DNA of 36,727 bases, from positions 1 to 36,727 of the forward strand of contig JAOAEE010000002.1 of assembly GCA_026416955.1 (NCBI GenBank). The letters run 5' to 3'. The DNA is from Ignavibacteria bacterium. GTDB lineage: Bacteria > Bacteroidota > Ignavibacteria > Kapaibacteriales > UBA2268. Position numbers and translations under genes: made by a program. Shown here piece by piece: positions 1 through 36,727 of this stretch (the first letter of the stretch is position 1; the number at the start of each line of letters is the position of its first letter). Under the pieces are notes generated by a model that was given only the letters and a program-made list of their open reading frames with translations, had not been told where the DNA came from and did not search any database.

Positions 1-1293
1 ACAATTTCAGAAACAGTTACTGAAAATGATGAGACTATTGTAAAGACAATTAGGATAAATCGCAGAGATACAATTTTTACTTATCACGAAAAAAAGTTGC
101 AAGCACGGTTAGAATTATTTGCAATCGATAGTCTTGGAAATAAAATAAAAAATCCAAAAATTAGAATTGAAGAGTTTGTTGCAACCAGAATGGAACCTTT
201 GTTGAATTATGTTTTCTTTGACCATGGAAGCGACCAAATACCAAAACGGTATGTTACCATTACTTCAAAGGATTTGGATAAATTTATTGTTGATAGCCTT
301 TACAAGAACAGCACTTTGGATATATATTATCACTTGTTGAATATTATTGGGAAAAGGTTAAAAGAATATCCAGATGCAAAAATAAAAATTGTCGGTTGCA
401 ATTCCAATGTTGGAATTGAGAAAGGCAATCTTGAACTATCGAAAAGGAGAGCCGAAAGTGTCAAAAGATATCTTGTTGATGTGGGGAATATCGATCCAAA
501 GCGAATTGAAGTTTCTTTTCAAAATCTGCCTAATAAAAGTTCTACTCCATTTCAAAATGAACTTAAAGCAGAAGAAAATCGCCGGGTTGAAATATATTCG
601 AATCATCCAGAAATCTTGAAACCAGTTACTATAACTACCTTTGAAAGAAAATCAAGTTTTGATAAGATAGGTTATACGATAGAAATTACAGCAGATACAA
701 ATATTGATGAATATCGAGTTGAACTGTTTGTCGGTTCCGACACTGCATTTTCTTTCAAGGGGCGAGGGGGAAAATCTTTTACTTCATCTTCTGAAGTTGA
801 TTTTAGCCAAGTGATTTTTAGAAGTTATATTAGCCAAATCAAAAAAATTATTGGTAATCTTGTTGTAAAAGATGTCTTTGATAGAATTACTGTTTCAAAA
901 GACTCCTTAACAAATTTTGAAGCTATTTCATACGTTAAAGAAAAGGAATTGACCGAAGGTGCATATAAAATTGACTATTATCGGCTTATTTTGTTCGACT
1001 TTGATAAATGGAATATCGAGGGAAAAAATAGATGGATTGTTGAATATATTAAGATTAAAGTATCCCCTTCTTCGAGTGTTGAAATAATCGGCTCAACGGA
1101 TTTAACCGGCGAGGTTGAAAATAACAAAACTCTTTCGCAAAAGCGAGCAGAGTCCGTTCGCCAAGCCCTTGGAATCCCCAATGCAAAAGCAATTGGGTTG
1201 GGGGAAGCAAAATTGGAGTTCCCTAATGAATTGCCAGAAGGAAGATTTTATAGTAGGAATGTTGTAATTGTTATTAGAAAAAGAATCAAGTAG
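1..1293 (+). CDS. OmpA-family protein, 5' end outside window
   Basis: The frame is open from the first base, so the gene starts upstream of the window; the TTG at 97 is only an internal codon. The middle of the visible protein (about nt 200-600) has the OmpA-like peptidoglycan-binding pattern: a beta-strand with FFDHGSDQIP, a helix, then LSKRRAESVKRYL and a terminal ENRRVEIYS. A second, shorter copy of the same C-terminal pattern (LSQKRAESVRQALGIP, then SRNVVIVIRKR) lies at nt 1070-1290. Such proteins are normally exported and bind peptidoglycan from the periplasm or outer membrane. The next gene downstream is a broken surface-protein gene 65 bp away. Family assignment is fairly secure; the role is inferred. 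Confidence 0.75.
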   Translation, partial: TISETVTENDETIVKTIRINRRDTIFTYHEKKLQARLELFAIDSLGNKIKNPKIRIEEFVATRMEPLLNYVFFDHGSDQIPKRYVTITSKDLDKFIVDSLYKNSTLDIYYHLLNIIGKRLKEYPDAKIKIVGCNSNVGIEKGNLELSKRRAESVKRYLVDVGNIDPKRIEVSFQNLPNKSSTPFQNELKAEENRRVEIYSNHPEILKPVTITTFERKSSFDKIGYTIEITADTNIDEYRVELFVGSDTAFSFKGRGGKSFTSSSEVDFSQVIFRSYISQIKKIIGNLVVKDVFDRITVSKDSLTNFEAISYVKEKELTEGAYKIDYYRLILFDFDKWNIEGKNRWIVEYIKIKVSPSSSVEIIGSTDLTGEVENNKTLSQKRAESVRQALGIPNAKAIGLGEAKLEFPNELPEGRFYSRNVVIVIRKRIK

Positions 1294-1358
1294 TTTTTGA
1301 AACTTTTTACTCTTCTAATGTGTTATAATTCCCATTGTTTCATAAAATTAAATATTCT

Positions 1359-4300
1359 ATGAAATGGTTCATATACTTTTTTGTTATTATTTTCTATTCT
1401 ATTAATGTGTTCTCACAATCAATATATCTTAACCAAATTGATACATCAAATTTCCCATTTATAAAGTCGAAAGTTTTAGTAGTTGACCAACAAAATAATA
1501 TTGTATCAAATCCCCAAAAGGAGGATTTTGAAATTAGGTAGAATGGCACCATTCGTGAAATTCTTTCATTGGTATGTCCAGCTGTAACGGAATCGGAACC
1601 AATTTCTTCGGTTTTATGTATTGATGTAAGCGTAGCGGTTCGATGGCAGAGAACAACAAGATGGAAATTGTAAAGGCAACAGCCAATCTTTGGGTGGATT
1701 TATTGGACGAGAAAAACTCTGAATGCTCAATCACAAGTTTCGACCACAGTTTTTATCTAAACCAAGATTTTACAAACAACAAAGGAAAATTGAAAGTAGC
1801 AATTAATTCGCTTCAACCAATGTTTGGAACGAACTACGATGCAGCATTTCTTGGTCCAAAGTTCGGTAGTATTGGAGTAGCAGCAAAAGGAAAGTACAAA
1901 AGGGTTGTAATCTTTCTAACCGATGGACAACCAAATAATGAACCCAAGGTAGATGAGATAATTTCGGAGGCTTTGAAAAATAATGTCAAAATTTTTTCAA
2001 TACTTGTTGATATTCCAAGTTCTCAATCAGTCTACGATATTTCGAATACTACTGGCGGAAAAGTTTTCGAGAAAATTTCTAATGAAAAAGAACTTTTCGA
2101 TACTTTTGTTTTGATTAGTTCTATCACACACAGAACGGTATTTTGCGATATTGAATGGCTTAGTGCTCAGCAATGTTTATCGACTTCAACAATTTTTGAA
2201 ATAAAATATTTGCCTTTGCAAATTTCCCGAAAAAGTAATTATACAATTCCTTACAAAGGAATAGCATTTCTAAAACCATCACCATTACTTCTTCGGATAG
2301 GGATTAAACCTATCGGGGTTTCTTTCGATACCAACTTTTTCATTACTGCTGTAAATCGAATGTTTGTTGTTACCGATATAATTTCTACCAATCCAGATTT
2401 TGAAGTCAATCCAAAGCAATTTTCTTTGGAAGATGGGGAAACAATCCAGATAAATGTGCGTTATACTCCGAAGGACACTTCGTATTCGTTTACGAGTCTA
2501 ACTTTTGTAAATGATTTTTGTCCACTTCAATATTTTATCATTGCTGGAAAGTACGGTGGTCGAAAGCAAAAAAATTTAGAAGTTGTACATCCGAATGGTA
2601 GGGAAATTTTTGGACTTGGTTCAGATACAGTTGTTAGATGGAGAAATATTTCTCCCGCAGATACGGTTGTTATTGAATACAGTACTAATAGTGGTAATGA
2701 TTGGAGAGTATTGACCGACACTGCGAGTGGGCTTTCTTGGGTATGGAAAAATATACCTCCACCAAAATCTGATAATTGTTTGATAAGAATAACAAGAAAA
2801 GAAGAGAGAGATACTTTAATAGAGAGATATAGTTTGGATTGGTCGTTACGGTATAATTCCGATGTTTTTAATTGGCATCCAAGCTACGAATATATAGCCT
2901 ACTCGGATGCAAACAGGGTTCGAGTGGTCGATAGGCAATTTTGAAAAGTGCGTTTATTGTTTGGGAACGATGATAAAATTGTATCTGTTAAATTTAGTAA
3001 GGACGGAAAGTATCTTGCAACCGCTTCCTATGATTCAAAAATAATAATATGGGATGCTAATTCATTTTCGAAAAAATTAGAAATCATTAGTACAATTGAT
3101 AAGTTCAATTATAGTGGATTAGTTTCTATTGATTTTAGCCCAGATTCCCGCTATATTGCAAGTGGTTCCAATCGTGGAAATGTTATTTTGTGGGATGCGT
3201 TTTCAGGTAGGCAGGTTCAAATTCTTCCAAGTCCGAACTTCTCTGTATATAATGTTGAATTTAGTCCTAATGGTAAATATCTTGCAGTTTCTCTATTAAA
3301 TAGTCAAGTAATGTTTATAATACTAAAGACTGGTCGTTAGAAAAGGTAATTAATTTATGGTCTTTGAATACGGTAAGGGCAAATCCTATTAAGTTTAGTA
3401 ATAATTCAGAATACTTAGCTTTGATAACCAATGAGAACCTTTATTTGTTGGAAACAAATTCTTGGAATATTGTACTTAGCATAGATATTTTCGGTAAAGA
3501 TTTAGTAGTGTTTTCAATCGCTTTCAATTCCAAAGACGATATTATAGGAATTGCTACAAATAAAGGCATTTATTTTTATGACATCGTTAAAAAAGTACAA
3601 ATAGGTTCACCTATAGTTTTTAGTGGTCTTGTAATGAATAACTTAGAATTCATCGAAAACGATAGCTTATTTACTACTAACTTATCTGGTGGAATTGTTT
3701 TTTATGCGTTTTATTATAATAAACAAATTATTTTGGATTCACTAAACCAAAACTTAAAATATAAAAGAATCGGTGATATTGTAAGAACAAATGCTCCGAT
3801 TTTGCGAGTGAAATTTCTTCCAAATAATACATTACTCTCTTTCGAGGGTTCTGCCAAGATTGCGAATTCCCCCGGAACAGTAAGATTTTGGGAATACAAA
3901 ACTTGGAAACTTTTGCATACAACTCCAAGCGATTCAAAAGTGTCGAATTCGGGAATTTCGTATTGTAGTATCTATTATACACCAGATTTTGTAAAAAAAC
4001 TTGTTTATAGGGATACCATTACCAAAAGTTTGGATACATTTGATATTTTCGGAAGCCCTATAGTATTAACCGATTTTTCCAAAGACGATAGATTTGTTTT
4101 AATCATTTCAGCAGATTATTACTATAAATCGACAGAAAAGATTATTAACATTTATGATTTCGATACAAAAACTTTAGACACAATTAGATTTCAATGCAGT
4201 TCGAATGACATTTATGTTGTCTTCATAGACAAATCACCTATAGCTTACATTGGTTCTGGGCGGAATATTTGGGAACTTGGCTTAGAAAGAAAAAGTCTAA

Positions 4301-6195
4301 AGCAAATTGTTCAAGAAAGCGAGAACTTTTCTGTTAGTTATTTATTGCTGTCCCCAGAAAATTTAGAACTTTTAGCTTCATTTTATGATTCCAAAACGAA
4401 ACAAAGTAAGTTGAAAATTTATTCAATAAGAGACCGGTTGTTTTATGATGTTCCCAACACTTTTAATATTCCAATCCATTATATGGAATATAGTCCCGAC
4501 AATCTTTTTTTAGTTTTAATATCAAATGGTGCCAGAAATTTTTTTGTTTTGAATGCTAATGATTTTTCTGTTGTTTCTCAAATTGTCGAAGACCAAAATT
4601 TGTTAATTACTTGTGCTAGGTTTTCGCGTGATGGAAAGTTATTCTTCGAAGGAACAACTTCTGGGCATATTATAGCAAGAAGTACCGTAAATTGGGAGAT
4701 AGAAAAGATAATCCCAGCACACAAAAAGAAGGTAACTTCGATTGATATTAGTTTCGACAATAAATATCTTGCTACTGGGGGTGAAGACGAAAATGTTTAC
4801 ATTTGGAACTTAGCAAGTAATTTAGAATTAATTCAGATTGATGTGTCCGATTCAGTTTTTTCTGTTGTTCCACCAAAAATTTTTGGTAAAGATGTTGATA
4901 TGGGACAAGTTTTGGTCGGTTCTGTAAAAGATTCATTGATAATTAATTTTGTTACAAATGTTGGTAAGTTTAAAACAATTGTAGATACGGTTTTCATTCG
5001 TGGAGGCGACGCAAAGAAGTTCAAAATTATTTCTGGTTTTGATGGTGGGGAGATATTACCTGGTGGTTCGCTTAATGTTGAATTTTCTTTCATACCTACA
5101 ATTGCTGGATATTTCGAATCAGCGATTGTGATTGTTTACAATGGAGATACAGTTTTCCAACAAATCAAAGGCTTCGGGGTTGTTCCGTCCTTTTCTTTTC
5201 GTAGTAGTTTTTTAGATTTTGGTAGAGTAACAATAGGGGATACTTCAATTATTTTCGACACTGTTTTAGTGGAAAATATTTCGGATGAACCAGCAACGGT
5301 CGAGAGGGTAGAAATCGGTGGTCCTGATATGGAACAATATTTTATTCTTGATGGTGGTGGGAGGTTTACTTTGCTTCCTGGTGAAGGTCGTAAATTTACA
5401 GTAGGATATGCTCCATTTTACTTTGGTCGTTCAAGTAGTTCTTTAATGGTTTACTATAATGGAGTTGGTAGTCCCGGGGTTATACAATTGTTCGGAGAGG
5501 GAGTTGGAGGGCGTTTCGTAATCCCCGATGACTCGGGTTATGTTGGTGAGAGAAAATTGATAAAAATCCAGCTCGATAAAGTTAAAATCAAAGGATTGGC
5601 AAAGGAAGAGAAAAGATACTAAGCAAAGATTAAGTACCAAAATACTATTTTATCGCCTCCATCAGTTGGTGAGTACGAAACTAATGGTGATACAATTTTT
5701 GTGTCAATAAATGGTAATATTGATGCTTCATCAAATACTATTGCAAGTTTACCAGTGTATTTCGCACTTGGTAGTGTGACCGAAACTTATGTGGATTTAT
5801 GTGAATTAAAGTTATTTGATGAGCAAGGTAATCAAACTTATTATGATTTTGAAACGAAAAATGGCAAATTTAAATTACTTGTTATTTGTGAAGAAGGCGG
5901 AAAGCGCTTGGTTAATACAAATTCCAAAACTGGAATACTTAATTGGTTATTCAATACTAACACCGAAAGTTATGAAATAATTGTCAGTTTATATGAACTA
6001 GGATTGTTTAAGTTGGAAGTATATAATATTTTGGGTGAACTTACAGATGTGATTTTTAACGAATTTCTTTCTAATAAAAGTGAATTGGGTAAAAGAGTCC
6101 TAACAATACACACGAGGAAATATCCAAAGGGTATATATTATCTAATTTTTAGGTCCCCAACAAATAATGAAAGTTATCTTTTTCTTGTAGAATAG
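1359..6195 (+). pseudogene. Broken gene for a large secreted vWA / WD40 / choice-of-anchor-D protein with sorting domain
   Basis: One coding path runs through five lesions: TAG at 1539-1541, a 5-bp insertion near 1632-1636, TGA at 2942-2944, a 1-bp deletion near 3310-3311, and TAA at 5620-5622. Undoing the two indels gives 4833 bases, exactly 1611 codons. The path starts at ATG 1359 with a signal peptide (MKWFIYFFVIIFYSINVFSQ). It continues with a von Willebrand A domain (MIDAS DVSGSM after repair, then FLTDGQPNNEPK), an anchor-like beta domain, a segment of the kind VVHPNGREIFGLGS...YSTNSG, WD40 repeats from about nt 2945 (FSKDGKYLATASYD, FSPDSRYIASGS, ISFDNKYLATGGED), and two choice-of-anchor-D modules at about 4880-5520. 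The end (LEVYNILGEL...KGIYYLIF) resembles a type IX sorting domain. Intact, it would be a surface or secreted protein. Three different stop codons make recoding unlikely. Confidence 0.88.
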
Positions 6196-6277
6196 TTTGA
6201 GTTTTTTCTTAATAATTAATAATATGTGATAAAGAAATATAAAATAGGCATAGTTATTCACTTTTTTAAAATATCAT

Positions 6278-6306
6278 TAATTTTGCCTTTTTATCATCTT
6301 TGATAA
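6278..6306 (+). promoter_or_regulatory. Likely promoter and leader inverted repeat of the P-type ATPase gene
   Basis: TAATTTTG at 6278-6285 matches the Bacteroidota -7 consensus TAnnTTTG. A perfect 6-bp inverted repeat follows (TTATCA 6291-6296, 4-base loop, TGATAA 6301-6306). Its right arm touches the Shine-Dalgarno AAGGAG at 6305-6310. It could be an operator at the start site or a small leader hairpin. No clear -33 element is visible. Confidence 0.45.
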
Positions 6307-6312
6307 GGAGTT

Positions 6313-9078
6313 ATGAATTGGCATTCTGAAAAATTGGAAAAGCTGTTTGAGTATTACAACGTTGATAGGGAAAAAGGCTTGACCCATAAGCAAGTTTTAG
6401 AGCATAGAAAAAAATTTGGGGAAAATCGATTAATCACAAAGAAACCAAAGTCCAATTGGATTTTGTTACTTGAACAGTTCAATAACCCAGTAATAATTAT
6501 TTTGATTTTAGCAGCAATACTTAATGCTTTTATTTCCGACTTGAAGGATACATTTGTCATTGCTGCTGTAGTTGTACTGAATACTCTTATAGGATACATT
6601 CAAGAAAGGAAAGCTTCCGATGCTTTGAAGGCTTTGGAAAAAATGGCTGCTCCCCACGCTCGGGTTATTCGAGATGGAATCCAAAAAAATATTCCTACCC
6701 AAGAAGTTGTTTGTGGTGATTTATTAATTCTTGAGAGTGGAGTAAGAGTTCCTGCCGATGGGAGACTTATCGAATCGAACAATTTGCTGGTCGACGAATC
6801 TATGTTAACTGGTGAATCATTTTCTATTGAAAAGCGCTATGACGCGAGAGTGCCCGAGAATGCACCTCTTGGAGACCGTTTCACAATGGTTTATAGTGGA
6901 AGTATTGTACAGAAAGGCCGAGGTATTGCGGTTGTAACTTCCGTTGGGCAAAATACTGAGTTTGGGAAAATAGCACAAAAAGTTTCGGAGGCAGAGGAAA
7001 GTCAATCTCCGTTGCAAATTCAAATTGCTAAATTTGGAAAGGCTCTAAGTGTTGCTATTTTGCTTGTTATTGCAGCAATTTTCGTCATTGGATATCTACG
7101 TGGGAACGAATTTATTTTAATGTTTTTAACTTCTGTGGGCTTAGCAGTTTCTGCAATTCCAGAAGGGTTGCCCGTTGCAGTAACTATTACTCTTTCTATT
7201 GGTTTGTCCCAAATGGCACAGCATAAAGCAATTGTTAAAAAACTTGCAGCTGTCGAAACCCTTGGAAGTACAAATATTATTTGCACTGATAAAACTGGAA
7301 CCTTAACAAAAAACGAGATGACAGTTACCAAGTATCTTCTCGGTGATGATACATTTGTCGTTACTGGGGCTGGTTATGGTGTAAAGGGTTTTGTTGTGGA
7401 TCAAAAAACTGGAAAGGTTATAGATTATCAGTATAACCAGACATTGAAAATTGCTACTTATATCTCTGCTCTTTGTACAGAAAGTTCGATAAAGATGGAA
7501 AACGACCAATGGATTATTACTGGTGACCCAACTGAAGCAGCATTGATGATTGCTGCAAAGAAATTGAAGTTCGATTGGGAGAATATTAAAGTTTATGTCG
7601 ATATACCTTTCGAATCGGAACACCAATTGATGGGTGTGCGTGCCGAAATTGGGGGAGAGGTTCTAATCCTAATCAAAGGAGCACCAGAAAAAGTTCTAAG
7701 AAGATGTAAATATTCATTGCAAAGCGATGGGAAAATTAGCAACTTGGAAACAAACCTGGTAGAGGAACAAATCAATCAAATGTCGAGCGAGGGATTGAGA
7801 ATTCTTGCACTTGCTTTTAAGAAAAGCGAAACTAATGGCTTTGTAACTTTAGACCAATTAGAAGAACTTATTTTTGTGGGTTTTGCTGGAATTGAAGATG
7901 CAATACGACCCGAGGCAATCGAAGCGGTTTCAGATTGCCATCGTGCTGGAATAAAAGTTGTAATGATTACTGGGGACCATATCAAGACTGCAAAGACAGT
8001 TGCGAAGAAAGTTGGTATATGCCCCAAAAATGTGGAACCTTTTGCACTAACTGGCGTGGAGTTGGACAAAATGAGCGATGAAGAACTTTTCAAAATTGCA
8101 CCAAAAGTCGATGTTTACGCGCGGGTTGTCCCCGAACATAAGTTTAGGATAGTAAGACAACTTCAATTGAACAATAATATTGTAGCAATGACTGGAGATG
8201 GTGTGAATGATGCTCCCGCACTTAAACAAGCAGATATTGGTGTTGCTATGGGTAGCGGAACTGATGTGGCAAGAGAAGCTGCACATATGGTTCTCCTTGA
8301 TGATAACTTTGCTACTATTGTTCAGGCTGTACGCCGGGGTAGAATAATTTTGGCTAACCTAAGACATATACTTTTATATATCCTTTCCACAAGTGCTGGT
8401 GGATTGCTGACTATTGCTGCTTCTGTTCTTTTAGGATTTCCATTACCTTTGCTACCAGCACAATTACTGTGGGTTAATCTTGTTACAGATGGTACATCTA
8501 CTTTCCCGCTTGCTTTTGAAAAGGAGCACGGCGATGTGATGGCATTTCCACCTAGGAAAAAAGATGAACCTCTGGTTTCGAAAGGAATGATATATCGGAT
8601 AATTATTTCTGCATTTGTAATGGCTCTTGGTACTCTTGGTCTATTTTATTATTACCTTGGAGGTTCATTCAATCCAAGCCCAGAAATATTAGATAAAGCA
8701 AGGACTGTGGCTTTTTGCACATTAGCCTTGTTCCAGATATGGAATGTTCAAAACTCACGTTCTTTGGATAGGTCGTTGTTTTTCAATTTGAAATATTCCA
8801 AAACAGATAAGTTGGATAGGGTAACTTTTTCAAAAAACTTAGTCCTTTTTGCCGTAATGTTACTTGCTTTGTTTTTGCAAGTTTTTGCCGTAACAACACC
8901 TTTTATGAATGTAGTAATGGACACTGTACCTTTGTCCTTTACAGATTGGTTGCTTGTTTTACTTACTACTTTTAGTATAATTGTAATAGTCGAAATTCAT
9001 AAGTATATTAATTCAATAATTAGATACAGAAATATGATTTCAAAGGAATCGAAGAAATCCGATGAAATACCCTTTTAA
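6313..9078 (+). CDS. Cation-transporting P-type ATPase, Ca2+ (P2A) type
   Basis: This 921-residue inner-membrane pump would use ATP to move a divalent cation, probably Ca2+, out of the cytoplasm. In order it shows the cation-ATPase N-terminal domain, the actuator motif TGES (166-169), PEGLP in M4 (283-287), the phosphorylation motif DKTGTLTK with Asp326, the P-domain TGDGVND (627-633), and a C-terminal membrane bundle. M6 carries LLWVNLVTDG, which keeps the Asn and Asp of Ca2+ site II. M5 reads LSTSAGG where SERCA has the site-I Asn and Glu, so one ion per cycle, as in SPCA or PMCA pumps, is likely. ATG 6313 is preceded by AAGGAG two bases away. Its end overlaps the next gene by 17 bases. The ion is inferred; Mn2+ is possible. 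Confidence 0.93.
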   Translation: MNWHSEKLEKLFEYYNVDREKGLTHKQVLEHRKKFGENRLITKKPKSNWILLLEQFNNPVIIILILAAILNAFISDLKDTFVIAAVVVLNTLIGYIQERKASDALKALEKMAAPHARVIRDGIQKNIPTQEVVCGDLLILESGVRVPADGRLIESNNLLVDESMLTGESFSIEKRYDARVPENAPLGDRFTMVYSGSIVQKGRGIAVVTSVGQNTEFGKIAQKVSEAEESQSPLQIQIAKFGKALSVAILLVIAAIFVIGYLRGNEFILMFLTSVGLAVSAIPEGLPVAVTITLSIGLSQMAQHKAIVKKLAAVETLGSTNIICTDKTGTLTKNEMTVTKYLLGDDTFVVTGAGYGVKGFVVDQKTGKVIDYQYNQTLKIATYISALCTESSIKMENDQWIITGDPTEAALMIAAKKLKFDWENIKVYVDIPFESEHQLMGVRAEIGGEVLILIKGAPEKVLRRCKYSLQSDGKISNLETNLVEEQINQMSSEGLRILALAFKKSETNGFVTLDQLEELIFVGFAGIEDAIRPEAIEAVSDCHRAGIKVVMITGDHIKTAKTVAKKVGICPKNVEPFALTGVELDKMSDEELFKIAPKVDVYARVVPEHKFRIVRQLQLNNNIVAMTGDGVNDAPALKQADIGVAMGSGTDVAREAAHMVLLDDNFATIVQAVRRGRIILANLRHILLYILSTSAGGLLTIAASVLLGFPLPLLPAQLLWVNLVTDGTSTFPLAFEKEHGDVMAFPPRKKDEPLVSKGMIYRIIISAFVMALGTLGLFYYYLGGSFNPSPEILDKARTVAFCTLALFQIWNVQNSRSLDRSLFFNLKYSKTDKLDRVTFSKNLVLFAVMLLALFLQVFAVTTPFMNVVMDTVPLSFTDWLLVLLTTFSIIVIVEIHKYINSIIRYRNMISKESKKSDEIPF

Positions 9079-10285
9079 AATTGCTTTGAGATATATTTTC
9101 ACTTTAAGGAAATTTCATTTCATTACTTTTATTTCAATTTTATCTGCATTAGGGATAATGATTGGTGTTGCTGCATTGATAATTGTAACTTCACTTTTCA
9201 ACGGTTTCAGAAGTTTTGCAGTAAATGAAATTATCGGTCTTGAACCACACATAAGAATTTATATTAAAAATTATGATGTAACTTCTTTGAGAAATGTTCA
9301 AGATTACTTAAAGAAATTCAACGACTTAGTCTCGTTTTCTTTTTTTACAACCAAAGCAATAGTGGAAAAAAATCAAAATACTCGTGTCGTTCAACTTTTT
9401 GTTTTTAATGACACCGGATATAATAAACACCCTATTTTTTCAAAATTGGTTTTCAATATTAATTCAAATAAAAATGTTGTTCCTCCGGTTCGAAGTGCAA
9501 TCATTGGTTTTGGTCTTGCTGATGCACTTCGATTAATGCCCGGAAATAATTTTTCGGTACTAACAGTAGATGATATAGATTATGCTATAATGCACTTTTC
9601 CTTTCCAACCAAAAGGGAATTTTCTGTTTTAGGAATTTTTCAAACCAACAATCCAGATTACGATAATAATTATGTTTTTTTGCCAACAGCTTCGTTAGTT
9701 TCAATTGAGAAAGTAGTTAAAAGTGTAACTTATGGAATAGATATTAGATTGAATTCCATCGACATAGTTGAAAAAGTTGCAACCGAAATAAGAAAAAATT
9801 TTCCTAAAATTTCTGTATTTACTTGGTACGACTTGAATAAAGATATTATGAACGCAATGCAATTTGAAAAATATGCTGTTTTTATCATTTTATCCTTGAT
9901 TATTTCAATAGCTGTTTTTAATGTCCTTGCTTCTTTATTTATGACTGTAATCGAAAAGAAACCAGATATTGCGATATTGCTTGCTTTAGGTTCAACACAA
10001 AAGGAGATTGAATCAATTTTTAAAATACAAGGAATAATAATTGGAATTATCAGTACTTTTGTTGGGTTAATTGTGGGTTTAGGATTTACATTAGCGCAAA
10101 TAAAATATGGTTTCATCAAACTTAATACTCAAAAGTATATTATCTCCACATTACCAATGGAAATTTCGATACCAACAATAGTTGCAATTGTTTTAGTTTC
10201 AATTTTCTTAACTTATTTAGCAACAATATATCCTTCGAAAAAAGCGTCGAAAATAGTGGTTGCAGAATCGATTTTTAAAGAATGA
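9062..10285 (+). CDS. LolC/LolE-like ABC transporter permease (FtsX superfamily)
   Basis: The 407-residue protein has the MacB/FtsX/LolCE topology: a first membrane helix at about residues 22-46 (FISILSALGIMIGVAALIIV), a periplasmic domain of roughly 220 residues, and three C-terminal helices. The N-terminal MKYPFKIALRYIFTLRK and the phrase IILSLIISIAVFNVLASLFMTVIEKKPDIA are typical of lipoprotein-releasing permeases. Such permeases extract lipoproteins from the inner membrane for delivery to the outer membrane, powered by a LolD ATPase. No LolD gene is in the window. The gene overlaps the P-type ATPase by 17 bases and shares ATGA with the next ORF, so all three are probably co-transcribed. 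Substrate is inferred from the family. Confidence 0.85.
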   Translation: MKYPFKIALRYIFTLRKFHFITFISILSALGIMIGVAALIIVTSLFNGFRSFAVNEIIGLEPHIRIYIKNYDVTSLRNVQDYLKKFNDLVSFSFFTTKAIVEKNQNTRVVQLFVFNDTGYNKHPIFSKLVFNINSNKNVVPPVRSAIIGFGLADALRLMPGNNFSVLTVDDIDYAIMHFSFPTKREFSVLGIFQTNNPDYDNNYVFLPTASLVSIEKVVKSVTYGIDIRLNSIDIVEKVATEIRKNFPKISVFTWYDLNKDIMNAMQFEKYAVFIILSLIISIAVFNVLASLFMTVIEKKPDIAILLALGSTQKEIESIFKIQGIIIGIISTFVGLIVGLGFTLAQIKYGFIKLNTQKYIISTLPMEISIPTIVAIVLVSIFLTYLATIYPSKKASKIVVAESIFKE

Positions 10286-10467
10286 AGAAGTTTTTGGCTA
10301 CAATAATTTTTTCTATTGCGTTGTCGATACTGAATGTCGAAGGCAAAAGTCTTACCAAACCACTCATTCCAATTATCTTACGAACAGAATCACTCAAAAA
10401 ACATAGTTTGCTTTTTGAGTTCTTAAAGCCAATAAAGAATTACCTTTCGAGGATTTACTTAAATTAA
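10282..10467 (+). CDS. Small ORF with signal-peptide-like start, possibly a gene remnant
   Basis: The 61-codon ORF overlaps the permease stop as ATGA, which suggests translational coupling. Its first 22 residues (MKKFLATIIFSIALSILNVEG) look like a signal peptide. The remaining 39 residues match nothing I recognise. A second frame is open from 10419 to about 10512 and reads like protein (KANKELPFEDLLKLIAF). The ORF may therefore be the start of a longer gene disrupted by frameshifts, though this could be chance. A perfect 8-bp inverted repeat (CTCAAAAA 10393-10400, TTTTTGAG 10412-10419) lies inside it. It ends 18 bp from the convergent NlpC/P60 gene. Confidence 0.4.
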   Translation: MKKFLATIIFSIALSILNVEGKSLTKPLIPIILRTESLKKHSLLFEFLKPIKNYLSRIYLN

Positions 10468-10485
10468 TAGCCTTTATCTTATTGG

Positions 10486-11298
10486 TTAATTACTTTGTCC
10501 AAGATTTGCAACGTCTTTGAAGGTAAGCCTTCTTGCGCCAATGAATCTTGAGCTGTAATATTTGCTTTCGAGGGAGGAAACAGTAACTCCGTATCGGGAA
10601 CTTGAATGGGCAAATAAATTATCGCCCAAATAAATGCCAACGTGAGAGACATAGGTGTTGCGGCGGGTATGGAAAAAAACTAAGTCCCCAAATTCAAGTT
10701 TATCGCGTTTAACTGGTATACCAACTTTTATTTGCTCCTTAGCAGTTCGGGGGAGCAAAATCTTTGCAGCAGTAAAATAGATTTGCCTTGTGAAAGCAGA
10801 GCAATCAATTCCTCGGTCGGTTGTACCCCCAAAATAATATGGTGTTCCAAGCCAATCAAGAATAACTTCCATTATCTTTTTTTTGCTAATGCCAGAAGAT
10901 AAAGTGCCACCAACGTTTAGGAAGTCATCGCCTTCAATGTAACTAAGGTACATAGCACGGAAAACATCAAGGTCTATTGGCTTGTCGTCCTCGTATTCTA
11001 ATTCAATGGGGTCTTCTCCTTGGTCAATTATCAAGGAATCTAAGATGAATTCGGATTCATCAATTTCTCCGTTTGCTAAACGCACAAGATAATTTGCATT
11101 GGATGAATTAAGGATTTGTAATGCTTCTTGTTTTGTTTTTTCTGGATTATAGGTCCTTTTAGTTTTCTTGTATCTCTTAGAATATTTAGTTTTCTTTTTT
11201 GAATATGAAATTTCGGGGGAAGCAAAAAAGATAACGATTACTGGCAAAAGAAAAATTGCGAAAAATTTTAAAAAACTTGTATATCTTGTTAACCACAT
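10486..11298 (-). CDS. NlpC/P60-family cell-wall hydrolase, exported
   Basis: The 270-residue protein has an N-terminal signal or anchor (residues 8-26), a Lys/Tyr-rich basic stretch (32-50), a middle region without recognised domains, and a C-terminal NlpC/P60 domain from about 140. The catalytic Cys is visible in DRGIDCSAF (Cys166), the His in SHVGIYLGD (His219), and the third polar residue is probably His231 in FAHSSS. The family cleaves peptide bonds in the stem peptides of peptidoglycan, commonly gamma-D-Glu to diamino acid. Start ATG 11298 is preceded by a strong purine-rich site (GGAAGGGGG). It stands alone on the minus strand, convergent with the ATPase operon, and would have its own promoter in the AT-rich gap upstream. 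Precise bond specificity is unknown. Confidence 0.9.
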   Translation of the reverse strand: MWLTRYTSFLKFFAIFLLPVIVIFFASPEISYSKKKTKYSKRYKKTKRTYNPEKTKQEALQILNSSNANYLVRLANGEIDESEFILDSLIIDQGEDPIELEYEDDKPIDLDVFRAMYLSYIEGDDFLNVGGTLSSGISKKKIMEVILDWLGTPYYFGGTTDRGIDCSAFTRQIYFTAAKILLPRTAKEQIKVGIPVKRDKLEFGDLVFFHTRRNTYVSHVGIYLGDNLFAHSSSRYGVTVSSLESKYYSSRFIGARRLTFKDVANLGQSN

Positions 11299-11604
11299 AA
11301 AACCCCCTTCCTTTCAAAACCAAAATTTGAAGAAATTCGGAGTGCAATAAAATAAATTTGAAACAAGAATGCAATTAATTTTTTTTAATGAAAATATTTT
11401 AATGTTTATTTAATCATTTAGAATAATTAATTTTCTAAGTTCTTAATTTGAAAGAAATTAAGGGATAGGCCAAAATTTAGTTTAACCTAAAAAATTAATT
11501 TTTTAAAAACTTTTATTCCTTAACTGTAAAATTTTTTTGATATGAGAATAAAATCTGACAGTTCTCGAAATTGAAAATTCTTTTACCAACGATTAACAAA
11601 AATA
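11299..11604. other. AT-rich intergenic region with inverted repeats
   Basis: No gene is seen here. The stretch lies upstream of the minus-strand NlpC/P60 gene and downstream of the sorting-domain gene. It holds a perfect 8-bp inverted repeat (CTTAATTT 11442-11449, 5-base spacer GAAAG, AAATTAAG 11455-11462) and a perfect 16-bp palindrome AAAAAATTAATTTTTT (11489-11504). Either could be an operator for the NlpC/P60 promoter, or a by-product of high AT content. No TAnnTTTG element was found on the minus strand. Confidence 0.4.
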
Positions 11605-11632
11605 AAAACCCCGCAGAGTTCTGCGGGGTTTT
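11605..11632 (-). terminator. Rho-independent terminator of the sigma/anti-sigma operon
   Basis: AAAACCCCGCAG (11605-11616) pairs perfectly with CTGCGGGGTTTT (11621-11632) around an AGTT loop. On the minus strand the GC stem is followed by a T run. It lies 21 bp past the stop of the sorting-domain gene. It is symmetric enough to work on both strands. Confidence 0.92.
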
Positions 11633-11653
11633 ATTTCTTATGGATAATTTTTT

Positions 11654-14191
11654 TTAGCGCACTACAACAAATTTAATAACCTTGTCATTATTTATTCCTT
11701 TGACTTTTGCAAGATATATACCACTTGGCAGTTGGCTAATGTCGACTACAAGTGTGTTGTCGCTAAGATTGTATTTTGTCGAAAATGAATTGCCATACAC
11801 ATCATATAGGGTAATTCCTTGGAAATTAATATCGGTGTAAAAGTTGATGAATAAATATTGTTCGGTTTGGTAAACTTTGAATTGATTGTTTTCATAAACT
11901 TCGCTTACTTCTTTTTCGATGTAAATGGTGGAGTTTATTGCGAAATTGCTTTCATAGTCACCTTTGAAGGAAGTCTCCAAGTCTTTGTATCCAACTTTGC
12001 TAATCATTAGTTTTATTGTTGTTGGGGGTAGAGTTTCAAGGATAAATTTTCCATACGCATCAGTGATATAGTAATCAATTACATCTCCATTTTGGTCGAG
12101 AGCACAAACCAAGGCTTCTTGAACAGCGGGTGGTTCTTTAGATTGCGGTTCGTTGAAGATTTTAATATTACCGGTAGCTTCGACTACTTTGCCTTCGCAA
12201 CGAACAAGTCCTTTCCAACCAGAACGATTTCGGTGTTTTATTTCGAAGATTATTTGTATCATACTTTGGTCAACAGAAATTATCGATGCATCTTTCCATT
12301 TTAAGGTTGCAAAGTCGTTTTGCTTATAATAACCGGGGGCATATTGTTTATCTTTTGGCACAGAAAGTAAAACATAATCGCCGGGTATCAAATTTGTGAA
12401 CGTGAATTGACCATTATCATTTGTTTCTACCACTGCTATTGAATTGTATTTTGGAACGTTTTGGAATTGTTGCTTGGGAGCTACCAGGATAGCCATTACT
12501 CGGGATTGAATTGGGTTTCTATCTTTGTCAATTACTATACCAGAGAATCCATTGTTTTGCTTTTCTATAGGTTCAAGCAAGAAATTAATATCGTCTCTGT
12601 CCTCGGTAAGTTCAATAATATCGGCTAGGTATGGGGAATTCGAAAGGTGATAATATTGGTCTTTGTATAGTGCTTTACTATACGAGGGGACAGCGTGTGC
12701 GATATAAGTAAAGGTATTGGGAAGTTTGATTTGGTAAAAACCATTTTGGTCGGTTTTAGTTACAAAATTTTGAATAAAGCCATAATTTTCTTTTTTATCG
12801 GGGTTAAAAAGAAACTCCACTGGTATGAACTCTACAACAGCAAGGACTGGGGTGTCATCTTTTGCCGATTTAACATAGCCAGATACTGAGTATATCGTAG
12901 GTTGAGGTTTCTTTTGCAAAATCATTTCGATTGTGTAGTCTTTCACTTGGTTGTCCAAACATTCAAGTTTTACTTTTGTAGCATCAATAAATCGAGTGGC
13001 GTTAGCAAAGAAACTGTGTTCGAAAAGTTCCCCATAAAATTCAAACACGTATGTTCCTTGAGGTAGGTAGAACTCGAAGGAGCCATCCTTGATGAAAGTC
13101 TTGAAGACAACATTAGTTTGGTTATCGTTTGCATCAAGTTTCCAAGCATAAACTAATCCATTTGGGACAGATGTATTATCTTGGAACTTAGCAGAACCAA
13201 TAATATGTGCGCAATGTTTAGTATTTTGACCAGATTCTGTTATTTTAATACATAATCTTTGATATGCCAAAACATTAGTGTCGCAAGAGAGGTAAGCAAT
13301 AATAACAATACCGAATAAACCAGTGGTTTTGGGTGTCCAAGTTAGCAATCCAGTATTTTCATCTATTTGGGCACCTTCCATATTCCCTTCGGCGATTTTG
13401 AATTTAATTGGACACCGAATATTTGATTCTGCAATTACTTGATATTTTAAAGGAACACCAACTTGCCAAGTTGCTGGTGGTTGGCTTACTATTTTTACAT
13501 AAGGTTTGTCGTTGTTGGGATTTTCTAATACGATGATTTTATACTTCTGGTAGGCGGGTTTTACATTAATTTTACAGGTTGTACCAACTTTAATTGTAAC
13601 TTCATATGTTCCAATAGCACTCGGTGTCCATTCGACCAAACCAGTGCTTGAAATTGTCATACCTTCTGGATACGAACCTTCGAATTCGAATATGTCAATT
13701 GGGCAGTTAATATTCGAGTATGCTTTGACTTGGTAGAAGTATTTTTTACCCACATATGCGAAAGTTGGTGGTTGTGAAATAATTTGGATAAAATATTGTT
13801 GTTTAAAAAGGTCAACTCGGACAGTATTGCTCGGTTTACTTTCTGCCTTTCCAATGTAAGAGGTTGCGTAGAATTCATATGTTCCTGCTTGAAGATTTTT
13901 TACCACGTAATAGTATTGGTATTGTCCTTGTTTTGCTTGTACTTCTGCTTCGAAAAAGGTTTTTACCATCCCATTTTGGAAAACAGTCTTATAGATTTTG
14001 AATCCTTCGGGGAAATTTCCCGACTGATTAACTGACCACAAAAGTTTGACGTTGAAAGAACCATCGGAAAGTTCCTCTGGAACTGCACTTAGTTGCTTTG
14101 GCGGGTTCGGAACAACATTTTGAGCAAACAGGGGAATTGCAATAACCATTGCCAAAATTCCCCAAACGACATAAAGAATTTGCTTTTTCAT
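11654..14191 (-). CDS. Large secreted protein with Ig-like and carboxypeptidase-regulatory-like repeats and sorting domain
   Basis: An upstream in-frame ATG at 14215 exists, but ATG 14191 places a good signal peptide (MKKQILYVVWGILAMVIAIP, cleavage near LFAQ) at the N terminus and gives 845 residues. An FN3-like segment comes first. Two putative Ig modules follow, each starting IISQPP or IVSQPP and ending in G-L-V/L-x-WTP (TGLVEWTP, TGLLTWTP). Then come several carboxypeptidase-regulatory-like modules (for example SGYVKSAKDDTPVLAVVEF, FSGIVIDKDRNPIQSRVMAI). The last ~70 residues (ITLYDVYGNSF...LPSGIYLAKVKG...VIKFVVVR) resemble a type IX secretion sorting domain. It is the last gene of the sigma-factor operon, 30 bp after the lipoprotein gene. 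It is probably surface-exposed; the ligand is unknown. Confidence 0.85.
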   Translation of the reverse strand: MKKQILYVVWGILAMVIAIPLFAQNVVPNPPKQLSAVPEELSDGSFNVKLLWSVNQSGNFPEGFKIYKTVFQNGMVKTFFEAEVQAKQGQYQYYYVVKNLQAGTYEFYATSYIGKAESKPSNTVRVDLFKQQYFIQIISQPPTFAYVGKKYFYQVKAYSNINCPIDIFEFEGSYPEGMTISSTGLVEWTPSAIGTYEVTIKVGTTCKINVKPAYQKYKIIVLENPNNDKPYVKIVSQPPATWQVGVPLKYQVIAESNIRCPIKFKIAEGNMEGAQIDENTGLLTWTPKTTGLFGIVIIAYLSCDTNVLAYQRLCIKITESGQNTKHCAHIIGSAKFQDNTSVPNGLVYAWKLDANDNQTNVVFKTFIKDGSFEFYLPQGTYVFEFYGELFEHSFFANATRFIDATKVKLECLDNQVKDYTIEMILQKKPQPTIYSVSGYVKSAKDDTPVLAVVEFIPVEFLFNPDKKENYGFIQNFVTKTDQNGFYQIKLPNTFTYIAHAVPSYSKALYKDQYYHLSNSPYLADIIELTEDRDDINFLLEPIEKQNNGFSGIVIDKDRNPIQSRVMAILVAPKQQFQNVPKYNSIAVVETNDNGQFTFTNLIPGDYVLLSVPKDKQYAPGYYKQNDFATLKWKDASIISVDQSMIQIIFEIKHRNRSGWKGLVRCEGKVVEATGNIKIFNEPQSKEPPAVQEALVCALDQNGDVIDYYITDAYGKFILETLPPTTIKLMISKVGYKDLETSFKGDYESNFAINSTIYIEKEVSEVYENNQFKVYQTEQYLFINFYTDINFQGITLYDVYGNSFSTKYNLSDNTLVVDISQLPSGIYLAKVKGINNDKVIKFVVVR

Positions 14192-14221
14192 ACGACACCC
14201 AAAAAAGTGGAACATTTCTTA

Positions 14222-14986
14222 TTAATATTTTAATCTTATTTTGAAATTCAATAATAATGAATCGGGAAATGGCGTTATTTCTTCGATTTGAAGTTTAATA
14301 ACTTTGACCTCCCAATAATCGACCTTTTTTACATATGGCTTGTTATCTATCCAAATCGTATCGTATCGTGTTTTTAGAATGGAGTCGATAACAGTGGTAT
14401 CTCGTTTAGTAAGGGCGTATCTTGTATTGTATATCTTACCATATCCTAATGCCCAAATCTCGCGAAATCTTTTGTTATAATTGAAACCAATTTCGAAGTA
14501 ATTGGGTTTTATGGTTGGGTCGACAATTGTATCAAAATCCTTTTTTGGACCACGAGCAAGGTTAACTTTAATCCAAGATTTAGGGGATTCAAAAGTTCTA
14601 AAAGGTAAAGGGAAACCTACAATTGGAAAAGAGTCGATATTAAAGTTAATGCTTTTGATTGTTAAACGACGGGAGCCTTTTTCTTGGTACTCAAAGTGTT
14701 TTCTTTCTAGGTTTAATTTGAACCAAACGAGTGGTGTTTGGCTAAGCGTGTCGACAGAAATTTCTGCCTTTCGTGGTTCGAATGCACCTTTTTCAACATT
14801 TGTAAATTGTTCGTTTACGACACCATTTTCTCCAATCGATATGTAGTAAATTTGTGGGTAAATTCTGGCTTTCATTCTATCGGTAGGTTTTGCAACAACC
14901 GGGTCATCAAGTTCTGAAGGTTGTGTACAAAATTGTAAGCTAAGTGTTATGAATACAATAACTATTAAAATGAATTTTCTTTTCAT
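14222..14986 (-). CDS. Putative lipoprotein, unknown function
   Basis: ATG 14986 is preferred over the in-frame ATG 15031. It puts the basic-plus-hydrophobic leader (MKRKFILIVIVFITLSLQFC) at the N terminus and leaves a 22-bp gap to the preceding gene, whereas the upstream start would overlap it. That gives 254 residues. Cys20 follows LQF, a loose match to a lipobox, and is followed by the Ser/Asp/Pro-rich sequence TQPSELDDP, so outer-membrane lipidation is plausible but not certain. The rest is beta-rich and matches no domain I know. It sits between the anti-sigma/barrel gene and the sorting-domain gene, which suggests it acts in the same envelope complex. Confidence 0.7.
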   Translation of the reverse strand: MKRKFILIVIVFITLSLQFCTQPSELDDPVVAKPTDRMKARIYPQIYYISIGENGVVNEQFTNVEKGAFEPRKAEISVDTLSQTPLVWFKLNLERKHFEYQEKGSRRLTIKSINFNIDSFPIVGFPLPFRTFESPKSWIKVNLARGPKKDFDTIVDPTIKPNYFEIGFNYNKRFREIWALGYGKIYNTRYALTKRDTTVIDSILKTRYDTIWIDNKPYVKKVDYWEVKVIKLQIEEITPFPDSLLLNFKIRLKY

Positions 14987-15008
14987 ATTTCGAATTAGAT
15001 TGAGCAAC

Positions 15009-16196
15009 TTAAAAGATAATTGATATACCATAAGTGATACCTATTTTTCTTGTCAAGTAATAATTTTTTTGGTTTTGGTAAAATAGTAAAGTGCCTTCTG
15101 CACCTAGATAAATCTCGAAATTAGAACGATTTGGTCTGTATTTTAAACCACCAATTCCTTTTATCAATGGGCCGCCAATTTGAGAGCCTCCCGCAAGCAA
15201 TGTTATGAATGGTTGCAAGTTTGGTTGGTTTAAAATTTCAAATGGTAGAACATAATCAATTCCAACAGCTCCCCAATATATTGCTGGTTTTTGCTCGTAG
15301 ATGTATTCTATTCCATTTATTGTATTAAGATAACTAAGCCCGAAAATTTCATTCCCGAATTCTATTCCAAATTTGATGTTATCCCATTGAGTAAAAAATA
15401 GTCCTAAGCTAGCATTCGATAGAATATTGTTTCTTTCTTCAATTGAAATACCCGGGTTTGGAAATGATTTTCCGGCAATTCCACGGAAGGTGAAATATAT
15501 ATTTTTATTCTGTTCATTTTTAAAAGTGAAGTAAGTTGGTTCCTTGAAACTTATTTTACGACTTTCTAAATTAGTTGCTAAGTTTTTTTCAGAAGACAGA
15601 TTTACATCATTTTTGCGGTTAATATTGCTTTCCTCAATTTTCTGAAATTCGTCGTTAATATCTTTTTGCTCACTCAATAAAGTTTCTCTTTTGTCTAAAT
15701 TATTTTTGGTTTGTAAAGTATTATTTAGTGGAGTGGACAAATTGGTATTGGGTTTATCGTCTTGTGCAATTGTTGAAATAATAATTGGTGGTGTTTGTAC
15801 TATTGATTTTGAATTCTGTACATCTGATTCATTAGGCTTGAAAAAGTAATAAGTAACAAAAAATGTTAATAACGAGGAAAGTAATGCAATTAGTATTGGA
15901 ACACCAAATTTTCTCGCTTTTTGGAAAGGTTGGCTCGATACAGATTGAGTATTATTTATTTCATTATTTAAAACTGATAGCCCTAATGCATTGACAATGT
16001 TCAGGGCAGCAGTTGGTGGTGGTTGAAGTGAAGTGGCATCGGAATAAATAGTTCGTGAAATAGCCAGATGTTCCCGCATTAAAGTTCTAAGTTCCTCATT
16101 TGTGGATAAAGCTGCAAATAGTTCAGCTTCTTCTGAATGAGGAAGTTCACCATCAAGGTATTCAATAATTTTTTCGGTTATCTCATTTAACTCCAT
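15009..16196 (-). CDS. Anti-sigma-like protein fused to a predicted beta-barrel domain
   Basis: The 395-residue protein starts with an acidic helical domain (ITEKIIEYLDGELPHSEEAE, then REHLAISRTI) of the kind found in anti-sigma factors, without a zinc-binding HxxxCxxC motif. One transmembrane helix spans about 97-119 (PILIALLSSLLTFFVTYYFF). A polar Asn/Lys/Ser-rich linker runs to about 225. The rest (about 230-395) alternates like outer-membrane beta-strands and ends in aromatic Phe (KIGITYGISIIF). It starts 8 bp after the ECF sigma gene, with GGAGGAAAG just before the ATG, so it is translated from the same message. By position it should hold the sigma factor at the inner membrane. The barrel-like C-terminus is unusual and could be the sensor. 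It could instead be a soluble periplasmic beta domain. Confidence 0.78.
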   Translation of the reverse strand: MELNEITEKIIEYLDGELPHSEEAELFAALSTNEELRTLMREHLAISRTIYSDATSLQPPPTAALNIVNALGLSVLNNEINNTQSVSSQPFQKARKFGVPILIALLSSLLTFFVTYYFFKPNESDVQNSKSIVQTPPIIISTIAQDDKPNTNLSTPLNNTLQTKNNLDKRETLLSEQKDINDEFQKIEESNINRKNDVNLSSEKNLATNLESRKISFKEPTYFTFKNEQNKNIYFTFRGIAGKSFPNPGISIEERNNILSNASLGLFFTQWDNIKFGIEFGNEIFGLSYLNTINGIEYIYEQKPAIYWGAVGIDYVLPFEILNQPNLQPFITLLAGGSQIGGPLIKGIGGLKYRPNRSNFEIYLGAEGTLLFYQNQKNYYLTRKIGITYGISIIF

Positions 16197-16204
16197 CTTT
16201 CCTC

Positions 16205-16771
16205 CTAAAATTTTGAAAACTCGGTGATGTAAGGAGCAAGAATTTCGCGCAGCTTTTCTTTTGCACGGAAAAGCCTAACTTTTACCAAAGGTAGAGAAAT
16301 ATTCAAATGGTTTGCAATTTCGTTGTAACTCATTCCTTGATATTCCCGTAAAATGAAAATTTCCCGGTATTCCTCTGGTAATTTCGAAAGAGCAGTTTTT
16401 ATTAAATTAAGCAATTCCGTTTCCTCGTTATCTTTTTCAGTATTAATAAAATGCATATAATCTTCGATTTCGGTAGATTGTCTTCTCTGACGAAGAGCAT
16501 TCAAACATAAGTTCCGAGCAATTCTCAATAAGAAAGCTGGAAGATTAGTCATTTCCCTTTCATCTTTCGACGTTTGATAAAATTTGATAAATGTATCTTG
16601 AAATACATCCATAGCATCTTCTCTATCACCTAAAAATCTTTTGCAATAGGCATAAATTCTATTGGAATACCTTCGGTAAATTTCCAAAAAAGCATACTCG
16701 CCTTCCTTGTCACCATTTGAAAGCATCTTGAATAATTCGTTGTCACTTAATTTCTCTAAATTGTTCTGCAT
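16205..16771 (-). CDS. ECF-type RNA polymerase sigma factor
   Basis: At 188 residues the size is typical of extracytoplasmic-function sigma factors. Region 2 is visible as YAYCKRFLGDREDAMDVFQD with TFIKFYQ, followed by LPAFLLRIARNLCLNALRQR. Region 4 is LSKLPEEYREIFILREYQGM, then SYNEIANHLNISLPLVKVRL and RAKEKL, the helix-turn-helix that reads the -35 element. It would direct RNA polymerase to a small regulon, very likely including this operon. It is the first gene of a minus-strand unit and is divergent from wecB. No -35/-10 pair matching a known ECF consensus could be picked out upstream. The trigger is presumably sensed by the membrane protein encoded just downstream. Confidence 0.95.
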   Translation of the reverse strand: MQNNLEKLSDNELFKMLSNGDKEGEYAFLEIYRRYSNRIYAYCKRFLGDREDAMDVFQDTFIKFYQTSKDEREMTNLPAFLLRIARNLCLNALRQRRQSTEIEDYMHFINTEKDNEETELLNLIKTALSKLPEEYREIFILREYQGMSYNEIANHLNISLPLVKVRLFRAKEKLREILAPYITEFSKF

Positions 16772-16852
16772 TCAAAATCAATAACATATAAATTTTTAAA
16801 AAGTTACAACTATTTCTTAAAGACAAATTAACTGTTTCCATATTATATTTTT

Positions 16853-16860
16853 TAAATTTG
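16853..16860 (+). promoter_or_regulatory. -7 promoter element upstream of wecB
   Basis: TAAATTTG matches TAnnTTTG exactly and lies 25 bp before the wecB ATG. A TGTTTCC about 20 bp upstream could serve as a weak -33 element. It lies in the 114-bp gap shared with the divergent sigma-factor gene. Confidence 0.5.
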
Positions 16861-16885
16861 CATATTTTTTAAAACAATTTTCTTT

Positions 16886-18016
16886 ATGGCAAAATTAAAG
16901 ATTATCTCTGTTGTTGGTGCAAGACCGAATTTTATGAAAGTTGCTCCGATACATCGTCAATTTTTGCGATATCCTTATGTAGTTCAACACCAAATTTGCC
17001 ATACCGGACAACACTATGATTACGAAATGTCCAAAGTGTTTTTCGATGATTTGGGTTTGCCACAACCGGATTTCTATCTTAATGTCGGTTCTGGTACACA
17101 CGGCGAACAAACTGGTAAAATAATGATTGAATTCGAAAAAGTTTGTTTCGAGGCTCAACCCGACCTTGTAATTGTAGTTGGTGATGTTAATTCAACAATT
17201 GCAGCAACATTAACAGCGTGCAAGTTGGGTATTAAAACAGCACACATTGAAGCAGGGTTGCGAAGTTTCGATAGAACAATGCCCGAGGAAATCAATCGAA
17301 TAGCAACAGATTCGATTTGTGATTATCTTTTTGTAACCGAAGAAAGTGGGTTCAAAAATCTACTACGTGAAGGGCATTCTCCCGACCAGATTTTTTTTGT
17401 TGGTAATACAATGATTGATTCATTAGTTTTTATTTTACCTAAAATTGACGAAAGTCAAATTATTACAAAATTACATCTCGATGGAAAAGACTTTGCTTTG
17501 ATGACATTGCATAGACCAAGTAATGTCGACAATTTTGAACAACTTTCTAATATTATTGAAGTAATTGAATTTATCTGTTACCGCTTGCATCTTGTTCTAC
17601 CTTTGCACCCTCGTACTAGGAAAAATATTGAGAATTTTGGTTTAGATGAAAAACTAAGAAGTATAAGCAATCTTATTATTACTGAGCCATTAGGTTATAT
17701 GGATTTTGTCAAGTTGATGAAGCATTCTAAATTTGTTATTACTGATTCTGGGGGAATACAAGAAGAAACTACCTATTTGGGTATTCCTTGTATCACAATG
17801 AGAACAACTACCGAAAGGCCAATCACTTGCGAAATTGGTACAAATATTCTTGTACCACCCAGCAAAGAAAAGTTAACTAATGCAGTGCAAAATGTACTGG
17901 ATAATTCAAGTCGATGGAAGGAAAAGAAAATTCCTCCTTTGTGGGATGGAAAAACCTCCGAAAGAATTGTAGATATAATCTTAAATAAGTGTTTCATAAA
18001 TAGGGTTAAGGTATGA
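16886..18016 (+). CDS. wecB: UDP-N-acetylglucosamine 2-epimerase (non-hydrolysing)
   Basis: The 376-residue cytoplasmic enzyme interconverts UDP-GlcNAc and UDP-ManNAc, precursors of surface polysaccharide. Landmarks are GARPNFMKVAPI (11-22), the acidic residues Asp100 in VVGDVNST and Glu122 in HIEAGLRSF, MPEEINR (132-138), LHRPSNVDN with the conserved His, and the UDP-binding TDSGGIQEE near residue 290. Length is normal for the family. The stop overlaps the ATG of the next epimerase gene (ATGA), so the two are translationally coupled. No dehydrogenase for UDP-ManNAcA or glycosyltransferase is adjacent, so the final glycan is unknown. The promoter element TAAATTTG lies 25 bp upstream. Confidence 0.95.
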   Translation: MAKLKIISVVGARPNFMKVAPIHRQFLRYPYVVQHQICHTGQHYDYEMSKVFFDDLGLPQPDFYLNVGSGTHGEQTGKIMIEFEKVCFEAQPDLVIVVGDVNSTIAATLTACKLGIKTAHIEAGLRSFDRTMPEEINRIATDSICDYLFVTEESGFKNLLREGHSPDQIFFVGNTMIDSLVFILPKIDESQIITKLHLDGKDFALMTLHRPSNVDNFEQLSNIIEVIEFICYRLHLVLPLHPRTRKNIENFGLDEKLRSISNLIITEPLGYMDFVKLMKHSKFVITDSGGIQEETTYLGIPCITMRTTTERPITCEIGTNILVPPSKEKLTNAVQNVLDNSSRWKEKKIPPLWDGKTSERIVDIILNKCFINRVKV

Positions 18017-18939
18017 ATATACTTGTAACTGGTGGTGCTGGATTTATTGCCTCACACATTGTTGACGCATACATTTCTCTTGGTTTTTCTGTAACCGTTA
18101 TCGACAATCTTAGCACTGGTGTATTAAGTAATGTAAATCCCAAAGCAAAGTTTTTCGAAATGGATATCAACGACCCACGAATTTCCGAAATATTTGAAAA
18201 AGGAAATTTCGATATAGTAAATCACCATGCTGCTCAAATTGATGTACGGGTATCTGTGTCGGACCCAATTTTTGATGCACAAACGAATATTCTTGGAAGT
18301 TTAAGACTTTACCAAAATGCTGTGAAATACAATGTTAAGAAAATCATTTTTGCCTCTTCTGGTGGAACTGTTTATGGGGAGCAAAAGTATTTTCCTGCCG
18401 ATGAATACCATCCTTTACAACCTTGTTCTCCTTATGGTATTTCTAAACTAACAAATGAGTTGTATTTGAATTTTTATAAGATTGTTTATGGAGTTGATTT
18501 TGTTGCATTGAGATACAGTAATGTTTTTGGTCCAAGGCAAAATCCAAATGGAGAAGCAGGAGTTGTTGCAATTTTTGCCAATAAAATGCTGAAAGGCGAG
18601 CAACCGGTAATATTTGGCGATGGAAAAGCAACAAGGGATTATGTTTATGTTTTCGATGTGGTGCGTGCAAACATTCTTGCTTTAAATGAAAATGTATCTG
18701 GGGAATTCAATATTTCCACTGGCATAGAAACAGATGTGAATACAATCTTTGAAAAACTTAAACAAATAACAAAATCTGAACAAAATGCATTCTATGGCCC
18801 ACCAAAACCCGGCGAATTAAGCCGAAGTTGCCTTTCTTACGATAAATTTTATAAATTAACTGGGTGGAAGCCAGAAATAGATTTAGAAGAAGGATTAATT
18901 CGGACAGTTGAATTTTTTAAATCTAGTTTATCGTTTTGA
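18013..18939 (+). CDS. NAD-dependent sugar-nucleotide epimerase/dehydratase, UDP-glucose 4-epimerase-like
   Basis: The 308-residue extended short-chain dehydrogenase has the NAD-binding GGAGFIASH (7-15), DNLSTG (31-36), the catalytic Ser region SSGGTVYGE (115-123), and YxxxK as Tyr141/Lys145 in SPYGISK. GPRQNPNGEAGVVAIF and DGKATRDYVYVFDV fit the UDP-glucose or UDP-GlcNAc 4-epimerase group. It probably supplies another UDP-sugar for the same polysaccharide as wecB, with which it overlaps by four bases. The substrate cannot be fixed from the sequence alone; a dehydratase is possible. Its last 12 bases overlap the end of the convergent minus-strand gene. Confidence 0.9.
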   Translation: MNILVTGGAGFIASHIVDAYISLGFSVTVIDNLSTGVLSNVNPKAKFFEMDINDPRISEIFEKGNFDIVNHHAAQIDVRVSVSDPIFDAQTNILGSLRLYQNAVKYNVKKIIFASSGGTVYGEQKYFPADEYHPLQPCSPYGISKLTNELYLNFYKIVYGVDFVALRYSNVFGPRQNPNGEAGVVAIFANKMLKGEQPVIFGDGKATRDYVYVFDVVRANILALNENVSGEFNISTGIETDVNTIFEKLKQITKSEQNAFYGPPKPGELSRSCLSYDKFYKLTGWKPEIDLEEGLIRTVEFFKSSLSF

Positions 18940-19830
18940 TTTTCTAACTTTTTTTTGTTTTTCTTTTTGTATTTCTTTACCTTTTCTATAATCAACAAGG
19001 GTATAGTTCGAGTTTATGTAATGTTTTCCAGTACTCAGTGTATTAGAAGAAGAAAATGTTAATTTTTGTTCAACAGTTGTGAAAAGATGTAATGGGATTT
19101 TTTTATCATTTGAGAAATCTAAATACCCGTAAGAATTTATGACACTTGTAACTTTTAATTCTCCAGCTTGATTATGCATTAAAAGAAAACCTTGCCCAGT
19201 GCGGATGAATTCGCTTCTAATTACTTTTTCTCCTAAAGTATCAATTTCGCCAAGCATTTTGAATAGCATTGTATGTCGGAGTCTTGGTATTGGAATACCA
19301 TTCTCGACTAAATCTTCGGTTGTTCGAACAAGCCAAGTTTCGTTCTTTCTTTTGCAAGTATCTTGAAAAGGAAATAATAAGTGTGGTTGGAATGGACCAC
19401 CCGGAGTACTTCCGCTTTTCAAAGAATCGTCCACCCAAAAATTAAGTCTATTTCCCAACGAATCCAACTCTATCCGAACTTCTCGACCAATCCAATTATT
19501 TTCAGTGTAATCTACAATTGTTGTATCTTGAAAGTTGCGACCACTAAATTCAATTAATTTATACTTTAGTATAAAAGTGCCATTTGGTGTAATTTTTTCG
19601 CAAATAATTCTATGTATTTCATTTCGAACCTTTAAAAGGGGCTTTCCATAGTCGATTACTATGCTATCATATGAATGGACAAGGTATACTAATGTATCAT
19701 TCAAATTAAATTTATATTTAATACAATACAATGTTGAGTCTGTAATATTATCCATAGGTTGGCTTCTTAAAATTTGAATTGAAAAAAACAATAAGAGAAT
19801 AATAATAGGAAGATGGTTATTCCGAAACAT
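18928..19830 (-). CDS. Secreted protein of unknown function, cotranscribed with mnmA
   Basis: The 300-residue protein begins with a signal peptide (MFRNNHLPIIILLLFFSIQI, cleavage near LRSQ). The mature part looks beta-rich, with spaced sequences such as YKFNLNDTLVYLVHSYD, RIELDSLGNRLNFWVDD and FTTVEQKLTFSSSNT. It ends in a very basic tail rich in Lys and Gln (KEIQKEKQKKVRKSKR). I do not recognise the family. The start at 19830 overlaps the end of mnmA by 14 bases, which suggests coupled translation. The basic tail is also the stretch that overlaps the convergent epimerase gene. Periplasmic or surface location is likely; no function is proposed. Confidence 0.75.
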   Translation of the reverse strand: MFRNNHLPIIILLLFFSIQILRSQPMDNITDSTLYCIKYKFNLNDTLVYLVHSYDSIVIDYGKPLLKVRNEIHRIICEKITPNGTFILKYKLIEFSGRNFQDTTIVDYTENNWIGREVRIELDSLGNRLNFWVDDSLKSGSTPGGPFQPHLLFPFQDTCKRKNETWLVRTTEDLVENGIPIPRLRHTMLFKMLGEIDTLGEKVIRSEFIRTGQGFLLMHNQAGELKVTSVINSYGYLDFSNDKKIPLHLFTTVEQKLTFSSSNTLSTGKHYINSNYTLVDYRKGKEIQKEKQKKVRKSKR

Positions 19831-20920
19831 CTATTATACCTCCAGCGACTAAATCTTCGTCTTCATACAAAACAACGGACTGACCCGGTGTTACTGCTTT
19901 TTTCGGTTCGAAAAAATCCACTTGTAATTTTCCAGTTTCTAAAATTTTGCAAATTGCTTTGGAGCCTTTGTCCTTATACCTAATTTTTACTATGAATTCT
20001 TCTCCCTTTTTCAAATCATTATATTTCATTAGGTTAATATTGCTAGCATAAAGAGTTTTTGAAGAAATACATTCCTCGATATCTACTTCAATTGTATTCG
20101 TTTGTGGAATTATTTTTTTTACATACAAGGGTTGATGGTAACTAATTCCTAAACCCCTTCTTTGACCAATTGTGTAATTAACATATCCATTATGTTTTCC
20201 AATTACAACACCGCGGAAGATAATATTACCTTCTTTAAATATTTCATTATTGTTATTATATTTTTTTATCACATCTCTGTAATTGTTCGAAGGTACAAAA
20301 CAAATTTCTTGGCTTTCGTATTTATTGTATACTTTTAATCCAAAGCTTTTTGCAATTTCCCGAACTTGGCTCTTAGTGTAATCGCCTAAAGGGAAAAGGG
20401 TTCTTTTTAATTGGTCTTGGGATAGGCCCCAAAGAAAATAAGACTGGTCTTTTATTTTATCTTTTGCCATTTTAATGTAGTATCTGTTCCTATTCTTGTC
20501 GAAAACGAGCCTTGCGTAATGTCCAGTTGCATAATACTGACAATCATATTCATCGGCTTTTTTTAATATTTCTCCCCATTTTATTAATGGATTGCATAAA
20601 GCACAAGGATTGGGAGTTCTGCCATTAAGGTATTCTTCGACAAAGTTATTGATGATTTTTTCTTTAAAAACATCCGATAAATCTAAAATATGGTGCTCGA
20701 TACCAAGTTGTTCCGCAATATCGCTTGCATCTATTATAGATTGGTAATTACAGCAACCCGAATTGTTATTTTCCACTTTACAATCATCAGTGATTTTTAT
20801 AGAAGTTACTGTAATCCCAACAACTTCAAACCCTTGTGATTTGAGGAGTGCTGCAACGGTCGAAGAATCGACCCCCCCAGACATACCAACTAAAACTCTT
20901 GTTTGTTTTTTCCCTTTCAT
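19817..20920 (-). CDS. mnmA: tRNA-specific 2-thiouridylase
   Basis: The 367-residue cytoplasmic enzyme installs the 2-thio group on the wobble uridine (s2U34) of Lys, Glu and Gln tRNAs, using ATP and a persulfide sulfur. Visible features are the PP-loop GMSGGVDSSTVAALL (Ser14-Ser20), the first catalytic Cys in NPCALCN (Cys106), GHYARL, the second catalytic Cys in SQEICFVP (Cys207), and the C-terminal beta domain with GQRRGLGIS, TPGQSVVLY and AGGIID. Length is typical. It starts 106 bp from the divergent lipoprotein gene and overlaps its downstream partner by 14 bases. Sulfur-relay partners are not in the window. Confidence 0.97.
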   Translation of the reverse strand: MKGKKQTRVLVGMSGGVDSSTVAALLKSQGFEVVGITVTSIKITDDCKVENNNSGCCNYQSIIDASDIAEQLGIEHHILDLSDVFKEKIINNFVEEYLNGRTPNPCALCNPLIKWGEILKKADEYDCQYYATGHYARLVFDKNRNRYYIKMAKDKIKDQSYFLWGLSQDQLKRTLFPLGDYTKSQVREIAKSFGLKVYNKYESQEICFVPSNNYRDVIKKYNNNNEIFKEGNIIFRGVVIGKHNGYVNYTIGQRRGLGISYHQPLYVKKIIPQTNTIEVDIEECISSKTLYASNINLMKYNDLKKGEEFIVKIRYKDKGSKAICKILETGKLQVDFFEPKKAVTPGQSVVLYEDEDLVAGGIIDVSE

Positions 20921-21026
20921 TTTATCATTAAATAATTTAGTTTAGACGATATAGAGCTTCATAAATTTCTTGTAACAAATTAATTTTGATATCGTATAAT
21001 ATATTGAATAAATTCTTGGAGGTGAA

Positions 21027-21755
21027 ATGAAAAATTACCCAGTTTTTTTCCTAGCAGTGTTAATTCTTGCGAGTTGCGTTTCTACTAATAAAACTCGCGA
21101 GGATTATTTTGGATATAATAACGAGCCAAAATATGAAGTTGTAAAAAAGGACGAAGCAAAGCTTTCCAAGCCCTATGTTTCCTCTTCAAAAGAAAGGGAA
21201 GTAAATACAAATTCGTCGGATAACGAAACTGTTTATATTTTCAATAACTACTATCCATATCCCTACGACCCAAGATATTTTCGAGGCTACGACCCGAGCG
21301 ATTATCAATTTTTCTTTTACTTTGGGGATTGGTACTTCGACCCATTTTGGGATTACTATGTTCCGTACAACAAAAGACATCACTATGTTTATTATCCATA
21401 TCCTTATTGGGATTACTACTGGTGGAATAGAAAGCCAAGAGTGATTTATGTTCCATACGATGATGATTATTATAAACAAAAAGAACGGACAGTCAGAAAT
21501 TTTGGTCCTTCACGTGGTGGAATAGATAAGGAGAACCTTAATACTCCGACTAAAGAACCTCGTAGTAGCTCTCGAAATAATGAAACTAAAAAGACAGTAA
21601 TCAAATCGGACGAACCCATTCCCAATGATGCTGTCCCAATCAAATTAAAATTGCCAGAAAAATCTTCTTCCCCCAAGGAAACACCAAAAAGTAATGATTC
21701 CCCAAAGTCTGAACCAAATACAAAACAAGATAGAAGTTCAACTAGACCGAGGTAA
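21027..21755 (+). CDS. Tyrosine/tryptophan-rich lipoprotein, unknown function
   Basis: Strong ribosome site GGAGGTGAA directly precedes ATG 21027. The leader MKNYPVFFLAVLILASC has a canonical lipobox (LASC, Cys17), so the 242-residue protein should be lipidated. Residues 70-149 contain 24 tyrosines in 80 positions, together with many Pro, Asp, Trp and Phe (for example YYPYPYDPRYFRGYDP, YVYYPYPYWDYYWW). The last third is Lys/Ser/Pro-rich and probably disordered (EPRSSSRNNETKK, SSSPKETPKSND). No family is recognised. The stop is 2 bp from the ATG of the outer-membrane protein gene, so both are one unit and the lipoprotein may attach to that barrel or to the cell surface. Confidence 0.78.
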   Translation: MKNYPVFFLAVLILASCVSTNKTREDYFGYNNEPKYEVVKKDEAKLSKPYVSSSKEREVNTNSSDNETVYIFNNYYPYPYDPRYFRGYDPSDYQFFFYFGDWYFDPFWDYYVPYNKRHHYVYYPYPYWDYYWWNRKPRVIYVPYDDDYYKQKERTVRNFGPSRGGIDKENLNTPTKEPRSSSRNNETKKTVIKSDEPIPNDAVPIKLKLPEKSSSPKETPKSNDSPKSEPNTKQDRSSTRPR

Positions 21756-21757
21756 TT

Positions 21758-23188
21758 ATGAAGAAAGTATTGTTTCTTTCTCTTTTATTGTTTAATTTTT
21801 GCATCTCGACCTACGCCCAATTCATTGAAGATGCACTTCGTTACACTATTCCAAATTCAATGATAACACCACGCTCTTCAAGTTTTGGAGTTTCTTTTTA
21901 TGGACTTTCTGATGATGTTTCTGGATTATTTTATAATCCAGCTGGTATGTCTTACATTGGTAAGAGCGAATTTTCGATTGGTTTGGGTTTTACAAGAAAC
22001 ATTTCAGAGACCGATTATTTGTCGAACAAATTAGAAAGGAGGTCGAATTCAAGTTATCTTACGCACATTGGAATTGCCGTCCCAGTTATGGAGTTTGAAA
22101 AGCCAGTAATTGTTGGAATTGGTTACTTCCACGAGAATAATTTTTTGAACTATTTCGATTATTCTGGTTTTAATCAGAAAAGTTCTTTAGTAAGTTCAAT
22201 GACACAATATGGACCAAAGGATACAAATTCTAATATTCCATATTTTCTTTGGCTTGCAAACAATAAATTTTATACACCTATCAAAGATTCTGTCAAGCAA
22301 GATGTGTTTGTAAACGAAGATGGTGGGTTGCATAACATCACTGGTGGTTTTTCCATTCTTTTAACTAAAAATGTTTCCATTGGAGCAACACTTACGGGTA
22401 AATTTGGGAAATTTACTTATTTCCGCGAGTTTAATGAATCAGATGTTTACAATAAGTATAATTTCTTCGATTCCGCTGGTTATTCAAACTTAGATTTTAA
22501 TAAATTTACACTCAAAGAGAATATTACTCAAAAGGTTGCTGGGATTTCTGGTTCATTAGGTGTGTTTGGAACATTAGGAGATTTCTTACGCTTTGGTGCA
22601 ACAATCAAATTTCCGACTTATTTCCAAATCGAAGAGGAATTTCGTCAAGATGCTTATTCTATTTTCGACGATGGCTGGAAACCAAATCCTTATGAACCAA
22701 AAGAAAATTCATTCAATTCATACAAGGTTACAACCCCATTTGTTTACGCTGCTGGGATTTCACTAAAGGTTATGGATTTCGTTTTCACTGGTGGAGTTGA
22801 ATATTTCGATGTAACTCAACTAAGATTTTCAGATGCCCCACCAGAGATTGATAGATTAAACCAAAAAATTGTTCGTGAACTTGTAGGACAAGTACAATGG
22901 GGTTTGGGTATTCAGTATTCTCCTCCAATTCTGCCTTTAGAGTTTCGGGCTGGTTTCTCTTCGATAACATCTCCCTATACTGTTGATATACCAAACGCCA
23001 CAACGAATATTTACTCAATAGGTTTGGCTATCTACCTTGCCTCAAATGTTCGATTGGAGCCAACTTTCCAGTATCTTACAAATTCTGTATTGAGAACCAA
23101 CTACGAAACAGAAGACAATGCGTCGAGAAATTATAAATTGAACCTATCACCATTCAAAATTGCATTACAATTGACTTATAGATATTAA
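21758..23188 (+). CDS. Outer-membrane beta-barrel protein, OMPP1/FadL (PorV-like) superfamily
   Basis: The 476-residue protein has a signal peptide ending STYAQF. Near the N terminus it has the superfamily hallmark SFYGLSDDVSGLFYNPAGMS, which corresponds to the aDDa-a-xxNPAGL pattern of FadL/PorV barrels. Repeated amphipathic strands run to a C-terminal LQLTYRY with a terminal aromatic residue. Members transport hydrophobic compounds or, in type IX secretion, act as PorV-like shuttles. The length and the single hallmark do not separate these roles. It follows the Tyr-rich lipoprotein gene by 2 bp and ends 98 bp before a bidirectional terminator. Confidence 0.82.
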   Translation: MKKVLFLSLLLFNFCISTYAQFIEDALRYTIPNSMITPRSSSFGVSFYGLSDDVSGLFYNPAGMSYIGKSEFSIGLGFTRNISETDYLSNKLERRSNSSYLTHIGIAVPVMEFEKPVIVGIGYFHENNFLNYFDYSGFNQKSSLVSSMTQYGPKDTNSNIPYFLWLANNKFYTPIKDSVKQDVFVNEDGGLHNITGGFSILLTKNVSIGATLTGKFGKFTYFREFNESDVYNKYNFFDSAGYSNLDFNKFTLKENITQKVAGISGSLGVFGTLGDFLRFGATIKFPTYFQIEEEFRQDAYSIFDDGWKPNPYEPKENSFNSYKVTTPFVYAAGISLKVMDFVFTGGVEYFDVTQLRFSDAPPEIDRLNQKIVRELVGQVQWGLGIQYSPPILPLEFRAGFSSITSPYTVDIPNATTNIYSIGLAIYLASNVRLEPTFQYLTNSVLRTNYETEDNASRNYKLNLSPFKIALQLTYRY

Positions 23189-23286
23189 TTTGGAGTTAAT
23201 ATTTTGTTTAAAATGGGAATTATGAACTTAGGAATTAAAGAGGCAATTTTCGAATGATTTGACATTTAATTCTGAATAAAATTAAA

Positions 23287-23314
23287 GGGCTACCTAATTT
23301 CGAAAAGGTAGCCC
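23287..23314. terminator. Bidirectional rho-independent terminator
   Basis: GGGCTACCT (23287-23295) pairs perfectly with AGGTAGCCC (23306-23314) across a 10-base loop. The + strand continues AATTTTATT, and the minus strand continues with TTTAAT. It separates the convergent barrel gene and groES. Confidence 0.9.
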
Positions 23315-23321
23315 AATTTTA

Positions 23322-23591
23322 TTATTCAACGATTGCAAGTACATCAGAGCGCTGAATAATACGATGTTCTTGACCATCGATTGTAATTTCTTCTCCACCG
23401 TATTTGGCAAATATCACTTTATCCCCAACTTTGATTAACTTTTGAAGTTCTTCATCTGTTCCAACAGCAATTACTTCGCCCATAATAGGTTTTTCCTTGG
23501 CTGTATCGGGAATAATGATTCCGCCCGAGGTTTTGTTTTCTGGTTCGATTGGCTTTATCAGTAAACGGTCGTCTAATGGTTTAATTTTCAT
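23322..23591 (-). CDS. groES: Co-chaperonin GroES
   Basis: The 89-residue protein is a full-length GroES: MKIKPLDDRLLIKPIEPENK, the mobile loop TSGGIIIPDTAKEKP, GEVIAVG, VGDKVIFAKYGGEEI and the C-terminal DVLAIVE. It caps the GroEL ring as a heptamer during protein folding in the cytoplasm. A strong AGGAGG ribosome site lies in the 8-bp gap after the glutaredoxin gene. GroEL is not next to it: downstream is a terminator, upstream is glutaredoxin. No CIRCE-like inverted repeat was seen. It is either the sole groES with groEL elsewhere, or a second copy. Confidence 0.96.
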   Translation of the reverse strand: MKIKPLDDRLLIKPIEPENKTSGGIIIPDTAKEKPIMGEVIAVGTDEELQKLIKVGDKVIFAKYGGEEITIDGQEHRIIQRSDVLAIVE

Positions 23592-23599
23592 TTTACCTC

Positions 23600-23848
23600 C
23601 TACTTAATGTTCAACATTCTATCGATTTGGGCTTTGTCGAACCCAATTATTGGTTTATTGTTTATTAATATTACTGGTACACCCGTATTGCCACCGGTTC
23701 TTTTTTGCATATCACGAAAGGCAGCCATATCACGCGAAACATCAACTTCTTTGAATGGCACTTTCTTTTCGCGTAAGTATCTTTTTGCCGCATTACAAAA
23801 TGTGCAAGTTGGAGTTGTAAATATAACCACTTTTGGCATAGCACTCAT
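23600..23848 (-). CDS. Glutaredoxin-like thiol-disulfide protein
   Basis: The 82-residue thioredoxin-fold protein has the active site TPTCTFCNAAKRYL (Cys15, Cys18), the cis-Pro loop TGVPVILIN and the terminal GFDKAQIDRML. It would reduce disulfides in the cytoplasm using glutathione or another low-molecular-weight thiol; the NrdH-like look leaves thioredoxin reductase possible. Two ATGs are possible (23848 and 23839); neither has a strong ribosome site, and the longer is given. It lies 57 bp after metH and 8 bp before groES. Confidence 0.88.
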   Translation of the reverse strand: MSAMPKVVIFTTPTCTFCNAAKRYLREKKVPFKEVDVSRDMAAFRDMQKRTGGNTGVPVILINNKPIIGFDKAQIDRMLNIK

Positions 23849-23905
23849 TTTTATTGTTCATCAAGTTTTACAATATATGAATAACGAGCAATATAGTTTG
23901 ATATT

Positions 23906-26900
23906 TTATTTATAAACCAATATCGGTGAGAGCCATTTTTCGACTTCTTCGATATCCATACCTTTTCTTTGCTTATAGTCGAGAACTTGGTCACGGTCGA
24001 TTTTACCGACGGGAAAATATTTCGCTTGTGGGTGCGCAAAATACAATCCACAGACAGATGCTGCTGGAACCATAAGATATGTTTCGGTTAATGAAACACC
24101 GAAAGAGTTGTCTCCGTTAAGCAAAGTCTCGAAAATTATTTTCTTTTCTGTATGGTCTGGATATGCGGGGTAACCTGGGGCTGGTCTTATCCCACGATAT
24201 TTTTCTTTTAGCAAGTCGTCAGTAGTTAATTTTTCATTGGAGTATCCCCAAAATTCTGTTCTGACCTTTTTGTGTAGAAGTTCTGCAAATGCTTCGGCAA
24301 GCCTATCAGCAAGTATTTTTGTCATTATTGCCCGGAAGTCGTCCTTATCATCTTTAAAATAATTTGCCAATTTGTCTACTCCAATACCAGCGGTTACAAT
24401 AAAAGCGCCTATGTAATCTAATGTTCCATTCTCTTTAGGGGCTACAAAGTCCGCTAATGAATAATTTGGTTTATTATTTTCTTTTTTTGTTTGTTGCCTT
24501 AGGAAATGAAATATTGTTTTAATGCTATTAATGTTTTCTGGGGAGTAAACTTCAACATCTTCTCCAACAGAATTTGCTGGAAAAATACCAACAACAGCGT
24601 TGGCTTGTAAATATTTGTTTTGGATAATTAAATTCAATAATTCATTTGCTTCGGCAAATAATTTTCTTGCCTCGGCACCAAACTGTGGATGTTCGAAGAT
24701 TGCTGGGAACCTTCCTTTCATTTCCCAAGCAAGGAAAAATTCGGTCCAATTTATGTATTCCTTTATCTCGTTTAAGTCGTAGTCTAAAAGTTTTTTAACC
24801 CCTAGAAATTTAGGTTCAATTATTTTAGCTTCGCTTAATGAAAATTTGAACTTGTTAGCTTTTGCAATTTCAAAGGGAATGATATTTGTTTCCTTTTTTT
24901 GGAAGTAATTCTTTCTTAACTCTTCGTACTCGACTTTAACTTTCTTAATAAAATCTTTTCTTAAATTTTCATTAACTAAACTGTTTGCAACAGGAACACT
25001 TTTAGAAGCATCGGGAACATAAATTACAGGGTGTGAGTAGTTGGGAGCGATTTTAACAGCCGTGTGTACCCGAGAGGTTGTTGCCCCACCAATTAGTAAA
25101 GGAATATTCATTTTCGCTCTTTCGAGTTCCTTTGCTACATTAACCATTTCGTCGAGGGATGGTGTAATTAATCCACTTAGCCCAATAATGTTTGCATTGT
25201 GTTTTTTGGCCTCTTCGATGATTTTTTCGGCAGGAACCATTACTCCCAAGTCGATAATTTCAAAATTATTGCAAGAAAGGACTACGCCAACTATGTTCTT
25301 TCCAATGTCGTGAACATCACCTTTTACAGTTGCCAAAATTATTGTTCCTTGTTTTTTAACCTCTTTATTTTCATTTGATAATGTTTTCTTAATGTAGGGT
25401 TCAAGGAAAGAAACTGCTTGCTTCATAACCCTTGCAGTTTTTACAACTTGTGGGAGGAACATCTTACCCGAACCGAACATAATACCGACTTCGTCCATTC
25501 CTTGCATTAAAGGTCCTTCGATGATTTCTAATGGGTTGGAAAAAAGCTGAAGAGCCTCTGTTAAGTCTTCTTCGAGATGGGTATTTATTCCTTTAATTAA
25601 GGAATATTTTAGTCGTTGTTCTACCGGTAGATTTCTCCAATCTTCAGTTTTAATGGGATGTTTTGATTGTTGATTTTTTATTGTGTTAGCGAAATCAAGC
25701 AACCTTTCGGTAGCATCGGGGGTTCTATTAAAAATTAAATCCTCAACTAATTTTCGCAAATTTGGGTCAATCTCTTCGTAAACATCTAATTGACCGGGAT
25801 TAACAATCCCCATATCCATTCCTGCTTGGATTGCATAGTAAAGGAAAACAGAGTGCATTGCTCTTCGAACAGTTTCATTTCCTCGGAAAGCGAAAGATAG
25901 ATTACTCACTCCGCCGCTAACTTTTGAATAGGGCAGATTTGCTTTAATCCAACGAGTTGCTTCAATATATGCAAGTGCATAGTTGTTATGTTCTTCTATT
26001 CCAGTTCCAATAGTTAAAATGTTGGGGTCGAAGATAATATCTTGTGGTGGAAATCCAACTTTTTGTGTCAAAATTTGATATGCCCTTTTGCAAATATTTA
26101 TTTTATGTTCGAAAGTGACAGCTTGCCCATTTTCGTCGAAAGCCATAACAATTACTGCAGCACCATACCTAAGTATTCTTTTGGCTTTTCGAATAAACTC
26201 CTCTTCGCCATCTTTCAGTGAAATAGAGTTTACAATTCCCTTACCTTGAAGACATTTTAAACCAGTTTCAATCACAGACCATTTGGAGGAGTCGAGCATT
26301 ATAGGAATTTTTGCAATTTCTGGTTCGGTTGCAATAAGGTTCAGAAAAGTTTCCATTGCCTTTTCGCTATCGAGCAAGCCCTCGTCCATATTGATATCGA
26401 TTATCTGTGCACCATTTTGAACTTGTTCTTTTGCAATTTCAAGGGCTTTTTGATATTCGCTGTTAATAATATATTGAGCAAATTTTTTTGAACCAGCAAC
26501 ATTGGTTCGTTCCCCAATGTTAACAAAATTTGTTTCTGGGGAAATAATTAATGGTTCTAATCCCGATAGCCTTAAATAATGACTTTTGTTGGGTAATGTT
26601 CTTGGTTTGTATTTAGAAATAACATTTGCAAATGCTTTAATGTGTTCTGGGGTTGTTCCGCAACATCCACCAACTATATTGACAAAGCCTTCCTTTGCAA
26701 ATTCTTCAATATAGCTGGACATAGATTCTGGAGTATCGTCATATTCCCCGAACTCATTTGGCAAACCAGCATTTGGGTAAACGCAGGTGTAAAATTCAGC
26801 AATTTTTGAAAGCGATTTAATATGCTGGTAAATTTGCTTTGCACCGAGCGCACAATTTAATCCTACTGCAAGGAGATTTTTACAATGTGAAATTGATATA

Positions 26901-27595
26901 TAGAAAGCTTCGACTGTTTGTCCCGATAAAGTTCTTCCACTTTGGTCTACAATAGTTCCCGAAATGATAACTGGAAGAGGTTCTTTTGAATTTTTTTCAA
27001 AATATTCTTCTATTGCGAAAATCGCAGCTTTTGCATTAAGGGTATCGAATACAGTCTCGATTAGTAAAATATCGACACCACCATCTACTCCCCCCGAAAT
27101 TTGCTCGTAATAAGCTTCCGCTAATTCATCGAATGTAATGGCTCGGTATGCTGGATTCGAAACATCGGGAGAAAGCGAAAGAGTTTTGTTTGTTGGTCCA
27201 ATTGAAAGAGCAACAAATCTTGGTTTATTTGGATTTTCTTTTGTCTTTTCGTCCGCGACTTTGCGTGCAATTTTTGCAGCATTGTAGTTGATTTCGTAAA
27301 CAAGGTTTTCGGTGGAATAATCTCTTTGAGAAATTCTGTTAGCATTGAATGTGTTTGTTTCGATTATGTCTGCCCCAGCGTCTAAATATGCTCTATGAAT
27401 TTTTTCAATAACTTCTGGTTTGGTTAAAACTAGGATATCGTTGTTACCTTTCAGATTTTTTGGGTGATTATGAAATAAATCCCCACGATAATCATTCTCT
27501 TCTAGACGGAACTTCTGTATCATTGTACCCATTGCACCGTCCAGAAGGAGAATCCTTTCCGAAAGTATTTTTTTTAATAATTCAATTTTGTTCAT
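23906..27595 (-). CDS. metH: Cobalamin-dependent methionine synthase
   Basis: The 1229-residue enzyme transfers the methyl of 5-methyltetrahydrofolate to homocysteine through cob(I)alamin. All four modules are present: homocysteine domain with zinc ligands Cys248 (GLNCALG) and Cys311/Cys312 ([10 protein letters not shown]); pterin domain ([32 protein letters not shown]); B12 domain with the cobalt-ligand His762 in GDVHDIGKN and the SGLITPS loop; and reactivation domain with [15 protein letters not shown]. Length matches E. coli MetH. It starts 3 bp after nadC. No B12 riboswitch is present directly before it, as expected for an internal gene of the nad unit, and cobalamin must come from elsewhere. 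Confidence 0.98.
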
Positions 27596-27598
27596 TTA

Positions 27599-28471
27599 CT
27601 ATTCAAAAAACTCTAAGTGCATTTTCACAGACTTTGCCGAATGTGTTAATGCTCCAATCGAAATTGCATCAACTCCTGTTTTAGCATACTCTTCAAGATT
27701 ATTCAAAGTAATCCCCCCAGATGCTTCGATGAATATGTCGGGTTTTTTCGACCGAGCAAATGCAACCGCCTCGCGTACATCTTGCGATGAGAAATTATCC
27801 AACAGAATTCCGTCCACATTTAGTAGTAATGCTTCGAGCAGTTGGCTGTAATTTTCAACTTCGACCTCAACAAATTCCAATGGATAAATAGCCCTAGCCA
27901 TTTCTATGGCTTTTGAAAGTGAACCAGAAGCAAAAATATGATTATCTTTAATCAGTATTCCTTCGGATAAGTTTAAACGATGGTTCCAACCGCCACCACA
28001 TCGAACAGCATACTTTTCGAAAATTCTTAGACCGGGTGTTGTTTTTCTTGTGTCCAGTATTCTTACATTATACTTATTGGCAATTTCAACATACTTTCTG
28101 GTGGTTGTAGCGATACCGCATAATCTTTGCAAAAGATTAATAATTGTTCTCTCGATTTTCAACAAAAACTTAGTTTGACCCGTGATTTCAAAAATTTTGG
28201 TATTAGAAGGGATTTTTTCGCCGTCGTTACAATGGATTTTCAACATAATTGGCTCGGGACAAAGAGAAGGTATTTGTTCCAGAATTTGTTTCCCAGCAAA
28301 AACAATTTCTTCTTCGTTTTCCAAAAATGCTTTCGATTTCTTTGTTGTGCTGAAAAAAATTTCAGATGTTTTGTCTGTGTCTGGAACGTCCTCGGAAATA
28401 AAATAGGCTAACTTTTGTTGAACAAACTCTGGGTCGAGATTTTCGATCTGTCGATAAGGTAGAAAAGCCAT
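27599..28471 (-). CDS. nadC: Nicotinate-nucleotide pyrophosphorylase (quinolinate phosphoribosyltransferase)
   Basis: The 290-residue enzyme converts quinolinate and PRPP to nicotinate mononucleotide, CO2 and pyrophosphate in de novo NAD synthesis. Signature motifs are LDTRKTTPGLR (139-149), KYAVRCGGGWNHR (153-165), GILIKDNH (171-178), EVEVEN, and EASGGI plus GVDAISIGALTHS at the C-terminus. Length is typical. It begins 6 bp after nadA, which makes the preceding step, so the pathway order is kept. metH follows 3 bp later. Confidence 0.97.
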   Translation of the reverse strand: MAFLPYRQIENLDPEFVQQKLAYFISEDVPDTDKTSEIFFSTTKKSKAFLENEEEIVFAGKQILEQIPSLCPEPIMLKIHCNDGEKIPSNTKIFEITGQTKFLLKIERTIINLLQRLCGIATTTRKYVEIANKYNVRILDTRKTTPGLRIFEKYAVRCGGGWNHRLNLSEGILIKDNHIFASGSLSKAIEMARAIYPLEFVEVEVENYSQLLEALLLNVDGILLDNFSSQDVREAVAFARSKKPDIFIEASGGITLNNLEEYAKTGVDAISIGALTHSAKSVKMHLEFFE

Positions 28472-28477
28472 AATATA

Positions 28478-29398
28478 TTAACTTAATTCCAACATTTTTT
28501 GCAGAGGTCTTAAAGCTTTCTTTCTTAATTCTTCATCAATTTCAATTCTTGGTTCAAGGTTTTCGAGAGCGAGGAGTAATTTCTCCAATGTGTGTACTCG
28601 CATATGGGGGCATTGATTGCAAGCGCAACCATTCAATCCGGGTAAGGGATAGAATATTTTGTCGGGATTTTTCTTTCTTAATTGGTGAATTATTCCTTCT
28701 TCGGTTGCAATAATAAATTCTTTGTTGGGGCTATCAGTTGCGTATTTAATTATTCCACTTGTAGAACCGATGTAATCGGCGTAATGTAAAATATTGTCAG
28801 GGCATTCTGGATGGGCGAGTACAAGGGCATTTGGATATTTTTTTTGTAGCTTTATTAGTTCAATCTCGGAAAAAGTTTCGTGCACTTGGCAGGTGCCATT
28901 CCAAAGAACCATTTGTCTTCCAGTTTTCTTTATCAAGTACGAACCTAAATATTTATCTGGTGCAAAGCATATAGGAGTATCTTCAGGAACAGAACGAATT
29001 ATTTTTTCTGCGTTGCTTGATGTACAAATAATATCTGAAAGAGCTTTTACTTCAGCAGAGCAATTAATGTAGGAAATGACGGTGTGTCCAGGATGCTTTT
29101 CTACCCATTCTTTAAATTTGTCGGGTGGGGCACTGTCGGCTAAGGAACAACCAGCGTTAATATCGGGCATTACTACTATTTTTTCGGGGTTAAGTATTTT
29201 CGCTGTTTCTGCCATAAAGTGTACACCGCAGAAGACAATTACATCAGCGTTTGTCTTTTGCGCAGCTTGTGCCAATGCAAGAGAATCCCCAAGAAAATCT
29301 GCAATATCTTGGATAGAAGGGTCTTGATAATAATGAGCGAGAATAATTGCATTCCGCTCACTTTTCAATTTTTTTATTTTATCAATAATACTTTCCAT
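28478..29398 (-). CDS. nadA: Quinolinate synthase A
   Basis: The 306-residue Fe-S enzyme condenses iminoaspartate with dihydroxyacetone phosphate to quinolinate. The N-terminal AHYYQDPSIQDIADFLGDSL is characteristic. Three Cys ligands for the [4Fe-4S] cluster are Cys84 (NAGCSLADS), Cys170 (WNGTCQVHE) and probably Cys263 in GLNGCACNQCPHM. A strong AAGGAGAG precedes the ATG, and it is the first gene of the minus-strand unit nadA-nadC-metH-grx-groES. L-aspartate oxidase (nadB), which supplies iminoaspartate, is not in the window. An aspartate dehydrogenase elsewhere is the alternative. Confidence 0.98.
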   Translation of the reverse strand: MESIIDKIKKLKSERNAIILAHYYQDPSIQDIADFLGDSLALAQAAQKTNADVIVFCGVHFMAETAKILNPEKIVVMPDINAGCSLADSAPPDKFKEWVEKHPGHTVISYINCSAEVKALSDIICTSSNAEKIIRSVPEDTPICFAPDKYLGSYLIKKTGRQMVLWNGTCQVHETFSEIELIKLQKKYPNALVLAHPECPDNILHYADYIGSTSGIIKYATDSPNKEFIIATEEGIIHQLRKKNPDKIFYPLPGLNGCACNQCPHMRVHTLEKLLLALENLEPRIEIDEELRKKALRPLQKMLELS

Positions 29399-29415
29399 TT
29401 ATCTCTCCTTTTTGT

Positions 29416-29423
29416 CAAAAATA
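29416..29423 (-). promoter_or_regulatory. -7 promoter element of the nadA operon
   Basis: Read on the minus strand the bases are TATTTTTG, an exact TAnnTTTG match, 17 bp before the nadA ATG. No convincing -33 element was found. Confidence 0.4.
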
Positions 29424-29520
29424 GACGAAGTTTATGTTTATTTGTTTTTTATTTTTTGGCTTTCGACTTATAAGTTCTTTTTGAAAATTTTGGAATTTGC
29501 GGATAAACCAATATTAATTT

Positions 29521-29577
29521 GATTTGTGTAAAATATTACTTAATCATAAGGTTTTCCTGATTAATGTAAAATATTAC
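29521..29577. repeat. Compound direct and inverted repeat between nadA and purE
   Basis: TGTAAAATATTAC occurs twice (29527-29539, 29565-29577). Including four upstream bases (GATT, then two variable bases) the units are 19 bp with 17 identical, offset by exactly 38 bp. Between them lies a perfect 7-bp inverted repeat (TTAATCA 29540-29546, 11-base loop, TGATTAA 29558-29564). The layout looks like a multi-site operator for a dimeric regulator of the divergent genes. The regulator is unknown. Confidence 0.6.
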
Positions 29578-29722
29578 GAAGAGAAAGAAAAAATTTAGAT
29601 AAGAAAAAATTATTACTTTGAAAGAGAAGAATATAGGGTCAAATTTAAATAAAGGTTAATAATAATTTAGTTAATATTTTTGAATAAGTCGATTTTACCT
29701 GTTTTAAGTTAAGTTCAATGAT
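29578..29722. other. AT-rich remainder of the nadA-purE gap
   Basis: No gene, RNA gene or terminator is seen. The reading frame of purE stays open upstream to 29718, but nothing in this part suggests translation. Confidence 0.4.
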
Positions 29723-29730
29723 TATCTTTG
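29723..29730 (+). promoter_or_regulatory. -7 promoter element of purE
   Basis: TATCTTTG matches TAnnTTTG. It lies inside the in-frame extension that begins at 29718, which argues that translation starts further down at ATG 29802. Confidence 0.45.
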
Positions 29731-29801
29731 AAGTAAATTATTCTTTCGAGTTAAGTTTTTTATTATTTTTGCTTTTTGTTACAGTATTTAAGGGTTTATT
29801 T

Positions 29802-30302
29802 ATGCCAAAAGTTGCAATCATTATGGGTAGCGATTCTGACTACGAAGTAATGAAACAAGCTGCCGATATTTTGAAGGAATTTAATGTTTCGTACGACATT
29901 TTTGTTGCCTCTGCTCACAGAACCCCCTTGGATGTTTATGAATACGTTTCGAAAGCTAGAGAAAATGGAGTTGCTGTCATCATTGCTGGGGCTGGTGGTG
30001 CAGCGCACCTACCCGGTGTTTGTGCAGCGTATACTACTTTACCAGTCATTGGTGTTCCGATTCAAACAAAATCGTTGGGCGGTTTGGATTCTCTTTTGTC
30101 AATTGTTCAAATGCCACCGGGTGTTCCTGTTGCAACGGTTGCAATAAATGGGGCCAAAAATGCTGGTATTCTTGCTCTTCAAATTCTTTCTCTTTCAGAT
30201 AATACTGTTGCAAATGCACTTGTTGATTTTAAAAACAGAATTGCCGAAGAATCAAGAAACAAGAACAAAGATGAACGATTTATTAAGACTTTTTTTCATT
30301 AA
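29802..30302 (+). CDS. purE: N5-carboxyaminoimidazole ribonucleotide mutase
   Basis: From ATG 29802 the protein has 166 residues, the normal PurE class I size. The frame is open upstream to 29718, but that extension is hydrophobic, unlike PurE, and contains the promoter element. Motifs are MGSDSD (substrate phosphate), ASAHRTP with the catalytic His, and [17 protein letters not shown]. It moves the carboxyl group of N5-CAIR to make CAIR in purine synthesis in the cytoplasm. PurK, which makes N5-CAIR, is not nearby. It is divergent from nadA and 4 bp before the next gene, an unrelated secreted protein. Confidence 0.96.
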
Positions 30303-30306
30303 ATAA

Positions 30307-31632
30307 ATGACGCAAAAGTTAATACTATTTGTTATTTTGTTCTGCTATTCATTTATCAATGTTTTTTCACAATGGATTGAAATTTCTCCAATTGGGAGGA
30401 AAGAAAAGGTTTTTTCTTTGGATATAAAGGCTAAGAATAATGGAGTAAGCGTTAGTAATTACTCTCGAATTCTCGATACTATCGTTCTTGCTGGGTGGAG
30501 TTCAACTAAAGGAGCAATTTTTTTGTCAAAGAACGGTGGAAAAAATTGGGAGATTTGGGAAACTCCAACTTTTTTTCCGTTTTCAATACAGTTTCTCGAT
30601 ACAAATAAGTTATTTGTATGTGGTTACAACTTTCTTTATGATAACTCTGAAGTAAAGATTTTTGATTTTTTTGGGAACGAAGTTTTAGGTTTCAACTTCG
30701 ACGGGCAAAGTCTTCCCTACAACAAAAATTTTTTCGATTGTTTAGTTGATAGTTGCGAAGTTTTTGCGTGTGGTTATGGTGGCTCTTTGTTTCGTTATAA
30801 GGTTTCGGATAACTCTTGGGAACAAATTTGGGTTGATTCAAATAGTGTTTTTACTAAGTTGAAAAAGTACAAATTCCATTCAACCAATGGTGATATTTCT
30901 GTATTATTCCTTTTAGGTGGTAAATCTTATTTTTCTCAGAACAAAATATTTTTTTCAGACCCAGAAACACTGCAATGGTCGTCTGTTTACGATTTCAAAA
31001 ACAACTATCCGGGAATATCAATAACCGATTTTTGGTTTTATTCCTGGGATTATAGTTTGAATTTTCCAATTGGTTTAGTTGTAGGTTTTTTGGACGACAC
31101 ACTTTTGATATTGCAAACGGTGCCCGAAGAAAGAAGTTTTAAGAAAATTTATTATGAGCAAACAATTTTACATCCATTAGGAATTTACTTATCTGAAAAC
31201 ACCTCGGAAATTATCGTTGTTTTTGACGATGGGAAAATATTGTTAGGCAAAAACTTTGGAGATAATTGGACATACATCGAAGAAAGAATTTCCAAGCAAT
31301 TAACTGGTGTTAAGTTTTTTACATTACAAAGTTCAGACTTATTACCAGAAATAAGTTGGCAGAAGTTGATTGTTTATGGATTTGGAAGAGATGGTTTTGT
31401 AGCAAAATACGAAAAAGACCAAAGCCTTGGAGTTGAGATTAGAAAATATTTTTCTAATTGTGAAGCAGATAGGTTAGAAGTTTATAATTTATTGGGTCAA
31501 GTTGTATACCAAGGTTCTTATCCATTTGTTGATTATGAAGAATTTGTTAAAATTTGTAGAAGTGGAATATTTTTAGTCGTAAAAAAAGCAAACGGAATAC
31601 CTTGTGAAGTAAGGAGTTACATACATTATTAA
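30307..31632 (+). CDS. Secreted propeller-like protein with probable C-terminal sorting domain
   Basis: The 441-residue protein has a signal peptide (MTQKLILFVILFCYSFINVF, cleavage near SQ). It then has repeated units with BNR/YCF48-like sequences: SKNGGKNWEIWETPT, FACGYGGSLFRY, and FDDGKILLGKNFGDNWTYIE. These suggest a beta-propeller. The C-terminal part (RLEVYNLLGQVVYQG...SGIFLVVKKANG) resembles a type IX sorting domain. It starts 4 bp after purE and so shares its message, a pairing with no obvious functional logic. It is followed by a 187-bp AT-rich gap. The ligand is unknown. Confidence 0.78.
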   Translation: MTQKLILFVILFCYSFINVFSQWIEISPIGRKEKVFSLDIKAKNNGVSVSNYSRILDTIVLAGWSSTKGAIFLSKNGGKNWEIWETPTFFPFSIQFLDTNKLFVCGYNFLYDNSEVKIFDFFGNEVLGFNFDGQSLPYNKNFFDCLVDSCEVFACGYGGSLFRYKVSDNSWEQIWVDSNSVFTKLKKYKFHSTNGDISVLFLLGGKSYFSQNKIFFSDPETLQWSSVYDFKNNYPGISITDFWFYSWDYSLNFPIGLVVGFLDDTLLILQTVPEERSFKKIYYEQTILHPLGIYLSENTSEIIVVFDDGKILLGKNFGDNWTYIEERISKQLTGVKFFTLQSSDLLPEISWQKLIVYGFGRDGFVAKYEKDQSLGVEIRKYFSNCEADRLEVYNLLGQVVYQGSYPFVDYEEFVKICRSGIFLVVKKANGIPCEVRSYIHY

Positions 31633-31745
31633 TTTTTTTTCAATTTTTTTGCGACTTTTTTAAACTTTATGTGTCTATTACGAATGAATTAATGTGGAAT
31701 GTTTAGTTCTTTGATAAGCGGGAGCGTCGTGGTTATTTTAAAAAA

Positions 31746-31783
31746 TATTTTGTTAATATGAAAAATTTTGATTATTTTGTTAA
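31746..31783. repeat. Pair of 11-bp direct repeats upstream of the Rossmann-fold gene
   Basis: TATTTTGTTAA occurs at 31746-31756 and 31773-31783, offset by 27 bp, ending 36 bp before the ATG. This may be a regulatory site, or chance in very AT-rich DNA. The rest of the gap 31633-31819 shows no gene or terminator. Confidence 0.35.
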
Positions 31784-31819
31784 CTTAAATTTTATATTTT
31801 TTAAAAAAAATTGATAGTT

Positions 31820-33511
31820 ATGGAAATATTTGGTAAGAAAGTATTAGTTCTGGGTGGTTGGGGTTTAGTTGGCTCGGCTGTTTGTCGAGAATTAATGAAG
31901 CACAATCCAGCAAAAATATTTGTATCTTCTTTACGCAAGTCCGAAGCTGAGGAAGCTGTAAAGCAATTGCAAGAAGAATTTCCAAATGTTCCTCCTACAA
32001 CTTTCGAAGCAAAATGGGGTAATATTTTTGCAAGAACCGAATGGAAAGATATGGATTGGCACGATGTACTTGCAAATCAAACTTGGCGGCATCAAGTGAT
32101 TGATGATATTTACAATGAATTAACTGAAGATATTCTGCAAAACTCTGCTCTTTACTCTTTATTAACAGAGTGTTCGCCCGATGTTGTAATTGATTGTGTC
32201 AACACTGCAACTGCTATTGCTTATCAAGATATTTATAAAGGAGTTAATACTGTTCGCGAAGAAATTGCAAATGGGACACTGAAACCAGATGTTGTTGAAA
32301 AGTTAATTTCCAGTATTTATATTCCCCAACTAATTCGCCATATTCAGATATTGTACAAAGGATTAATTGATGCAAATGTCAAAATGTATGTAAAAATTGG
32401 AACAAGCGGAACCGGTGGGATGGGGTTGAACATTCCTTATACACATAGTGAGGAAAGACCTTCACGAGTTTTGTTAGCTAAATCTGCGGTTGCTGGTGCA
32501 CAAACACTTCTGCTATATTTGATGGCAAGGACACCGAACAGTCCCTTGATAAAAGAAATCAAACCGGCCGCAGCAATTGCGTGGAAAAAAATTGCTTTTG
32601 GTGATGTTATTCGGAAAGGTCGGCCAATTAAAATTGTTGATATGCCTTTGGAAAATGCTAAACTAGCTCAAGGAAAGTTCAAATTTAACGACACCGAGGG
32701 TATTATCGAAACCGAGGAAGTTTTTAAATCTGTATTTATCGATACTGGGGAAAATGGGATTTTCTCCCGAGGTGAGTTTGAAGCCATTAGCGCATTAGGT
32801 CAGATGGAAATAGTAACCCCAGAGGAAATTGCTATTTATACGGTTCACGAGATTTTAGGTGGAAATACTGGCAAGGATGTTATCCAAGGTTTAGATGCAT
32901 TTACTCTTGGACCAACTTACCGTGGTGGTTTTCTCCAAAGTTATGCTGTTGAGAAGTTAAAATATCTCGAAAATGAAAATAATACCGAAAGTATTGCATT
33001 TGAACTTTTGGGACCTCCAAGACTTTCCAAGTTGTTATACGAGGCAAATATTTTGAAACATATCTCGGGAAGTTTAAAAGATATCCTGAATTATTCATCT
33101 GAAGAACTTTCCCAAAAGGCTTTGGAAATTATTAAGAAAAATTATAAATTGCGTTCTCAAATGTTATCTATTGGGTTGGTTATACTTTTGCCTGATGGAA
33201 AAACTTATCTGCGTGGTAAGGAAGTTAAAATACCCGTACAAGGTAATCTTTCCGAAATTGAATTAACAGATGAAAATATAGAAAAATGGTGCAAAGAAGG
33301 GTGGGTTGATTTAAGAAGCGTAAACTTCGAGTTGTGGAAGAATAGGATTCGTGAAATTATTAACCAAATTGAAAGTCAAACAAAAGATGATACCAGTAGT
33401 AGGTATAATTATACATTGCAGTATTGGGACAACTTTGAATCAATTTCGGAAGGTAAAATAGTTGGATGGATTTTTGAAAATGAAGACAAGGGTTGGAGAT
33501 TTAAAAGATGA
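31820..33511 (+). CDS. Long NAD(P)-binding Rossmann-fold protein, unknown substrate
   Basis: ATG 31820 is preferred over the in-frame TTG 31811, giving 563 residues. The N-terminal MEIFGKKVLVLGGWGLVGSAV has the glycine-rich NAD(P) loop of short-chain dehydrogenase/epimerase proteins. DVVIDCVNTATAIAYQDIY follows near residue 130, and VKIGTSGTGGMGLNIPYTHS near 190 occupies the place of the catalytic Ser strand. The remaining 300 residues are much longer than a usual epimerase C-domain and unfamiliar to me. No clear YxxxK was found, so a conventional dehydrogenase mechanism is uncertain. It stands alone between two AT-rich gaps. It is probably a cytoplasmic enzyme acting on a nucleotide-linked or small-molecule substrate. 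Confidence 0.7.
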   Translation: MEIFGKKVLVLGGWGLVGSAVCRELMKHNPAKIFVSSLRKSEAEEAVKQLQEEFPNVPPTTFEAKWGNIFARTEWKDMDWHDVLANQTWRHQVIDDIYNELTEDILQNSALYSLLTECSPDVVIDCVNTATAIAYQDIYKGVNTVREEIANGTLKPDVVEKLISSIYIPQLIRHIQILYKGLIDANVKMYVKIGTSGTGGMGLNIPYTHSEERPSRVLLAKSAVAGAQTLLLYLMARTPNSPLIKEIKPAAAIAWKKIAFGDVIRKGRPIKIVDMPLENAKLAQGKFKFNDTEGIIETEEVFKSVFIDTGENGIFSRGEFEAISALGQMEIVTPEEIAIYTVHEILGGNTGKDVIQGLDAFTLGPTYRGGFLQSYAVEKLKYLENENNTESIAFELLGPPRLSKLLYEANILKHISGSLKDILNYSSEELSQKALEIIKKNYKLRSQMLSIGLVILLPDGKTYLRGKEVKIPVQGNLSEIELTDENIEKWCKEGWVDLRSVNFELWKNRIREIINQIESQTKDDTSSRYNYTLQYWDNFESISEGKIVGWIFENEDKGWRFKR

Positions 33512-33572
33512 TAGTTAATTATTTTATAAACACTAATTGTATTATGTTCAACAAAATTAAGAGGTATTATCG

Positions 33573-36500
33573 ATGAAGCAACGATTTATTCTTTTGGCTT
33601 TGGTGTGCTTTTTTGTGCTCACCAATGGGTTCTTATCCCTTGCTAACGACAATAAAGAAGTAGGGGATGACCCTCTTAGAAGGAGCCAAATTTACGAGCC
33701 TAATCCATTTTATCAAAACACAAGTTATCCAATGCCTTTTACTCCACTTAATAATCCAATTGACCAGCCAGCTATTTCAACAGGGTATTATTTCGTTGAT
33801 AGCGACGACGACGCTCCTGATTATTGGCGCCCAAGCGTTATGGTTTACGATACAAGTGATGAACCAGGGCTTTGGAGACGAATTGTACCCGGTCCAAGAG
33901 TTCTTCCACGAGACTTTTGGAGAAACAACCCAGATGAAGGTCTTCGTTTCTTCCGAAACCCGGCATATCCAGCCGATGGAAACTTTTTTGATAATCCCAC
34001 AGACTCTACAGATGATGCAATAGCCGGCCCAATTCCTATTGGATTTAATTTTTACTTTAATGGTATTCGTTATGATAGTTTCTATGTTTCAACTAATGGT
34101 GTCATTGCACTAACCAATCGACGCTACTTCTATGATAATGCAGGGAACAGAACTATTCCGACCGGTTCTTCCGACTGCTACGACCCAATGAGTATGGATT
34201 GGTTTACTCGTGGAAGAAGTGGTAATGGTTTATCAGACCCAACACGTGATGATTGGGGCTATCAATATGTCGTTCTTGGAAATGATAGGACCAATCCGCA
34301 AGGTGGAATTAGAACGCGTGGTGGTGCGTTGGGAGGTTCTGCTGCCCCGGGATTCATTTCTGGTTATCGTGCGGCTCTTATTGCACCTTTCTGGGGCGAT
34401 TTGCACCTTTCTCAATTCAACAAAGTTACCGTTATGCCCGAAGACCACGGGAAGGTTTATTTCAAGAGAACTGCCACTGCCGACAGGCTAATTATATACT
34501 TTGTAAATGCTGCTCCAAAAGGTACTATGAATACTCCTTACGGTTCTTTCACTGCTCCGACCGACGGTCGTTTTGGTGAGTCAAACTATATTGCTGCTAA
34601 TGCCCAAGTGATACTTGACAAGAGAGACAGTAGTATTACAATTGTTTATGAACGATTTGATGGGGTTGCTGTTGTTAGTGGTCGTGCTGTTCCATCATAT
34701 GTTGTATTTAGATATAATACTACAGTTGGTGTAACTGGATTTGCTCGCCATGTGAATTTTGGTCAATCAGGTGGTCCAACTTATCCTTGGGCAGGTGAGT
34801 ATCAGCAATATACCCACTACTTCCATAGAATGACAGATCCAAATGTATCTTATCCTAAAAATGGTCTTGCAATAAAATTTAAACAATGGAAGAATACTTG
34901 CCGAGTTGTTGCTATAGAATATCGTGTGCGTAAACCCCAAGCAAATGCTAGTTTAGATTACACTGAGCGGGTACCTCCAGATAAAGTCAATAACTATGAG
35001 TTGCTTGCTGGCGATGAGAGAATTGGTGCTATTCAACCAGTTGCTATTTTGCAAAATCTTTCAAATAATATTCAAGGTCCACAAGGTGTAAACTTCCAGC
35101 CACAACAATTTAATTTCTTTGCAAGATTCAGAATTATTAACTTAGCCAGTGAGAGGACGGTTTATAATACTTTGGTACCAATTGATAGTAACTGTCTAGC
35201 TCTCGGTTGGTTGGACACCTTATTGGAAAATTGTATTGGTGACCCATATACTAAAGTTCATTATGTTACTGTTTCAATTCAAAATAATCAAATTGTTACT
35301 ACAAAACAACCATTCCCAGGCACTGGACGATTAAATGGGATACCACCTTACGGATTTGTACAAGTATACTTTACACCATTTGAACCAAATGAATTTGTTA
35401 ATAACCATATTGGTCGATTGCGTGCATTAATAATTGCTGACCCAAGAAATCCCAAAACACAAGAAGGTTGGGGTGACACTTGGCCATTTGATGATACTGG
35501 AAGTGTAAGATTGTTCGTTATGAAGCGCCTAGATGATTTTAGCGATGATGTTACTTCATATCACATTGCAGAGCGTACTCCTATGCCTAGCACTTTAAAA
35601 TGGGTTAATATTGATGCAGAAGTTGCAAGTGGCGATGAAGTCTCTTATTATCCTTTACCACCAAGAGGAGAATACGCTGCCACTAACAATAAAGACTTTA
35701 ACTTTGCCACACCGGACTATACTCAATTTAAACTTCGTTCCCCAGTTATTAGAATGAATCGTTTGACTTTGGAAAGGCAGGAACCAGCATCATCTCCTGG
35801 AGGTGATGAACTTCGTTCATTCCCAATCGATATTAGAGGAAGGAAAAATGCTGTAATTTCTGTTGGTTTTCAAAGAGCCACAAAGCAGGATAGTTGGGAT
35901 AGGGGTTGGTCCGACAATCAATTAATTGGTATGGAGCCAAGAACAGTTATTAATGGTGATGTGTTTAGTGTTTGGACCCAATATGGTGGTTCGGCAGCAA
36001 ACCCACCTGATGAAATAGCTATAGAATGGGCACTACCCAGCGATGATGGGATAACAAATATCTGTAACATAGATCCGAAACGCTGGCAAATTCATCCGAG
36101 GCGTGGGGGAGCAAAACCAGTAACAGATATGCCAGCTTATTCCTTGTATGGTGCCGGTGGTTATTTAATTGGATACCTTGAAACAGATAAAGATTCAGCT
36201 CTTGCAAGACCTTCAGCCCCAAATCTTAATGGTCTCCGACCAAGATTATTTGATGATGGAATTGATTATGACTATGTTAAAGCATTTGTTACTATACCAG
36301 ACACAGTAATTTATTATCAAAAAGAAGGTGCCAAGAACTTTAGATTCAGAATTAAAATGTATGCCAGAAATAATAAGAAGTGCTTAACTTGCATTCCGGA
36401 TGACGATGATGTTTGCTATGTCGACAATGTTAAATTGCTATTCCCAAGCGAAATAACTGATATTGAGGTGACTTCTGTTAAGATTGTCTGGCCATATACA

Positions 36501-36727
36501 GTAGCGCCTGCTTCTCAGGTAATTAAAATACCCATCCGCGTGAAATTAAGTAATAATACAAGTGTTGGTGCTCCTTCGTTCCTTGTAACTGTTATGATTT
36601 TCAGACCGGGTGAGCAACTTGCGGTATATAAACGAACAGAGCAAATGCCCGGAATGTTGCCATCAACAGTCCACGAACTTTCTATGCCAGATTTCAATGC
36701 AAGACTTTATGGACCCGGACAATATAG
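33573..36727 (+). CDS. Very large secreted protein with NIDO-like N-terminal region, 3' end outside window
   Basis: The frame is open from ATG 33573 to the window edge (1051 codons) without a stop. A signal peptide (MKQRFILLALVCFFVLTNGF, cleavage near SLA/ND) is followed by a Pro/Asp-rich segment. From about residue 150, IGFNFYFNGIRYDSFYVSTN, then APFWGDLHL (about 270) and VYFKRTATADRLIIYFVNA recall a nidogen-type (NIDO) extracellular domain. Later regions look like stacked beta-sandwiches. One Cys cluster (KKCLTCIPDDDDVCYVD) near residue 935 precedes a CARDB-like segment. A surface or extracellular location is likely, and given the context it may end in a sorting domain beyond the window. 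Domain naming is by eye only. Confidence 0.8.
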   Translation, partial: MKQRFILLALVCFFVLTNGFLSLANDNKEVGDDPLRRSQIYEPNPFYQNTSYPMPFTPLNNPIDQPAISTGYYFVDSDDDAPDYWRPSVMVYDTSDEPGLWRRIVPGPRVLPRDFWRNNPDEGLRFFRNPAYPADGNFFDNPTDSTDDAIAGPIPIGFNFYFNGIRYDSFYVSTNGVIALTNRRYFYDNAGNRTIPTGSSDCYDPMSMDWFTRGRSGNGLSDPTRDDWGYQYVVLGNDRTNPQGGIRTRGGALGGSAAPGFISGYRAALIAPFWGDLHLSQFNKVTVMPEDHGKVYFKRTATADRLIIYFVNAAPKGTMNTPYGSFTAPTDGRFGESNYIAANAQVILDKRDSSITIVYERFDGVAVVSGRAVPSYVVFRYNTTVGVTGFARHVNFGQSGGPTYPWAGEYQQYTHYFHRMTDPNVSYPKNGLAIKFKQWKNTCRVVAIEYRVRKPQANASLDYTERVPPDKVNNYELLAGDERIGAIQPVAILQNLSNNIQGPQGVNFQPQQFNFFARFRIINLASERTVYNTLVPIDSNCLALGWLDTLLENCIGDPYTKVHYVTVSIQNNQIVTTKQPFPGTGRLNGIPPYGFVQVYFTPFEPNEFVNNHIGRLRALIIADPRNPKTQEGWGDTWPFDDTGSVRLFVMKRLDDFSDDVTSYHIAERTPMPSTLKWVNIDAEVASGDEVSYYPLPPRGEYAATNNKDFNFATPDYTQFKLRSPVIRMNRLTLERQEPASSPGGDELRSFPIDIRGRKNAVISVGFQRATKQDSWDRGWSDNQLIGMEPRTVINGDVFSVWTQYGGSAANPPDEIAIEWALPSDDGITNICNIDPKRWQIHPRRGGAKPVTDMPAYSLYGAGGYLIGYLETDKDSALARPSAPNLNGLRPRLFDDGIDYDYVKAFVTIPDTVIYYQKEGAKNFRFRIKMYARNNKKCLTCIPDDDDVCYVDNVKLLFPSEITDIEVTSVKIVWPYTVAPASQVIKIPIRVKLSNNTSVGAPSFLVTVMIFRPGEQLAVYKRTEQMPGMLPSTVHELSMPDFNARLYGPGQY

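Follow-up and report, generated by a model that had tools for sequence, protein, structure and literature searches.

The four-gene operon at positions 11,605 to 16,771 of the window, the whole 36,727-nucleotide stretch of Ignavibacteria bacterium DNA analysed, probably encodes an envelope signalling module of the Dma design, in which release of the sigma factor would drive transcription of its own operon and of an exported, T9SS-rich regulon through promoters of the form TGTAAC-N16-TGTTATT. The two-membrane design has already been described in Bacteroides; new here are its expansion in Kapabacteria, a lipoprotein partner, the conserved linkage to a large exported protein (P0004) and a candidate T9SS-cargo regulon.

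Operon organization

The operon comes from the ~2.49 Mb assembly of the source genome, that of an uncultured Kapabacteria bacterium; all four genes are on the minus strand, and it comprises the following features:

16205..16771, minus strand: ECF sigma factor P0001, 188 aa, with Sigma70_r2 and Sigma70_r4_2 regions
15009..16196, minus strand: Dma-type anti-sigma factor P0002, 395 aa, assigned from an AlphaFold2 model, a fold search and a 35-member alignment
14222..14986, minus strand: predicted lipoprotein P0003, 254 aa, assigned from its signal helix, the sequence LQFC and its position in other Dma operons
11654..14191, minus strand: large exported protein P0004, 845 aa, with a T9SS sorting tail, assigned from domain matches and kept gene order
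11663..11857, minus strand: C-terminal sorting tail, P0004 residues 779-843, matched by PF18962 and TIGR04183
11605..11632, usable on either strand: terminator, an inverted repeat with a 12-pair stem

P0001 matches Sigma70_r2 (E 5.6e-17) and Sigma70_r4_2 (E 2.6e-18), has SigE, SigH, SigW and RpoE as relatives in the PDB, and comes nearest among NCBIfam models to TIGR02985 (126.2 of 126.4 bits) and NF058625 (120 of 130). The preliminary description of an ECF sigma gene followed after 8 nt by an anti-sigma gene with one transmembrane helix is borne out by the Sigma70 domains, hydropathy and AlphaFold2, and the lipoprotein, sorting-domain protein and terminator placed behind this pair are also found, on the evidence of a lipobox-like LQFC, a borderline T9SS tail and the 12-pair stem. 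The terminator scan overall was at chance level (4 found vs 3.5 expected), with the 12-pair stem alone standing out. A divergent UDP-GlcNAc 2-epimerase gene lies upstream of the operon and an NlpC/P60 hydrolase gene on the far side of the terminator. The order of the four genes is found again in 4/4 other searched genomes of the genus and, within the family, in two further genera; the layout is therefore not due to chance.

Predicted architecture of P0002

The architecture of P0002 is a prediction, drawn from an AlphaFold2 model built from the 35-member family alignment together with hydropathy and fold comparison, and divides the protein into four parts:

15987..16196, minus strand: anti-sigma domain, residues 1-70, four helices
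15843..15926, minus strand: inner-membrane helix, residues 91-118, modelled as a helix and coinciding with the hydropathy maximum
15504..15842, minus strand: disordered periplasmic tether, residues 119-231
15012..15503, minus strand: 8-stranded outer-membrane barrel, residues 232-395, from pLDDT, Z scores and a beta-signal-like C-terminus

The four N-terminal helices are modelled with pLDDT mostly >90. Sequence matches to this domain are weak, the top ones in the PDB being RseA (E 0.041) and DdvA (E 0.078), with a weak zf-HC2 match and a sub-threshold NCBIfam anti-sigma match (E 0.0018); the HxxxCxxC zinc motif is absent from the domain. The hydrophobic helix at residues 91-118 is the single one in P0002, and each of 36 scanned homologues likewise has one. 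It is followed by a linker of ~110 residues that is predicted to be disordered (pLDDT <50 over most of residues 122-227); the length of this tether varies from 108 to 189 residues among 35 aligned homologues, which is in principle long enough for crossing a periplasm.

The C-terminal beta domain of 164 residues is modelled confidently (pLDDT ~96) with eight main strands. Fold search aligns it with a Legionella porin (Z 15.4), NspA (15.2), OmpA (14.5), OprF (14.3) and PagL (14.2), as well as with OmpW. Since soluble barrels such as PsbO and the avidins reach Z ~10, the sequence pattern of the domain was also examined. P0002 ends in GITYGISIIF, 29/35 homologues have F or Y at the final position, and on family average residues -1, -3, -5, -9 and -11 are hydrophobic with polar or small residues at the alternating positions. 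Alternating hydrophobic residues with an aromatic end appear to resemble the beta-signal of BAM substrates. A ligand-binding beta-barrel in the periplasm, soluble or tethered to the inner membrane, is what the PsbO and avidin-like scores might otherwise indicate; that is most improbable given the higher scores of transmembrane barrels, up to 15, the hydrophobic alternation of the lipid-facing type and the BAM-like C-terminal signal.

The earlier suggestion of one protein spanning both membranes thus stands in outline and by prediction, in the form of an anti-sigma domain, a helix, a tether and an outer-membrane-type barrel, and modelling of the C-terminal region gave a confident barrel at 232-395 and no small soluble periplasmic fold. 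An extension of P0002 from inside the cell as far as the outer membrane is well supported by these predictions.

Occurrence of the fusion and its neighborhood

The fusion is matched in 57/60 related genomes, with as many as 27 matches in one genome; the source genome has two full-length matches and a third partial one. The N-terminal domain is retained in the homologues examined, contrary to the prospect raised at the outset that homologues might lack it, and copies of the fusion with the same downstream genes are found in the genus and beyond. An ECF sigma gene lies directly upstream in 59/61 fusion copies whose surroundings were inspected. The next gene after the fusion encodes a predicted lipoprotein in 41/51 Dma operons, as compared with 22/155 size-similar background genes (p 5e-18). 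Genomes in which homologues of P0004 follow are the four others of the genus, G022, G008 and four from family f2; the linkage is thus present in both families f1 and f2. The closest named relatives of P0002 (42-53% identity) are from Candidatus Kapaibacterium, Candidatus Kapabacteria, Bacteroidetes/Chlorobi group and Ignavibacteria MAGs; the contig scan gave no Bacteroides match. NCBI taxonomy places the unclassified Candidatus Kapaibacteriota under Bacteroidota, the phylum to which reports of Dma are confined.

In a phylum-wide search with the family profile, strong full-length matches are confined to the source order and most matches elsewhere cover the N-terminal part only; the order-wide alignment is too variable to serve for a contig scan. 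Of three such loci inspected outside the order, two (L082 and L084, in genomes G215 and G256) have a sigma gene, a Dma-like gene and a lipoprotein gene in the same order. At the third (L085, genome G168) the barrel is missing from the anti-sigma factor, which has its N-terminal domain and a single helix, and behind it are two small exported proteins with TonB-C-like repeats, as judged by eye; this is possibly a version in which the sensor is encoded by separate genes. The second Dma operon of the source genome (L032/L002, G000:C39) lies directly behind another gene, whose product looks by eye like a PD40/TolB-like propeller.

Products of the third and fourth genes

The signal helix of P0003 ends in LQFC, an apparent lipobox. 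P0003 matched no Pfam or NCBIfam family, and comparison of its model with PDB folds gave no significant match. The AlphaFold2 model has a C-terminal hairpin of two 38-residue strands (176-213 and 216-253). In many third genes of Dma operons (e.g. L041, L042, L049, L107) the lipid-attachment cysteine begins a C-x-x-P-x-[DE]-[ILV]-[DE] sequence, perhaps a signal for surface export or for partner binding.

P0004 contains He_PIG and CarboxypepD_reg domains. Its type A T9SS tail is borderline, scoring 23.0 at the cut-off of 23 for TIGR04183 and 25.8, below Pfam's 27, for PF18962 (Por_Secre_tail). The source genome encodes the T9SS translocon component SprA (sprA; TIGR04189, E 2.7e-222).

Candidate promoter and putative regulon

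A putative autoregulatory promoter can be read directly in front of the operon:

16780..16808, minus strand: putative ECF promoter TGTAAC-N16-TGTTATT, 8 nt upstream of the P0001 start codon

TGTAAC-N16-TGTTA occurs near the start in 12/17 sigma genes of the clade to which P0001 belongs, as compared with 2/44 other sigma genes. Over 36 genomes of the source family there are 110 perfect TGTAAC-N16-TGTTATT sites and 9 mirrored-control sites; outside the family the counts are 10 and 20, 17 of those 20 mirrored sites being in one genome. Enrichment over the mirrored control disappears when the spacing is allowed to vary, and none is seen in the source genome with one mismatch allowed (15 vs 13 sites), where perfect sites number only 4, against 0 in the control. 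Within 200 nt upstream of its sigma gene, the second Dma operon (L032/L002) has no TGTAAC-N16-TGTTATT site. We infer that the motif belongs to P0001, and paralogous sigmas could use the same promoter. For two long-branch sigmas within the P0001 clade (L123 and L125, in G017 and G033) the promoter-like element is changed: TGTAAC is followed by GTCTTATAG, which might reflect joint divergence of sigma and promoter.

The DNA downstream of 60 further sites and of 20 sites in the genus was taken, the first gene after each perfect site was listed, and 66 genes were scanned alongside 66 length-matched background genes drawn from Dma neighborhoods, the background being slightly shorter (median 653 vs 735 aa). 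A T9SS sorting tail is found in 31/66 genes behind the motif (31 by Pfam and 31 by NCBIfam) and in 12/66 background genes (p 7e-4), the former count being a lower bound because several target genes extend beyond the DNA examined. An N-terminus resembling an export signal is found in 55/66 genes behind the motif and in 30/66 background genes (p 9e-6). Within the genus the putative targets include vWA/Ig-repeat, IgGFc-binding, arylsulfotransferase-like and CarboxypepD_reg proteins, a Rieske lipoprotein and an LTXXQ/Spy-like lipoprotein. The genes behind the motif thus appear mostly to encode exported proteins and to be rich in T9SS cargo, and the promoter sequence suggests a switch for genes whose products are sent to the cell surface.

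These counts bear on whether the operon is simply an ordinary Dma system that, like those of Bacteroides, governs vesiculation or the use of glycans; T9SS tails are carried by many of the proteins that these bacteria export, and the T9SS link would then be incidental. The architecture is indeed the same as that of Dma1 and Dma2, and 18% of the background genes also carry the tail; against this are the enrichment of the tail behind the motif (31/66 vs 12/66), the retention of P0004 as an operon member, and the search for NigD, the Dma1 effector in B. thetaiotaomicron, which found it in none of 118 sampled phylum-group genomes (0/118, the source genome included), and we regard an incidental link as unlikely. 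We read the operon instead as a Dma-type sensor that drives a putative T9SS-cargo regulon.

Model for signalling

In the Dma-type model the N-terminal domain of P0002 would keep P0001 inactive at the inner membrane, presumably by sequestration, with one helix of the protein passing through that membrane, a disordered tether through the periplasm, and the C-terminal 8-stranded barrel seated in the outer membrane. The trigger would lie in the outer membrane or at the cell surface, where a change would probably be sensed by the barrel with P0003 and perhaps with P0004 as well. The signal may reach the anti-sigma domain by pull, by conformational change or by proteolysis, and freed P0001 would then transcribe its own operon and the exported T9SS-rich regulon from TGTAAC-N16-TGTTATT promoters. 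The evidence on operon conservation, motif enrichment and the make-up of the downstream genes is computed.

The preliminary description had also raised the possibility of a barrel that senses how the surface protein is assembled, a conjecture made more plausible by the conserved linkage of the sorting-domain gene and by the T9SS-cargo genes behind the putative promoter. A closed loop for T9SS cargo can be tentatively envisaged in which the P0002 barrel, P0003 and P0004 report delivery to the surface and adjust the activity of the sigma factor that makes the cargo, with neither a two-component system nor a TonB-dependent receptor. We know of no barrel-bearing anti-sigma factor for T9SS cargo; if such a loop is true, one protein touching both membranes would couple arrivals at the surface to transcription.

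A different use of the barrel would be as an outer-membrane protein assembly sensor in cis. In E. coli, the C-termini of unfolded outer-membrane proteins activate DegS against RseA; by analogy, a P0002 barrel that BAM had not inserted would expose its aromatic C-terminal peptide to trigger cleavage of the anti-sigma factor, with P0003 and P0004 mere members of the regulon. The aromatic end in 29/35 homologues and the beta-signal-like pattern would suit such a sensor, as would the finding, in two genomes of the genus, of a Spy/LTXXQ-like lipoprotein gene behind the motif. Nevertheless, outer-membrane barrels in general share such a C-terminal pattern, which serves folding in any case, and the putative targets are mostly surface cargo rather than chaperones, so that a sensor in cis seems doubtful.

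Relationship to known systems

Like RseA of the E. coli RpoE system, which gave the top, weak PDB match to its N-terminal domain, P0002 is a class I membrane-anchored anti-sigma factor with one helix. RseA ends in a small periplasmic domain that is read by DegS and RseB, whereas P0002 continues into a long tether and a predicted outer-membrane barrel. Signalling of the FecR/FpvR type is similar in that an outer-membrane event reaches an ECF sigma through an anti-sigma factor; it employs a separate TonB-dependent receptor, whereas here the barrel is on the anti-sigma factor itself, and none of the four operon genes encodes a TonB-dependent outer-membrane transducer.

In the control of the T9SS in Porphyromonas gingivalis, a protein with a T9SS C-terminal domain (CTD), PorA, passes a signal from the surface to an ECF sigma by feeding into the PorXY-SigP pathway (PMC7712824). 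That pathway differs in using a two-component system, in controlling the genes of the T9SS machinery, and in that no barrel-bearing anti-sigma factor is described for it (PMC7712824). PorXY-SigP is a functional parallel, not a relative.

The founding description of Dma is said to have appeared in PNAS in 2024. The Dma family of B. thetaiotaomicron combines an anti-sigma domain, a transmembrane helix, a disordered tether and a barrel, and its genes adjoin an ECF21 sigma (J Bacteriol 2026, PMC13088901); the initial view that no described system has the layout of the present operon was thus wrong. The precedent pairs are Dma1/Das1 and Dma2/Das2, of which Dma1 and Dma2 control vesiculation and Dma2 also polysaccharide-utilization loci (PMC13088901). 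All of the Dma architectural features tested are present in P0002, which is likened to the B. thetaiotaomicron proteins by layout: the anti-sigma domain, the transmembrane helix, the long disordered tether, the C-terminal barrel and the adjacent sigma gene are shared, and the Dma2 operon also has a third gene, to which no function is assigned there. Among the papers searched, none mentions both Kapabacteria and anti-sigma. With the present analysis, the Dma design known from gut Bacteroides is extended to environmental Kapabacteria. There it has multiplied heavily, with as many as 27 matches in a genome as compared with three named members in B. thetaiotaomicron, namely Dma1, Dma2 (BT_1558) and Dma3, and a conserved lipoprotein gene accompanies it. 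Whereas the B. thetaiotaomicron systems are linked to polysaccharide-utilization loci and the output of vesicles, the Kapabacteria operon adds a lipoprotein, T9SS cargo and a putative T9SS-rich regulon, and the Dma class thereby gains a link to T9SS cargo and a candidate promoter and regulon that are directly testable.
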